A stretch of DNA of 64,000 bases, from positions 3,968,001-4,032,000 of the forward strand of contig NZ_CP092074.1 of the NCBI RefSeq assembly GCF_024138715.1, in the 5' to 3' direction. This DNA is from Emticicia sp. 21SJ11W-3. Lineage in GTDB: Bacteria > Bacteroidota > Bacteroidia > Cytophagales > Spirosomataceae. This document shows positions 1-64,000 of this stretch, piece by piece (position 1 is the first letter of the stretch; every line of letters begins with the position of its first letter). The translations under genes and the position numbers were made by a program. Below the pieces are notes generated by a model that did not search any database, was not told where the DNA came from, and saw nothing but the letters and a program-made list of their open reading frames with translations.

Positions 1-206
1 CTATCAAACAAGCCGAAGCGTCAATTAAAGATACTGGTGTAAAAGATGCTGAACCGGCAATTAATGCAGACCCTGTACTTAAAACAAATACAACGCCCGC
101 ACAGAATACGGCTCCGGTTGCCAGCCCCAGAAAAGCCGGAAATGCCCCTCCGGAAGTAATTATTTTGCCAGGCACACAAAGTACCTCTCAACCCAAAAAG
201 AACTAA
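1..206 (+). CDS. C-terminal end of an unknown protein (partial)
   Basis: The frame starting at base 3 is open from the window edge to a TAA at 204-206 and gives the last 67 residues of a protein. The sequence is rich in Ala, Pro, Thr, Asn and Lys and ends in a low-complexity tail (QSTSQPKKN). It looks like a disordered linker or tail. No catalytic motif or domain can be recognised, so I give no function. Confidence 0.6.
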   Translation, partial: IKQAEASIKDTGVKDAEPAINADPVLKTNTTPAQNTAPVASPRKAGNAPPEVIILPGTQSTSQPKKN

Positions 207-324
207 AAGTTTATTTAATAGCAAAAACAGGGAGGCAAATAATAGGTATTGCCTGCCTCGTTTTAGTTTTGCAGGCATTAAATATGCGTTTGGTTTTAAT
301 CTGCTCATTGTCTTTGGTTAATTT

Positions 325-357
325 TTGATGGCCATCAGCAAGTAATTGATATATTTG
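325..357 (+). promoter_or_regulatory. Bacteroidota-type promoter for the MaoC gene
   Basis: TATATTTG at 350-357 matches the -7 consensus TAnnTTTG. A TTG at 325-327 lies 22 nt upstream, slightly longer than the usual 19-20. The -7 box overlaps the GTG at 357, so that GTG cannot be the start codon; the ATG at 390 lies about 25 nt downstream of the expected transcription start. Confidence 0.5.
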
Positions 358-389
358 TGCTTTTAATTTCTTACAAAAAAATCAGTATT

Positions 390-797
390 ATGCCATTAGA
401 AATCGGAGATACCTACAAACACGAATTTCGTTTTTCGCAGGATGACGTCATTAAATTTGCAGAAGTAACCGGCGATAAAAACCCCTTGCACCTGGACGCC
501 GATTATGCAGCCCAAACACGCTTCAAACGCCCCATTATTCATGGCCATTTAAGCAGTAGTGTTTTTACAAGGGTATTGGGTATGGAGTTTCCGGGCAAAG
601 GTTCAGTGTATATGAAACAGGAAACGGAGTATTTGTTTCCGATGTTTGTAGATACAGACTACGAAGTAATTTTTACGGTAATGACTGTTGACAAAGAAAA
701 GCATATTGCTGAAATAGCCGGAGAGGTTTTTATTAAAGGAACATCTCGCCGAACCATCAGAGGGCTGGCTACGCTAATGCATACCGAAAAAATATAA
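390..797 (+). CDS. MaoC-like dehydratase / (R)-specific enoyl-CoA hydratase
   Basis: A 135-residue single hotdog-fold protein of the MaoC/PhaJ family, which hydrates trans-2-enoyl-CoA or a similar acyl thioester in the cytoplasm. Residues 28-34 (GDKNPLH) carry the paired catalytic Asp29 and His34 of the family, followed by the RPIIHGHL segment that lines the substrate tunnel. Length fits the short PhaJ-like members. I chose the ATG at 390 because the upstream in-frame GTG at 357 lies inside the promoter. It stands alone, followed by a hairpin. The substrate cannot be told from the sequence. Confidence 0.85.
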   Translation: MPLEIGDTYKHEFRFSQDDVIKFAEVTGDKNPLHLDADYAAQTRFKRPIIHGHLSSSVFTRVLGMEFPGKGSVYMKQETEYLFPMFVDTDYEVIFTVMTVDKEKHIAEIAGEVFIKGTSRRTIRGLATLMHTEKI

Positions 798-831
798 AAA
801 GGTAAGCTCATGACTGAGCTCACCTTCTTCT
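798..831. terminator. Convergent-gene terminator hairpin
   Basis: An inverted repeat pairs GGTAAGCTC with GAGCTCACC around a short loop, with T-rich sequence on both sides. It lies between the MaoC gene (+) and the histone-like gene (-), so it can serve both. Confidence 0.55.
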
Positions 832-859
832 TTAATCTCTTTCACAATAAATGTGGTTT

Positions 860-1036
860 TCATTGGGCATTTTTTATTGATTGTACTTCGGCCCTTGTGG
901 CTTTCGCCCAGGCAGCCAATTGCGCCATACCGGCTCTTACTCTTGTGCCGGCAGCTTTATTGCCTTTGTCGTAAAATTTGTCAAAATCCCCTTGCAGAGA
1001 AGCAACTAGGTCACTAAGTTCTTTGTACTTATTCAT
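860..1036 (-). CDS. Histone H1-like small basic protein
   Basis: A 58-residue frame from an ATG at 1034-1036 to a TGA at 860-862. It begins MNKYKELSDLVASL and contains FYDKGNKAAGTRVR, then an Ala/Lys-rich helix ending in EVQSIKNAQ. This matches from memory the short Hc1-like histone H1 proteins common in Bacteroidota, which are thought to bind DNA and help compact the nucleoid. The core GNKAAGTRVR is the most typical part. The gene is monocistronic, bounded by hairpins at 798-831 and 1180-1217. It is short enough to be missed by automatic length cut-offs. Confidence 0.8.
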   Translation of the reverse strand: MNKYKELSDLVASLQGDFDKFYDKGNKAAGTRVRAGMAQLAAWAKATRAEVQSIKNAQ

Positions 1037-1179
1037 GGTAATTGTAACAGATTTGGTTAAAAAATAGAATTACTTACTCAAACTATGAATTATTAGCACT
1101 TGCAAGTTAGAGATATTGATAAATATTACAAATTTTTCTAAAGAAAATACTATAAAAAACAGCATATTTTTGTACCACA

Positions 1180-1217
1180 AAGTAAAAAAGTCAGGTTGTA
1201 GCCTGACTTTTTTACTT
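1180..1217. terminator. Strong intrinsic terminator (16-bp perfect stem)
   Basis: Arms at 1180-1195 and 1202-1217 are perfectly complementary over 16 bp (core GTCAGG / CCTGAC flanked by A and T runs) around a 6-nt loop. It sits just downstream of the alpha-oxoamine synthase gene, and its flanking A and T runs allow use in either direction. Confidence 0.85.
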
Positions 1218-1272
1218 TCTATATTAAAATAGCCTACAAAAACCGTTCTTAAAGACCCTTTCTGCCTGTTTA

Positions 1273-2535
1273 TCAGGCCACTGTAAGTGATGCATATTCA
1301 CCGGCTTTAAGCTTGGCCTGAACTTTTTCAAAGCACTCCATGGTATATTCAACGTCCTCAAGTGTATGAGATGAAGTAGGAATAATACGAAGCATAATTA
1401 CCCCTTTAGGAACTACCGGATAAATGATAACAGAACAGAAAATACCCATATTTTCTCTCAGGTCACGTATCAGATTGGTAACGGTAGGTAAATCATAATT
1501 ACCATGCAGGAAAACCGGGGTAACCGGCGACGAGGTATCACCAATATCAAAACCACGTTTACGGAAACCATCCTGAAGTGCATTAACAATTGTCCAGAGG
1601 TTTTCTTTGTATTCAGGGTGTTTCTTTATAAGTTCAAGCCGTTTCATACCACCCAGAACATAAGGCATAGGTAATGCCTTGGCATAAGTTTGAGAGCGCA
1701 TATTGTATTTCAGAAACATCACCACATCCGGGTCGGCAGCAATAAACGCTCCTATAGCCGCCATTGACTTGGCAAACGTACAGAAGTGCAGGTCTACTTC
1801 ATCCTGAACCCCAAAATGCTCGGGTACTCCCGCTCCGGTGGCACCCATTGTTCCGAAACCATGCGCGTCGTCAACCAATAAACGGAAGCTGTATTTTTTC
1901 TTCAGTTCAACAATTTTATCAAGACTGCCCACTTTACCCGACATCCCGAAAACCCCTTCAGTTATCACCAGAACGCCACCGCCTCTTTCATCAGCCAATT
2001 TGGTAGCCCTTATCAGGTTTTTTTCAAGGCTCTCCATATCATTGTGCACATATTTGTAATATTCGCCACCTTTGGCTTTGTGCAGGCGTATACCGTCTAT
2101 CAGGCAGGCGTGGCTTTCGGCATCATACACAATCACGTCCCGGCGGTCTACAATACACTCAATAACCGACATAACCCCCTGATAACCATAGTTAAGCAAA
2201 AATGAGTCTTTTTTACCTACAAAGGCCGCCAGCTCTTTTTCAAACGCCTCGTGCAGTTCGGTGTTTCCGGTCATCATACGCGCTCCCATCGGGTACGCCA
2301 GACCATATTTTTCTGCTGCCTCTGTATCGGCTTTACGTACTTCCGGATGATTGGCCAAACCCAGATAATTGTTTAGCGACCAGTTCAGAACGCGTTTGCC
2401 GTTAAACTCCATATAGGGTCCCAGTTCGCCGGTTAGCCTTGGAAATGAATAATAGTGGTGAGAATTAAGCAGTTTTGCCTGTGTGCCGATATGACCTAAA
2501 TCGCTAATTGTTTTGTCAAAAATATCTTTTGCCAT
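1273..2535 (-). CDS. Alpha-oxoamine synthase, probable serine palmitoyltransferase
   Basis: A 420-residue PLP enzyme of fold type I that condenses an amino acid with an acyl-CoA. Visible motifs are SLNNYLGL (53-60), the ring-stacking region DAESHAC (138-144), VDDAHGFG with the PLP-pyridine Asp (221-228), and the Schiff-base Lys256 in CTFAKSM. In Bacteroidota the closest group is serine palmitoyltransferase, which starts sphingolipid synthesis from serine and palmitoyl-CoA. 2-amino-3-ketobutyrate CoA ligase and AONS share the same fold and cannot be excluded. No threonine dehydrogenase or biotin genes are nearby to favour them. Monocistronic, with the terminator at 1180-1217. Confidence 0.8.
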   Translation of the reverse strand: MAKDIFDKTISDLGHIGTQAKLLNSHHYYSFPRLTGELGPYMEFNGKRVLNWSLNNYLGLANHPEVRKADTEAAEKYGLAYPMGARMMTGNTELHEAFEKELAAFVGKKDSFLLNYGYQGVMSVIECIVDRRDVIVYDAESHACLIDGIRLHKAKGGEYYKYVHNDMESLEKNLIRATKLADERGGGVLVITEGVFGMSGKVGSLDKIVELKKKYSFRLLVDDAHGFGTMGATGAGVPEHFGVQDEVDLHFCTFAKSMAAIGAFIAADPDVVMFLKYNMRSQTYAKALPMPYVLGGMKRLELIKKHPEYKENLWTIVNALQDGFRKRGFDIGDTSSPVTPVFLHGNYDLPTVTNLIRDLRENMGIFCSVIIYPVVPKGVIMLRIIPTSSHTLEDVEYTMECFEKVQAKLKAGEYASLTVA

Positions 2536-2799
2536 TATGTTAAGTATGTATGAAGGAACGTAACATTGCGTTGCCTGATTGAATTAACAATAAAATGATG
2601 AAGAAGTCTCCATTTTTTAACAAAAGTATCATTTTTTAGAATTGATAACAAACCCATTACAGAGGCTCCGGTTTTTTTTATGGAAATATCCAAGATTTTT
2701 GCTCTAAATTTCAAAAACAAACAGAATTTTACTGTTAATTAGTAGCAAAAAACAGGCTGCCCAGCAACAAATGCTGGCAAAGCTGCCATTAAATTGACT

Positions 2800-4308
2800 A
2801 TGCCAGACATCAGAAAAATTCTTGTAGCCAACAGAGGTGAAATAGCGCTACGTGTTATGCGTACCGCACGGGAAATGGGTATCAGAACGGTTGCCGTTTT
2901 TTCAGAAGCAGACAGAAACGCCCCTCATGTTAAATATGCCGACGAGGCCGTATGTATCGGTCCTCCGCCCTCTAAAGAATCATATCTGCTCGGTGATAAA
3001 ATCATTGCAGTAGCCCGGGAGACCGGCGCCGATGCCATTCATCCGGGATACGGTTTCTTATCAGAAAACGCCGGGTTTTCAAAAGCAGTAAAAGAGGTGG
3101 GCTTAATTTTTATCGGCCCATCGGCAGAGTCTATTGAAATCATGGGCGATAAGCTCTCCTCCAAACATGCCGTTGCCAGCTATAACATACCCATGGTGCC
3201 AGGCACCCCTGATGCCATTACAGACCGCGATGCCGCCAAAGCCAAAGCCGCCGAAATTGGGTATCCGGTTCTGATAAAGGCCAGTGCCGGTGGCGGTGGC
3301 AAGGGCATGCGTGTAGTAGAAAGCGAAGCAGATTTTGATGAACAGATGGACCGCGCCGTTGGAGAAGCCATATCGGCTTTTGGTAATGGCTCATGCTTTA
3401 TTGAAAAATACATAACCAAGCCCAAGCACATTGAAATACAGATAATTGGCGACCAACATGGTAACGTTGTCTATTTGTTTGAGCGTGAATGCTCCATTCA
3501 GCGCCGCCATCAGAAAGTGATAGAAGAGGCGCCATCGGCAGTGCTTACACCGGCCATCAGAGAAGCAATGGGTATATGCGCCGTTAACGTAGCTAAAGCC
3601 TGTAATTATTATGGAGCAGGTACGGTAGAATTTATTGTAGATGAAAATCTGGATTTCTATTTTCTGGAAATGAATACCCGCCTGCAGGTTGAGCACCCGG
3701 TTACAGAGCTGATTACAGGTATAGACCTGGTAAAAGAAATGATTCATGTGGCAGAAGGCAAACCGCTTAGTTTCCGCCAGGAAGATTTACAGATAAAAGG
3801 TCATTCGATAGAGGTGCGGGTCTGCGCTGAAGACCCTGCCAACAATTTTCTGCCTAACGTGGGTACCTTACAGACCTACGTTCGTCCGCAAGGGAACGGT
3901 GTACGGGTAGATGACGGCATAGAAGAAGGCATGGAAATTCCTATCTATTATGACCCCATGATAGCCAAACTTATTACCTATGGCAACGACCGCACCGAGG
4001 CTATTGAAAAAATGATACGAGCCATAGACGAATACAAAATTACAGGAGTTGCCACTACCCTGCCATTCTGCAAATTTGCTTTACAGCACGAAGCATTTGT
4101 GAGTGGTCAATTCGATACCCGATTTGTCAGCCTCTACTTCACGCCTGAGGTGCTTCAACAACCAGCCGACAAAACAGAACTGGAAATTGTTGCAGCCCTG
4201 GCTGCCGAATTACTAACGAACAAAGGCAAACTTAAATCGCAGAATAACCCGGCGGTGTCTGTTGACAATATAAGCCCATGGCGCCAGAACCGGGCAAAAT
4301 TAAGGTAA
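2800..4308 (+). CDS. accC: Acetyl-/acyl-CoA carboxylase, biotin carboxylase subunit
   Basis: A 502-residue ATP-grasp protein that carboxylates biotin on a carrier protein. The N-terminal domain begins KILVANRGEIALRV. The glycine-rich ATP loop AGGGGKGM is at 163-170, and the catalytic segment FLEMNTRLQVEHPVTE lies near 286-301. The ATG at 2800 is preferred to the TTG at 2794 because it immediately precedes the family's usual N-terminus. No biotin carrier or carboxyltransferase gene is adjacent, so it may serve acetyl-CoA or propionyl-CoA carboxylase. The C-terminal tail beyond about residue 450 is longer than in E. coli AccC. Confidence 0.9.
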   Translation: MPDIRKILVANRGEIALRVMRTAREMGIRTVAVFSEADRNAPHVKYADEAVCIGPPPSKESYLLGDKIIAVARETGADAIHPGYGFLSENAGFSKAVKEVGLIFIGPSAESIEIMGDKLSSKHAVASYNIPMVPGTPDAITDRDAAKAKAAEIGYPVLIKASAGGGGKGMRVVESEADFDEQMDRAVGEAISAFGNGSCFIEKYITKPKHIEIQIIGDQHGNVVYLFERECSIQRRHQKVIEEAPSAVLTPAIREAMGICAVNVAKACNYYGAGTVEFIVDENLDFYFLEMNTRLQVEHPVTELITGIDLVKEMIHVAEGKPLSFRQEDLQIKGHSIEVRVCAEDPANNFLPNVGTLQTYVRPQGNGVRVDDGIEEGMEIPIYYDPMIAKLITYGNDRTEAIEKMIRAIDEYKITGVATTLPFCKFALQHEAFVSGQFDTRFVSLYFTPEVLQQPADKTELEIVAALAAELLTNKGKLKSQNNPAVSVDNISPWRQNRAKLR

Positions 4309-4322
4309 ACAATAAATAAAAC

Positions 4323-5069
4323 ATGAAAACGCTCACTTTACTTTTGCTGTCTTTAACTATACTGACCACCGCTGCCCAGGAGCTGAAACTGGTAAGCAAA
4401 AGCTCGCAGCCGAATCCGTTTACTAATTATAAGGAAGAATACTATGTACTGAAAAACGACAAAAAAAACAGGCAAGGCTCGTATAAAAAATGGGTAAATG
4501 GAAAGATTTCGCTGGAAGGCTTTTACAAGAACGATAAAATGGATAGTACCTGGACAACCTTTAGCTCACTGGGCTATATCATTTCTTCCGGTAATTATGC
4601 TAAAGATACTAAGGTTGGTATATGGAAATTTAATGATAAAGATGGGTTGGAACAGGAGTATAATTACAGCACCAATATGCTGGTTTATTTCAGGCCTGAA
4701 AAAACACCAACCAATTATGCCATTATAAAAGGTACCGACACCACCTATAGCGTGGTAAGCCGTCCACCGTTGACAATTGGTGGCAGCTATGCCCTTTATG
4801 AAACTATTGCCAAAAATTTGAGGTACCCTGTAGCAGCCCACAAAAAGAACGCAACCGGCAAGGTATATGTTAGCTTTACCATTGACGAAACCGGAAACGC
4901 AGCTGGCCATAAAGTACTTAAGAACGGCAATAAAGACCTGGACAATGAGGCATTAAGAGTAGTAAAATTACTCGACAAATGGATACCTGCGCTGAAAGAC
5001 GGCATACCTGTAAAAGTAGTTCATGTTATTCCTGTAACCTTTCAAAATGCAGGTATAATAAACCCCTGA
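4323..5069 (+). CDS. Secreted TonB C-terminal-domain protein with MORN-like repeats
   Basis: A 248-residue protein with an N-terminal signal peptide (about residues 1-18, cleavage after TAAQ). Residues 40-110 hold repeats of the G-Y/W-K-x-x-x-G-x-x-x-G type (GSYKKWVNGK, GIWKFNDKDG) typical of toxin_YwqK/MORN modules. Residues 150-245 form a TonB C-terminal domain (GKVYVSFTIDETGNA ... VIPVTFQ). Unlike true TonB it has no long Pro-rich spacer. In Bacteroidota such proteins may act as periplasmic energy transducers or as stand-alone binding proteins. It starts 14 nt after the biotin carboxylase stop and is probably cotranscribed. Confidence 0.75.
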   Translation: MKTLTLLLLSLTILTTAAQELKLVSKSSQPNPFTNYKEEYYVLKNDKKNRQGSYKKWVNGKISLEGFYKNDKMDSTWTTFSSLGYIISSGNYAKDTKVGIWKFNDKDGLEQEYNYSTNMLVYFRPEKTPTNYAIIKGTDTTYSVVSRPPLTIGGSYALYETIAKNLRYPVAAHKKNATGKVYVSFTIDETGNAAGHKVLKNGNKDLDNEALRVVKLLDKWIPALKDGIPVKVVHVIPVTFQNAGIINP

Positions 5070-5108
5070 ATATTTTAAGAAAAAAAATACAAAAAATGGC
5101 GTTGCGTT

Positions 5109-5138
5109 TTGTTAAAACAAAATGACCCTGTATATTTG
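5109..5138 (+). promoter_or_regulatory. tRNA-Ser promoter (-33/-7)
   Basis: TTG at 5109-5111, 19 nt, then TATATTTG at 5131-5138, an exact match to the Bacteroidota consensus, 17 nt before the tRNA-Ser 5' end. Confidence 0.85.
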
Positions 5139-5155
5139 CAATCCCAAACGGGAAA

Positions 5156-5244
<89 letters not shown>

Positions 5245-5276
5245 GAGAATGTGTAGAAATATTTTAAAATTAATTT

Positions 5277-5306
5277 TTGATTTATTAATAAAGTTTTCTA
5301 CCTTTG
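5277..5306 (+). promoter_or_regulatory. tRNA-Pro promoter (-33/-7)
   Basis: TTG at 5277-5279, 19 nt, then TACCTTTG at 5299-5306, 27 nt before the tRNA-Pro 5' end. Same spacing as the tRNA-Ser promoter. Confidence 0.85.
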
Positions 5307-5311
5307 CACTC

Positions 5312-6922
5312 TCAATTTTTAGATACCGCCCTCGGGGTGTAGCGTAGCCCGGTATCGCGTCTGCTTTGGGAGCAGAAGGTCGTCAGTTCGAATCTGGCCA
5401 CCCCGACTTTACAGGACAAGTCAAATTTATTTTTGACTTGTCCTTTTTTGTTTCCACCTAAATCGCTGTCTATCAGGTAAATAAGACTGACAGCTTCATT
5501 TATTCTGCCAGTTCGAAGTGCATTATTTTCAAAATGCAATTTTTCAGGAAACATCGAACTAATCACTTCCCGTTTCTTGTCTATATCTGCGGTTTCATAA
5601 ATATAATCCAGCTTTAAAAGATTGTCAATCCCTTTATCAAGCAGGTCTTTAATACTTATGCCATTTTCAGAAAGTCCACTGAGTTTAGCTTCCAACTTTT
5701 CAACCTTACTGCTGTAATCCGCTTTCATTTTCCTGAAATCTTCCGGCTCAATCTGTTTAGAGGATAATAAGTCACGGGTGTATGATAACTTATCTTCCAG
5801 ATCCTTAATCTGTTTCAGCAGTTGCCCCTTATCATCTAATAAATGGGCAGTTTGGTTATGCCAGGCTTCCTGCAATACAATCTTGTATAATTCGGCCATT
5901 TCAGGAAGTGGGATATACTTTTTCAGTTCGTAAACAAACTGTTGGTTAATTGCATCAGCCCTGTGTCTGAATTTGCAGCCTGCAAAGCAGTGGTAATACG
6001 AATAACGCTTGGTAAGACCCTTCGATGCACTTCCGGTCAGTACTTTACCACATTTTGGGCAAATCAAAAATCCTCTGAGGGGCAAAGTCGAGTTTGAAAC
6101 TACCTTCAGCCTGTATTGGTTTCGTTTCCTGCCATCCAGTACGTCCTGCACCTGATAAAATAAATCTTCCTGTATTAATGGCTGATGCAAGCCTTTGACG
6201 AAGCGGCTTTCATCATCCTTGTATTTGGGAATGAATATCTTTCCGCAATAAACCGGGTTTCGAATAGCAAACCAGAAAAGACTCTTAGTTCCTCTAAATC
6301 CCTTTGCTTTTGCCATTTTGAAAATCTGCTCAGTATTATATACTCCTTTAGCTACTTCCTCAAAAGACCACCGCAAAATACCTGCTTGTGGTTCATGGAT
6401 GGCAATGTACTTCCTTCCTGCTTCATCAGTCTTGTTGACATAACCAATCGGAGCCAGCCCCATATAACGACCTTCTTTTCTCGCCCTTCGCATTCCGTGA
6501 ATAACATTTAATGCCCTTCGATCATTCTCTACCTCCGGTGCGGCCAGATAAAAGGCCAGCATCATCTTGTTCTCAGGAATAGATAAATCCAACGGCTGTT
6601 CTATTGCCTGAGGTTCTACACCCAATTTGCGCAGGGTGTTAATCATCTGATAGGCATCTCCGGCATTGCGGCTGAACCTGTCCCATTTAAGAAATAAGAC
6701 CACATCGGCCTTTCCTTTGTGCTTTTTCAGCTCTAACAAATACGCCTTCCATTCCAGGCGGGCAAAGGTCTTTGCAGAATGGTCTTCAAACATTACTCTA
6801 CGGATGGTAATGTTGTTAATATCGCAATACTTGCGCAACAGTTCTTCCTGGCTACGCTGTGAGTAGCCTTTATCAGCTTGTTCGTCCGTACTTACGCGTA
6901 TGTACAAATCAGCTACTTTCAT
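5312..6922 (-). CDS. Large serine recombinase (island integrase)
   Basis: A 536-residue site-specific recombinase. The N-terminal resolvase domain has the catalytic Ser11 in YIRVSTDEQ. A recombinase domain follows (about 170-270), then a zinc ribbon with CPKCG near 290 and a second Cys pair CFAGC, and a coiled coil near 365-420. It catalyses integration and excision by a serine-linked double-strand exchange. Its last ~32 codons cross the attL junction and are read from antisense tRNA-Pro, so this C-terminus exists only in the integrated state. In an excised circle the frame would instead run into the right end and stop at 47729. Upstream is a small conserved gene with a strong ribosome site. 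Confidence 0.92.
   Translation of the reverse strand: MKVADLYIRVSTDEQADKGYSQRSQEELLRKYCDINNITIRRVMFEDHSAKTFARLEWKAYLLELKKHKGKADVVLFLKWDRFSRNAGDAYQMINTLRKLGVEPQAIEQPLDLSIPENKMMLAFYLAAPEVENDRRALNVIHGMRRARKEGRYMGLAPIGYVNKTDEAGRKYIAIHEPQAGILRWSFEEVAKGVYNTEQIFKMAKAKGFRGTKSLFWFAIRNPVYCGKIFIPKYKDDESRFVKGLHQPLIQEDLFYQVQDVLDGRKRNQYRLKVVSNSTLPLRGFLICPKCGKVLTGSASKGLTKRYSYYHCFAGCKFRHRADAINQQFVYELKKYIPLPEMAELYKIVLQEAWHNQTAHLLDDKGQLLKQIKDLEDKLSYTRDLLSSKQIEPEDFRKMKADYSSKVEKLEAKLSGLSENGISIKDLLDKGIDNLLKLDYIYETADIDKKREVISSMFPEKLHFENNALRTGRINEAVSLIYLIDSDLGGNKKGQVKNKFDLSCKVGVARFELTTFCSQSRRDTGLRYTPRAVSKN
5333..5406 (+). tRNA. tRNA-Pro(TGG), island integration site
   Basis: A 74-nt tRNA. The acceptor CGGGGTG pairs with CACCCCG, the anticodon is TGG within loop TTTGGGA, and the T arm is GCCAG-like with TTCGAAT. 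The last three bases (5404-5406) coincide with the start of a sequence repeated at 47797, so the island joins here and the tRNA stays intact. The antisense strand of this tRNA is read through by the recombinase frame. Confidence 0.95.
5404..5520. repeat. Left copy of 117-bp direct repeat (recombinase 3' end)
   Basis: Matches 47797-47913 without gaps at 111 of 117 positions. It covers the junction bases CGA of the tRNA and the 3' end of the recombinase gene. It is too long and too diverged to be a simple attachment-site duplication, so it reads as homologous ends of two related elements. Confidence 0.85.
5413..5444. terminator. Inverted repeat / terminator beside attL
   Basis: AGGACAAGTCAAA at 5413-5425 pairs perfectly with TTTGACTTGTCCT at 5432-5444 (13 bp, 6-nt loop), followed by a T run at 5443-5448. 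It could end tRNA-Pro transcription. Because it lies next to the junction it could instead be part of the recombinase binding site. It also lies within the recombinase coding frame. Confidence 0.55.
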
Positions 6923-6970
6923 ACTCAGATCGGATTAAAATCATTAATAGGCTAATTAGAGGATATAACC

Positions 6971-7114
6971 TTAATGCTTTTTCAGATATTGTGCGATCAG
7001 GATATTCGCCAATAAATGCAAGAATTCAAGAATAGCTACAGCCTGTTCTAAAGATATTTCAATTCCTTTTTTGCGCAGCAGTTCCACTGCCTGTTCTGGT
7101 TTTAGTTTTTCCAT
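6971..7114 (-). CDS. Small conserved protein next to serine recombinase
   Basis: A 47-residue protein beginning MEKLKPEQAVELLRKKGIEI and ending LIAQYLKKH. The ATG at 7112-7114 is chosen because a strong ribosome binding site, GAGGAGGTG, lies 6 nt before it; the longer in-frame start lacks one. The predicted helical N-terminus and hydrophobic C-terminus suggest a small DNA-binding or membrane-associated accessory protein. I recall similar short genes beside serine recombinases in Bacteroidota mobile elements, but know of no assigned function. It lies 48 bp upstream of the recombinase on the same strand, so probably cotranscribed. Confidence 0.65.
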   Translation of the reverse strand: MEKLKPEQAVELLRKKGIEISLEQAVAILEFLHLLANILIAQYLKKH

Positions 7115-7353
7115 TTTGCACCTCCTCATTAAATCATTCACACAAACCTTCGTGCAGAAGGACACCTTTCAGAAAGCTAATATAGTAATATGTTTTGACA
7201 TTCCAAATTTTATCATAACCTTTTTACTATCTTTGTGAAGTCTCTGGAGGAAATCTAAAGTACTGCCATCTTTTTTGGGGAAATCTGACGTCCTTTGTTA
7301 TATAGAAATATGCTGTAGTGTAAGTAAGCTAAAAACGAGTAAATAACGACAAA

Positions 7354-8070
7354 ATGAGTAAAGTATACAAAGTTAGTTACAAAACTTACCTGAACGACCG
7401 ATTAAAGCAGGTTTATCTACATGGCAAGCTAACCTATCCTTTGTATGTTCAGGTGACCTTTGAGCGCAAGACCCTCTTCTTTAAGAGTTACTATTTTGAA
7501 CTCTTTTCAAAACCAAGGTATTTCCTCTCTGCAGCTGGATTAAGCCGCGGCCTCTCTATTGAAGAAATTGCAGCTAGAGAAAATGAGGTTATTGATTTTG
7601 TCATTAATAAGCACCCAAACGATTTCTCACTAGACCTCTTCAAACGGGAATATGCTTTTTATAGCAAGGACGTCTGTGACATTATGGAAGAAAGCTTTAT
7701 CGATTATATGTACACCTTCTTTCAGGACAAGGGTATGCCTGCATTTGCTGTAATGGTTAGAGAAGGTTGCAGGTATCGTATAGCCTTTGATGTGGTGCAG
7801 GATATGAAACTAGCATTTACTAAGCCTTTTTTCGATGAGCTAGTTGAAAGCTCTTTGTATTATGCCCCACCATATTTACCTTTATATGGTTTTATGCAGG
7901 AGACAAAGAAATGGTCTATGTTTAGCCTCACGGTTATGGAATGGGAAACCAGCAATACGCAAACAGAGTTTTTAGCTTATTTGCAAAAACACTATCGTAA
8001 CAATGATGCTGGTGAAATAAAAAAGATGGTTGAGAAGTGGTTGAATTCTTTAAGAAAGATTGGTAAATAA
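7354..8070 (+). CDS. Hypothetical protein of the island, unrecognised
   Basis: A 238-residue protein starting MSKVYKVSYKTYLNDRLKQV. No signal peptide or membrane segment is visible. It is rich in aromatic residues (many FYF, YY and FF pairs), with a basic C-terminal helix (IKKMVEKWLNSLRKIGK). I do not recognise the family. A -7-like TATCTTTG at 7228-7235 lies about 120 nt upstream without a clear -33 TTG. It is read divergently from the recombinase and convergently toward hsdM, so it is probably its own transcription unit. Coding appearance is good: full open frame, ATG start, no overlap. Confidence 0.6.
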   Translation: MSKVYKVSYKTYLNDRLKQVYLHGKLTYPLYVQVTFERKTLFFKSYYFELFSKPRYFLSAAGLSRGLSIEEIAARENEVIDFVINKHPNDFSLDLFKREYAFYSKDVCDIMEESFIDYMYTFFQDKGMPAFAVMVREGCRYRIAFDVVQDMKLAFTKPFFDELVESSLYYAPPYLPLYGFMQETKKWSMFSLTVMEWETSNTQTEFLAYLQKHYRNNDAGEIKKMVEKWLNSLRKIGK

Positions 8071-8308
8071 ATGCCTCTTCATACACACTTTCATAAATTA
8101 TTAGTATTATAATTCATCAATTCTTTATTTTAAAGTTTTCAGGGAAAAGCTGTATCGGCTGAATACTGAGTTTTTTTAAAGATAAAAGCATTGGGCTGTG
8201 TTGTTTTTGTGGAACTAATATCAATTATTTTTCGAATTTGTAGGTTACAATGTCCTTTCCGTAAATTCTATATCTTTTTCGCATTTAAGACCAATTGTCC
8301 AAGGACTT

Positions 8309-9940
8309 TTATATTGTTTTCAATCCCAATTCTTTCAAATATTCATTGTGTTTGTTGGTACTGCTACTGATTTTTCGTTCAATTTTTTCCAATTCCCAAT
8401 GCACCTCTTTTAAGTCAATAATCACATTATCTGCTGCTGTACTTACATAACGGGAAATATTCAAATTATACCCGTTTTTTTCAATTTCGCCCATTGAAAC
8501 TTTGCGTGAATACCGCTCTCTTTCACTTCGAAATTGGTAAGTTTCTACAATATTTTTAATATGTTTCTCACTAAGTGAATTTTGTCGCTTTTCTTTTTCG
8601 TAATGTTCAGCTGCATTGATGAATAATACATCCTCTTGCTTTTTACATTTTTTCAATACCAAAATACAAACAGGAATACCCGTAGAATAGAACAAATTAG
8701 GAGGCAAGCCAATAACCGTATCAATATGGTTGTCCTTCAATAACTTCGTTCTTATTCGTTCTTCTGCACCACCGCGGAACAGCACTCCGTGTGGCAAAAT
8801 AATTGCCATCGTCCCTTCTTTACCAAGAAAGTGAAAGCCGTGCAATAGAAATGCAAAGTCAGCTGCCGATTTGGGAGCTAAGCCATAGCTTTTGAAACGA
8901 AAATCTTCTCCCATTGCTTCGTTGGGTTCCCAACGCAAACTAAATGGCGGGTTGGCAACTATGGCATCAAACTCTGTTTTTTTGCTTGGGTTCATTTCAT
9001 TGAGTAAATCCCATTGATTGAGCAATGTATCACCGTGGAATATCTCAAACTCGGTATCTTTCATTCCGTGCAATAACATATTCATTCGGGCAAGGTTGTA
9101 AGTGGTAATATTCTTTTCCTGACCGTAAATTTTACCAATACTTCCCTTAGCGTTCTTTAATTGATTACGAACATTCAAAAGCAAAGATCCCGAACCGCAA
9201 GCCATATCCAGCACTTTATCCAATTTCGGTTTCAGGCCTGTTGTAGGATCCTGACTGTCTAAAGTAACTATTTCGGAAAGAATGGTCGAAACTTCTTGCG
9301 GTGTATAAAATTCTCCTGCTTTTTTCCCTGAACCTGCAGCAAATTTTCCAATCAAATATTCATAAGCATCTCCAAGTGTATCGGTATCCGTTGAAAAATC
9401 GGCAATCCCTTCGGCAATCTTTCCAATTACTTTACAAAGTTTATCATTCCTTTCTTTGGGTGTTTTCCCTAACTTCTCCGAGTTGAGATTAATTTCAGAA
9501 AAAAGACCTTTAAAGGTAGTACCAAACGATTTGTTTTCGATAAATCTAAAAGCATCCTCTAAAATTACTAATAATTCTCCATTTTGAGTACGAGCCAATT
9601 CGGTAATGTTGCTCCACAGATATTTAGGCTCTATAACATAATGCACTTTTCTACGCATCTGTTCTTCAAACTCTTCTACGTCTTCCTCATTATTTTTGTA
9701 CCATTCTTCTAACGGTGGCGGAATTACAAAATCGGGTCTTAAATCTTTTGATTTAATTTCAGGATAATCCTTTCCCAGTTCTTTTTTAGCTGCTTCCTCG
9801 TAATTAAACGATAAATATCGAAGAAAGAGAAATGAAAGCATATAATCACGGAAATCATCTGCATTCATTGCTCCCCGTAAGTCATTCGCAATGTTCCAAA
9901 GTGTATCGCCTAATTTTTTATGTTGTTGTTTTGTTGTCAT
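8309..9940 (-). CDS. hsdM: Type I restriction-modification DNA methyltransferase subunit
   Basis: A 543-residue N6-adenine methyltransferase. The N-terminal HsdM helical domain (LGDTLWNIANDLRGAMN) is followed by GEFYTPQEVS, SAM-binding motif I DMACGSGSLLL near residue 245, and catalytic motif IV NPPFS near 330. With HsdS it methylates the target site; with HsdR it restricts unmodified DNA. It is last in a leftward operon, 5 nt after the PrrC-like gene. Length is normal and the frame is intact, so methylation depends on whether a working HsdS is made. Confidence 0.95.
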   Translation of the reverse strand: MTTKQQHKKLGDTLWNIANDLRGAMNADDFRDYMLSFLFLRYLSFNYEEAAKKELGKDYPEIKSKDLRPDFVIPPPLEEWYKNNEEDVEEFEEQMRRKVHYVIEPKYLWSNITELARTQNGELLVILEDAFRFIENKSFGTTFKGLFSEINLNSEKLGKTPKERNDKLCKVIGKIAEGIADFSTDTDTLGDAYEYLIGKFAAGSGKKAGEFYTPQEVSTILSEIVTLDSQDPTTGLKPKLDKVLDMACGSGSLLLNVRNQLKNAKGSIGKIYGQEKNITTYNLARMNMLLHGMKDTEFEIFHGDTLLNQWDLLNEMNPSKKTEFDAIVANPPFSLRWEPNEAMGEDFRFKSYGLAPKSAADFAFLLHGFHFLGKEGTMAIILPHGVLFRGGAEERIRTKLLKDNHIDTVIGLPPNLFYSTGIPVCILVLKKCKKQEDVLFINAAEHYEKEKRQNSLSEKHIKNIVETYQFRSERERYSRKVSMGEIEKNGYNLNISRYVSTAADNVIIDLKEVHWELEKIERKISSSTNKHNEYLKELGLKTI

Positions 9941-9945
9941 ACTGA

Positions 9946-11010
9946 TTAAAATCTAAAATTGTATCTAGCTATTAACTTCTCAAAAACCTCATTAAAGACT
10001 TCTGTCTCTTTTTCATTCATTTCATTGAACTGTGGAACGAATACTCTTTTATGAGATAATGAATTGAGCATATTTATGGTTTCTTCGGGATTCTTTATTA
10101 TAATTTGTTCCAAGACAAATTTTATTTGACTTTTGCCTAAAAACGAAACGATATTTTCCAGCAACTGTCTTAGCAATACAAAATGGTATGTGAATAATTG
10201 TGTCTTTCTTGCTTCATCTAAAACCTGCAAAAGATGAAGATGAAAAAGGAAAACCTCATTTTTGAATTCCTTCAACTCTAATTCTTTCCCTTGTCTTTTC
10301 AGCATAAAGGATTTTGCATTTTGTTTATATCTCCCGCTTTTTTCTCCGTGATTTAGGCGGTCAAACAAAACTGAAAATAATCCGATGTGGTGTGTTGTAA
10401 GGATAATTTTTCGATTGCTTTCAAAATTATCTTCTATTAACCGCATAATGGTGTCGGCTGTGAGAAAGATATTGTTGTCGTCTAAACTGGAAACAGGATC
10501 ATCTATAAAGAAATGGGCATCTTGCACATCTGCCCAACCTTCTATTTTGAACATCGCCAGGAAAAAACACCAAATAAAAATTCGTTCTTCGCCTCTTGAT
10601 ATTTTAATGGCAGTATTTTCATCTTCTTCCAAAAAGAATGTTATTGAATCAATGCCAATCTCAGGGTCTGGATTGAGGTTAAACCGAAACTTGTAACCCA
10701 TATTATAAGCAACCAATTCTGCTTGGATACTTTCTTCCGTAAGCAGGTTGTATAGCTTGTTTAAACTACTTTTTTTAATGTCCAATTTGAGATTACTGTT
10801 ATTGTTCTCCTCATCATTATCCCAAATAAACAGGTCTTCGCTGTATGCGTTATAATAAACTCCCGAATGGTTGCCATCATTTTCGGCTTTTGTAAAGTCT
10901 TTGTAAGCAACAGACAATCTGGTTTTTCCTGTAGCATTAAAAGCATAAATACAGACAATGTATTCGCCTACATCTCTAACTTGTTGTGCTATTTCAGTTA
11001 CTGTACTCAT
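9946..11010 (-). CDS. PrrC-like ABC-ATPase, candidate anticodon nuclease
   Basis: A 354-residue protein between hsdS and hsdM. It has an atypical Walker A AFNATGKT (23-30), an ABC signature-like ISRGEE (137-142), Walker B HFFIDDPVSSLDD (166-178) and an LTTHH switch (204-208). The C-terminal part has Arg281 and Glu285 four residues apart (RQLLE) and His320 in NSLSH. This resembles the published Arg-Glu-His triad of the PrrC anticodon nuclease, which guards a type I restriction complex and cleaves tRNA-Lys when phage inhibit it. PrrC-type genes sit inside hsd operons, as here. Nuclease activity and tRNA target are inferred, not seen. An RloC relative is less likely because no zinc-hook coiled coil is present. 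Confidence 0.7.
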   Translation of the reverse strand: MSTVTEIAQQVRDVGEYIVCIYAFNATGKTRLSVAYKDFTKAENDGNHSGVYYNAYSEDLFIWDNDEENNNSNLKLDIKKSSLNKLYNLLTEESIQAELVAYNMGYKFRFNLNPDPEIGIDSITFFLEEDENTAIKISRGEERIFIWCFFLAMFKIEGWADVQDAHFFIDDPVSSLDDNNIFLTADTIMRLIEDNFESNRKIILTTHHIGLFSVLFDRLNHGEKSGRYKQNAKSFMLKRQGKELELKEFKNEVFLFHLHLLQVLDEARKTQLFTYHFVLLRQLLENIVSFLGKSQIKFVLEQIIIKNPEETINMLNSLSHKRVFVPQFNEMNEKETEVFNEVFEKLIARYNFRF

Positions 11011-11012
11011 TA

Positions 11013-11435
11013 TTAATCATTCATTTTAGGAAACAAACCCTGCATCAATCCTTTTTTGTGTTGTTTCAATTGTTCTATTTTCTCGGCTTGTGCCGTTATT
11101 AATTCATCTAATGCTGAAAAACAAGAAGCGATTTTTTGTTGTTCTTCGGTGTTCTTAGGTTGAAAAAATTTATATTTGAACAAATCTTCTAAAGCAATGG
11201 AACCTTGATTAGCGTTGCCACGAATAATAGACTCAATAAAAGCTACATACTCGTTTTTTTTAAATAGAGTATTTAAGAACTCTTGGGAAATTTTTGAATT
11301 TGCCCTTAAGCAAACAGCATTTTGATTTAGTAAAGCATTTTCATCTTTTGATTCAACTATAATTGTTCTTCCTACCAATGAATCATACATAGGTGGTTTA
11401 GACCCAACTGTTGTGATTATTCCCGACTTGTCCAC
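11013..11435 (-). pseudogene. hsdS: hsdS 3' fragment cut off by IS insertion
   Basis: The last part of a type I specificity subunit: the distal half of the second target-recognition domain and the C-terminal conserved helix ending in QEKI-like coiled coil (ITAQAEKIEQLKQHKKGLMQGLFPKMND). Its first codons come from the IS end, and a GTG there could allow reinitiation. Removing the IS and one copy of the 106-bp repeat joins it in frame to the fragment at 12983-13963, giving a normal 413-residue HsdS. It overlaps nothing and ends 3 nt before the PrrC-like start. Confidence 0.9.
11316..11421. repeat. 106-bp target-site duplication, left copy
   Basis: Identical over 106 bp to 13025-13130. Both are hsdS coding sequence and flank the IS directly, so this is the duplicated target. 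Confidence 0.92.
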
Positions 11436-13024
11436 CTCTTAAATTTAAAATCATAAGTTGCTGAAATAGAGTATATTAACTCTAGTAATTTTGTAATTTG
11501 CTGACCTAATGGGTCAAAATGTATAAAATCAGGCAAATAAAATATTCAGAAAGTTCGGTTTCTATCCAGGTTTATAAGATTGAAAACAGGAAGCGAGTCA
11601 TTGTTCGCCACATCGGCACTGCTCGTAACGAGCAGGAGAAATCTGACCTACTTGTTCTTGCTAATGATTTTATTGAAAAAATCTCTAAACAACTTTTTCT
11701 CTTTGAAGACCAGCAATCAGGCAATGTATTTTATATCAGACAAACCGAATTTATCGGGGTTCATTATACTTTTCTTTATGATGTACTATCCAAAATTATC
11801 CTTGCCATCGGTTTTGACAAGCTAAACAATACTCTGCTTCTGGATTTGGTCATTATGCGGATAATGGAACCGGCCTCTAAACTTCGTTCTATTGCGCTTC
11901 TGGAGGAATATTTTGGTATCAAACATCGCAGACAAAATTATTATAAGACTGCTCCTGAGTGGCTTAAACTAAAGTCGAAAGCCGAGGGCATTGCTCTCGC
12001 ATTTGCCAGGAAGCATTATGCCTTTAATTATGACTTATTGTTTTATGATGTCACTACCTTGTACTTTGAGACTTTTGAAGAAGATGAATTGCGTAAGAAT
12101 GGATTTTCTAAAGATAATAAATTCCAACAACCACAAATTTTAGTGGCACTAATGGTCAGTAAAGAGGGATTTCCGATAGCTTACGAAGTCTTTGCTGGCA
12201 ATACTTTCGAGGGGCATACCATCATTCCCGCTGTAAAAAGTTTCATCCTTAAAAATAAGGTAAAAAACTTTACAGTAGTGGCTGATGCGGCAATGATTAG
12301 TACCGAAAACATTGAGGCGCTAAGAGAAAATGACATCAGCTACATTGTAGGAGCCAGATTAGGTAATCTTTCCCATGAGTTGATAGAGGCAATAGACAAA
12401 AGTATTTTGCGTGAAGATGGCAAAAGCATCCGCATCAAAACAGACAAAGGATATTTGGTTTGCAGCTACTCCACAGTCAGGTATCGTAAGGATAAGTATG
12501 AAATGGAAAAGCAAATAGAAAATGCTAAATACATCATCGAAAACCCCTCCAAAAACAAAAAGCTAAAGTTCACCACCACGAAAGAAGAAATTATAGCACT
12601 CAACCAGAAACTAATCGATAAAACACAAAAGATTCTGGGAATCAAAGGCTATTATACCAATATAGAAGAAAGCCTTCTCAGCAATGATACCATCATAGAA
12701 CGTTATCACGAATTGTTCAGAATAGAACAGGCTTTCCGAATAGCTAAAAGCGATTTACAGACAAGACCCATATTTCACTACAAAGAAGAACCTATCAAGC
12801 TACATCTGTTAATTTGCTTTACAGCACTGGTTATATCCAAGCACATAGAACTTCAAACAAACAAATCCATCCGCAAATGTATCCATGAATGTAAAAGGAT
12901 AACAACGGCAAGGCTAAAAAACAAGATTACAGGAAAAGAAATAAAAATAAAGGCAAATCTAAACCCAGTAATCATGGAAATCCTAAGAAAAATTAACTTG
13001 CTGACCTAATTTGAACAAGTCAGG
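11422..13024 (+). mobile_element. IS1634-family insertion sequence with 106-bp target repeats
   Basis: A 1603-bp element with imperfect terminal inverted repeats (CCCGACTTGTCCA at the left; CCTGACTTGTTCA as the complement of the right end) and one transposase gene. It lies inside hsdS. The flanking 106-bp direct repeats are far longer than the few bp of most IS families. IS1634 of Mycoplasma is known for long, variable direct repeats, so this fits that family. Confidence 0.9.
11519..13009 (+). CDS. IS1634-family DDE transposase
   Basis: A 496-residue intact transposase. Catalytic-type segments are LLFYDVTTLYFET (first Asp, near 176), VVADAAMIS (second Asp, near 255) and YHELFRIEQAFRIAKSDL (Glu near 403), the usual spacing in the IS1634/IS4-like group. 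The N-terminus MYKIRQIKYSESSVSI carries the basic DNA-binding region. It ends 15 nt before the right inverted repeat. The frame is undamaged, so the element may still move. Confidence 0.92.
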   Translation: MYKIRQIKYSESSVSIQVYKIENRKRVIVRHIGTARNEQEKSDLLVLANDFIEKISKQLFLFEDQQSGNVFYIRQTEFIGVHYTFLYDVLSKIILAIGFDKLNNTLLLDLVIMRIMEPASKLRSIALLEEYFGIKHRRQNYYKTAPEWLKLKSKAEGIALAFARKHYAFNYDLLFYDVTTLYFETFEEDELRKNGFSKDNKFQQPQILVALMVSKEGFPIAYEVFAGNTFEGHTIIPAVKSFILKNKVKNFTVVADAAMISTENIEALRENDISYIVGARLGNLSHELIEAIDKSILREDGKSIRIKTDKGYLVCSYSTVRYRKDKYEMEKQIENAKYIIENPSKNKKLKFTTTKEEIIALNQKLIDKTQKILGIKGYYTNIEESLLSNDTIIERYHELFRIEQAFRIAKSDLQTRPIFHYKEEPIKLHLLICFTALVISKHIELQTNKSIRKCIHECKRITTARLKNKITGKEIKIKANLNPVIMEILRKINLLT

Positions 13025-13963
13025 AGCATTTTGATTTAGTAAAGCATTTTCATCTTTTGATTCAACTATAATTGTTCTTCCTACCAATGAATCATACATA
13101 GGTGGTTTAGACCCAACTGTTGTGATTATTAAATCATTTTTTTTCAATTTCCACTTTTCATATTGAACGGCATCACCTTCATTTATGTAAATAGCGTTAT
13201 CTTCATTCTTGATGTAATTAAAACCCATATCAGAAACCCTTATTATTCTTCTTCCCTTAGAAGTATAATCTTTAGACTGAAAGGCAAAACCTTTAAAGTA
13301 TTTAACTACATCTCCCAGCGTTTTCTCCACCCACTCCCCATCTTTCTCAAACACTTTAAACCTCAATTTCGGAACTTTCTCTCCCTCTTGCGGAAAAAGG
13401 TTTTGCATCAAGCCTTTTTTGTGGTCTTTAAGTAAATCTAACTTTTGGCTGTGTGCTACAATTACTTCATCTAATGCAGAAAGACAAGAAGCGATTTTTT
13501 GTTGTTCTGGTAGAGAATTACAAATTACGAATTCAAAATTACGAATTGCATTTAGTTGAATATTTGGAAGTCCCGAACCAACTCTCAATCTCATTATTTT
13601 TTCTTCATTGTGTTTTAGGGCTTGAAAGAGAAAGAGTGTATCAACTTTTTTATTTGTTTTTAATTTATAACAATGACCACCAAGCCAAAACTTTGAAGTT
13701 ATAAAGTTGACATAACCACAAGAGTTTCCTCCTTCACTTATTGTAATTGTGTTTTCTTCTGAATTAAATTTATCCGTGAAACCAGATGGATTAACTCCAC
13801 CATTTTGACAAGGATATTTTCCTTTTTCAGTTAATTCAATTCTGTTTAATTGTTCTCCCTTTATTATATCACAAACTTTCCCTAATGTTTTCACCTCCCA
13901 TTCCGCACTTTTGGCAAACTCAGGAAAACACAATTCGGGTATCAATTTTTTATTCTTGCTCAT
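12983..13963 (-). pseudogene. hsdS: hsdS 5' fragment: first recognition domain and most of the second
   Basis: A type I specificity subunit truncated by IS1634. The open frame gives 326 residues, the last 13 of which come from the IS. It keeps the first target-recognition domain (from WEVKTLGKVCDIIKG), the central conserved coiled coil (LPEQQKIASCLSALDEVIVAHSQK) and part of the second. In related systems shortened HsdS proteins can sometimes dimerise and direct a new specificity, so it may not be inert. Start ATG at 13963 overlaps the 3' end of the DUF1016 gene by 14 bp, typical for this operon. Confidence 0.88.
13025..13130. repeat. 106-bp target-site duplication, right copy
   Basis: Second copy of the hsdS segment at 11316-11421. 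Recombination between the two copies would remove the IS and restore hsdS exactly. Confidence 0.92.
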
Positions 13964-14987
13964 TATCTCCTTCTGTTGCGTTTATTTCGTTCAATACTAG
14001 CGCTTGCAGTTCGTCTATAGGTAATAGCAATTGGTATTCGGCTACACCAATAGGTTTGTTGATGTCCTGCAAAGTTATTTCCACATCCAAATGATCTTTA
14101 TCGGCACAGAGAATAATGCCAATAGATGGATTCTCGTTTTCGCCTTTCTCCAATTTATCCAATAGGGAAAGATACAAGTTCATTTAGCCTACGTATTCGG
14201 CTTTAAAACTGCCAATCTTTAATTCAATAGCCACCAAAGACTGTAATCCTCTGTGGAAGAAAAGCATATCTACAAAGTACTCTTTGTTGTTGTATTCCAA
14301 TCGGTATTGGTTACCTATAAATGAAAACCCTTTGCCTAATTCCAATACAAAAGCTCTGATTTTGGTTATCAACCTGTTTTCTAATTCCAGCTCTTTTACG
14401 GGTTCTGTAATACCCAAAAACCCAAGATTGTACGAGCTTTTAAATACTTCGTTGGCATATTCGGCACTTATTTCCGGTAATGTATTGCGGAAATTGTTAG
14501 TCTTTAGTTGATTTTCGGCACGGCTATAGCTGTCCATTTTGATGGCGTTGAGTAATAAATCTCTTGACCATCCTTTTACAGCTACTTCATTGGCATAAAA
14601 CGCAACAGCAGAAAGAGATTGGACTTTGTCTAATAACAACAAATTATGTCCCCAAGGTAAAACTGCTGCGCCCTGTAGCAGTTTTGCATCTGCTTGATAA
14701 TAACGCTCATAAAAGCGTTTCATATTCCACAAGTTGCGTGGCTATAAACCCATATCGGGAAATTCATTTTTGAGGTCAATAGATAATTGTTTTACAATAC
14801 CACTACCGTAACCTTCTTCTAACTGTTTTTCAAAGAGTAGTTTTCCCAAATTCCAATATACGGAATTTGCAGTACTGTTTACCTGCTTTGCAATTAGCGT
14901 TCGGGCGGTGTTAATTTGGCTTATCGCTTGATGTAAAATCTTCCGATAATCCGAAGTATTTATATTTATTTGAGGTTGATTACTCAT
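13950..14987 (-). pseudogene. DUF1016 / YhcG-type PD-(D/E)xK nuclease gene with two nonsense codons
   Basis: One continuous reading frame of 346 codons, the usual length of YhcG-family proteins, but broken by an in-frame TAG after ...FPDMGL (14742-14744) and an in-frame TAA after ...KAEYVG (14184-14186). No frameshift is present. The N-terminal DUF1016 domain is followed by the PD-(D/E)xK-like core (EYFVDMLFFHRGLQSLVAIELKIGSFK). Such genes often lie inside type I restriction operons, as here between hsdR and hsdS. A second intact member is at 43915. Two independent point mutations suggest decay rather than sequencing error. Confidence 0.85.
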
Positions 14988-14992
14988 TTTTT

Positions 14993-17900
14993 TTATTTAT
15001 TATCATAAGCAGCCAAACCGCTTATTTCTCTACCTTGAGCTAGTTTTTTTAATTGAGGCACAAGGTCTTCCATTAATGACAATTCTTTTGCTCTGCGTTC
15101 TTTCCAGCTTAAATCTAAAGGCTCCAACAAATCCGTTAATTTTTCTCCGTCAAAAATCATACGGCTCAAAATCGTATCTACAAAGCTTTGTAATACTGTG
15201 GTTTGTAAGCCGTACTTGTTGGCAAGGGTTGCAATTTCTTTATTATATTTTTCGTCTTTAAATATATCATAACCTTTTCGAAGCTCCTCTTCACTTAATC
15301 CTTTATTCCAATCTAAACTATCAATATACTCCGATAAGTCTTCTTCCTCATCCATTAAATTGGAATTGGATTTCAATAAACTTTTTACTTGTTCTTTGGT
15401 CATCTTCTGCTTACCTGGTTTCATTCCAAGGGTTTCCGCAGTTAATCTCATTATGTAGTCATAATCAATTACAGCAGAAGCAAACAACACAAATTCAAAA
15501 TCCAATTGCTGAATATCATCGGAAGCATTATTACCTTCTTTTTGCTGTATTTCCCGCAATTGTTTTGCCGTTTCTATGTATGAACTACGGAACTCCTGTA
15601 AAGTTTCTTTAGATAATATGGCTTCAATTTTTTCCTTTTGTCTGTCGTCTAAATCTGTATATTGGTCAAGCTGTGTTTTAAGTCGCTGTACTTCTTTAAA
15701 ATTTTTAACAAAGGCAATCCGAGCTGCATCACCTTTTAGGTTGTATACTTCTTCTGGTTCTCTGAGTAAATTGTTTTCATGCATAAATACACCTAATTTT
15801 TCAACAGCTTCTTTATACTTGTCAATCATCACAGGTGCAGGTTCAACCAACCAAATTTCTCTTGATTTTTCTTTATTATCTTCTCCCGAGAATAAAGCAA
15901 TAGCTTGGTTTACGGCTTCTTGTTGTGAACGAAAATCGAGAATATTTCCATACGGTTTAGTGTCGTTCAACACACGGTTGGTTCTGGAAAATGCTTGAAT
16001 CAATCCGTGATATTTCAGGTTTTTGTCCACATACAAAGTATTCAAGAATTTACTATCAAACCCCGTGAGTAACATATCTACCACAATAGTTATATCTATT
16101 TTTTCTTTGTGAGGTACGTCTTTGTTGCTGTATTTTTGGTCTTTGATACGTCTTTGTACATCTTGATAATACAAGTCAAATTCGTTGACATTATGATTGG
16201 TTTTATATTGTGTATTGTAATCGGCAATAATTTGCATTAATGCCTTTTTCTTTTCTTCGGGATTTTGCTGATTATCCTCTCTTTCTTGTGTTAAATCTTC
16301 TTGAAGTTGCTTGATGTCAGCTGCATTCTTTTGACTTCTTTGATCTCCATCTTTTGTCATTAATTGAGGAGGTGGAGAAAATACGCAAGCGATATTTAGC
16401 GGAACAAAGTTTGGATTATCATTTTGCTTTATCTTTTGTAATTCCTTGAAAATTTGATAATATTCAATAGCGTTATTGATAGAGGCCGTTGCCAATACCG
16501 CATTAAATTTACGCTCGTTAGTTGCTGCATCGTGTTTTTCCAGAATAGCCTCCACTACGGCTTGTTGGGCAATCGCTTCGCCAGGTTTGGCACTCTTCGA
16601 GCCTTCGCCTTTGAAATAATCAATATGGAACTTCAATACATTTCTATCGTCTATGGCGTGTGTTATAGTGTAAGCGTGTAATTCTTTTTCAAAAATATCT
16701 TGTGTGGTTTTATAAGACTCATATTCTCCTTCACGTATTTTATAAGTAGCATTATCAGGAAAAATAGGTGTTCCCGTAAAACCAAATAATTGTGCATTAG
16801 GAAAAAATTCTTTGATAGCTTTATGATTTTCACCAAACTGCGAACGGTGACACTCGTCAAAAATAAAAACAATACGTTGTTTGCTCAACGGCTCTAAACG
16901 TTCTTTGTAGTTTTTCTTTTGGTTACCATCTAAAGCCAAACCTAATTTTTGAATGGTGGTAACAATTACTTTATCCGCATAGTCAGTAGAGAGTAAACGC
17001 CTTACCAAGGTTTCAGTATTGGTGTTTTCCTCCACACTGCCTTCATGAAATTTATTAAACTCCTCACGAGTTTGTCTGTCCAAATCTTTCCGATCTACTA
17101 CAAACAAGCATTTTTCAATTTCGGGATTATCCTTTAAAAGTGTAGATGCTTTAAAAGAAGTCAGTGTTTTACCGCTTCCCGTAGTGTGCCAGATATAGCC
17201 ATTTCCACGATTTTGATTGACACATTCTTCAATAGCTTTTACAGCATAAATTTGATAAGGTCGCATCACGAGCATTTTCTGCTCACTTTGCACCAATACC
17301 ATATATTTGCTAATCATCTCGCCCAATGTGCATTTCTTAAGGAATTTATCCGTAAAGTCTTCAAGATGTTTAATTATTCTATTTTTTTCATCTGCCAAAT
17401 GGTAAGCAGGTAAAAATTGCTCATCGGCATTAAATTGGAAATGTTGTTTTATATTGTTCGCAAAATAAAAGGTGTTTGTTCTATTACTTACAATAAACAA
17501 CTGCATAAAGCAAAGCAGTGAATTTCCGAAACCATTGCCTGCTTCGTTTTTATAATCCACAATTTGCTGCATTGCTTTTCGTGGCGAAATGTCCAATTTT
17601 TTCAATTCAATTTGCACCATAGGCAAACCGTTGATAAGCAAAATCACATCGAATCGTTGATGGCTGTTTTCCGTATTAATACGTAATTGGCTAACTACTT
17701 CATATTCATTTTTGCACCAGTCTTTGATATTGACCAATGTATAATGTAAAGGTGTTCCATCTTCACGTTGAAAATACTGTCTTTCACGCAAAACTTTAGA
17801 AGCAGCAAATACATCAGGATTAATGATTTGTTCCCGAAGTCTTAAAAATTCACTGTCAGAAAGCCGAACACGGTTCAATTCTTCAAATTTAGTCTTGAAG

Positions 17901-18004
17901 TTTTGCTCCAGTGTTTTTCTGTCAAATATATCTGAACGATGAATATATTTCAGCCCTTTTAGTTGCTCAATTAGTTGTTCTTCTATTTGGTTTTCTTTAC
18001 TCAT
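14993..18004 (-). CDS. hsdR: Type I restriction endonuclease motor subunit
   Basis: A 1003-residue HsdR. The N-terminal PD-(D/E)xK nuclease core has Asp119 (QRFDVILLINGLP) and Glu133-Leu-Lys135 (QIELKK). The SF2 translocase has Walker A HTTGSGKT near 273-280, DECH at 383-386, FTGTP, and the motif VI region around QAFSRTNR. It translocates DNA and cuts when it meets an unmodified site, in complex with HsdM and HsdS. Its start overlaps the stop of the small XRE gene by 4 bp, so the two are translationally coupled. The DUF1016 gene follows after 5 nt. Frame and length are intact. Confidence 0.96.
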   Translation of the reverse strand: MSKENQIEEQLIEQLKGLKYIHRSDIFDRKTLEQNFKTKFEELNRVRLSDSEFLRLREQIINPDVFAASKVLRERQYFQREDGTPLHYTLVNIKDWCKNEYEVVSQLRINTENSHQRFDVILLINGLPMVQIELKKLDISPRKAMQQIVDYKNEAGNGFGNSLLCFMQLFIVSNRTNTFYFANNIKQHFQFNADEQFLPAYHLADEKNRIIKHLEDFTDKFLKKCTLGEMISKYMVLVQSEQKMLVMRPYQIYAVKAIEECVNQNRGNGYIWHTTGSGKTLTSFKASTLLKDNPEIEKCLFVVDRKDLDRQTREEFNKFHEGSVEENTNTETLVRRLLSTDYADKVIVTTIQKLGLALDGNQKKNYKERLEPLSKQRIVFIFDECHRSQFGENHKAIKEFFPNAQLFGFTGTPIFPDNATYKIREGEYESYKTTQDIFEKELHAYTITHAIDDRNVLKFHIDYFKGEGSKSAKPGEAIAQQAVVEAILEKHDAATNERKFNAVLATASINNAIEYYQIFKELQKIKQNDNPNFVPLNIACVFSPPPQLMTKDGDQRSQKNAADIKQLQEDLTQEREDNQQNPEEKKKALMQIIADYNTQYKTNHNVNEFDLYYQDVQRRIKDQKYSNKDVPHKEKIDITIVVDMLLTGFDSKFLNTLYVDKNLKYHGLIQAFSRTNRVLNDTKPYGNILDFRSQQEAVNQAIALFSGEDNKEKSREIWLVEPAPVMIDKYKEAVEKLGVFMHENNLLREPEEVYNLKGDAARIAFVKNFKEVQRLKTQLDQYTDLDDRQKEKIEAILSKETLQEFRSSYIETAKQLREIQQKEGNNASDDIQQLDFEFVLFASAVIDYDYIMRLTAETLGMKPGKQKMTKEQVKSLLKSNSNLMDEEEDLSEYIDSLDWNKGLSEEELRKGYDIFKDEKYNKEIATLANKYGLQTTVLQSFVDTILSRMIFDGEKLTDLLEPLDLSWKERRAKELSLMEDLVPQLKKLAQGREISGLAAYDNK

Positions 18005-18189
18005 TCTTCTATCAATAAATCTTTTGCATTAACGCCTAAAACTTTAGCAATTCGATACAAATCTTCAATGCTCGGTTGCCTCACGTTTCGAGCGTACTCG
18101 TTAACGGTGTTGTAACTTTTGTCCAACTTCTTAGCAAGCCAAGCTTGTGAGATTCCTTTCTCTTTTAAAACGTCTTTAATTCGGTTCAT
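18001..18189 (-). CDS. XRE-family helix-turn-helix regulator of the hsd operon
   Basis: A 62-residue single-domain protein. The helix-turn-helix SQAWLAKKLDKSYNTVNEYAR is followed by QPSIEDLYRIAKVLGVNAKDLL, the standard XRE fold. It is the first gene of the restriction operon and overlaps hsdR by 4 bp. By analogy with controller proteins of restriction systems it probably binds the palindrome just upstream and regulates its own operon, delaying or damping HsdR synthesis. Confidence 0.85.
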   Translation of the reverse strand: MNRIKDVLKEKGISQAWLAKKLDKSYNTVNEYARNVRQPSIEDLYRIAKVLGVNAKDLLIEE

Positions 18190-18215
18190 TGAAGCCTAAT
18201 TAATTTTTAACTGTT

Positions 18216-18270
18216 CAAAGATAGTCAAATTACACTGTCCAATAGTGTAAAATGTCACAATATTATAGTG
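18216..18270 (-). promoter_or_regulatory. hsd operon promoter with operator palindrome
   Basis: On the minus strand TATCTTTG (18216-18223) matches the -7 consensus. Just upstream lies a perfect inverted repeat, TTACACT / AGTGTAA, at 18230-18250, covering the -33 region (a TTG falls in its centre, 16 nt from the -7 box). A second weaker dyad, CAC...GTG, lies at 18256-18270. Binding here by the XRE protein would block RNA polymerase. Confidence 0.6.
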
Positions 18271-18454
18271 AAAGGTAAAGCTGTTTTTTAGCATTGAGTA
18301 TGAAAAACAAATGTGCTTGATCGTGCAGTTATAGCCTTATTACTCATTCACTTCATTTCGTTTGTCAGTTGGATTTTGGGACGGTCGTTCATAACATTTA
18401 CGTCCAACTCAAAAAATTAGCGGATGCTATCTATTTTTAATCGTATTATTAGTT

Positions 18455-19706
18455 TCAAAGTTGCAAAACAAAAGAATGTTCCAATCCTTTAAATTTATGC
18501 GATACCTTTTGCATATCCCTTCCGACTTTCTCATTGAGTATCTTGGCATAAATCTGTGTGGTAGCAATGTTTTTATGCCCCAACATTTTGCTCAAACTCT
18601 CCAACGGAACACCCTCGCTTAAAAACAACGTAGCAAACGTATGGCGTGCTAAATGAAAGGTTACTTTCTTTTCTTTAAGGCAGTCAATCTGTTCGGATAT
18701 TCGTTTCAAACTATCATTGCAGACGGTGTTTGAGGGAACAGGAAAAAACCTTGCCGTCCTTTAACAATCCAGCATATTTTTCGATAATCATTTTGGGAAT
18801 ATCCAACAGCATCACGTTTGACGATGTGGCTGTTTTTTTCCTACGTATGATAATCCATTGGTTGCCGTCAAAGAAATCTTGGATATTACTGTTTTTAAGC
18901 CCTTTCATATCTGAATAGGAAAGACCTGTAAAGCAACTGAAAACAAATAGGTCTTTAACCAACTCATCTTTTTTTTTCTCGCAGTTGAATGTTACGAGCT
19001 GTTCCAACTCGTTCCGCAACAGATAACCTCTGTCTTTGTCCTTTTTGGTATTCTTATACTCGCTGAACGGATTAAAAGCAAGATACTTTCTGCTCATTGC
19101 CAATCGGCAAAGCGTAGTAAATCCAATCATATACAGCCAAATGGTGTTGTGTGTTAAACTTTGGTCGTCACGCAGGTAGTAATCAAAGTCCTGCACAAAA
19201 TCAGGTGTAAGGTCGTTAAAGGACACATCGGAATAGCCGTATTTTGTAAGTGCAAAATTTCGAAGATGTTTCAAAAGTATTTTGTATTTACTGCGTGTGC
19301 CATTTACCCGAAGTCCACTATTAACCTTTTTCTCATAGTCGGATAGGAACTGTTCATAGAATTTGAAAAAGGTCAGTTCTCCGCTCTCCATCCCAAGAAC
19401 GGCATTTTTAAGTTTAGCACTGTTTACAGCCCTCTCGTTCTTCAGGATTTTGGAATAGCATTCCTCAATACCTGAACGAATTTTGTCAAGTTTGCTGTTT
19501 GTGTCTTGGGCTTCTCGGCTTTTACCTAAAACCCTGCTGTACTTCAAATCCCAGTTCGATACGGTAATTTCCAGCTTGGTACTGAATGCAGACTGTTTGC
19601 CGTTTACGGTAACCCTGCACGTTACCGTAACTTTTCCGTTCTTCTTCGAGGCATTCTTTTTAAGTTAGAACAATACCTTAAACGTTGATTTTTTTGTCGT
19701 TTCCAT
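18455..19706 (-). pseudogene. Tyrosine recombinase (CTnDOT-like integrase group), broken
   Basis: A Bacteroidota-type integrase with an arm-binding domain, SAM-like core domain and catalytic domain (FTGLSYSDMKGL, HLARHTFATLFL, LGHKNIATTQIYAKI with the Tyr nucleophile). The first catalytic Arg position is Ser, as in several members of this group. It is broken by a TAA after METTKKSTFKVLF and by a one-base shift in a run of six T (read on the minus strand) near 18741, after DGKVF. The second could be a homopolymer sequencing error; the first is not. It may be the relic of an element that brought the restriction operon. Confidence 0.85.
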
Positions 19707-19830
19707 ACTAACAATTTTTTAATGATAAAATTAAACTTATGTGAGCCAAAGAACAATATGAAAAGCTATGCAAAATACAGAAATACAATATTTTCAAACG
19801 ATTGTTTCTAATATTTATAAAGTAACGTTT

Positions 19831-19863
19831 TAGGGAACACTTATGAATCATAAGTGTTCCCTA
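19831..19863. repeat. Perfect 33-nt palindrome at end of DUF3800 gene
   Basis: Two perfect 16-nt arms (TAGGGAACACTTATGA and its complement) around a single central A. The right arm overlaps the last codons of the truncated DUF3800 frame, and the stop TGA falls at the turn. It may be a terminator-like hairpin or the scar of an inverted-repeat template switch that cut the gene. Confidence 0.85.
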
Positions 19864-20201
19864 ATAAACTGATAATACAATATAAAAAACTCATCCTGAA
19901 TTTGGTCTTCCGAAAGGTTTAGAGGTTTATTTGAATTTTGAGTAAACATTACTCTCATCTTAATCTTACCCTCTTCCATTAAGTCAAAAAAAGCATCCAT
20001 TACAGTCTTATACTTTTCTAAGTACTGCTCCGTTACTTTTTGCCATTTAATTTCATTTCTGAAACCAACATCTTCGCAAACTTTTGTGAGTTTTCTTTGC
20101 ACATAAGATAAATCTTTGGACTTGACTAAAACACCCCCATAAAAGTTAGAAAAGTAGCGGCCCTTTTTTACAGATTCGTCACACCAGATAAAATACTCCA
20201 T
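19848..20201 (-). pseudogene. DUF3800-domain protein, C-terminally truncated
   Basis: A 117-residue frame starting MEYFIWCDESVKKGRYFSN. The opening acidic motif (D-E-S) and the FYGGVLV strand are typical of DUF3800, an RNase H-like family linked to mobile elements and defence loci. Full members are usually well over 200 residues, so about half is missing. It ends ...FILYYQFIREHL inside a perfect palindrome. The ATG at 20201 fits the family start better than the in-frame codon at 20237. Function of the family is unproven. Confidence 0.6.
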
Positions 20202-20273
20202 CGCTCTACATCCATTATTGTTTCTACAAAAATACAAATTTTTATAGTAGAAGCTTATTGAGTTTTTCAGTGT

Positions 20274-20402
20274 ATGAAACTATATACCAGTAAAGTGAAA
20301 GTATTTTACAGTAAATTGGAAGTATTTCGCAGTAAAAGGCACCTATTTTACTCAAGTGTCATATTATCTTGGAAACAAGGCTGTCTTCTATTAAGCATCT
20401 AA
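20274..20402 (+). CDS. 42-residue protein of tandem xFYSKLxV-type repeats
   Basis: A short frame starting MKLYTSKVKVFYSKLEVF. The DNA shows three imperfect 21-bp tandem units (each beginning CAGTAAA), giving a 7-residue protein period with a recurring F-Y/R-S-K. I recall similar FYSK-repeat mini-proteins in other Bacteroidota annotations, with no known role. It could also be a non-coding repeat that happens to be open. No ribosome site is visible. Confidence 0.35.
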   Translation: MKLYTSKVKVFYSKLEVFRSKRHLFYSSVILSWKQGCLLLSI

Positions 20403-20622
20403 AATCTCATTTTTTACGTGGTATTCTTAAAAGCTCCTTAATGAATAGACATCTTAATTAACCGTTCATCAAAGGTGGGAAAACCGATATATCACTGCGC
20501 ATAAACGATGGCAAAAGGATAGAAGTTTAAAGCTGTACCGAAAAATATAAAAAGTTTTGCGAACTTCCGTATATTTGATAACGAACAGTAATTAGTAAAT
20601 TATAGAAGTAGAAAATATTACG

Positions 20623-22044
20623 CTAAAGAGATTCTCTAACTATCAGCAAGTTTTTTATTTGATTTTCGCTTAAATAATTGGAATCTAAAGATTTGTTAAT
20701 AAAGTTCATACTTTTTTGTCTGGTTTTAACAGGCAAATAATTTTCATGTGTTAAATATCTTGTAAGGGAATATAATAAATTTGTTTTAAGCTGATCTAGT
20801 TTTTTGCCTTTGCAATACTCTTCAATTTCATTAATTATCGTCTTACTAAAATAGCCATTTCTATGATATAGTAGTAAGGCTATATCTTTAAAGGTAAGAA
20901 ATTTCCTAAGTTTCAAAAATCTAGAATTATTCAGCATTAAATCCTTAATATGTATTTCGAGAACATTAGAAGTCAGAAAACTATATTTTAACTTGAAAAA
21001 ACACTGAATTCTATAAATACCTGGATTTGAAAATGTATAGCCACCTGATTGTCCAAAAATACTAATATCTCTTAAATAACTATTTGTAGTTATATCCATA
21101 TTCTCTTCATTTTGGCAATATATTCTAGGAGAACGATATTTAAAAATACTACCATCTGGTCGGGTAATAAATATGATAAAGTCTTCATAGCCGGGATCAA
21201 TTTTATCTGGAATAGTAACATTTTTTTTAGAATTAGTATTTTCTAACTTAATGCTTAATTCAACTGGCTCAAAATACCAGAATTCTTTATCTTTTTGATT
21301 AATACTTATTTCCATCTTAATATCCTTGGATACATGAGGTTTGTTGAATGGATTTATCTCTGATGGTCCTAAACTACCTCTATCTCCAAATTTTGTTCCG
21401 CCTGGCCAGACGTGATTGTCAATAGGTGCTTCATGAAGAAACGCTCTGTGTCGAAAATTAAAAAGATAGGCAGATGATGGGAAAGTATTAGTAGTATCAC
21501 TGGTAGCCATAAAAGTTTTTGGATTCTCAATGTGCCATAAGTTAAAAACATGTCCTAGTTCATGTATTGCAGTAAATAATACCTCTCTCCGAAAATCATC
21601 TATATTAGGGCGAATAGATTCTATGGCATCCAAAAAAATAGCACATCCTTCACGAGGAACACTAGTGAAAAATTCACTCACCGGAGTCAGACCCGAAGGA
21701 TTAAATCCGAAATCGAACATCATTCCAAGTAAACCTGGTCTAGCCTTAAAACTATCGGCTAAAATTAGACCAATATTATTTGCTTGTTTTAGATTTGGAG
21801 TATTTTGCGTAAGATGAGCTAATGATTGTTGTAGATAAAAGGCCGTTGTAGGTCTATCATCAGGAATTATAGAGCTGGTAAAACGTGTTCTATCATCTAC
21901 TGATAATTTGATTGCAGGATTACCATCAGTATCCATTGACCCATTTAGAAAATATTCCTCTATGCCTCTGTTATCTAATAAGAGAGGGAAATTAAGATTT
22001 AAAGATGGTCTTAATTTCCCGACAAAACATGTTATATTTAGCAT
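20623..22044 (-). CDS. Metzincin-type zinc metalloprotease domain protein
   Basis: A 473-residue protein. Residues 161-171 (HELGHVFNLWH) form the extended zinc-binding HExxHxxxxxH site, and Met179 in TFMATSD may be the Met-turn, both marks of metzincins. A beta-rich segment follows (about 240-375), then a helical C-terminus. No signal peptide is visible at the N-terminus (MLNITCFVGKLRPSLN), which is unusual beside two lipoprotein genes. It is the last of three leftward genes, 21 nt after the larger lipoprotein. Substrate unknown. Proteolysis of a phage or host protein would be speculation. Confidence 0.7.
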   Translation of the reverse strand: MLNITCFVGKLRPSLNLNFPLLLDNRGIEEYFLNGSMDTDGNPAIKLSVDDRTRFTSSIIPDDRPTTAFYLQQSLAHLTQNTPNLKQANNIGLILADSFKARPGLLGMMFDFGFNPSGLTPVSEFFTSVPREGCAIFLDAIESIRPNIDDFRREVLFTAIHELGHVFNLWHIENPKTFMATSDTTNTFPSSAYLFNFRHRAFLHEAPIDNHVWPGGTKFGDRGSLGPSEINPFNKPHVSKDIKMEISINQKDKEFWYFEPVELSIKLENTNSKKNVTIPDKIDPGYEDFIIFITRPDGSIFKYRSPRIYCQNEENMDITTNSYLRDISIFGQSGGYTFSNPGIYRIQCFFKLKYSFLTSNVLEIHIKDLMLNNSRFLKLRKFLTFKDIALLLYHRNGYFSKTIINEIEEYCKGKKLDQLKTNLLYSLTRYLTHENYLPVKTRQKSMNFINKSLDSNYLSENQIKNLLIVRESL

Positions 22045-22065
22045 ATAAAGATTAGCTAAAAGTTG

Positions 22066-23235
22066 CTATTCTATTGTTACATTAACAGTTTCACTTTTTT
22101 CATCTGCTGTATGTTTAAATGTTACATCAATTTTATATTTCCCTTCCTTAGCTTTGGGTTTATTAAAAGTAATTGTAACAGTTTTCTTGTCGTCAAGTAA
22201 CTTAAGTTCAACATCTGTATTAAGTAGATTTGTATTATCATCTACATTAGAAATTTTTAATTGACTTTTAACGACATCCTTTATTTCTTTATCAAATAAA
22301 ATTTTCAAAACAGCCTTGCCTTGACTATCAAATTTTATTTTCTGTGACTTTGACTCAGCAGTTATCTTTGGAGTATTAGCATCAGGGGTAGTAGTAGTTT
22401 CAGGTTCTCCTATTGTATCAAATTGTAATTGAGTGGAATTAGCATTTGTTGCATCGAATTTTTGGGCTACAAGCTTAACGCCACCCTTATTTGCACTTGT
22501 TGCATATGGATCATATGTGTCTTCGATAGCAAAAAAAACTGGTCCCCAAGCTTTATTAAATGTCGGATCATTAGCTGCTGACCCAAGCGATACTACCACA
22601 GACTTTGCTGCAGCTTCTCGTATTTTTAAAGAATAAATCTCTTCTCGTAACTTAAAAATTAAAACTTCAACTTGACGTATTTTTTCTTTTATTTCTGGTG
22701 TAGGATTGGCAATTGCATCTAAAGTAGATTTATCCTTATCAGCAATCTTTAATTCCAGCTCTTTTGCTTTTATACTACTATCTATCTTATCCAGACTTTC
22801 TTTTGCTTTAGCTTTTTTATCATTTAATTCCTTTTCTTTTTTTTCATTATCAGTATTCTGACGCTCAAGTTCAGCTTTTAAAATCTCACCTGAGGATTTT
22901 ATAGTTTCAGAAACCAGATTATCTGTTGCATCTGTCCGATCAATTTTTTTTAAAATTCCATTGGCATCAACACTAATTTCCATAGTACTTTTAGCAAGAA
23001 AAGTTTTAACTTCCACAGCATATTGTTCATCTTGATTAGGAAGATAAACGACTGCAACACTATAGGTGCCATCTCCATTAGCGCTTGGTGTAACCTGGAT
23101 AAATGGCTTCCCGAGATAATACCTGACTCCTTTTTCTGAATTGTTCGTTACTCTGTGCACTCTAACATTTGTACAACCCACAAAAAAAAGTATACTAAAC
23201 AAGGAAAACATGGTTGATTTTATTAGATTTTTCAT
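22066..23235 (-). CDS. Lipoprotein with coiled coil and Ig-like C-terminus
   Basis: A 389-residue protein with a lipobox at LFFVGC (Cys21), so it is probably membrane-anchored. Residues 35-105 (GVRYYLGKPFIQV, VVYLPN, FLAKSTMEI, DANGI) are paralogous to the next lipoprotein. Residues 115-195 are a long Lys/Glu-rich coiled coil. The C-terminus (about 300-389) looks like a beta-sandwich (KGKYKIDVTFKH). It overlaps the upstream lipoprotein by 4 bp and precedes the protease, so the three are one operon. Family not recognised. Confidence 0.65.
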   Translation of the reverse strand: MKNLIKSTMFSLFSILFFVGCTNVRVHRVTNNSEKGVRYYLGKPFIQVTPSANGDGTYSVAVVYLPNQDEQYAVEVKTFLAKSTMEISVDANGILKKIDRTDATDNLVSETIKSSGEILKAELERQNTDNEKKEKELNDKKAKAKESLDKIDSSIKAKELELKIADKDKSTLDAIANPTPEIKEKIRQVEVLIFKLREEIYSLKIREAAAKSVVVSLGSAANDPTFNKAWGPVFFAIEDTYDPYATSANKGGVKLVAQKFDATNANSTQLQFDTIGEPETTTTPDANTPKITAESKSQKIKFDSQGKAVLKILFDKEIKDVVKSQLKISNVDDNTNLLNTDVELKLLDDKKTVTITFNKPKAKEGKYKIDVTFKHTADEKSETVNVTIE

Positions 23236-23783
23236 TTAGTTTCAAGTGCTTTTTGTTTAAGAATATTTACATTAATTGTTTTATCACCCTTGTCACCGAT
23301 AAAAGTGATATTAAATCCGTTTACAATAATCTTATAAATAGATGGAGCAGGAACCACTCTAGTGTCATTTGTAGGACTATTTAAACCTGCTAAAAATGCC
23401 GGTGCTGCAGTTTCTATAGCTTTTATAATAGCTGATGGTACAACTGTTGCATCAAATGTACTTTTTGAGGTCTGAAAAATTCCATTTTCAAATTCCATAG
23501 TTATTTGGAAATTTGCTAAGAAACTTTTTGGCTTTACATCCATTTTTTTAAATGGATCTGGTAAATATACTATTTGAGTAATCAATCCACCTTTCCCGTT
23601 TGAATGTACCAATAGGTATGGAGAACTATTATAATATCTGAATCCATTGCTAGTATCCTTGTCCTTTCCTTCATTTTTGACTGGTTTATAAACAAGTTCA
23701 GCGCAACCTGATAAAATAAGCATTATACTTAATGCTATAAATTTTATCAATAATCTTAAGGGTATAATTTTCGGTATTCTCAT
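23232..23783 (-). CDS. Short lipoprotein paralogous to its neighbour
   Basis: A 183-residue protein with a signal peptide and lipobox LILSGC. Its core GFRYYNSSPYLLV, VYLPDP, FLANFQITMEF and NGIFQTSKSTFDAT lines up with GVRYY, VYLPN, FLAKSTMEI and NGI...DAT of the following gene, so the pair arose by duplication. It lacks the coiled coil. First gene of the three-gene operon, ending in a 4-bp overlap. Function unknown. Confidence 0.65.
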   Translation of the reverse strand: MRIPKIIPLRLLIKFIALSIMLILSGCAELVYKPVKNEGKDKDTSNGFRYYNSSPYLLVHSNGKGGLITQIVYLPDPFKKMDVKPKSFLANFQITMEFENGIFQTSKSTFDATVVPSAIIKAIETAAPAFLAGLNSPTNDTRVVPAPSIYKIIVNGFNITFIGDKGDKTINVNILKQKALETK

Positions 23784-24287
23784 TTTTTTTAAATTTATAT
23801 ATATGAATATTAACTTTTCCTTTGTTTTAGAATTTGCTATGAGATTAAAACTATCTTTAAAAGAGTAATTATTCTAATCGAGAAAATTTAATGAGATATA
23901 GGTAAGAAAAGTAAAATTTTAAGATTAACTAATACCCATATACGCGGCATTGCGTAGTTTATAAATGTAGTAAAGTTTTTGTGTGAGAATCAAGAAATTT
24001 CCAGCTATTTTATTTAAAGGTACCCACTAAGGGGGGGGGGGTGAATTTAGCTATAAAAATTAATATGTTAGATAGTTCGAAGAAGTACCTCTTACCTAAG
24101 AATAAATGGTTTTTTTGTTATAGATAATTTTATTGTTTATTCATCAATCAACGAATAATCAGTTATAACGCATGTGGCGAATTATTTACTGTATGGATTT
24201 GTTTATGAGCGAATAAGCCCCGAAATATTTAATTATCAGTAAAAGTGTAGCTAGTAAAAATTAACAACTTGTGAACTAAAAATAACG
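23784..24287. other. Intergenic region with an 11-G run
   Basis: An AT-rich divergent gap between the lipoprotein operon (-) and the PD-(D/E)xK-like gene (+). The only striking item is an uninterrupted run of 11 G at 24031-24041. I see no clear TAnnTTTG box for either gene, no RNA gene and no open frame of note. Confidence 0.5.
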
Positions 24288-25907
24288 ATGTATAAAAATT
24301 TTGATATTGTTTTAAGGCTAGATTATATTGATATTTTTGATGATGGATCGGTAAATATTTATGATTTTCTTAAAGGGATTAGTCAAAAAGATTTATTTGA
24401 AGCTGCTATTAGTGCTATTGCTATAGCGAATAATGAAAATTCTGATTGGCACAATATTGAAAAGTTTATTTTTGAGAAATTCTTCTCCTCAGAGAATAAG
24501 GAGTTCGCAAATTTTGTGTGGAAAAAGTTTGATGCTAAAAATAAAAATCAAACAAAAAAAGATGGTTACACTCATAATTTCAGAATATTTGACCAAATAA
24601 GTGGCTTGTTATTATTTAAATGTATTCTTGAAAATCCCAATAAAGAAACATCAACAAGTCTTTCGAAAATAGAGGTAGAACAAAAATTATTCAAAGCATT
24701 TTTGGTAGTTAACCAAGAGTTGAATAAAAAGGATGATATAGCTATAAAATCTTTGGAGCCTATATTATCTAATGAGAACATATCAGGTGCACTGTTAACA
24801 TGGAGTATAGGATATGGAGAAGTTTATAATCAAACTTTTTTTTGGAGAGGAGCTTTTGCATTGATTCAGTTAGTTAAAGCTAAATATTTATTTGAATTTC
24901 TGAATGAAAAATATCCTATACTTTTAAATGAGTTTTTACTGAATTTTAAAGTAGGATCTTATAAAGAATACCTTAAATTCTTATTGCCAATTGCTTTACA
25001 TAACAAACCTCATCAGGATGGCTCAATTAAATTGTTTGTCAGTGAAGGTGCTAATTTTTCCAGAAAAATATTTTTTCTGGAAAAATTTACATTTAATACT
25101 GATAGCTTAATTAGTGATGATGATTTTCGAGAAGTTAGAAGTTCACCGCTTCTTAAAATAGATGAAAATGAGTTTATGGTGATAATTGAAAATTTTGCTA
25201 TTGATAAAATATTTTATGGATTATATTTTGACTTAAATAGTGTAAATAATTCACTTTCAAATGGAGTTAAAATACCAAATTTTCGATCGGAATATTGTAA
25301 TGAATTTTCAGAAAAAACACTTTTATATAAAACTCTAAAAGTTTACCAAAATAAACGAAGAATTATTTCCTTTTCGGGAGAACAAATTCTAAAGCAGTTT
25401 CATTTTAGTGGGGAACCAGATTTTTATATACGGCATGGAAACAAAATCCTTATATTTGAAAATAAAGATATATTGATTGATTCTCTTACTAAAATTTCTT
25501 ATGATTACGAAGAAATAAAAAAGAAACTAGAAAGCAGATTAAATGATAAAGCGGGAATTAATCAAATCATTAATAACATAAGATTCATTTTAAATCAATC
25601 ATATCCTTTTGATAAAAATTATAATCCTGAACGTGCAATTATTTATCCATTACTGGTTGTTCATAGAAATGAATTTGATGCTCCTGGATTAAATACTATA
25701 ATAAATGATTTATTTAAAATTGAGCTGACAAAAATAAAAAACGAGGGTTTGGATGTAAGCAGAGTTAAAGATTTAGTAATAATAAATATTGATACACTTA
25801 TTATTTTAAAAGATAGTATTAGAAAAAGTGAAATTTTACTGACTGGGGAGTGTAAACTGAACTGTGTCAAGGATTTTTACAACTCACTTGTTGTTAACTC
25901 CAAGTGA
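24288..25907 (+). pseudogene. PD-(D/E)xK-like protein interrupted by IS256 near its 3' end
   Basis: The open frame gives 539 residues, the last 20 read from the IS end. Near residue 385 GEPDFYIRHGNKILIFENKD has the spacing of a PD-(D/E)xK nuclease core (Asp, then Glu-Asn-Lys). The N-terminal two thirds are helical and unrecognised. Removing the IS and one 8-bp duplication restores a 571-residue protein ending ...NKKIKPLFKSQ at 27392-27394. The convergent XRE gene lies 9 nt beyond. It could be an orphan defence nuclease, but the family is not identified. Confidence 0.6.
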
Positions 25908-27228
25908 GTTTTTTTCAAAATTATGAAAATTCAATCTATCGCCAAAAATGATGTACAACTGTGATAGTGTAACACCCCAATTTCGGACAGGCATAGTCCA
26001 CTTTTGAGAGATTCTCTGTACGACCAGATAAATCAGTTTTAAGAGTGCCGTATCAGAAGTGAATGAGCCTTTGGTCTTGGTAACTTTTCTAACTTGTCGA
26101 TGAAACCCCTCTATAGGATTTGTTGCGGCCGCCGCTGCGGTATAAATCAATCTTCTAATGTCTTCTGCATACTCATAGAAGCTTGATAGGTTTTCCCAGT
26201 TAGTAAACCAGGATTGGACAGCAATGATGTATTTCTTGCCCCACTTAACCTCTAAAGACTCTAATTGCCTAAAACCTTCTTCTTTGTTTACAGCAGTATA
26301 AACAAGTTTCAAGTCAGCTATAAAAGCCTTTTTGTCTTTTTCAGGAACATATTTCAGGCTATTCCGTATTTGATGAACAATACAGAGCTGTATTTGAGCT
26401 TGGGGATATAGGGTAGCAATAGCATCAGGAAAACCTTTCAGTCCATCAATACAGGCAATTAAAATGTCCTCTACACCTCTTCTTTTTAAATCTGTTAAGA
26501 CAGAAAGCCAGAATTTAGCACCCTCTGTTTCTGCCACATACATACCTATTAAGTCTTTTTTCCCCTCTAAGTCTACTCCTAAGATGTTGTAAATAGCTCG
26601 TGAAACCACTCTGCCATCCTCTTTGACTTTATAATGTATGCAATCCATAAAAACAATGGGATAGATGCTCTCCAAGGGTCTGCTACGCCATTCTTGCATG
26701 GCAGGGATTACCTTATCTGTAATAGTAGATAACTGCGTAGCTGAAATATCCATTTGATATAGCTCCTTGATATGAGAAGATATATCTCTGGTAGACATTC
26801 CTAAACCATATAAACCTATAACTTTAGTTTCAAGTTCTTCTGTAATTATTACCTGTCTCTTAGGTAAAATCATAGGCTCAAAAGTCCCTGAACGATCTCT
26901 GCCACTCTCCAGTTCAAATTCTCCTGATAAGCTCTTTACCTGCTTTTGTGTCTTTCCATTTTTACGATTAGATACTCCTTTTGCTTTTGATTCTGCCAGA
27001 TGATTTTCTAACTCACCAGACAAAGCAGCTTCCAAAAAATGTTTCATTAATGGCGCAAAAATGCCTTTCTCTCCACTAAAAGGCTTACCAGCATACATTC
27101 CAGCAATTGCTTGCTTTTTGAACTCTTCGAAATCAAATTCTTGTTTCTCTTCCATAAAAAAACTGTGTTTAAAGTAAAATTAACATTTTAGCTAAATTTT
27201 ACCTTGACACAGTTTAATTTACAGTCTC
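25846..27228 (-). mobile_element. Intact IS256-family insertion sequence with 8-bp target duplication
   Basis: A 1383-bp element. Inverted repeats read GGGAGTGTAAACTGAACTG... at the left and GAGACTGTAAATTAAACTG... at the right complement, sharing AACTGTGTCAAGG. ACTGACTG flanks both ends (25838-25845 and 27229-27236), the 8-bp duplication typical of IS256. It interrupts the PD-(D/E)xK-like gene. Confidence 0.95.
25884..27155 (-). CDS. IS256-family (mutator-type) transposase
   Basis: A 423-residue intact DDE transposase. Visible catalytic segments are VFMDCIHYKV (first Asp near 170), IACIDGLKGFPDAI (second Asp near 235) and AAAAATNPIEGFHRQVRK (Glu near 340). The zinc-like and helical N-terminus begins MEEKQEFDFEEF. 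A second, dead relative lies at 42790-43840 and shares about the same motifs, so this copy or a close relative has been active here before. Confidence 0.95.
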   Translation of the reverse strand: MEEKQEFDFEEFKKQAIAGMYAGKPFSGEKGIFAPLMKHFLEAALSGELENHLAESKAKGVSNRKNGKTQKQVKSLSGEFELESGRDRSGTFEPMILPKRQVIITEELETKVIGLYGLGMSTRDISSHIKELYQMDISATQLSTITDKVIPAMQEWRSRPLESIYPIVFMDCIHYKVKEDGRVVSRAIYNILGVDLEGKKDLIGMYVAETEGAKFWLSVLTDLKRRGVEDILIACIDGLKGFPDAIATLYPQAQIQLCIVHQIRNSLKYVPEKDKKAFIADLKLVYTAVNKEEGFRQLESLEVKWGKKYIIAVQSWFTNWENLSSFYEYAEDIRRLIYTAAAAATNPIEGFHRQVRKVTKTKGSFTSDTALLKLIYLVVQRISQKWTMPVRNWGVTLSQLYIIFGDRLNFHNFEKNSLGVNNK

Positions 27229-27236
27229 ACTGACTG

Positions 27237-27394
27237 CTATAATTGATGAATATCTAAGTTCTTCGAACGTAAATAGAATTGAACAACCTTTCTCTTTTTT
27301 TATACAAAAGTATTTTAAACGTAAGATTGATTTAAAATCAACCCTTAGAACAATAATCAATAAAAAAATAAAACCCTTATTTAAAAGCCAATAA
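27237..27394 (+). pseudogene. 3' fragment of the interrupted PD-(D/E)xK-like gene
   Basis: Continues the frame of the gene at 24288 after the IS and the second target copy: the joined sequence reads ...EILLTAIIDEYLSSS and ends ...LFKSQ with TAA at 27392. The joint is exact in frame (572 codons in total), which confirms both the IS borders and the original C-terminus. Confidence 0.8.
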
Positions 27395-27403
27395 CTAATG
27401 TTA

Positions 27404-27970
27404 TTATCTAAAATACACATCCACCTTTCTACTCCCTAAACTTCCATCGTTTAATAATATCGGTCTCTTCATTGATTTTAGAACACCTTTGAAAACTGCA
27501 TATCTTAGACCTTTAGAGAGTTCATCTTTTCGAAATTCCCTACTCAATTCTTCTTGACAATAAGTAGTAATTTCTTTTAAGTATTTGTAGCGATTATCAA
27601 AAAAACCTGACTTAATTAAAACTTCATTGATAAATGAGTCAATGCTTCGTTTAGATTTAGAACTTAAAAAATATTCTACGTTCTTTTTGTTATCGTTTTT
27701 GAATCTCAGTAGGGGTTCAGACCTATTAATATAATTGGGAATATTAGAATTCAGGTTGAATATTTTTATTCCGTCGAACCCTAATTTATCACCTATTTCT
27801 CTTGCTAAGGACTCACTTAAAGGTCTTGATCCATTCAAAATACCATATAGATGTGGAGTTGATTTATCTAGAAAATCCGCAAAGCCAGGAACATCCAAAT
27901 CTATGATTTCCATAATTCTACGTAATCTATAAGCTATTTTTTCAGCGTATGCAATATTTTCTTCTTTCAT
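27404..27970 (-). CDS. XRE-like helix-turn-helix regulator
   Basis: A 188-residue protein starting MKEENIAYAEKIAYRL. The N-terminal 65 residues fit a lambda-repressor-like fold (FADFLDKSTPHLYGILNGSRPLSESLAREIGDKLG), and the remainder is helical and unrecognised. The ATG at 27970 is preferred over 27991 because the domain starts there. It is convergent with the PD-(D/E)xK-like gene, 9 nt apart, so the pair may have moved together. Confidence 0.65.
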   Translation of the reverse strand: MKEENIAYAEKIAYRLRRIMEIIDLDVPGFADFLDKSTPHLYGILNGSRPLSESLAREIGDKLGFDGIKIFNLNSNIPNYINRSEPLLRFKNDNKKNVEYFLSSKSKRSIDSFINEVLIKSGFFDNRYKYLKEITTYCQEELSREFRKDELSKGLRYAVFKGVLKSMKRPILLNDGSLGSRKVDVYFR

Positions 27971-28089
27971 CCTGTAAAAGGATGAAAACATTTACGCTAT
28001 AAATTATCATATATTTGCTTTTTCTAAAAAAATATTTTATATTTGAATAAGTTATAGCTAATAGCTTTAGCGTTTGATTTTTTTTGGTA

Positions 28090-28287
28090 TTAAACTAAAG
28101 AGTCTCGACAGCAAATTCCGACAATTTGACCAAGACGAGATGGTAGCTTAATGCCCATGTTAATATTTTGCCTACATTTGGCATTATAGTACATGGGCTC
28201 TACCATTACACCGTTCTTGGGAGCCGTCGGAAGCTTGCTGTACGGTGGGTAGTAGCCCTGTGCTATATTGCTTTTTATACCTACCAT
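28090..28287 (-). CDS. Hypothetical short protein, weakly supported
   Basis: A 65-residue frame starting MVGIKSNIAQGYYPPYSKLP, in the gap before the TlpA gene. Base composition is close to coding, and a run of Tyr and Pro is unusual for a random frame, but there is no ribosome site, no recognised motif and no partner. It may be spurious. Confidence 0.25.
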   Translation of the reverse strand: MVGIKSNIAQGYYPPYSKLPTAPKNGVMVEPMYYNAKCRQNINMGIKLPSRLGQIVGICCRDSLV

Positions 28288-28314
28288 AATAGACTCGTTA
28301 AATAAGGACGAGTT

Positions 28315-28422
28315 GTGAAACAGTTTTCATTCAATCCCAACCTTTGCAGGGCTTTGTTCGACCTCAGGATAGGCGTATGCCCTAAGCAGCTCTTCAAGAA
28401 CATCATCAAGTCTCCGGTGTAA
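28315..28422 (+). CDS. 35-residue small protein with GTG start
   Basis: GTG at 28315 follows AAGGACGAG, a fair ribosome binding site. The frame reads VKQFSFNPNLCRALFDLRI and ends IIKSPV. It contains two Cys, is basic, and lies 54 nt upstream of the TlpA-like gene. It may be a real mini-protein or leader peptide of the SusC/D locus. Codon usage looks coding, but there is no homology that I can recall. Confidence 0.3.
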   Translation: MKQFSFNPNLCRALFDLRIGVCPKQLFKNIIKSPV

Positions 28423-28476
28423 GGGAGGGTAGTGCCAAGTCCCTTCTTTTACTCATCAATCTAAGCAATTAAAACT

Positions 28477-29808
28477 ATGAACGTAAAAAAATACGTAGGG
28501 GCATTGCTATGCCTTTACTTTTGCCTATCTATACATTATCACCTACCCGCCCAGGCGCTCAAGGTGGGAGACGCTCTCCTACCGGCGCTCTGGCGCGTGC
28601 CACTTCAGGCAGCTAACCACCCCGAAGGTAAAGCAACCCTCACCCTGCAAGAGTATAAAGACCAACTCATCATCCTGGATTTCTGGGCTACCTGGTGCAG
28701 TCCGTGTATTGCCATGATGCCCCGCCTGGATAGCCTGCAAAAGCAATTTGATGGCCGTGTCCGGATCATCCCCGTTACCTATCAGTCCCGACAGGAAGTC
28801 ACTTCCTTTATGGAGAAGTTAAGCAGACGGACCGGCAGACCTGTCAACCGGCCTGAAGTAGTAGAAGATGAGGTGCTGCAAAAAGCATTCCCCCGCGATG
28901 CCATCCCTTATTATGTATGGATAGGCCCCGATCAGCTTGTCAAAGCCATCACTACCAGCGAGCAGATGACGGCTAAGCATATTTCAGATTTCTTACAGAA
29001 CCATACCACTCCCCAAACCAGAGAAAGGCCGCCGACAATACATTATGATGCACGCTACCCGCTTCTGGTAAAAGCGTCTGTCGACCAGCATCCGGTCACT
29101 CCGTATTACCAGTCAGTACTCGCCGCTTATATGCCGGGTTTGGGTGGCGGATACCAGCGCCAACCGGCAGGTAAGGGATTTACCCGCATCACCATGATGA
29201 ACCAGACCATCCCCAAACTGGCTGCTCAGGCCTATGAAGAAGCACGCATCTGGTTCGGGAAAAATCGCATCCTGATAGAAACCCCCGATACACTGCAACT
29301 TATACCTCAGGGTGACCGGCAGGAATGGCTGCAAAAGAATGCCTTCTGTTATGAAATCATCGTTCCCACTGCTGATACCTCAAGAATTTTCCAATTTATG
29401 CAATCAGATTTAGGACGGTATTTTCCTCAATACCAGTTTTCCATTCAGGAACGAGACACCCGGTGCTACGCCTTGACCGTGACCGACCGAACCGCACTTC
29501 CTTTCAACCAATCAGGACAAGCCCCTCTTTTTGAAGCGCAGATGCTGGGTCTGAAAATGATTAATTGCCATCCGACCGTACTAGTCAACCGTTTGAATTT
29601 TCTCTACCAGCAAAACTCACCTTTCCCGCTGGTGGACGAAACCGGCATTACGAAGGGAATAGACCTGCCCATCGAGGCGGCTTTATCAGACCTGAACGCA
29701 TTGAACAAGGCTTTAGAAAAATATGGTCTGGCCTTCAGGGAAAAAACTGTCCCGTTGAAACTACTGATTATCAATAGTGCCTCAGACCGATTATCTCCTC
29801 ACCCCTAA
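28477..29808 (+). CDS. TlpA-type thioredoxin-fold protein of a SusC/D locus
   Basis: A 443-residue protein with a signal peptide (about 1-26). The thioredoxin-like domain (about 30-180) carries the redox motif WCSPC in LDFWATWCSPCIAMMP. The C-terminal 250 residues have no named domain that I recognise. It should act in the periplasm. It lies 11 nt before the SusC gene, so it is the first gene of the operon. TlpA-SusC-SusD clusters are common in Bacteroidota and are often linked with peptide or metal-chelate uptake. The block is visibly more GC-rich than the neighbouring island genes. Confidence 0.85.
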   Translation: MNVKKYVGALLCLYFCLSIHYHLPAQALKVGDALLPALWRVPLQAANHPEGKATLTLQEYKDQLIILDFWATWCSPCIAMMPRLDSLQKQFDGRVRIIPVTYQSRQEVTSFMEKLSRRTGRPVNRPEVVEDEVLQKAFPRDAIPYYVWIGPDQLVKAITTSEQMTAKHISDFLQNHTTPQTRERPPTIHYDARYPLLVKASVDQHPVTPYYQSVLAAYMPGLGGGYQRQPAGKGFTRITMMNQTIPKLAAQAYEEARIWFGKNRILIETPDTLQLIPQGDRQEWLQKNAFCYEIIVPTADTSRIFQFMQSDLGRYFPQYQFSIQERDTRCYALTVTDRTALPFNQSGQAPLFEAQMLGLKMINCHPTVLVNRLNFLYQQNSPFPLVDETGITKGIDLPIEAALSDLNALNKALEKYGLAFREKTVPLKLLIINSASDRLSPHP

Positions 29809-29819
29809 ATTCCTGACCC

Positions 29820-32800
29820 ATGAACATAAAACCATACATTCTGTGGCTCCTGCTCTTCCTGTTTCATAGTAACCTGTGGGCACAAATCCAGGTAAGAGGG
29901 AAAATAGTATCTGCGGGCGAAAAGCAGCCCCTGGTGGGGGCTTCCATACAAATCCCTGGTAGCATTCGTGGTACGATTGCTGATGCAGAAGGCAATTTTT
30001 CCATCCAATCATCCGCCCCTGCGGAGAGTCTGGTGGTCAGCTTTATCGGATACAAGCGTCAGCTGGTGTCGCTGAAAACCTATACAGGCGAACTGCTTAC
30101 TATTTATCTGGAACCTGAGTCTTCCCAGTTTGATGAAGTGGTGGTGGTTTCTACCGGTTACGAGCAGATACCCCGCGAGCGGGCAACCGGTTCCTTCGCC
30201 TTTGTGAATGCGGAGTTGATTAACCGGAGTCCCGGCACCAATATCCTCAACCGCCTGGAAGACCTGGCCAGCGGACTGACTTTTAACCGGGATGGTTCCA
30301 CGCAGGGCAACAACATCAGTATCCGAAGTCTGGGTACGATTTATGCCAATGACCAGCCTTTGATTGTGATTGATAATTTCCCTTATGAAGGGGACATCCG
30401 TAACCTCAATCCTTCCGATGTAGCCTCCATTACTCTACTCAAGGATGCGGCTGCGGCTTCCATCTGGGGAGCCCGGGCAGGTAATGGGGTGATTGTCATC
30501 ACTACTAAAAAAGGAAAGGCAGGCAAGCAGCAGATTACTGTGAAAAGTGATGTGGTTTGGGGAAGCAGACCCAACCTGTTTTACAAACCCCGGATGTCTA
30601 CGGCGGAGTACATGGGTATGGAAAAGCTGCTTTTCGAACGGGGATACTACACGGCAGCAGAAACTTCTTTGGGGAATACACCCCTGACACCGGTTGTGGA
30701 GCTGCTCATTGCCCGGCGAGACGGAACAATCAGCGCTGAGGCAGCGCAGGCTGAAATCAGCCGACTGGAATCGCTTGACCTTAGAAATGATTATAGCAGG
30801 TATCTCTACCGGAACAGCCTGTTACAGCAATATGCTATGAATCTCAGTGGCGGAACCACCGCTCACCGGTATTATTGGTCTGCGGGGTATGACCGCAACC
30901 TGTCTGCCTCTGTGGGCGACCAGTTCAACAGACTGACGCTGAACCTGGCCAATCATTTCAGCTTTCTCCAGCAAAAGCTGGAACTAGGAACAGGTATCTA
31001 CTTTACCCGGACGACGGATCAGCAGAACAGTTTGGGGACACTTAATCTGGAGACCTTACGACCGCTATATCCATACGCCCGGTTGGCCGACGAATCAGGG
31101 AATGCTTTGGCGATTGTAAAGGATTACCGGACTTCTTTCGTTCAGAATGCAGCCTTGCGGGGCTTGTACGACTGGACTTACCGGCCATTGGAGGAATTAA
31201 ACCGCAATGACAACACCACTCTTGCCAACGATTTGCGTCTGAACCTGAATATGAAATACCTGCTTATCCGCGGCTTGCAGGCCGAAGTACAGTACCAGGC
31301 AGGTTTGGGCAATGCCTTGCAAAAGCAATATTACAGCCCTGAAAGCTATTTTACCCGTGATTTGATCAATAACTATACCCAGGTAGGTACTAACGGAACC
31401 TTGACTTACCCTATCCCCAAAGGTGGCATCCTGGATCAGTCGCAGGGATACACTGTCACGCATCATCTGAGAGGCCAGTTGTCCTATAAAAACATCAGCA
31501 ATGACGCTGAACCTAATCCTAACAGAATTTCGCTGCTGGCCGGGGCGGAGGTGTATGACCGCAGCAGATGGAGTAGCCGGAACCGGTTTTATGGATACGA
31601 TGACCGGCATGCCACCCTGCAACCAGTTGATTACATAGGTATATTCACTCAATACAGTTACCCGACTACCAGTAAGACGATTCCCTTCCGGGATGGGCGT
31701 ACCGAGCAATCCGACCGCGGCATCTCGTATTACCTGAATGGGGCTTACACCTATTTGGGACGTTATACCTTCTCGGCAAGTGCCCGGCTGGATCAATCCA
31801 ATCTGTTTGGGGTAAAAACCAATCAGCGGGGCGTACCGCTTTATTCTACAGGTCTCAGCTGGGATATAGCTCAGGAGCAGTTTTATCATTGGCCAGCACT
31901 TCCTTATCTCCGGCTGCGGGCCACCTATGGCTATAACGGTAACATCGACAAAACAACCAGTGCGTATACGACCGCCTATTATTTTTCTTCTGCCGCACAA
32001 ACCAGGCTACCCTATGCACAGATTATTAATCCGCCCAATCCCCAACTCAGATGGGAACGGGTGGGCATCTTTAATGGGGGGTTAGACTGGGAAACACGAA
32101 ACTCCCGCTGGAAAGGAAGCCTTGAATTCTATGCCAAAAAAAGTACGGATTTAATCGGAGACACACCTTATGCCCCCTCTTCCGGTATTACCAGTTTTAG
32201 AGGGAATATCGCCAATATGACCGGTAAGGGTATGGATCTGGAGGTTTCCCGCCAGCATACCACCCGGGGTGTCCGCTGGCAGTCGGTACTCTTATTGAGT
32301 TATGCGGCAGATAAAATTACTAATTATCAGGTGCAGTCCTCCACTATCAACTATCTGCAATCCATCCGCTTACCCATGAACAACCAGTCCTTGTATACCT
32401 TGTATGCTTTGGAATGGGGTGGATTGAATCCCTTGGATGGCTCTCCCACCGGCTTGCTTGAGGGAAAGTCCAGCACGGATTATACCCGGATCATCCAGAC
32501 CACTCCGACGACCGGTTTACTTTCCTATGCGGCAAGACCCCGGCTGTTTGGAAGTATCCGCAATAACCTGGTCTACAAAAAACTAAGCCTGTCCTTTAAC
32601 ATTGCCTACCGGCTGGGCTATTTCTTCAGAAGGGAATCGGTGGTCTATTCCGATGTCCTGGCAGGCAATGGGGGACATGGCGATTTTTCCAAAAGGTGGA
32701 TGCAGCCGGGTGACGAATTAAAAACCCAGGTGCCCTCGCTTCCCCTAACCGCATCGGCCAACCGGGATAACATGTACCGTTATTCAACACAGCTCATAGA

Positions 32801-33008
32801 AAATGGTAATCATATCCGCTTGAGAGATGTTCGTTTGCAATATGATTTGTCTGCTAAGCACATAGCGCTGTTCAAATCTGCTCAGCTATACTTTTATGCC
32901 AATAACCTTGGATTGCTCTACCGGGCTAACAAGCAGGGCATAGACCCGGATTACCCGGATATGCCCTCTGCACCTTCTGTCAGTTTTGGATTCAATCTCC
33001 AGTTTTAA
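29820..33008 (+). CDS. SusC/RagA-family TonB-linked outer membrane transporter
   Basis: A 1062-residue protein. After a signal peptide (cleaved after NLWAQ) come a carboxypeptidase-regulatory-like domain (GKIVSAGEKQPLVGASIQI to about 100), a TonB-box region, the plug (SPGTNILNRLEDLASGL ... ITLLKDAAAASIWGARAGNGVIVITTKKG, about 130-230) and a 22-strand barrel ending in F-N-L-Q-F. It imports a large nutrient with its SusD partner, driven by TonB/ExbBD. Substrate cannot be predicted: no glycosidase or peptidase is in the operon apart from the TlpA protein. Confidence 0.95.
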   Translation: MNIKPYILWLLLFLFHSNLWAQIQVRGKIVSAGEKQPLVGASIQIPGSIRGTIADAEGNFSIQSSAPAESLVVSFIGYKRQLVSLKTYTGELLTIYLEPESSQFDEVVVVSTGYEQIPRERATGSFAFVNAELINRSPGTNILNRLEDLASGLTFNRDGSTQGNNISIRSLGTIYANDQPLIVIDNFPYEGDIRNLNPSDVASITLLKDAAAASIWGARAGNGVIVITTKKGKAGKQQITVKSDVVWGSRPNLFYKPRMSTAEYMGMEKLLFERGYYTAAETSLGNTPLTPVVELLIARRDGTISAEAAQAEISRLESLDLRNDYSRYLYRNSLLQQYAMNLSGGTTAHRYYWSAGYDRNLSASVGDQFNRLTLNLANHFSFLQQKLELGTGIYFTRTTDQQNSLGTLNLETLRPLYPYARLADESGNALAIVKDYRTSFVQNAALRGLYDWTYRPLEELNRNDNTTLANDLRLNLNMKYLLIRGLQAEVQYQAGLGNALQKQYYSPESYFTRDLINNYTQVGTNGTLTYPIPKGGILDQSQGYTVTHHLRGQLSYKNISNDAEPNPNRISLLAGAEVYDRSRWSSRNRFYGYDDRHATLQPVDYIGIFTQYSYPTTSKTIPFRDGRTEQSDRGISYYLNGAYTYLGRYTFSASARLDQSNLFGVKTNQRGVPLYSTGLSWDIAQEQFYHWPALPYLRLRATYGYNGNIDKTTSAYTTAYYFSSAAQTRLPYAQIINPPNPQLRWERVGIFNGGLDWETRNSRWKGSLEFYAKKSTDLIGDTPYAPSSGITSFRGNIANMTGKGMDLEVSRQHTTRGVRWQSVLLLSYAADKITNYQVQSSTINYLQSIRLPMNNQSLYTLYALEWGGLNPLDGSPTGLLEGKSSTDYTRIIQTTPTTGLLSYAARPRLFGSIRNNLVYKKLSLSFNIAYRLGYFFRRESVVYSDVLAGNGGHGDFSKRWMQPGDELKTQVPSLPLTASANRDNMYRYSTQLIENGNHIRLRDVRLQYDLSAKHIALFKSAQLYFYANNLGLLYRANKQGIDPDYPDMPSAPSVSFGFNLQF

Positions 33009-33020
33009 ACTCCTCATGCA

Positions 33021-34388
33021 ATGAAACCTCATCAATTATTCTGTCTGCTATCCTTATGTCTTTTGTCTGGCTGTGATTCGGAATTCCTCAGCAAAAAGCC
33101 TGACAAAGCATTGTTGATACCCCAAACCCTTGCGGATTTCCAGGCACTGCTGGACAATAACAGCTACATGAACCTGGCACCCTATTTACCTTTGATCAGC
33201 AGTGATGATCTCTCTATTACTGATCAGGGACTCCCCAGCCGCTCCCTTCTGGAAATCAACAGTTATGTATGGAAAAAGGATTTGTACGAAAACTCCAATG
33301 TCGGAGATTGGAATAACCAGTATCGCATTATCCTGTATGCCAACATTGTCCTGGAAGGACTTGAAAAAACAGAACCTTCTGAACAGAAAAAGCATCTGCA
33401 GGGTACGGCGTTGTTTTTCAGGGCATGGGCGCATTTGCATTTGGCACAACAGTTTTCCCAACCCTATGATCCGGCCAAAGCCGGTCAGACACCGGGCATC
33501 CCTCTTCGATTGGAATCTGATGTCAATGCTTTAAGTGGCAGAGGCACCCTCTCAGGAACGTTTCAGCAAATCATGACTGACCTCAAAGAATCGCTTGAAT
33601 TATTGCCTGACCTGGTGCCGGTTCTCACCCGGCCCAGTAAAAATGCAGCCCGGGCATTGCTGGCCCGGGCCTGTCTATTGATGCAGGAATATGCCCTGGC
33701 CGAACACTTTGCCGCGGAAGCACTGAAACGAAATAATCTATTGCTGGATTATAATCAATTGACAGGTGACCTCAGTTCGGCTACCCGCCCTTTCCCTGCC
33801 TTGTTAACGGAAGGAAACCCTGAGGTGATTTTCTATGCGCCGCTGGCTTCATCAGGTTATCAAAGCGCGACTACAACGATGGTTGATTCAAGCCTTTTCA
33901 ATGCCTACGACTCACGAGATCTGAGAAGAAATCTGTTCTATGTCAGGCGGGCAGACAGGGCGGTTAATTTTAAAGGATCGTATAGCGGCCGGTCTCCGGT
34001 GACCCATTTTGCCGGACTGGCCAATGATGAACTCTATCTGATTCTGGCAGAATGTCAGGCGCGCCGGAATGCCTTGGAAGAAGCGGCACAAACCATCAAC
34101 ACCTTGCTGAGTAAACGATGGAGAACGGGAACTTTCCCGGGAGTGTCTTTCCCGAATGCCATAACAGCGCTTCGCTTCATCTTAGAGGAAAGAAGAAAAG
34201 AGTTGGCCTTTAGAGGATTGCGGTGGTCAGACCTGCGCAGATTGAATCTGGAACCGGGCTTGAGCAAAGATTTGTCCCGGAAAGTGAATGGAGAACTTAT
34301 CCAACTACAAGCAAATGACCCCAGATATACTTTCCCTATTCCTGAACTGGAGGTAAGGCTGAATCAAATTGAACAGAATCCCAGGTAA
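33021..34388 (+). CDS. SusD/RagB-family outer-membrane nutrient-binding lipoprotein
   Basis: A 455-residue lipoprotein (lipobox LLSGCDSEFL). Four TPR-like helical pairs are spread over about 75-260, including FFRAWAHLHLAQQFSQPYDP, the hallmark SusD segment. The C-terminal signature ERRKELAFRGLRWSDLRRL is also typical. It forms the surface lid of the SusC channel and captures substrate. It starts 12 nt after susC, and a terminator hairpin ends the operon. Confidence 0.95.
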   Translation: MKPHQLFCLLSLCLLSGCDSEFLSKKPDKALLIPQTLADFQALLDNNSYMNLAPYLPLISSDDLSITDQGLPSRSLLEINSYVWKKDLYENSNVGDWNNQYRIILYANIVLEGLEKTEPSEQKKHLQGTALFFRAWAHLHLAQQFSQPYDPAKAGQTPGIPLRLESDVNALSGRGTLSGTFQQIMTDLKESLELLPDLVPVLTRPSKNAARALLARACLLMQEYALAEHFAAEALKRNNLLLDYNQLTGDLSSATRPFPALLTEGNPEVIFYAPLASSGYQSATTTMVDSSLFNAYDSRDLRRNLFYVRRADRAVNFKGSYSGRSPVTHFAGLANDELYLILAECQARRNALEEAAQTINTLLSKRWRTGTFPGVSFPNAITALRFILEERRKELAFRGLRWSDLRRLNLEPGLSKDLSRKVNGELIQLQANDPRYTFPIPELEVRLNQIEQNPR

Positions 34389-34394
34389 AAAAAC

Positions 34395-34428
34395 ACCCCT
34401 GATGGTAGATCAATTCACCATCAGGGGT
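34395..34428 (+). terminator. Terminator of the TlpA-SusC-SusD operon
   Basis: ACCCCTGATGGT (34395-34406) pairs perfectly with ACCATCAGGGGT (34417-34428) around a 10-nt loop, 7 nt after the SusD stop codon. The downstream T run is weak. Confidence 0.8.
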
Positions 34429-34669
34429 AGACTACAATAAGTTTATTGGATGTAAGAACATATTGATATCGAATAAAAGCAATTGACCTTAACATTCTTT
34501 AGTTAATCAGACTTTATGGACTTGAAGTTTGCATAATATCCGTCTATGTTAGAAGTCTCCAGATAATCAACCAATAAAAAACCAAAAAAATTGACAGATA
34601 AAGTCATCTTACCACTGAATTCCCCATTTTCGAAGTCAATACTAATTATTCCATTATTAAAAATTTTTC

Positions 34670-34703
34670 CAAGTATTAACACTTGCACAAGTATTAACAC
34701 TTG
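34670..34703. repeat. Tandem 18-bp repeat of a quasi-palindrome
   Basis: CAAGTATTAACACTTG occurs twice, at 34670-34685 and 34688-34703. Each unit is itself nearly palindromic (CAAGT...ACTTG). It lies in a 376-bp gap between the SusD operon and the toxin array that otherwise shows only a doubtful short frame on the minus strand. It could be a binding site or a relic. Confidence 0.6.
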
Positions 34704-34764
34704 AAATAGACAAACCACACTAACAAATAACCCCTAAAAGGATTTCTTCTTTGGCAAAACTTGA

Positions 34765-35777
34765 AACCAAACGTGTAGCTGCATTTCAGATGCCCTATAC
34801 CTTACTGAAAAAGATTTAGGGCAAGTTACCTACTCTGCGGCACAATTTTTTGGATGCTTGGATCCCACTCTTGGAGTTAACAAGTTTCTTATTGATGCAG
34901 ACTGTCTTAAGATGGTGACTGATGGGTGGGAAACTATCAAACTAATCTATGGTATGGCCAAAGGTATTACTTTAGATGGGACATTCAAAAAACTTAAATC
35001 AACAGCCTTACAATTTGTTGAGGATTATGTTGGATATACTCCCATCAACAAGTATCATCATGGGCGGTTAGTATTCGATGTTGGTTCTATGTTTGTTGGA
35101 GTTGGCGAGGCATCAGCTTTGCTGAAAGGCATGAGTCTTGTAAAAGCTGCTGTGTTTTTAGAAAGAGCAGCAGCATTAGCAGAGCGATTCAATGTTTTAA
35201 GTAAAATGCTGAGTAAAGTTGGTGTAACTGCCTCAAAATTGGGCAGTAAAGGTTTTCAGTTTGTTATAAAAAAAGCGGATGGAAGCATTGCTAAAGTTAT
35301 AGGAAGTTATGTAGATAATGTACTTAAAGGTGTAAAGCAAAAGACAGCAGCTTATACCAAATATTTAGGTATTCATACAGGTGATATTGAATTTGCAGAT
35401 GGTACTAAACGAAAAGGCACTTATAAAATTTGGGGTAAATGCGGAAGTGTCAGTACTTTGCGTGTAAATACTGATGGAGCCAATGGATGTGGTAATCTTA
35501 GCGAAGCTGCGGCTGAAGCCGCTAAGGGGGGGCGAATGTTTACAAGCATAGTTATAAATATGATGAGAGGGTTAGGATGAGAGGGGTTGAAGACCATGTT
35601 AGTCACAATTTTCCGTACTCATTTGATGATGCCATATTAGCTACTAAGCCAATTATTAAAAATAATGGATATAGAATCTTCCAGCTACAGGGTAAAATGA
35701 ATGGAAAGAATGGCGTTTTTGAAATTGGAGTCAATAAAGATGGTATAATTGATCACAGGTTTTTTAGACCAAAATAA
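34765..35777 (+). pseudogene. Polymorphic toxin C-terminus 1 (pretoxin module plus toxin tip), decayed
   Basis: An open frame without an ATG from 34765 carries a linker (DLGQVTYSAAQFFGCLDPT), the pretoxin module (FDVGSMFVGVGEASALLKGMS), and the IEFADGTKRKGTYKIWGKCGSVSTLRV segment shared with the cassettes to the right. It stops at 35580. The toxin tip (HNFPYSFDDAILA to IGVNKDGIIDHRFF) continues in another frame at 35577-35777, so a frameshift separates them. The N-terminal secretion and repeat regions are missing. Immunity gene follows 10 nt later. Tip type not assigned; an RNase is possible. Confidence 0.7.
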
Positions 35778-35787
35778 ACTGATAATA

Positions 35788-36072
35788 ATGAAGTATTTAG
35801 TTATAGATGCTGCCTTAGGTGGTACAGGAATTAGAGATAAGTATCAAGGAGGATATATAGATCCCGATGACTTAGATTTAAGCATAATAATTAAACAAAG
35901 ATTAAAAGAGTGGTTATTAAAATATGAGAATGAACACTATAATGGCTTTGCTGATGGCACACTTATAGAAGACCTTGACCAAGAAGGTAGAGAAATAGCC
36001 TTAATTATTAAAAATGAATTAAAGGAAGTAAAGATAGAATACTTTTCTGATGCACGAATGACAAATGATTAG
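35788..36072 (+). CDS. Putative immunity protein 1
   Basis: A 94-residue acidic protein starting MKYLVIDAALGGTGIRDKY. Position right after a toxin tip, small size and acidity are the usual marks of immunity proteins. The ATG at 35788 is chosen over the in-frame upstream codon because that lies within the toxin. It overlaps the next frame by 8 bp (ATGATTAG). Confidence 0.6.
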   Translation: MKYLVIDAALGGTGIRDKYQGGYIDPDDLDLSIIIKQRLKEWLLKYENEHYNGFADGTLIEDLDQEGREIALIIKNELKEVKIEYFSDARMTND

Positions 36073-36268
36073 CGAATTATGGCCGAAAGATGCAAATTGC
36101 TCTGAGTGTGATGCTGTAAATCAGGCATTGTATGACGGTGCAATATGGGATGATATACAAATCCATACCATTAAAATCGACTTTAAAGGTAATAAAATGA
36201 TAAATTTTACAAGATGTAATGAGTGCAGAGATATTTTTAAAGATTTGCATGTCACTAGTGATAAATAA
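36065..36268 (+). CDS. C-terminal fragment of a deaminase-type toxin
   Basis: A 67-residue frame with two Cys pairs: CSEC followed by DAVNQALYDGA, and RCNEC. The order C-x-E near the start of a helix, then a T-x-K-I-D strand, then C-x-x-C resembles the zinc-binding core of YwqJ-like deaminase toxins, with the Glu as proton shuttle. Everything before this core is missing, so it is an orphan tip, probably silent. It overlaps immunity gene 1 and is followed 5 nt later by immunity gene 2. The deaminase call is by motif only. Confidence 0.5.
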   Translation: MISELWPKDANCSECDAVNQALYDGAIWDDIQIHTIKIDFKGNKMINFTRCNECRDIFKDLHVTSDK

Positions 36269-36273
36269 ATTAT

Positions 36274-36798
36274 ATGAAAGCGATGGATTTTAAACGGATA
36301 TCAATTCGGGGAAGAGTTGCATTTTCAATAGTATGTCTTGAAAACTCAATCAAACACTTTCAACTTTCAGAATTGGAATGGGATTTTTTATTGAAGCTAT
36401 TATGGAATTATACTAGTATTAATATGGGGACTTGGCACTATCAGGTGGCAGAATGTATTCCAAGAGGGGCATTAAATGATACTGATGATTTGAGTGATTT
36501 AGATTTTTTGAGCGAAACCCAATTCTGGTCTTTAAATCAATTATATAAAAAGTGTAATAATGAATTATTGGAAATTATAGACCTTATTTTTTTCATAGGA
36601 ATATCAGATCTTTATTCTTCTATTGAAAATTACTCTCCTCAGACTATTGAATATTTGCAAGAAATTTTACTTATTATGAATAAGCATAAAATTCCGTTAC
36701 CACCTGTTAATATGTTTTATCAATTCTCCATAACTGAGTATAATGGTTGGGGAAGGGAGTTTACAAGAGAAGATGTTTTTAGAAATATTTCAAATTAG
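36274..36798 (+). CDS. Putative immunity protein 2
   Basis: A 174-residue acidic, helical protein without signal peptide, 5 nt after the deaminase-like fragment. Segments such as NMGTWHYQVAECIPRGAL and the long helical stretch NELLEIIDLIFFIGISDLY suggest an all-alpha protein. I do not recognise the family. The role as immunity protein is inferred from position. Confidence 0.55.
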   Translation: MKAMDFKRISIRGRVAFSIVCLENSIKHFQLSELEWDFLLKLLWNYTSINMGTWHYQVAECIPRGALNDTDDLSDLDFLSETQFWSLNQLYKKCNNELLEIIDLIFFIGISDLYSSIENYSPQTIEYLQEILLIMNKHKIPLPPVNMFYQFSITEYNGWGREFTREDVFRNISN

Positions 36799-36921
36799 TG
36801 CTATAGTAAAGAAGCAATTTAGAATTGTAAAGCTTAAAGTGCCCCAACCAATAAATACTAAACACATACCCATTACCAATCATACCACCCATTATAATTT
36901 ATAAAGAGAAAAACCTATAAA

Positions 36922-37056
36922 ATGAAGCAATTCTACAAACCTTTACGTAAAATCTGGGCTTTGCTGTTGTTAGTATGCGGCTTTACGTTGGCGGCTCATG
37001 CCAGCGATGACGTGCCGGGTACAAAGAAAAAGGAATATAAAGTAAAGATAGTTTAA
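36922..37056 (+). CDS. Signal-peptide leader frame, copy 1
   Basis: A 44-residue frame: MKQFYKPLRKIWALLLLVCG, then FTLAAHASDD and a Lys-rich end. It is a clear Sec signal peptide (basic n-region, Leu-rich core, cleavage after AHA) with a TAA soon after. It looks like the start of a large secreted toxin gene whose body has been deleted, leaving leader and C-terminus. Upstream is AGAGAAAAACCTATAAA, conserved in all copies. Confidence 0.6.
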   Translation: MKQFYKPLRKIWALLLLVCGFTLAAHASDDVPGTKKKEYKVKIV

Positions 37057-37286
37057 AATAAAAATTGAGTACTTCTGCTGATATAGGCAATCAGAGAAGC
37101 CGGGGTTTCCATAACCCATATAGTTCATTGATTTATAGGTTAATTTCTCAATTTCGTTGGCATAACCGATATGTTACCGGCCAACGGCTGGGCGGCTATA
37201 TTGAAAGACCAATATTACCAGCTTGAATCAGGTACACTTCAATAAACGGATACTACAACGGGCGCACTGCATTTGAAATAGCATCT

Positions 37287-38203
37287 ATGTTTGTGGGTGT
37301 GGGGGCTATAACGGGTAGCCTGAAAGCCATGAAAGCTGCGAAACTGGCCAATGCCATACAGAAAGTTGCTGAGATATCTGACAGGCTTGATGTTACCTCT
37401 AAGATTATGAGCAAGGTAGGCATGGGCTTTAAAAAAGGAGCTGGTAAAGTAGGTAAGTTTGTAATTCGTAATGCAGCCGGCGGTATTATAGGAACAGCAT
37501 TTGATGTAGTAGATGGGGTTTACAAGAATGTAAAGAAAAAGACATCAAGTGCATATAATGTCTTTTTAGGTACCATTGAGGGACAAGTGCAATTTATAGG
37601 CGAAAAAACTCAAAAGGTTAGATGCAATATTTGGGGTAAATGTAGTTCAGGAGCAGGTGGAAGAGTTGATGCAACAAATCCTCCTAATCTTTTGAGTTGT
37701 GTAGATGACGCTGCTATGGAGACAATTGATGTATTCAAAAGAGCATTGCATAAAAATGAACTTAATAATATGACCTATAAAAAGTATAAAAGTGACAGAG
37801 ATAAGGGTATTATTACTAATTTAACAGGGCATCATGCGCCATCTGTATCTTATTTTGAACAGTATTGTGAAAAAATGGGACTTGACAAGAAAATGATTAT
37901 GGGCGGAGGTCATGGGGACGATTTAATGACTATACTTTTGGAAAGCGGGAAAGCTCCTGGCCGTCATTCGCGAACAAAAACTTTTAAAAACAACCTTGGT
38001 AGTAAGAGACCCGATTATTATGACTTAATTCCATCAGAAGCACTAAAATATGAAATTGAAGATATGGCGTGAATACTTAAAGAAGATGGTTTTGGGATGC
38101 AGTGGCTAAGAAAAAATTACAAAACTATATAGAGGCTCAAAAACAAAAATTACAAAATATTTTTACTACTTATCCCAGTATTTCTTGGCCAACATTTAAT
38201 TAA
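37287..38203 (+). pseudogene. Polymorphic toxin C-terminus 2, GHH-type nuclease candidate
   Basis: The pretoxin module MFVGVGAITGSLKAMKAAKL and the IWGKCSS strand are followed by a toxin tip with TGHHAPSVSYF, MGGGHGDD and a Lys/Arg-rich helix. The GHH motif and its spacing resemble GHH-group HNH/endonuclease VII-type toxins. The frame stops at 38070-38072, but related coding (WFWDAVAKKKLQNYIEAQ to WPTFN) goes on in another frame to 38203, so it is frameshifted. No signal peptide is fused to it. Followed 7 nt later by an immunity-like gene. Confidence 0.65.
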
Positions 38204-38210
38204 TAAATAT

Positions 38211-38726
38211 ATGAGAAACGATATGCTTAAATTTATTGAAGCAATAAACTCTTCAAAATTTCTGAATACAGAAGAAGAATATTCCATTTTTTGGGATTCA
38301 TTAGAGAATTTGAAAGAGGCTAGTAAAGAAGAAATTTCTAATCCTATTGAATATGTGGAAAAATTATTTAAGATATTGAATAATGAAACTGAAGATTTTG
38401 AAACATTAATGGAAGTAGTATTTTTCATATTCGAATTCGCACGAAACAAAAACATTGATATTGATGAATTTATTAAAACAATCTTCATTGAATTTGATGA
38501 AATGAAGGAAGATAAGATAATATGGGTAGAAGAAATTATTTCATTAATGATTAAAAAGGAGTATATAGATGCAATAAAATTTCATCTCAATAATTCCGAT
38601 AAAAAAATTATTGAGGCCTTTAAATTTATTTCTTCTGGCTTTATTAATGATCTTAGTTTAGATAAACCCACCATTTCATATGCGAAGGAGATTTTTAGTT
38701 TTATTGAGAATTTAAACTCAAACTAA
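38211..38726 (+). CDS. Putative immunity protein 3 (Imm30-like)
   Basis: A 171-residue acidic helical protein starting MRNDMLKFIEAINSSKF, directly after the GHH-type tip. The pattern NETEDFETLMEVVFFIFEFAR followed by repeating short helices resembles Imm30-type immunity proteins, though this is from memory. Coding is intact even though the toxin is frameshifted, as expected if loss of immunity is harmful. Confidence 0.55.
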   Translation: MRNDMLKFIEAINSSKFLNTEEEYSIFWDSLENLKEASKEEISNPIEYVEKLFKILNNETEDFETLMEVVFFIFEFARNKNIDIDEFIKTIFIEFDEMKEDKIIWVEEIISLMIKKEYIDAIKFHLNNSDKKIIEAFKFISSGFINDLSLDKPTISYAKEIFSFIENLNSN

Positions 38727-38956
38727 TAGCGTATTTCGTGATTGTTTAAGGTTTGCCTTTAAGAAATTTAAGAGTGAAAAAGTATTCGAACTCATGAAAT
38801 TATGCTTTAACACTTGATTTATAGCTAAACATTACTAGCTATAAATCACTCTGAATGAATCTCTTAGAATAAGCCACCAACCTCAAACCATTAAATTCTA
38901 AACACATTACCAAACACCACCCCCACTGTGATATTTAAAAGAGAAAAACCTATAAA

Positions 38957-39091
38957 ATGAGGCATAACTACAAACCTATTTTTAAAATCTGGGCTTTGCT
39001 GTTGTTAGTATCCGGCTTTCCGTTGGCGGCTTATGCCAGCGATGATGGTCCGGGTACCAAGAAAAAGGAATATAAAGTAAAGATAGTTTAA
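38957..39091 (+). CDS. Signal-peptide leader frame, copy 2
   Basis: Same 44-codon leader as copy 1 with a few changes (MRHNYKPIFKIW..., VSGFPLAAYA). Length and stop are conserved. Confidence 0.55.
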   Translation: MRHNYKPIFKIWALLLLVSGFPLAAYASDDGPGTKKKEYKVKIV

Positions 39092-39099
39092 AATAAAAA

Positions 39100-39798
39100 T
39101 TGAGTACTTCTGCTGATATAGGCAATCAGAGAAGCCGGGGTTTCCATAACCCATATAGTTCATTGATTTATAGGTTAATTTCTCGACGTCGTTGGTATAA
39201 CCGATGTGTTACCGGCCAACGGCTGGACGGCTATATTGATAGTCCTGTGTTACCAGCTGGTAAATCAGGTAAGTTTGTAATTCGTAATGCAGCCGGCGGT
39301 ATCGTTGGCGAGGCAATGGAGTATGTAAACGGAGTTTATAAAAAAGTTAAAAAGAAGACTTCTGCTCATAACAAGTATCTGGGTACTTTTGAAGGTGAGG
39401 TTGAATTTGCAGATGGTACTAAAGGAAAAGGAACATATGAACTTTGGGGTAAATGTGGAAGTGTTAGTAATTTGCGTGTAATTGCTAATCCCCCGAAGGG
39501 TAAAAAATGTGATAATGTTAGTGAAGTTGGAGCAATAGCCGGTAAGGAGGGGAAAGAATTATATAATTTTGGCGGAAGTGCGGGCAGGCATATGGAAAAT
39601 CCGGGTAGAGCAGTACCAATTCAAATATTAGATCAAGCAATCAAAGGATCTATAGGAGTGCCAGACCCCAAAGGCTCACGAGCTAAAGTGCACAGTATCG
39701 AAATGATTAAAGACGGAAAGACTTACAAATTAGATGTTCTTTACGATAAGGCAACAAATACTATTTGGCATTTTCAATATAAACCTGTAAAACCATAA
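39100..39798 (+). CDS. Polymorphic toxin C-terminus 3, orphan
   Basis: Open from a TTG at 39100 with no ATG before the pretoxin module, so it is probably not translated by itself. The segment SGKFVIRNAAGGIVGEAMEY (from about 39268) and YELWGKCGSVSNLRV are shared with the other cassettes. The tip, from about residue 160, holds AGRHMENPGRAVPIQILD, GSIGVPDPKGSRAKVHS and LDVLYDKATNTIWHFQY. Conserved His, Arg and Tyr/Thr positions would suit a small RNase, but I cannot name the family. An immunity-like gene starts 6 nt later. Confidence 0.6.
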   Translation: MSTSADIGNQRSRGFHNPYSSLIYRLISRRRWYNRCVTGQRLDGYIDSPVLPAGKSGKFVIRNAAGGIVGEAMEYVNGVYKKVKKKTSAHNKYLGTFEGEVEFADGTKGKGTYELWGKCGSVSNLRVIANPPKGKKCDNVSEVGAIAGKEGKELYNFGGSAGRHMENPGRAVPIQILDQAIKGSIGVPDPKGSRAKVHSIEMIKDGKTYKLDVLYDKATNTIWHFQYKPVKP

Positions 39799-39803
39799 GC
39801 AAT

Positions 39804-40100
39804 ATGTATAAAAAGAATGATAAGAGAAGACTGTATTGGCTTATTGACCAATTTTTATCAGGCAAAATAAATGAAATAACATTTTGTGATGATTTCCACG
39901 ATACCTTTGTTAACGAAATGAATTATAAAGGTCTAACAGATATTGAATATAAGGCTTTTGTTGATTTAAGTGATGTATCACAACGGTATTCAGAATATGA
40001 AGAGGACTTTAAATTTTGGGCAGGATTTGTTACTGCAGAAGAGTTAAAGCAAAAAATAATAGAGACAAAAGAGGAATTATCAGAGGAAAGCCCGCATTAG
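39804..40100 (+). CDS. Putative immunity protein 4
   Basis: A 98-residue acidic protein starting MYKKNDKRRLYWLIDQFLSG, 6 nt after toxin tip 3. The L-I-D-x-F-L-x-G-x-I pattern followed by D-F-x-D-x-F recalls colicin-type small helical immunity proteins; family not assigned. Confidence 0.6.
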   Translation: MYKKNDKRRLYWLIDQFLSGKINEITFCDDFHDTFVNEMNYKGLTDIEYKAFVDLSDVSQRYSEYEEDFKFWAGFVTAEELKQKIIETKEELSEESPH

Positions 40101-40461
40101 TATATTTTGATATTATTTGAGAATATGTTTTAGAAGTTGAATCACTACTTTGCTGATAATATTTTCACAACTACTTTTCAAATTTATTGTAAATGGAATT
40201 AAGAAAATTTTTAATTGTGAATTCCTTTGGAGAACTATTGAATAAAATTCAATCAAAGTAATAGTGAAACTTTAGAGTTTCATTAACGAATAAGAGGAGT
40301 AATTATTAGTTAAATAAAATCAAACTTCTAATAATAGAATTGGGATACTGTTGAAGAGCATCTGTTTTAGAATATTAAGCACCTGATTAAGAAAACACTA
40401 AACACATACCCATTACCAAACACCACCCCCACTGTGATATTTAAAGAGAAAAACCTATAAA
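40101..40461. other. AT-rich spacer before leader copy 3
   Basis: No open frame, RNA gene or promoter box stands out. The last ~60 bp (from about 40398) belong to the repeated leader block. Confidence 0.5.
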
Positions 40462-40596
40462 ATGAAGCATAACTACAAACCTTTACGTAAAATCTGGGCT
40501 TTGCTGTTGTTAGTATGCGGCTTTACGTTGGCAGCTTATGCCAGCGATGACGGGCCGGGTACTAAGAAAAAGGAATATAAAGTAAAGAAAGTTTAA
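40462..40596 (+). CDS. Signal-peptide leader frame, copy 3
   Basis: Same 44-codon leader (MKHNYKPLRKIWALLLL...), ending in VKKV and TAA. Best preserved of the four together with copy 1. Confidence 0.6.
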   Translation: MKHNYKPLRKIWALLLLVCGFTLAAYASDDGPGTKKKEYKVKKV

Positions 40597-40826
40597 AATA
40601 AAAATTGAGTACTTCTGCTGATATAGGCAATCAGAGAAGCCGGGGTTTCCATAACCCATTAAGTTCATTGATTTATAGGTTAATTTCTCAATGCCGTTGG
40701 CATAACCGATGTGTTATAGGCCAACGGCTGGGCGGCTATATTGAAAGACCAATATTACCAGCTTGAATCAGGTACACTCCAATAAACAGATACTATAACG
40801 GGCGCACTGCATTTGAAATAGCATCT

Positions 40827-41591
40827 ATGTTTGTGGGTGTGGGGGCTATAACGGGCAGCCTGAAAGCCATGAAAGCTGCGAAACTGGCCAATGCCATAAA
40901 GAAAGTTGCTGAAATATCTGACAGGCTTGATGTTACCTCTAAGATTATGAGCAGGGTAGGCATGGGCTTTAAGAAAGGAGCAGGTAAAACAGGTAAGTTT
41001 ATCATTCGTAATGCTGCAGGTGGTATTGTTGGCGAGGCGATGGAGTATGTAAACGGAGTTTACAAAAAAGTTAAAAAGAAGACTTCTGCACATAACCAGT
41101 TTCTGGGTACAATAGAGGGTGATGTAGAATTTGCAGACGGTACCAAAGGAAAGGGAGCTTATGACCTTTGGGGAAAATGTGGAAGTGTTAGTAATTTCCG
41201 TACTAGTGCTAATCAATGTAATACTGTTAGCGAAGTTGGAGCTGAAGTCGCTAAAGAGGGGGGGAGTATACTTTCTGCTGCTTCAAAAGCTGCATTTAAA
41301 GCGGCTGATAATGTAGGTTCAATTTTTGTCAAGAATAAACATTTAAGTAGTCATACAACGGGTACTTATGCAAAGTTTGCAACAGCAGATATTAGTACAG
41401 CTCAAGGATGGGTACAAGAGGGATTCCGTTCACCTAAAGCTAGATTTTTGCCCAATCCTCAAATCCCAAATTCATTTCAGGTAGTAACAGACCTCGGAAA
41501 AAAAATAGGAACTAAAGGGCAAACATCAATTCGAACCATCGTTAGTTTTGATGGTAGAGTAATTAATACTTTCCCTGTAAATTTAAATTAA
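40827..41591 (+). CDS. Polymorphic toxin C-terminus 4, RNase-like candidate
   Basis: A 254-residue frame beginning at the pretoxin module MFVGVGAITGSLKAMKAAKL, then DVEFADGTKGKGAYDLWGKC. The tip (about residues 175-254) reads KNKHLSSHTTGTYAKF, GFRSPKARFLPN, FQVVTDLGKKIGTKGQTSIR and ends FDGRVINTFPVNLN. His pair, Lys/Arg and the G-x-x-x-I-R strand near the end fit BECR-fold RNase toxins in outline. No signal peptide is fused. Intact frame; immunity gene 17 nt later. Confidence 0.65.
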   Translation: MFVGVGAITGSLKAMKAAKLANAIKKVAEISDRLDVTSKIMSRVGMGFKKGAGKTGKFIIRNAAGGIVGEAMEYVNGVYKKVKKKTSAHNQFLGTIEGDVEFADGTKGKGAYDLWGKCGSVSNFRTSANQCNTVSEVGAEVAKEGGSILSAASKAAFKAADNVGSIFVKNKHLSSHTTGTYAKFATADISTAQGWVQEGFRSPKARFLPNPQIPNSFQVVTDLGKKIGTKGQTSIRTIVSFDGRVINTFPVNLN

Positions 41592-41608
41592 TATAAATTG
41601 AAATTGAA

Positions 41609-42031
41609 ATGAGAATTAAATTTGAGATAACTGATATTCCAATTGCTGAACAAAAAAATTATCCTACAGCTTATTTAGAAGGAATACTTAAAATCTATGT
41701 TAAAGAAGTGGTATTCTTTAATCAATCAGGAATATTACTTATTGAGTTTGCAATATTTATTAGCAGATGGCTGAATAACGTTAAAACTACTGAATTTGTT
41801 GATTTTAGCTTCGAAACAATGGATAATGATGAATCTATTCTGTCTTTGAATTATGTGAACAAGAATCTTTTTAGAATATATTCCATTTGGCAAGAATTAG
41901 AAGTTAAAGAATTATTAACTAAGGAAGAAATAGTTGCTGAGTTTGAAAAATATTTAGAAAGTCTAGAAAATGAGTTGAAACTGAAAACTGAAATTGACTT
42001 AAGTAGTGTTCTAAAGGATATCCAGTGGTAG
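41609..42031 (+). CDS. Putative immunity protein 5 (DUF7878-like)
   Basis: A 140-residue acidic protein starting MRIKFEITDIPIAEQKNYPT. The pattern LKIYVKEVVFFNQSGILLIEF, then FSFETMDNDESILSL and FRIYSIWQE resembles small alpha/beta proteins that accompany RNase-like toxin tips. The DUF7878 likeness is from memory. Confidence 0.6.
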   Translation: MRIKFEITDIPIAEQKNYPTAYLEGILKIYVKEVVFFNQSGILLIEFAIFISRWLNNVKTTEFVDFSFETMDNDESILSLNYVNKNLFRIYSIWQELEVKELLTKEEIVAEFEKYLESLENELKLKTEIDLSSVLKDIQW

Positions 42032-42488
42032 TTACTGCTAAGTGAGTAAGAAATAATTTTAAGTTTGATGAAAACGAAGCGAAAGTGTATTTTGGTAAAC
42101 ATGCAATCGAAATAATGAAGATTAAAGAGAAATCCATTTTACAATCTTTAAAACTATGTTAATCATGCGAATTGGATAATTCAAAATTGAACATAGCTCC
42201 AAATATAATGCCATTAGAGAATAACAGGTGGTATTATTAATGTTGTGACAAATTAATAAGTATTCACAATGTTATAATTGATTGCAGTGATATCATCTTT
42301 TTTTCTGAGACTGGATAAATGATGAGAGAGCGATTGAGAATTATGTGTACTTTGTATTATCACGACTTGATTTATTAAGAATTAAAAGCAAACATGAGTC
42401 ATCTTGAATTTTGAAAATTTAAATAAAAAGAACCTAAAATTACCGACACACCCCTCCACTGTGATATTTAAAGAGAAAAACCTATAAA
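42032..42488. other. AT-rich decayed spacer before leader copy 4
   Basis: Short, stop-rich frames only; perhaps remains of a lost toxin or immunity gene. From about 42440 it is part of the repeated leader block. Confidence 0.45.
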
Positions 42489-42623
42489 ATGAAGCAATTC
42501 TAAATTACCTATTGTAAAATCTGGGCTTTGCTGTTGTTAGTATGCGGCTTTACGTTGGCAGCTTAGGCCAGCGATGATGGGCCGGGTACCAAGAAAAAGG
42601 AATATAAAGTAAAGATAGTTTAA
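42489..42623 (+). pseudogene. Signal-peptide leader frame, copy 4, dead
   Basis: Same 135-bp frame as copies 1-3 with TAA at codon 5 and TAG at codon 26. The block after it breaks off near 42681, where IS256-derived sequence begins. Confidence 0.8.
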
Positions 42624-42789
42624 AATAAAAATTGAATACTTCTGCTGATATAGGCAATCAGAGAAGCCGGGGTTTCCATAACATGTAATAGACAAGACTT
42701 AATCTGACAGAAAGGTATTAAAATTAACTGTCAGATAACATATTAATATCGTTCCAGTTAAATTCTGAATTAGATGACTGAATTGACAC

Positions 42790-43840
42790 ATCAGTCATTG
42801 GGAGTTTTGAGCCAATCATTTTACCTAAACGTCAGGTAATTATTACCGAAGAACTGGAAGATAAAGTCACTGCCTTGTACGGTCGTGGGGTGAGTACAAA
42901 AGATATTTCCACCCATATTAAGGAGCCTTATCAGATTGAAATTTTGGCTTCTCAGTTGTCTGCCATTACTGATAAGGACTAGGCGTCCCCGTAATTCCGG
43001 CTATGAATGAGTGGAAAACCCGCTCTCTTCAATCAGTCTATGCTTTTGTTTATCTGGATTATATGCACCGCAGCGGCGGACCGCTACAAGGTACGAGAAA
43101 GTGGACGAGTTACTACACGAGCAGTTTATAACATTTTAAGAATAGACTTGACAGGTAAGAAAGATTTAATTGGCATGTATGTCTCTGAAACAGAGGGAGC
43201 CAAATTCTGGATATCAGTTATTACTGATTAAAGAATCGAAGTGTTGAGGATATTCTGATTGCCTGTGTCGATGGGCTAAACGGGTTCCCCGTTGCTATTG
43301 AACTGTTTTTCCTCAAACTTAGGTACAAACCATGTGTAGTTCATCAAATTCGTGCTTCTCTTCGGTATGTGGCTGAAAAAGACAAAAAAGAGTTTATTAA
43401 TGACTTGAAGCCTGTCTATCAATCCCTTACAAAAGATGAAGGCTTTGAGAATCTGATTGCTTTAGATAATAAATGGGCTAAAAAATATCCAGGTCCTATT
43501 CAATCCTGGTACAACAATTGGGAGAATCTTTCAACTTTTTTTCAATACCTAATGCCATTAGAAAGGTCATTTATACCGCAGCGGCGGCCGCAACTAACAC
43601 CATCGAGGGTTTCCACAGACAAGTTAGAAAAATTACGAAAACAAAACGGGCTTTTACTTCTGACAATGCCTTTTTAAAATTAGTCTATTTAGTAGTACAA
43701 AATATTACTGACAAGTGGACAATGCCGCTCCATAACTAGAGCTTGGCACTATCACAACTTTATGTTTTTTTTGGGGATAGGTTGAAACTTCATTTAATGA
43801 CCTGAAAAATCAAACCTGACACAGTTCAGTTTACACTCCC
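42790..43840 (+). pseudogene. Degenerate IS256-family element with short GC-rich inserts
   Basis: Transposase remnants in several frames: GSFEPIILPKRQVIITEEL, then VIPAMNEW, KKDLIGMYVSETEGAKFW, VAEKDKKEFINDLKPVY, and AAAAATNTIEGFHRQVRK. The N-terminal 90 or so residues are missing. It ends in an inverted repeat (43815-43840) matching that of the intact IS at 25846. Two inserts break it: GACTAGGCGTCCCC at 42977-42990 and CGCAGCGGCGGACCGC at 43069-43084. Both are GC-rich in an AT-rich gene. Confidence 0.9.
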
Positions 43841-43914
43841 TTCTACGCTAACTACTAACTTGTCAATTTCTGTTACAAATTTATAATACTGGGGAGTGAT
43901 TGCCTCTTGTGTAG

Positions 43915-44925
43915 TTAAACTCTGGTGTCATTTTCTCTTTTTTCAATCTCTTTTTTGATTTCTTCGATCAGTTGCTGTTCTGTTGGTAAGTACAATTTGT
44001 ATTCGCTTGCAAATATCGTTTTATTGTCTTCTGGCAACGATATTTTAACCACTGCATTATTTTTCTCGGCACAAAGTAAGATACCTATGGTGGGGTTTTC
44101 AAACTCTCTCTTTTCATAACGGTCGTAATAATTGACGTACATCTGCAATTGCCCAATGTCCTGGTGTGTAAACTTGGTAGTCTTTATCTCAATGATTACA
44201 AAGCATTGTAGAAGCCGGTTGTAAAATACAAGATCTATAAAGAACTCATCCCCTTCAATGTGTAGCCGTTTTTGCCTGGCTACGAATGCAAATCCATTAC
44301 CTAATTCCAGCAAAAAGTCGTGCAAGTGTGTAATAATCGCTTGTTCTAAGTCTTTTTCGTAGTAGGAGGCTTCGCGATGTAATCCTAAAAATTCAAGATA
44401 CATGGGGTCTTTGATGATTTCCTTCGCATCTGAGGGTTGTTTTTCATTTCTTGCCACGGCTAGTACACTTTCCCTGTCATTGCTCATTAACAGACGCTCC
44501 CATAAACTACTATGAATTTGCCGCTCTAACTGTCGTACAGTCCAGTTGTTTTTAATAGTTTCTGCAATATAAAAAGCTATTTTATCTTGATTATCAAGCC
44601 TTATAAGTAATTTATATTGGCTCCAACTCAATTGCGAATACAGTGTATTCGCAATTGGAAATGTGCGATAAAACTGCCGAAAAAGCTCTATCTGACGCTT
44701 AGAAAAACCGCTTCCATATTCCGGTTCCAATTGTTCGGCTACAAATTTGGTCAGATAGTTGCCGTAATCTGCCCGGTCTTTCCCTTGCTGTTCTTCTTCA
44801 AAAATACGCTGTCCAATCAACCAATACATCATAGTACGTTCGTGATCTACTGAACGGATGGCTTTTTCTTGCGAATTAAGAATAATAGCCTTGATGTCTG
44901 TTATGACAGATTGACTTATAATCAT
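43915..44925 (-). CDS. DUF1016 / YhcG-family PD-(D/E)xK nuclease-like protein, intact
   Basis: A 336-residue protein from the ATG at 44925 (MIISQSVITDIKAIIL). The N-terminal DUF1016 domain (MMYWLIGQRIFEEEQ, YGSGFSKRQIELFRQFY, WSQYKLLIRL) is followed by the PD-(D/E)xK-like core: Asp in FFIDLVFYNRLLQC, then Glu-x-Lys in VIIEIKTTKF. Members are found in mobile elements, often by restriction loci, and some are nucleases tied to recombination or phage defence. It stands alone here, between the dead IS and the mobilisation block. Confidence 0.85.
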   Translation of the reverse strand: MIISQSVITDIKAIILNSQEKAIRSVDHERTMMYWLIGQRIFEEEQQGKDRADYGNYLTKFVAEQLEPEYGSGFSKRQIELFRQFYRTFPIANTLYSQLSWSQYKLLIRLDNQDKIAFYIAETIKNNWTVRQLERQIHSSLWERLLMSNDRESVLAVARNEKQPSDAKEIIKDPMYLEFLGLHREASYYEKDLEQAIITHLHDFLLELGNGFAFVARQKRLHIEGDEFFIDLVFYNRLLQCFVIIEIKTTKFTHQDIGQLQMYVNYYDRYEKREFENPTIGILLCAEKNNAVVKISLPEDNKTIFASEYKLYLPTEQQLIEEIKKEIEKRENDTRV

Positions 44926-45101
44926 GTGTCCTACGTTTAATTTTCCAAAATTACAAAAAGTTATAGGGTCTCCCTTTAATAAGAATATCAATATTCCACT
45001 TGCTCGTGAATACTGCTTGTCCCATTCATTACTTCTAATAGCTGATTAGTCAGCTTAAACCTGACTAACCAGATACAAAATATAAGTTGTAAATGGGTCG
45101 A

Positions 45102-45664
45102 TTATTCTCCTTCAGACCTCTCTGAATTGATATAAGCCTTCTCCATCAGCTTTTTTACTCCTATGCCGTTATTGTTATATAGATAGTTCCAAGATTTCCT
45201 TAACCTGTCATTTTCAATTTGCCTCATTTTAATAGCCTTTTGATTGTCACTGTAATGGAGACTCCATTTGTAAAGATTGTTCACAAATAGCATTATAACC
45301 AGCCACAAAAACCAGCGGCCAAAATAACCCTGTAGAATAGTTTGGCATCCTGCTCGGGAAATAGCAGTATTTGAAATTTTCTGACAATACTTTTGGGCTG
45401 TGTGCCGATCATTAGTTTTACATCGGCTAAACCCTTATATATGATTTGCAGGATAGGCTCAGTGTTGACTGTTACCGAAACGGATTTTGGATTGTCCTGC
45501 TCTTTCTTAAAATCATCAAGCATGCTGCCGATGGTGTTGACAGCAGCAATCAGATCGTTCATGGTTTGATTGGTAGTTTTCTGTTCCTGAGTGAATTCTT
45601 CCAGTACCAATCCCAATGTTTCTTTTTCGATCCCTCCGTTATTGATTGTAGTATCCATAATCAT
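45102..45664 (-). pseudogene. Mobilisation-block membrane protein gene, frameshifted
   Basis: The first part (from 45664) gives MIMDTTINNGGIEKETLG, a coiled coil and KFQILLFPEQDAKLFYR. A frameshift near 45310 moves the frame into a segment with a membrane helix (WLVIMLFVNNLYKW) and a basic C-terminus. The restored join reads YFGRWFLWLVIML. Such genes follow the relaxase in Bacteroidota mobilisable elements. Separated from the relaxase by 5 nt. Confidence 0.65.
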
Positions 45665-45669
45665 GCGTT

Positions 45670-46676
45670 TTAATAATTACTTATTTGTACCCTTCTCCTT
45701 TTACGTTTTTTCCTGGCTTCTTTGATAAGTTCAGGATTGATATAATCCACTCCTTTCTCTGGTTTCAGCAATTGATACAACATACTGGAAAGCTGTTTTT
45801 CAATGATTTCAAAAGATTCATGTGTCTCCCATTTATAATCTTGTGCTGTTGCCTTCGCGTAGGTGATGGATGATCTATTACCTTCCGGCTGTCTATGCTG
45901 CTTGGCTTTGTTCATTTCCAATTGTTGCCTAATTCCTAAAATCCTGTCGATTTTCGCTAGCGAAAAACCCACCTCGCTACCTTTTATTTTCACCTTTTTA
46001 TCATCTATAAAGGAAATGCCCCTGCCTTTGATAACCTTATAGCCCAATGCCTGCATCTGCTTTTCAAATGCGTAATAGTGAATTACTTTCTCTAAGGTCT
46101 GTCGGATGTCTGCCTTTAATCGTTCTTTGCGATGATCATTGCGTGGTAATAGTCTGTTCTTAGTTGATAGGAAAGCCCGGGGGCTTAGTACTGCTTGCAG
46201 GTTATACTGCTTCTCCAAACTCCGGCAGAGACTGGCCATGCGTTTATAGCTGTTGCTATCGCTGGCAACCTTACCATTCAATCCTACACGGTTAGCTGCG
46301 ATATGAATATGCTGCTCTTTGGTATCCTTATGTAACACGCAGATATACTGATTCTCTGCCACGCCAAATGCTGCGGCGCAAGCTCTGCCCATTTCAATAA
46401 GCTCAGCGTTTCTCCGGGTGCCAGCCGCAGGGATAAATGCAGTACCGGTTTTTCAACCCGATTGTTTAGCTTCTGAACGTCCTTAAACTGTTGGGTCAGT
46501 TCATGTTTGTCGCCAAAACATTTATTGTATTCCAGTACCTCTGCACGTTCTCTGTGCTGCAAATGATCCTGCACGGAAAGCTCCTGTTTCTGCTGCTCGG
46601 ACAGTTCCTTTTTATCTTCCAGACAATAGCTGATACAGTGATAAAAAGATGAGCCAATTGATACATGCCCTATCAT
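45670..46676 (-). pseudogene. Relaxase (MobB type), frameshifted
   Basis: Two overlapping frames make one relaxase. The first starts MIGHVSIGSSFYHCISYCLE and runs to LRLAPGE; then a missing base near 46415 shifts the frame to AELIEMGRACAAAFGV, followed by the metal-binding motif HIHIAANRVG (45670-46392 frame). It would nick oriT and pilot DNA transfer. The four-base overlap with mobC (ATGA-type) is normal operon structure. The break probably ended self-supplied mobilisation. Confidence 0.88.
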
Positions 46677-47053
46677 TGTAAATAGCTTTTAATCTGTACT
46701 GCAATTTCGTTTAACTGCCCTGACTGCACTTTTAATTCTGCACGTTCTAACGGGCTTAACTCTTCAATACCATTTCGCTTTTTAGCGATCTGGTTCAGGT
46801 TGGCACTCATGTGATTGAGCGCAGCAGTAAGGCTCAAAACTTCTTTTGGCAACGCCTTATTTCGCTTGTCAATTTTTCCGGTCAGCCCGATTTCCCGGAG
46901 GTATTCAGAAACGGAAAGATTGGCACTCTTTGCCTTGGCTTCAATTACCTTACGTTCGTACTGCGTGCATTTGATTGCCATAAGCTGGTCTCTTTTGATG
47001 GCTTTTTTAGGTCTGCCGCCTTTGTTCTTTGTAATTACATTCTGCTCCTCCAT
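46673..47053 (-). CDS. MobC-like relaxosome accessory protein
   Basis: A 126-residue basic protein starting MEEQNVITKNKGGRPKKAIK. The ribbon-helix-helix-like segment KCTQYERKVIEAKAKSANLS and the C-terminal signature (LNQIAKKRNG) fit the MobC family, which helps the relaxase open oriT. Two adjacent ATGs exist; the second (47053) has the better spacing (6 nt) from AGGAGG. Intact, unlike the relaxase after it. Confidence 0.85.
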   Translation of the reverse strand: MEEQNVITKNKGGRPKKAIKRDQLMAIKCTQYERKVIEAKAKSANLSVSEYLREIGLTGKIDKRNKALPKEVLSLTAALNHMSANLNQIAKKRNGIEELSPLERAELKVQSGQLNEIAVQIKSYLQ

Positions 47054-47126
47054 CATCTTCCTCCTCTTTCTTTTTGAATGCAATAGCATGAAAAATATCT
47101 CTCACCGAATACGGTAGCATGAGGTG

Positions 47127-47162
47127 AGCCAGCGTTTTGGTTTTACCAAAACATAGCTGGCT
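47127..47162. other. oriT-like hairpin upstream of mobC
   Basis: AGCCAGC-GTTTTGGT (47127-47141) faces ACCAAAAC-ATA-GCTGGCT (47145-47162): 15 paired bases with a 3-nt bulge and a TTT loop. A long inverted repeat just upstream of the mob genes is where the transfer origin of such elements lies. No nick site can be confirmed from sequence. Confidence 0.45.
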
Positions 47163-47204
47163 ATATCGCTCCAGACATAATACATCTCTTCAGACACAAA
47201 AATT

Positions 47205-47677
47205 TCATAAAGCCTTTCCATGTTTATAAGATTGCCTTATCTCGGGCTGACTGCTTTTAAGCCAATCGTTCAAGTCCTGAAAGCCACTATAAAAATTACT
47301 GCAGTCGATAAATTTATCCCGTCTTCCATTTTCCCATTCCAGCACTTTTAGTGTCGCCTCTACCCCAGCCTTGTCACTATCCCAAAACAAGTCAATGTGT
47401 TCATGGTTGATAGTAGATAAATTTCAAGCAGTTCACTAATTGTACATCTGAAATAAGCCTTACCTAAATCAATCAGGTCACCTCCTTTTCCGGTTCCATG
47501 GTCATAGTAAACATTTAATTTCCTGTTAACTTTAAAGGAAGCTGTATGCTCTTCCCGAAGGGGTGAGCGATACCAATAATCGCTTCCATTGGTTACCTGC
47601 TGGGGCAGGTGTCCAATGGAAGCTAAGTAGTCTACCAAATCAATTTTTTTAGCTGTCGCACAGGTTAGCTTTCCCAT
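47205..47677 (-). pseudogene. CHC2/TOPRIM primase of the mobilisation block, internally deleted
   Basis: The N-terminal part (MGKLTCATAKKIDLVDYLAS, then YWYRSPLREEHTASFKVNRKLN, YDHGTGKGGDLIDL) is the CHC2-type zinc-finger primase domain. It jumps directly, in another frame, to INHEHIDLFWDSDKAGVEATLKVLE, the TOPRIM metal site, and a short C-terminus. Usual proteins of this kind have over 100 more residues between the two, so there is an internal deletion as well as a frameshift. Confidence 0.82.
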
Positions 47678-47796
47678 TTAATTATTCTATATGAAGTTTA
47701 AGAGAAAAGCGGTGACAAGCTTAGGGTTTTAAACCGCTATGCTTGCCAACCGCTTTAAATCATCTATAAATAAGTTCGAAAATTGTACAGGTAGGA

Positions 47797-47962
47797 CGAC
47801 TTTACAGGACAAGTCAAATTTATTTTTGATTTGTCCTTTTTTGTTTCCACCTAAATCGCTGTTTATCAGGTAAATAAGCCTGACCGCTTCATTTATTCTA
47901 CTAGTTCGAAGTGAATTATTAGGATCAAGTCTAAAACCTGTGGGGTAGTTATATCTAAGCAT
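47797..47962 (-). pseudogene. Remnant 3' end of a second, related serine recombinase
   Basis: Encodes LDPNNSLRTSRINEAVRLIY and GNKKGQIKNKFDLSCKV, which line up with the end of the recombinase at 5312-6922; the first 117 bp (47797-47913) match at 111 positions. Upstream homology fades beyond 47962. It reads as the left end of an older element that occupied tRNA-Pro before the present island inserted between tRNA and relic. The frame runs past the junction and stops at 47729 inside the island. Confidence 0.8.
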
Positions 47963-47989
47963 AGATTTGGGTAAGTCTACATAACCGGA

Positions 47990-48412
47990 TTAGAATCGAT
48001 TGAGCTCTTTTAAAAAAGAAGCGAATTCCTTAGTTATCCGCGTACCATCTGCCATTAAATCACAGTTCCTGTAAACTACTATTTCTATTGTATAGCTACA
48101 CCACCTGCGGGCGTTTGATATGTAGAAAAACTTTATGCCCTCTAATTGGAAAGCCCTGAACCGTAATCTCATCGAAGAAACCCCTTGGACTCCAACTTCT
48201 GATTCTCAAATTCTTTGGGCATCTGATTAATCTCTTGTAGATATAAATGCTTTACTTCTGCCGTAGTCTTGTAATAAGTAAGCTCAAAATTTTCAACTAA
48301 AAAGGCTGGTAGTAATAACTTCAAAATGTCATTATGACTTTCTTACATCTATCTTTTCTTAAAATGCAAAGAACGAAATTACACTACCGACCCAAAACTT
48401 TTAGGTTTGACC
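47990..48412 (-). pseudogene. ISAon1-type IS relic (N-terminal transposase region)
   Basis: Frames for LLPAFLVENFELTYYKTTAEV, then KGFFDEITVQGFPIRGHKVF after a one-base shift, then RRWCSYTIEIVVYRNCDLM and GTRITKEFASFLKELNRF in a third frame. This is the pattern of the N-terminal region protein of ISAon1-group elements. The catalytic transposase that should follow is missing. The IS-end-like motif at 48385-48412 (AACTTTTAGGTTTGA core) recurs at 51385-51409 near the 5S genes. Confidence 0.7.
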
Positions 48413-48434
48413 CTGACTAAACTTGATTTAAACA

Positions 48435-48469
48435 AAAAGCTCTTCCCTATCAGTTAGAGAAGAGCTTTT
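48435..48469 (-). terminator. Terminator of the LruC lipoprotein gene
   Basis: AAAAGCTCTTC (48435-48445) pairs with GAAGAGCTTTT (48459-48469), with A/T tails on both sides; 26 nt after the LruC stop codon. Confidence 0.8.
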
Positions 48470-48494
48470 CTTATATAAGCATTTACTTAAACTC

Positions 48495-50735
48495 TTAGCG
48501 AGACAAATACCAGTCTGTATTTTTTAATCCTCCGCTAAGTGCCCAGTCCTGAAACTTAGGATATACATCTTTGATGTTTTTTGATTCCGGAGGGCTCACA
48601 AACGATACCGGTAAGGCTAATCCCCATGGTTCGTTGTTGATAGATTTATATGGGTCTGTCAATGATAGTAATTTGCCTTTTGCACCCTCATAGATAGATT
48701 TACTTATCTTATCGGTTGCCTTAAAGCCTACCAGGTGAACTTCACTTCTGCCACTGGCGCTGGTTTCGCTTGTAAGAACCACAAAGACGTTAAGCGCATT
48801 GTAGGTGAAGTTTTCTACCGGTGTGTTAAATTCTATTGTAATGGTTAAATCTAATGGGTTGTAGTTACCGTTTTGGGTAGATATCAATCGGGTGTCTGCT
48901 ACGCCAAAGGCTTTGTGAGCGTCATCAACTATTGTTACTACCGCGTTCGTCTGACCAGATTCTACTCCGTTCGATCCAAGTTTCAGATTATTACCTACTA
49001 AATCCTGACGTGAATAGGTTACTGATTTCACATTCCCTGATGCTATGCCGTCTAACTGAATGGCACCTGACATACGTTTGGTGGCACCTACTGAACGTAA
49101 TTTCGCTTTCAATGCTACTTTAACCGTTTTGTTTGACGAATTCTGGAATTTTGAGACATTCATATCTACCACAAAGTCGTTCAAATCGTAGTCTCCTGTT
49201 TCAGGCCAGTTATCTTCAAAAGAATAGGAGTAAGTTCCCAGATTAACTTCTGTAATGGTCTGGTCTGTTGGCGTAGTACCCGAGCCGCTATCATTATTGC
49301 CACCAGCATTACAGTTAGTTGAGGCAATTTTAACAGTTGATTTTTCATAGGCCACCAAAGCTGCTGGTCTTGAAACTATATAATAAGTACTCCATTGACC
49401 GTTAGGGGTATGATCAGAACATGCAATCTCAAGGTTACCTGAATACGTTATGGCTTCCCACTGATTATTTACATCAACCTTTTTCAATCTGGCCACTGCA
49501 CTTTCAGTTCCGGTTCCAGTCATGTAATTTTTGTTACTTGTAAAGTTAGCCGATACCCACACATCAAGAATTGCAGATGAAGCAAGGTTGATTTTAGTAC
49601 CGCCTGCAACCAGTTTCTTGATGCCAAGCAATGATTTTTCTGCTACATTAATTGTTGCGTTAGTAGTTGTCAGGTTGTCAATTGTTGTATGACAAACAGT
49701 TTCTAAAGTTGCATTAGTAAGCGAAGCATCTTTCACCTGTAATGTTCCTTCATTTCGTATCTTGGTAGAACCCGTTGTGCTTGTCAGATTATCAATAGAG
49801 GCTGTTCCGTAGTTAGTAAAACTTCCGTTGGCAAATGTAGCGCTCTTGGCATTTAATGTACCATAATTGGTGTAAAGCGTCTCATTTGAGGTATTCAGGG
49901 TTTCAAAAATCGCTGTTCCGTAGTTAGCAAAAGCGCCACCGGTGTTCTGAATAACATTCACTAAATCAAGTGTACCACCAGAAGTTACAATAATTGCATT
50001 ATTGCCACCCAGGTTTAATGTGAAGTTACGGTTCTTCCAGGTACCCTGTATATATATTTTCACGCCGCTTGTACCATTATTTGCGTTAATTTCACCTATA
50101 AAGTTGTCAGAGGCCTTTACAACATACGCTTTATTTGACTCAACCGTAATATTTGAGTTACCACTTATGGCAATAGCTGTATTAGGCACAACCACAGGCG
50201 CGTTATCTGCAATACTGTAAGCAGCAGCAACACCAGCCATTGAGTTGGCAGATTCGCCACGAAGAGCGCTGGCTCTAAAACTACCCGTATCACCTGACTT
50301 TGAAACTGTTACAGAATTAACATCTTTAATAGCTACCATTGAAACTGAAGCTATACCCACAGGCGAGGTCTCTCTAAGGTACACATATTGCAAGCCAACC
50401 GGAACAGTAACTTTATCAACAAAGTCCTGGCCTTTTTTTGCTTGCCCGGCCCCTAATAAATTGGCAGCAGTTCCAAGTTTTGGGTCATTATCAAATAATT
50501 CAACTTTGTAAAAGTATTTACCATTGTATTTGTCGTTAACAACGACACGAATATCAAGGGTTCTAACCGATGACCATTTAAAATCAGAAGGAATAACACC
50601 ACCAGATGTAAACAACTTTGAAGCAGCAGGCGTTGTGTCAGTTGGAGTAAACTCAGGTGTTGAGCAGCTGGTTGCTCCCAGAATAATTCCTGTTAATCCT
50701 AACAGAAAAAAACGAAAATTTTTGCGCTTGTACAT
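48495..50735 (-). CDS. LruC-domain surface lipoprotein
   Basis: A 746-residue lipoprotein with lipobox ILGATSC (Cys24). The middle part (about 190-420) is a Asn/Thr/Gly-rich beta-repeat region (NYGTLNAKSATFANGSFTNY, NEGTLQVKDASLTNATLE), probably a beta-helix. The C-terminal LruC domain (about 500-735) carries the signature FEDNWPETGDYDLNDFVVDM. LruC proteins are cell-surface proteins of Bacteroidota and others; function unknown, with an adhesin or matrix role plausible. Monocistronic, and outside the island. Confidence 0.88.
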   Translation of the reverse strand: MYKRKNFRFFLLGLTGIILGATSCSTPEFTPTDTTPAASKLFTSGGVIPSDFKWSSVRTLDIRVVVNDKYNGKYFYKVELFDNDPKLGTAANLLGAGQAKKGQDFVDKVTVPVGLQYVYLRETSPVGIASVSMVAIKDVNSVTVSKSGDTGSFRASALRGESANSMAGVAAAYSIADNAPVVVPNTAIAISGNSNITVESNKAYVVKASDNFIGEINANNGTSGVKIYIQGTWKNRNFTLNLGGNNAIIVTSGGTLDLVNVIQNTGGAFANYGTAIFETLNTSNETLYTNYGTLNAKSATFANGSFTNYGTASIDNLTSTTGSTKIRNEGTLQVKDASLTNATLETVCHTTIDNLTTTNATINVAEKSLLGIKKLVAGGTKINLASSAILDVWVSANFTSNKNYMTGTGTESAVARLKKVDVNNQWEAITYSGNLEIACSDHTPNGQWSTYYIVSRPAALVAYEKSTVKIASTNCNAGGNNDSGSGTTPTDQTITEVNLGTYSYSFEDNWPETGDYDLNDFVVDMNVSKFQNSSNKTVKVALKAKLRSVGATKRMSGAIQLDGIASGNVKSVTYSRQDLVGNNLKLGSNGVESGQTNAVVTIVDDAHKAFGVADTRLISTQNGNYNPLDLTITIEFNTPVENFTYNALNVFVVLTSETSASGRSEVHLVGFKATDKISKSIYEGAKGKLLSLTDPYKSINNEPWGLALPVSFVSPPESKNIKDVYPKFQDWALSGGLKNTDWYLSR

Positions 50736-51220
50736 ATTAGCTAAGGTTCAAAAATAAAGTCAGAGACAATATAATTTAATTAAATAAAAAATTCCTAATT
50801 AAGGGGCAAATATTTACAAATAACTTCAAGCAGAAAAATGATTGAGGAAAAAGTCCATCAGCATCTTTTTAACAGTTTATCTATTCATAAATAACAATAC
50901 AAAATTGTTAAAAATATTAGTGAAGAATTGTCAATTTTCGACGATTGGAAGAAAAAAAGGGGATATTGGTTGATTTCAGCCAGCCAATTATGCAGAGGTC
51001 TGAATCCTAATCAAAGCAAGACAAAAAATAGCCGATATCAAACAAGAATAATAATCATCAATAAGCTGGATTATTACACTTACAATTCAGACAATTCTAT
51101 GGATTTGAGTGCTGTCACTCATCTCGATTCTGACGAGAGCGCGAAAGTCTGATCATGCTCAAAGCGGGAACTAACACAAAAAAACTTACAACTGCATCTA
51201 AAAACTTCAGAATAAAAACA
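50736..51220. other. Gap between LruC gene and 5S relics
   Basis: AT-rich, with only short frames on either strand. No clear -7/-33 pair could be assigned to the LruC gene. Nothing else is recognised until the 5S-like sequence at about 51221. Confidence 0.5.
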
Positions 51221-51480
51221 GGGTGGACGCTTATACTCCCAAGTATGAAAACAGTACCAACACGGGACACGTAGCCCCGGAGCAAACTGGGTGTCTTCGT
51301 TTGGCAAAGAATATCCATTTTTACCTACTCCCCAACTTTTTCGCTTGAGCCCCAACTTTTTCGATTGAGCCGAAATTATTTTACCGCCCCACAACTTTTA
51401 GGTTTGATCCCCCTTAACTGCTCTGTTCGGGATGGGAACGGGACGCGCAGTCGAGGTGTTCACCCACCCTATAGACGCCA
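51221..51480 (-). pseudogene. 5S rRNA-like copy 3, broken by IS-end sequence
   Basis: The right part, 51412-51480, matches the proximal (5') half of copy 2, including its 14-nt insert at 51439-51452. The left part, 51221 to about 51296, is a diverged distal half (ACTCCCAAGTATGAA core) with a degraded version of the other insert (ACTGGGTGTC near 51288). Between them lies about 115 bp of IS-end-like sequence. It is therefore an expanded 5S copy split by a mobile element and then decayed. Confidence 0.7.
51330..51411. repeat. Cluster of three IS-end-like motifs
   Basis: CCCCAACTTTTTCGCTTGAG (51330-51349), CCCCAACTTTTCGATTGAG (51350-51368) and a looser CCCCACAACTTTTAGGTTTGA-type copy (from 51386) follow one another. 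The third closely matches the relic end at 48385-48412. They look like ends of ISAon1-type elements nested at one site. Confidence 0.6.
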
Positions 51481-51514
51481 TGAAAATCTTTTGTGATTTG
51501 CGTTGGGCAAAATG

Positions 51515-51550
51515 CAAAAAAAAAGACCTTAGAATTGCTTCTAAGGTCTT
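51515..51550 (-). terminator. Terminator after expanded 5S copy 2
   Basis: On the minus strand AAGACCTTAG pairs with CTAAGGTCTT around a short loop and is followed by a run of T. It has the same form as the terminator after copy 1 but a different stem, so the stem covaries. Confidence 0.85.
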
Positions 51551-51563
51551 TGGAATAAAAAAC

Positions 51564-51698
51564 TGGCGTCTACTTACTCTCCCAAGTATGAACTCAGTAC
51601 CATCAGCGGTGCGGACTGGGCGTCCCCGGACTTAACTGCTCTGTTCGGGATGGGAACGGGACGCGCAGTCGAGGTGTTCACCCACCCTATGGACGCCA
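51564..51698 (-). rRNA. 5S rRNA-like gene copy 2 with paired 14-nt expansions (135 nt)
   Basis: Helix I (TGGCGTC / GACGCCA) and most core sequence match the normal 5S copy at 51780-51886. Two insertions lengthen it by 28 nt. On the plus strand CGGGACGCGCAGTC is added at 51657-51670, and ACTGGGCGTCCCCGGA (51615-51630) replaces GG. The inserts are complementary: GACTGCGCGTCCC faces GGGACGCCCAGTC with one C-C mismatch. In the standard fold one lies in helix III and the other at the helix II border, so pairing would cross helix III. It has its own terminator but no visible promoter. Either an expansion-segment 5S or a pseudogene. Confidence 0.7.
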
Positions 51699-51732
51699 TG
51701 AAAATCTTTTGTGATTTGCGTTGGGCAAAATG

Positions 51733-51767
51733 CAAAAAAAAGACCGCTACTTTTCGTAACGGTCTTT
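51733..51767 (-). terminator. rRNA operon terminator after 5S copy 1
   Basis: On the minus strand AAGACCGTTAC pairs with GTAGCGGTCTT (one mismatch region) around AAAA, followed by eight T, 13 nt after the 5S 3' end. Confidence 0.88.
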
Positions 51768-51779
51768 GGAATAAAAAAC

Positions 51780-51886
51780 TGGCGTCTACTTACTCTCCCA
51801 AGTATGAACTCAGTACCATCAGCGGTGCGGGGCTTAACTGCTCTGTTCGGGATGGGAAGAGGTGTTCACCCGCCCTATTGACACCA
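51780..51886 (-). rRNA. rrf: 5S ribosomal RNA (normal form)
   Basis: A 107-nt gene with helix I TGGTGTC / GACGCCA, loop C region CCCATCCCGAACAGAG and the conserved CGCTGATGGTACTG. Normal length; directly followed by a terminator. This is the copy expected to supply ribosomes. Confidence 0.93.
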
Positions 51887-52001
51887 TGAAGATCTTAATG
51901 ATTCTTTCGCTAGTTAACTAACACCGAATCCTGAATATCTTATTGGCCATTAGGCTTTCATTATATGACTTTAATGGAGAGAGAAAAAAACAGATAAAAA
52001 A

Positions 52002-54820
<2,819 letters not shown>

Positions 54821-55060
54821 ACATTATCTCTTTTCTTCTCTCTTCCATCATGTCAAATAACTTCATCCAATCTTAACTGAACTCTTACCACCTACCAAGC
54901 TGTGCTAGATATGATAAGAATGTCGTCCAGTCTTAACTGACTTGTGGTATTTCTACCTTGTTTCTTCGTAAAGAACTGTATCCGATTTTTAAAAGTATCA
55001 GTTAACTTATTTACTCTTCATCTATTCACTAATTCACTCATTCTTCATTCGTGATTAGTT

Positions 55061-55137
55061 TGGTGGAGGATAACGGATTCGAACCGTTGACCCCCTGCTT
55101 GCAAAGCAGGTGCTCTAGCCAGCTGAGCTAAACCCCC
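55061..55137 (-). tRNA. tRNA-Ala(TGC)
   Basis: A 77-nt gene in the 16S-23S spacer. D arm AGCTCAGCTGG, anticodon TGC in CTTTGCAAG, T arm AACGG TTCGAAT CCGTT, CCA encoded (55061-55063). Confidence 0.96.
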
Positions 55138-55220
55138 TTTATTTTAATCGTGAATTAGTTAATCTTGAATCATGAATATTTTATTCGCTAATTCGCCATT
55201 CTCTCATTCGCCATTCAACT

Positions 55221-55297
55221 TGGTGGGCCTGCGTGGACTCGAACCACGGACCTTTACATTATCAGTGTAACGCTCTAACCACCTGAGCTACAAGCCC
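55221..55297 (-). tRNA. tRNA-Ile(GAT)
   Basis: A 77-nt gene in the 16S-23S spacer. Acceptor GGGCTTG, anticodon GAT in CTGATAA, T arm with GGTTCGAGTCC, CCA encoded. The Ile-Ala order is the usual one. Confidence 0.96.
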
Positions 55298-55462
55298 CTT
55301 GCAGAGTTTGCAGTTTAATGGCTTGTAGTTTTGCTTTCCCTACAATCACTACACCTGTAAACTTCCGTTCCTTCACTCTAATACATAACTTGTTGATGAG
55401 AATACAAATGCTTGATCTTTCGTGTCAGTCGTTTTTATTTCTTTCTGTGAAGAAATCTCTAA

Positions 55463-56968
<1,506 letters not shown>

Positions 56969-57186
56969 AAATGTCAAAGTTTGCCTGACTACTTAAGGTC
57001 TCGCATTTGCATTCTCAACAAGTTAATGAACTTTATTCATCCAGTCTCGCAACCTTCCGACTTGTTAAATCTAATTAAGCTCTCTCTCTTCAACCTCCCC
57101 CTCAACCGCTTAATCAATTCTTATTTTAACTCTGAACTTTTCTTTTCGTTTTTCCGTTTTCTTATTTTAGTAAGCGAAACGGACTG

Positions 57187-57576
57187 CAAAGTTACTACTC
57201 TTTTTTGAATTAAAAAAATATTTTTTCATATTTTTTTTCACTCTCCTTATCGCCTCTTCCTTTTCTCTCTTTCCTTTTCCAATCAATCGGGGTGCAAAAT
57301 TCTGAATTTATTTTTACATTCCCAAATTATTTTTGAAGTTTTTTTTCGCCTCGCTCTCACCTCCCGTTTTCCTCTCCTTTTCTCCTTTCTCTTTCGACTA
57401 ACCGGGGTGCAAAGGTCTGACTTTATTTTTACAACTCCAAATTAATTTTACTCTTTTTTTTACCCATCCCCCAATTCCCTGATTCCCACCTTTTTACTAT
57501 GCTCCTGCTATGTAACGCTCAGTGTTTCTTCCATTTTTGGGACTGCAAAGGTACGCCACTTTTTAGCCTTTGTCAA
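57187..57576 (-). promoter_or_regulatory. Tandem rRNA promoters (four -7-like boxes)
   Basis: On the minus strand TACCTTTG (57546-57553) has a TTG 20 nt upstream (57574-57576). Two more near-matches, GACCTTTG (57410-57417) and GAATTTTG (57295-57302), each have TTG exactly 20 nt upstream (57438-57440 and 57323-57325). TAACTTTG (57187-57194) lacks a clear -33. Each is followed by a GCAxxCC start region. Repetition and constant spacing support a promoter array for the rRNA operon. Confidence 0.75.
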
Positions 57577-57809
57577 GGCCTTCCCCCAAAGTTTTTTATA
57601 CCTTAAACCCTACTCCCCTTATGTTCAGTTACTTATAATTTAACCCATCCATAAAGTTTATATTAGTTCTTCGTTTTGTGCAATAATTATAACTCCTTTT
57701 AAAGTTACAGGTAAGATTATAAGCACTTTTTACTAACCAAAGGGTGGTACAGTTTTTTTAATTATTCCTTATTTCCATTCAAAAATCTACAATTAACTAT
57801 TTAAAACAC

Positions 57810-58277
57810 ATGGACAACAACAATAACGGAGTAATGAGCCTGTTTGGCCAATTCTCAAAAAAGGTAACCAAGGCAACCGGAAGCCCCTATGCTTTTTTAC
57901 TGGCATTGCTAATTATAATTGTCTGGGCGGTATCGGGCCCGCTGTTCAATTTCTCTGATACCTGGCAATTGGTTATTAACACCGGCACCACCATCATCAC
58001 TTTTCTGATGGTTTTTATTATTCAGCAGTCGCAGAACAAAGACACTATTGCATTGCAGATTAAACTTAACGAATTGATAGCGTCTAGCGAGAAGGCCAGC
58101 AACCGGCTGGTCGACATTGAGGATTTAACAGAAGACGAGCTTGAGAAAGCCAAAGGATTTTACAGAAAGCTGGCTGACCTGGCTCAGATGGAAGATGACG
58201 CATTTATATCTCACTCAATAGAAGAAGCCGCCGAAACCCACGAAGAGAAAAAGAACCTGCAGAAAAAGCGAAACTAA
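57810..58277 (+). CDS. Low-affinity iron permease family membrane protein
   Basis: A 155-residue protein with two membrane helices (about 27-47, AFLLALLIIIVWAVSGPLFN, and 55-72, LVINTGTTIITFLMVFIIQ) and the conserved IIQQSQNKDTIALQIKLNEL that follows the second helix in this family. The C-terminal half is a cytoplasmic acidic coiled coil. Despite the family name, iron transport by bacterial members is not well shown. Monocistronic, with a terminator at 58296-58334. Confidence 0.85.
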   Translation: MDNNNNGVMSLFGQFSKKVTKATGSPYAFLLALLIIIVWAVSGPLFNFSDTWQLVINTGTTIITFLMVFIIQQSQNKDTIALQIKLNELIASSEKASNRLVDIEDLTEDELEKAKGFYRKLADLAQMEDDAFISHSIEEAAETHEEKKNLQKKRN

Positions 58278-58295
58278 AACCTATATATATATAGA

Positions 58296-58334
58296 CAAGA
58301 AAAGCCCGCCGATAGATTCAGCAGGCTTTTCTTG
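58296..58334. terminator. Bidirectional terminator
   Basis: CAAGAAAAGCC and GGCTTTTCTTG form a stem extended by CGC/GCA around GATAGATTC, between two convergent genes. Confidence 0.85.
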
Positions 58335-58349
58335 TTCTGGTGCTTACCG

Positions 58350-59075
58350 TTAACGGGCAAATGCCGAAGCAGAGATGTTGTCGTTGAAAACAATATTGGT
58401 TGTCAGCTTAACCGAGCGTTTTTCGGCTGTGTTGCTGTAGGTTCCCTCAGACGGATATTTGATACCGTAGGGCGACGTTGCATAATTGGTATAATCTTCT
58501 GTAATTACTTCAGCTGGCGAAAGCGTCAGTTTTTTTCTTACCAGCAACCCATTGGCCTGGTCAAAATAAAGGTTATACTTTACACCCTTGCCATTTAGCT
58601 CTACATGGTTAACCTTCTTACCATTGACTGTTTCAGTACCAACAAGCGTAGCTACATAGCCTTTTTTCTGATAATTCCAGAAAGGTAGTATCAGTTCTGT
58701 AATTTCACGCTTCATATTATCCTGCTCTTTCTGATTCAGGTCTTTGGTTTCATACTGGGTGGCTTTATCGCCAGTTCCCAAAGGCACTTTAAACCAACCA
58801 CTGTTGCCCTTTATACCATATATAAATGTGCGTCTCAAAATTGTTTTCGATTTTGACATTGAACCATCGGCCAGCGAGGCTTTCACATCCATGTCATAAT
58901 CGGCAGCAGTGCCACTTTTAAAGCTTTGCTTAAGTGTATATGTATTTACGCCGTCCCAGAGCGACTTGCCCCCTGTGGCTTCAACGTACTTATCTAAAAC
59001 ATCTTGGGCGGTTTGCGCCAGAGCTATGCTGGTAGAAACGGCAAATGCGATGATACTGATTACTGCTTTCTTCAT
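58350..59075 (-). CDS. Outer-membrane lipoprotein-sorting (LolA-like) protein
   Basis: A 241-residue protein with a signal peptide (MKKAVISIIAFAVSTSIALAQ, cleaved near 20) and a periplasmic LolA/LolB-like beta fold: VLDKYVEATGGKSLWDGVNT at the start, NHVELNGKGVKYNLYFDQANG in the middle, and TEDYTNYATSPYGIKYPSE near the end. Such single-domain proteins in Bacteroidota are annotated as lipoprotein-sorting-like but lack proof of a Lol role. It is preceded by the ADP-ribosylglycohydrolase gene 75 nt upstream, possibly cotranscribed. Confidence 0.75.
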   Translation of the reverse strand: MKKAVISIIAFAVSTSIALAQTAQDVLDKYVEATGGKSLWDGVNTYTLKQSFKSGTAADYDMDVKASLADGSMSKSKTILRRTFIYGIKGNSGWFKVPLGTGDKATQYETKDLNQKEQDNMKREITELILPFWNYQKKGYVATLVGTETVNGKKVNHVELNGKGVKYNLYFDQANGLLVRKKLTLSPAEVITEDYTNYATSPYGIKYPSEGTYSNTAEKRSVKLTTNIVFNDNISASAFAR

Positions 59076-59150
59076 TTGTTGTCTGATTAATTAATTTACT
59101 ATAGAACGTCTCACTTATGGCAATCTATATATATAGACCTGTTTTACTGA

Positions 59151-60713
59151 TTAAGGTTTAAATTTTTTGGGTTGGCCGAACCGGTAAATTTTCTGGTTCG
59201 CCTCAGTGCCCGGCGTATCATTATATACAATGATGTCATTTACCCGTAAATCATGCTGAACAGAGGGGTTCAGCAATTTTACAACCACTTTATGTTTACC
59301 TTTAGGCAACTCGTAATTCCAGAAAAGCTCATGCCTGCGGGTTCTGAATTCCGTCGGCATCTCAACCGTTTCCATCAGTTTGCCATCAATATAAACTTCT
59401 GTGTTTAATACTATGTCTTTTGTTGTCTGGTCTTTCTTCTCGGCAACACCTTTTATTACTACACCCGTACCTTCAAAATCAAAACTGTATTCATCTTTCA
59501 GGCTTTTATATACAAATATTTTATCGACCGGATACGTATTTTCAAAACTCTGTTCAAACCTTACTACCTCAGGCTTTTGCAAAAGAATACTTACCTGCGT
59601 ACCAGTTACCTTTCCGCCGTTGCGTTCTATATTCTGCAGGGCATGCTTCATGCCAATTCCGTAAACGTCGTTCAACGATATGGTGGTATATTTAAAATCT
59701 ATGTCTTCTGCATCTTTCAGACCCAACTTCCAGTAAGCCGGTATTTTAGAATACCCCAGCATGGTTCCCAGTATTCCACAGGCTGACGATGGATTACAGT
59801 CGGCATCTTGCCCGCAACGGGTGGTTATTTCTATGGTTTTGGTAAAATCACCTTTACCATAAAGTAAGCCCAGCACTACATAGGCCGAATTCAACTTGGC
59901 ATCAATATTAAAAGGTGTATAAACGCCATCAGGACACCCCACATCGTCAGACCACCGCTCCTGCAAAGCATACCAGGTTTTTTTCCAGTCGTTCGGATAC
60001 AACTTGTAGTATTTTATTACATCAGCTATACATTTATAATACTCGCTTTGCTTCGGAATTGTTTTCAATGCCTCATTAATAATATACTCAATGTTATTAG
60101 ACGTAAAAGCCAGTGTATAGCAGGCACCCAGAAAAACGCCCCCATACCAGCCGTCACCATAATTCATGATATGGCCTATCCTGTCTGAGATTTTCGAAGC
60201 CGTATTGGGCATGCCGGGCGACATCAACCCCGCGAAATCGCATTCAATCTGATAATCGATACAATCGGCATGCGGATTGTGTAACCAATGACCAGACTGA
60301 GGAGGCATAATCTGATGTAATATATTGTAGCGCCCGGCCTGATTGGCATGCCATAAAGCATAACCTGCATTGGCATAGGCTTTGGCATGAGATTCAACCG
60401 GAGCATCCAGCCCTTCTTTTTCAAGCACATCCACAAAGGTTAAATCCATGTACAAGTCATCATAAAGCCCCGGGTTTTCAATCATGGTTTTTCTCAGGTA
60501 GCCATCATACCAGGGTATGGGCTGATACTCATTAATAATAGTACCATTGTACCTGAACTCCATGGGGCCTCCAAAGGTAACGCCGATGGTCTGGCCTGCC
60601 CAGCCACCTTTAATTTTGTCTTGCAGTAGCTCTTTGCTGATTGTAAAAAACTTTTGCTGCGCCTGAGCCGATAAACTGAGGCATAGCACCAGGTAGAAGA
60701 TTGTTTTTTTCAT
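59151..60713 (-). CDS. Secreted ADP-ribosylglycohydrolase-family protein
   Basis: A 520-residue protein with a signal peptide (to about SAQAQ, 18). The catalytic domain (about 25-370) shows GGWAGQTIGVTFGGP, and the metal-binding pair lies in YMDLTFVDVLEKEG and CGQDADCNPSSACGILG. The C-terminal 120 residues form a beta domain (VYIDGKLMETVEM, KGKHKVVVKLLN), likely a carbohydrate- or ligand-binding module. Family enzymes remove ADP-ribose or hydrolyse related N-glycosidic bonds; being exported, this one may act on nucleosides or glycans. Exact substrate unknown. Confidence 0.85.
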   Translation of the reverse strand: MKKTIFYLVLCLSLSAQAQQKFFTISKELLQDKIKGGWAGQTIGVTFGGPMEFRYNGTIINEYQPIPWYDGYLRKTMIENPGLYDDLYMDLTFVDVLEKEGLDAPVESHAKAYANAGYALWHANQAGRYNILHQIMPPQSGHWLHNPHADCIDYQIECDFAGLMSPGMPNTASKISDRIGHIMNYGDGWYGGVFLGACYTLAFTSNNIEYIINEALKTIPKQSEYYKCIADVIKYYKLYPNDWKKTWYALQERWSDDVGCPDGVYTPFNIDAKLNSAYVVLGLLYGKGDFTKTIEITTRCGQDADCNPSSACGILGTMLGYSKIPAYWKLGLKDAEDIDFKYTTISLNDVYGIGMKHALQNIERNGGKVTGTQVSILLQKPEVVRFEQSFENTYPVDKIFVYKSLKDEYSFDFEGTGVVIKGVAEKKDQTTKDIVLNTEVYIDGKLMETVEMPTEFRTRRHELFWNYELPKGKHKVVVKLLNPSVQHDLRVNDIIVYNDTPGTEANQKIYRFGQPKKFKP

Positions 60714-60990
60714 AGGTCTTAATCGATTTTGAATAGATTCTTTTTCAGATGTTTCAATAGACGGGTTACTTTACCCCTGCCAGTATTCTAAAGCGCAGCA
60801 GGGTTTAATGGTATGCAGGCATACAGAAAATGCCACTACCAAACTTTTAAGCATTGTTTTTCGTTAATGATATAAAAGTTTTGAAAATTCAATTTTAAAG
60901 CACTAATTTGTTGTTAGAAAGCACAAATATAGAAGTATTTCAGTAATTAAGGCTTTGTTACATCTCACTAAAGAATTATTAACGATTAAG

Positions 60991-61764
60991 ATGAATTATC
61001 AGGTACAACAAGAGGGAGAGTTTAAATATATTGACGAAGGTAGTGGAGATACCCTGCTTATTTTACATGGCTTGTTTGGCGCATTGAGTAACTTTGACGA
61101 TGTTATTGAGGGTTTCAGACATCGTTGCAGAATAGTAATACCAGTTATGCCTATCTATGATATGCCCATGCGTGAGGCAAGTCTGGAAGGGCTGCAGGCA
61201 TTTATTGAAAGGTTTATCGCATTCAAGCAACTGAATAATATCATTTTATTGGGTAATTCGTTAGGCGGCCATGTGGGTCTGTTATATACCCTTGCACATC
61301 AGGAAACCGTAAAAGCGCTGGTATTGACCGGAAGCTCGGGTCTTTTTGAAAACACCATGGGTGGGTCTTTCCCGAAGAGAGGTAGCTATGACTACATTCG
61401 TGAACGCGTAGCCTATACATTCTATGACCCTAAAACTGCAACTAAAGAACTGATTGACGAGTGCTTTGAGATTACATCAAGTATTCCGAAATGTATGAAT
61501 ATTGTGCAGATTGCCAAGTCAGCACAGCGCCATAACATGGCTAAAGAAATACCAAACATTAAAGTACAAACCTGCCTGATATGGGGATTGAACGATACCA
61601 TAACCCCACCCCATGTAGGTTTTGAATTTAACCAGTTACTAGAAAACTCGGAGTTATATTTTATTGACAAATGTTGTCATGCCCCGATGATGGAACGCCC
61701 GCAGGAATTTAATCATTACCTGGGCCTTTTCCTCGACAAAATTCAGGAACCCGTGCTGGCATAG
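60991..61764 (+). CDS. Alpha/beta hydrolase
   Basis: A 257-residue cytoplasmic hydrolase. HGLFG (26-30) gives the oxyanion-hole turn, GNSLGGH (88-94) has the nucleophile Ser90, and CCHAPMMERP near 235 carries the catalytic His. The ATG at 60991 is preferred over the in-frame codon at 60955 because the family N-terminus begins there. Substrate not predictable. The CBS gene follows 53 nt downstream on the same strand and may share its transcript. Confidence 0.88.
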   Translation: MNYQVQQEGEFKYIDEGSGDTLLILHGLFGALSNFDDVIEGFRHRCRIVIPVMPIYDMPMREASLEGLQAFIERFIAFKQLNNIILLGNSLGGHVGLLYTLAHQETVKALVLTGSSGLFENTMGGSFPKRGSYDYIRERVAYTFYDPKTATKELIDECFEITSSIPKCMNIVQIAKSAQRHNMAKEIPNIKVQTCLIWGLNDTITPPHVGFEFNQLLENSELYFIDKCCHAPMMERPQEFNHYLGLFLDKIQEPVLA

Positions 61765-61817
61765 TAGTTTAAGATGTTACCTTACCGCCCGCGGGATTAT
61801 ACTAAAAACTAAAAAGA

Positions 61818-62483
61818 ATGACGGCTGCTCAAATTATCAACCACGAATTACCCATCTTAAAACTTACCGACACGGTGGGTGATGCTTTGAGCTGGATGGA
61901 GGAGAATCGTATAAGCCAACTGGTGGTTGTTGATAATGAACAATATCAGGGCATTTTAAGCGAAGACATATTACTGAACTACGATGAAGAACTGGCGATA
62001 TCGGAAGTAATGCCCCAATATACCGAAGCGTACATTTTTGATGACCAACACCTTTATGAGGCACTGGGTTTAATTTCAAAATTTCAGTTGCAGATATTAG
62101 GCGTGGTAGATGAAGACAAAGTATTTACCGGCGCAATTACCGCAACTGAAATATATAACCGCTTCGGCGAATTACTTGGCGTTCAGGAACCCGGAGCGGT
62201 GCTGGTGATTGCCATAAAAAACAGAGACTATTCTCTGGCAGAAATCAGCCGGCTGGTGGAGTCAGACAATGCCAAAATCCTGAGCAGTTATTTTAACGGC
62301 AGCGAATTCGGCGAAGAAAACGCGTCAAAACTTACCCTGAAAATAAACAGAAAGAATATTTCTTCAATTGTTGCTACACTTGAGCGTTTTGGCTACATGG
62401 TTGAAGGAGCCTACGCGCACGAACCCATAGACAGCATTGAACAGGAACGTTACGATATGCTGATGAAATACCTTAGTGTTTAA
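61818..62483 (+). CDS. CBS-domain pair protein with ACT-like C-terminus
   Basis: A 221-residue protein. Two CBS motifs (about 5-60, TVGDALSWMEENRISQLVVVDN, and 65-125, HLYEALGLISKFQLQILGVVDED) should bind an adenosyl nucleotide. Residues 140-215 (GAVLVIAIKNRDYSLAEISRLVE) look like an ACT-type domain. It may sense energy charge. The 3' end overlaps the convergent MFS gene by 11 bp. Confidence 0.82.
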   Translation: MTAAQIINHELPILKLTDTVGDALSWMEENRISQLVVVDNEQYQGILSEDILLNYDEELAISEVMPQYTEAYIFDDQHLYEALGLISKFQLQILGVVDEDKVFTGAITATEIYNRFGELLGVQEPGAVLVIAIKNRDYSLAEISRLVESDNAKILSSYFNGSEFGEENASKLTLKINRKNISSIVATLERFGYMVEGAYAHEPIDSIEQERYDMLMKYLSV

Positions 62484-63717
62484 TTGACTCTGCCTGTTCT
62501 ACTTTTGTAGTATGCTTTCTTAGCGTTTTTATAATCAATATCAGACTGATGGTGGTCAGAATTGCCGCGGCAAGAAACGGAACTCCCGGAAAATACACCG
62601 GTGCGCCCTTTTCAGTAAACCTGTAGAACAGACCCGTCATTAAAACAGGGCCAATAATAGAAGCCACACTGTTGAGGCTGGTGAGTGAACCCTGCAATTC
62701 ACCTTGTTCATTTGGAGGCACCTGGCCTGAAATAATTCCCTGCATGGCAGGCCCGGCCAGCCCCCCGAGTGCAAAAGGCACCATAATAGCATAAACCATC
62801 CAACCCTCATTGGCAAAACAATACGCTACCGAACCAAATATTGAAAAGGCAAAACCTACATAGATAGCATTTCTGGTACCCAGTTTAGGAATTACCAGGC
62901 GGGTAAGAAAACCTTGTACAAAAGCTATCATTACCCCTATAAATGTAAGAGAAAACCCTACTTCCTGCTCTGTCCAGTTAAATTTTTCTTTAGTAAAATA
63001 AGTCCAGGTTCCCTGGGTTGAAAAATTAGATATATAAACAAGGAATAAAGCGCCTACCAATCCGGTAATCATCGGAAACCGACGAATACTCATTAAAGCG
63101 CCAATAGGGTTAGCCCGTTTCCAGTTAAATTTCCTGCGGTTTTCAATACTGAGCGACTCCGGCAATACAAAATATCCATACAGCCAGTTCAGAATAGTAA
63201 GCCCACCTGCAACCATAAACGGTGCGCGTGTACCCAGATGACTTACAAAACCGCCGATAGACGGCCCTATAATAAACCCTAACCCAAATGCGGCACCAAT
63301 CATTCCAAAATTCTGCGCACGTTTGTCAGGCGTACTGATGTCGGCCATGTAGGCAGCTGCGGTTGTAAAACTTGCTCCCATTACGCCTGCAATGATTCTG
63401 CCTACAAACAACCACCCTATATTTGGGGCAAATACCAGCAACAGGTAGTCAAGCCCAAAGCCAAATAAAGAGGCAAGCAACACAGGCCGACGCCCGTATT
63501 GATCGCTTAAGCCCCCCATTACCGGCGAAAACAGAAACTGCATAACCGAATAAGCCGCAAAAAGCCAGCCGCCGTATCGGGCAGCGCCGCTGATATCCAC
63601 ATGTGCCAGTTCTGAAATCAACCTTGGCAAAACAGGGATAATTACACCAAATCCGATGGAATCAATTAAAACAGTAATGAGCACAAACGAGGTGGCAGCA
63701 CTTCTTTTGACAGACAT
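62473..63717 (-). CDS. MFS drug exporter, TetA-like (TCR/Tet) family
   Basis: A 414-residue protein with 12 predicted membrane helices. GGLSDQYGRRPVLL after helix 2 is the motif A of drug:H+ antiporters, and GPSIGGFVSH in helix 5 fits motif C. The N-terminus MSVKRSAATSFVLITVLIDSIGFGVIIPVLP is typical of class TetA-like exporters. Chromosomal context, without a TetR-type gene next to it, argues for a general efflux pump rather than a tetracycline determinant. Confidence 0.88.
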   Translation of the reverse strand: MSVKRSAATSFVLITVLIDSIGFGVIIPVLPRLISELAHVDISGAARYGGWLFAAYSVMQFLFSPVMGGLSDQYGRRPVLLASLFGFGLDYLLLVFAPNIGWLFVGRIIAGVMGASFTTAAAYMADISTPDKRAQNFGMIGAAFGLGFIIGPSIGGFVSHLGTRAPFMVAGGLTILNWLYGYFVLPESLSIENRRKFNWKRANPIGALMSIRRFPMITGLVGALFLVYISNFSTQGTWTYFTKEKFNWTEQEVGFSLTFIGVMIAFVQGFLTRLVIPKLGTRNAIYVGFAFSIFGSVAYCFANEGWMVYAIMVPFALGGLAGPAMQGIISGQVPPNEQGELQGSLTSLNSVASIIGPVLMTGLFYRFTEKGAPVYFPGVPFLAAAILTTISLILIIKTLRKHTTKVEQAESIKH

Positions 63718-63868
63718 AGTTCAGTTTGGTAAGTTTTGTACAAAATAATTGATTTCCAGGGATAAAACCGCTCTGCCTCCTGAAAATTATATCAATATTA
63801 AGGCAATTTAATATGTTTCTAAACTGCCGGGGTATGGCCAGTACGGCTTAGTGGTTTTATAAAAAACA

Positions 63869-63896
63869 AAGAGCGCTCCCTTGCGGAAGCGCTCTT
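63869..63896 (-). terminator. Terminator after tuf
   Basis: AAGAGCGCT and AGCGCTCTT pair perfectly over 9 bp, followed on the minus strand by TTGTTTTTT; 23 nt after the tuf stop codon. Confidence 0.88.
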
Positions 63897-63918
63897 CTAT
63901 ATTTCTGCTCAATTAAAA

Positions 63919-64000
63919 TCAAGAAATGATTTCAGTTACCTGACCAGCACCTACTGTACGACCACCTTCACGAATCGCGAAACGAAGACCTTTATCCATG
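63919..64000 (-). CDS. tuf: Elongation factor Tu, C-terminal end (partial)
   Basis: The minus strand from the window edge reads MDKGLRFAIREGGRTVGAG, then QVTEIIS and TGA at 63919-63921. This is the conserved end of EF-Tu domain 3. The rest lies beyond the window. Confidence 0.95.
   Translation of the reverse strand, partial: MDKGLRFAIREGGRTVGAGQVTEIIS

Follow-up and report, generated by a model that had tools for sequence, protein, structure and literature searches.

A long 5S rRNA-like copy behind an rrn operon of Emticicia that probably received two inverted units of a dispersed 14-nt repeat

From our analysis, we propose that the long 5S-like gene in the 64,000-nt stretch of Emticicia DNA that we analyzed (the window) is a tandem extra copy behind an rrn operon, which received two oppositely oriented units of a dispersed 14-nt repeat. 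We consider this reading, in which the repeat would spread by folded-strand copying and the extra 5S copy would be a tolerated host, quite probable. The unit would be copied through a folded single strand of DNA or RNA, either by some enzyme or by template switching during replication, and it would often land in hairpins, with microhomology helping. The extra 5S copy could be tolerated as a host because it would not be needed as 5S rRNA. The comparisons between genomes support well the view that the 2 inserts are inverted copies of a dispersed repeat and are not specific to 5S. The repeat unit is exactly 14 nt long, is dispersed through the family, falls into 2 subfamilies, and is found in both orientations. 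In the family as a whole, hairpins are over-represented at its insertion sites, the junctions show microhomology, and positions within the unit covary.

The genome that holds the window is 5.18 Mb in a single contig, and Emticicia agri (G008) and Emticicia sp. C21 (G002) are congeners. For all counts given here, “family” means the grouping of the search database; NCBI places Emticicia in the Leadbetterellaceae. The rrn operon lies on the minus strand in the order 16S, tRNA-Ile, tRNA-Ala, 23S, and 5S, and there are three 5S-like genes in tandem, the long copy being the second. Copy 1 (51777–51888, minus strand) is the normal 5S rRNA of the operon and scores 80.6 bits against Rfam RF00001. Downstream of it follow an intrinsic terminator-like hairpin (51739–51767, minus), the 135-nt copy 2 (51564–51698, minus), a second such hairpin (51522–51551, minus), and copy 3 (51413–51480, minus), which comprises the first 68 nt of a 5S-like gene, is identical to copy 2 at 67 of these 68 positions, and is then broken off. 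Our hairpin search found 3 terminator-like hairpins versus 1.0 expected in shuffles. The 2 hairpins that separate the copies have the same flanks and different inner stems, with both arms changed. Read by eye, 51220–51300 (minus) corresponds to a 5S-like 3′ half that has diverged and contains what seem to be decayed inserts; the Rfam 5S search gives no match to this segment. Within the broken copy 3, at about 51325–51400, CTCAAGCGAAAAAGTTGGGG and variants of it form repeats some 20 nt in length, and this sequence also follows where the third copy ends in the genome's other rrn operon. In that operon, the 135-nt copy recurs without any difference, and another copy matches it at 99% identity over 129 nt, so that a local assembly error does not explain the feature. 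In the same operon, an insertion sequence of about 1.8 kb with the ends GAGGCTGTCC and GACAGCCTC lies within the terminator that separates two 5S-like copies (L036, G000:C1:114753-116550).

Alignment of copy 2 to copy 1 showed exactly two 14-nt gaps and 4 substitutions (135 versus 107 nt), confirming a preliminary description of this DNA in which copy 2 had been taken for a normal 5S with two 14-nt inserts. Insert 1, the subfamily B unit GACTGCGCGTCCCG, occupies 51657–51670 on the minus strand, precisely as described before, and lies within the 5′ strand of helix III as located by the Rfam alignment of copy 1. Insert 2, the subfamily A unit GACTGGGCGTCCCC, lies in the opposite orientation at 51614–51627 on the plus strand, in the 3′ strand of helix II or loop B; it had previously been placed at 51615–51630, off by 1 to 3 bases. 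In the minimum-free-energy fold, the 2 inserts pair with each other over 12 bp (5 pairs, a C-C mismatch, and 7 pairs), reproducing the complementarity already reported. Helix I stays in this predicted fold and helices II and III are gone, so that helices I to V do not all form. The fold is no more stable than those of shuffled sequences (z −0.90; 36 of 200 shuffles at least as good), and the Rfam score of copy 2 is 32.1 bits, below the gathering score of 38. The conflict with the standard 5S fold, which the preliminary description had pointed out, is thus upheld by the score and the lost helices, and the dead copy that it had offered as one option is supported as well. We regard copy 2 as likely non-functional as 5S rRNA. 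Its low divergence speaks partly against this, as only 4 substitutions separate its core from copy 1, a number more in keeping with constraint or gene conversion than with free decay.

We first considered that the 5S expansion might be functional or under selection, and we downgraded this idea. In that scheme, copy 2 would be a working expanded 5S rRNA, with the 12-bp insert helix as an expansion segment. The retention of both ends and most of the core with 4 substitutions, the identity of copy 2 in the 2 operons, and the paired helix I in the predicted fold agree with it. On the other side, the Rfam score falls below 38, copy 2 sits behind a terminator-like hairpin, and the insert helix displaces helices II and III, whereas the published expansion segments are predicted, according to passages of PMC7812874, to leave the core unperturbed. 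Moreover, 4 congeners (G004, G005, G006, and G007) have one 5S and no extra copy in the approximately 400 nt behind it, and, in other genera, extra copies have often lost part of their 5′ end. A working expanded 5S is, in our estimation, decidedly improbable.

The repeat to which we assign the inserts is widespread. Subfamily A (GACTRGGCGTCCCC) was found in 73 of the 222 family genomes and 19 of the 36 genera, with up to 34 copies per genome, and subfamily B (GACTRCGCGTCCCG) in 45 of the 222 genomes and 14 of the 36 genera, while a backward-pattern control gave at most 2 matches per genome for both subfamilies alike. Seven of the 11 genomes in the genus of the window genome match the unit with at most 1 mismatch. 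In a phylum sample of 395 genomes, 4 match, 3 of which are from the family. When up to 3 mismatches are allowed in the window genome itself, there is no excess over the backward control (31 versus 45), and only closer matches stand out. The unit also forms tandem arrays with a 14-nt period in family genomes. Within the window, the unit pattern locates a further subfamily B unit inside copy 3 (51439–51452, minus), and a subfamily A unit (42977–42990, plus) interrupts a transposase gene that we take to be IS256-type, of which 2 paralogues in the same genome lack exactly the 14 nt. A variant, GTCTGGGCGACCCC, in which pair 2:10 is T-A, is present at 460045, 3617549, 3620825, and 3625888 of the window genome, and all 4 of these copies lie within about 1 kb of an IS256-type match. 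In E. agri, a unit is located where a Y1_Tnp match breaks off (profile positions 4–104 of 121; L186, G008:C11:100704-100717); its host is probably a broken IS200-type transposase gene, judging from this partial match. A phage source was considered and rejected, since the subfamily A dimer had no exact match in viral_contigs. The A-type 14-mer, the only type searched as letters, is absent in either orientation from the literature text searched, and no such unit is described in the titles and abstract openings of the papers listed for tiny repeats, tandem 5S, pseudoknot repeats, Emticicia, and Spirosoma. To our knowledge, a 14-nt unit, if self-spreading, would be among the smallest such sequences known.

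Why, then, are the 2 inserts complementary? They are complementary because they are the same repeat in opposite orientation, and the C-C mismatch arises because subfamilies A and B differ at unit position 6. Insert 2, on the 3′ side of helix II, is shared by the second 5S-like copies of G008 and G002, which have no insert at the insert 1 site (51657); among the 5S-like copies inspected, insert 1 was seen at its site only in the window genome. Because insert 2 occurs without insert 1 in both congeners, the 2 insertion events were probably separate. This runs counter to the earlier supposition that the inserts arose or were kept together. A joint origin, through a palindrome-type template switch or with selection preserving the pairing, would account for the 12-bp complementarity, and in some other inverted repeats, such as L100, L102, and L118, each of the two arms does bear the unit. 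We nevertheless consider it very unlikely indeed: What distinguishes the inserts at unit positions 6 and 14 is also what distinguishes the family-wide subfamilies there, and in G002 and G008 insert 2 stands at its site without insert 1. In another inverted repeat (L116), the unit lies in 1 arm and the other arm serves as the empty site. As a whole, the preliminary reading is supported in part; it foresaw neither a structured dispersed repeat nor extra 5S-like copies elsewhere.

The repeat looks as though it is defined by structure. The unit has the form N1N2N3-T-R-N6N7-C-N9N10N11-C-N13N14 with the covarying pairs 1:11, 2:10, 3:9, 6:14, and 7:13, and the helices 1–3/9–11 and 6–7/13–14 cross, in the order of what is presumably an H-type pseudoknot. 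Among 150 units collected from 8 genomes with a pattern leaving both positions free, positions 6 and 14 are complementary in 145 (G-C, 134 of 138; C-G, 7 of 7; T-A, 4 of 4; A-T, 0 of 1). This is a fairer figure for the pair than the 208 of 215 obtained over all fetched loci, which is biased because most fetch patterns fix positions 6 and 14 together. For the remaining pairs, we collected 75 relatives with 2 mismatches to the 11 fixed positions, with no pairing assumed. The mismatches fall in 1:11, 2:10, 3:9, or 7:13 in 27 of them, 24 of which are complementary, versus 48 in the other 51 position pairs, 7 of which are complementary; by pair, there are 15 at 2:10 (14 complementary), 6 at 7:13 (5), 5 at 1:11 (4), and 1 at 3:9 (1). 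When the 91 position pairs are ordered by mutual information in a set of 100 distinct units, 6:14, 2:10, and 1:11 come first. On these 100 units, the five-pair structure yields 57 double-changed cells versus 25.9 in shuffles, and a covariation score of 0.291 versus 0.124 when shuffled and at most 0.088 when slid, with 10 to 26 of 100 cells unpaired in each pair; all 5 pairs show a double change, but 54 of 500 shuffles attain this number too. These covariation counts come from fetched loci and under-sample variants, because the loci were found mainly through canonical patterns, and common ancestry of the subfamilies can mimic covariation and so inflate them. An alignment of 69 units, for which 37 of the 100 units were dropped by eye and 6 structure-found units were added, bears on none of the counts. 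Helices of 2 and 3 pairs are too short to be stable alone. A generic structural pattern run over the whole window gave 4 matches versus 0 to 3 in 10 shuffles, which is not significant by itself.

Extra 5S-like copies with GC-rich insertions were also recognized by eye in other genera. In genus g50, 7 genomes (L177, L224, L226, L229, L233, L234, and L239) have them after the normal 5S, and 1 genome each of g12, g15, and g22 has them as well; Rfam recovers 1 extra copy of this set, at 32.5 bits. The five-pair pairing together with T4, R5, C8, and C12 is found in 1 to 6 units in each of 10 extra-5S regions, with shuffle means of at most 0.05; for the 701-nt region of the window, the shuffled control has a mean of 0.37 and was probably incompletely mixed. 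Eight of the 10 regions contain a total of 21 non-canonical units, beyond the canonical units that led to most of the regions. In L047 (G003), a 5S fragment before the normal 5S contains 14 nt that look like a reverse-oriented, decayed unit. For Peptococcaceae and Pseudoalteromonadaceae, Stepanov and Fox reported remnants of 5S genes that carry insertions and follow rRNA operons (PMC7812874), and the present extra copies look like such remnants, now in Bacteroidota; “Bacteroid” and “Cytophag” are absent from the main text of that paper. The remnants characterized there lie behind a normal 5S, sometimes several together, each after a terminator and with insertions in the core, and copy 2 likewise lies at the distal end of the rrn operon after a terminator-like hairpin, with insertions in its 5S-like core. 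The remnants lack 1 or both terminal parts, whereas copy 2 keeps both ends and copy 3 is truncated; their insertions are described as large, whereas those found here are 14-nt units of a dispersed repeat. The functional expansion segments of Halococcus and others in the same paper also lengthen 5S, by 13 to 109 nt, but they are predicted to be separate modules on an intact core, whereas the present inserts pair across helix III.

We next turn to where the units insert. At 31 of 195 distinct sites, the insertion is bridged by a strict stem with 8 or more pairs; the corresponding figures are 19 of 1486 for positions chosen at random from these loci and, in a second control, 31 of 1645 for positions within about 250 nt, the control positions being drawn from all DNA and not from intergenic DNA alone. 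Since many sites are paralogous or inherited, these site counts are not independent events; by cluster, such a stem is present in 14 of 74, and in 11 of the 14 the unit lies 5′ of the apex, where the clusters follow a loose flank-identity rule that may merge unrelated sites and some of the compared regions were hand-picked from match lists. In genome G146, the same hairpin arm directly precedes 10 of the 12 units fetched from 16 listed, and for these 10 the other arm is present in 9 (3 with changes) and broken in 1. This hairpin stands uninterrupted at 6 places in G146 and at 18 places in G111. At the junctions, 17 of 41 site clusters show microhomology of 3 nt or more versus 7 of 328 control places, with loci fetched by a pattern fixing the following G left out. 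The two 5S inserts sit in arms of helices II and III; no 8-pair stem spans either of them (best score 4), and their junction microhomology in the alignment to copy 1 is at most 1 nt. Another possibility is that each insert was built on site by fold-back copying of the target, its stem mirroring the neighboring sequence. In accordance with this, 12 of 28 variants with a non-GAC stem match the flank that follows over 4 nt or more, whereas 1000 shuffles of the flanks gave 3.3 such variants on average and never more than 9; but several of the 28 represent 1 ancestral site in related genomes, and 21 of the 41 clusters share less than 2 nt with the unit ends. We hold construction on site to be improbable.

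As for what might move these units, one possibility is that they are REP-like and are mobilized in trans by IS200/RAYT-type (Y1) transposases. The units are small, structured, hairpin-associated, and partly in inverted pairs, and in a comparison of Y1_Tnp counts per genome 37 of the 40 genomes tested had such genes, among them every one of the 19 that carry A units, with a weak positive correlation over these 40 chosen genomes (Spearman 0.37, p 0.019). Y1_Tnp is, however, also present in 18 of the 21 genomes without A units, some of which have B units, and the units have no long stem, occur in tandem 14-nt arrays, and are shorter than the 20–40 bp given for REPs in passages of PMC3733652. We judge mobilization by Y1 transposases rather unlikely. 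REPs and REPINs, as far as described in passages of PMC3733652 and PMC3116915, share with our unit a short, structured, dispersed nature and an arrangement in pairs and clusters, and for CGTC-type REPs no dedicated transposase is known (PMC3733652, in part). But the same passages present REPs as single imperfect palindromes of 20–40 bp, with stems of 8–9 bp in the CGTC type, whereas the 14-nt unit has crossing helices of 3 and 2 bp.

Another point of comparison is the small dispersed repeats (SDR) of cyanobacteria, reportedly described by Elhai and colleagues in 2008. Our unit is similarly very short, sits at many unrelated sites, and is inserted exactly when compared with empty sites. SDR, as portrayed in passages citing that work, are very short, dispersed, and possibly mobile, and some are in tandem; they are about 20 bp long according to a citing passage (PMC2884548), whereas the present unit is 14 nt with crossing covarying pairs and belongs to another phylum. 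Within these partial descriptions, the unit is closest to SDR and REPs.

Taken further, the units could represent a class of mobile DNA that is defined by structure and not by sequence: 14-nt elements of the form N3-T-R-N2-C-N3′-C-N2′ with crossing helices, which would copy themselves while folded as a single strand and, throughout a bacterial family, would enter hairpins, terminators, and extra 5S copies. We offer this broader proposal tentatively, with our own judgment leaning slightly against it. Should a larger set of units confirm the covariation, it would mean that a sequence of 14 nt is kept foldable during its spread. This would suggest a hitherto unrecognized copying process that responds to structure, and it would provide a tractable system for studying the movement of tiny dispersed repeats. 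In addition, inverted repeats can leave two complementary inserts in an RNA gene without any selection for RNA structure, and such an origin calls for caution when expansion segments are interpreted.
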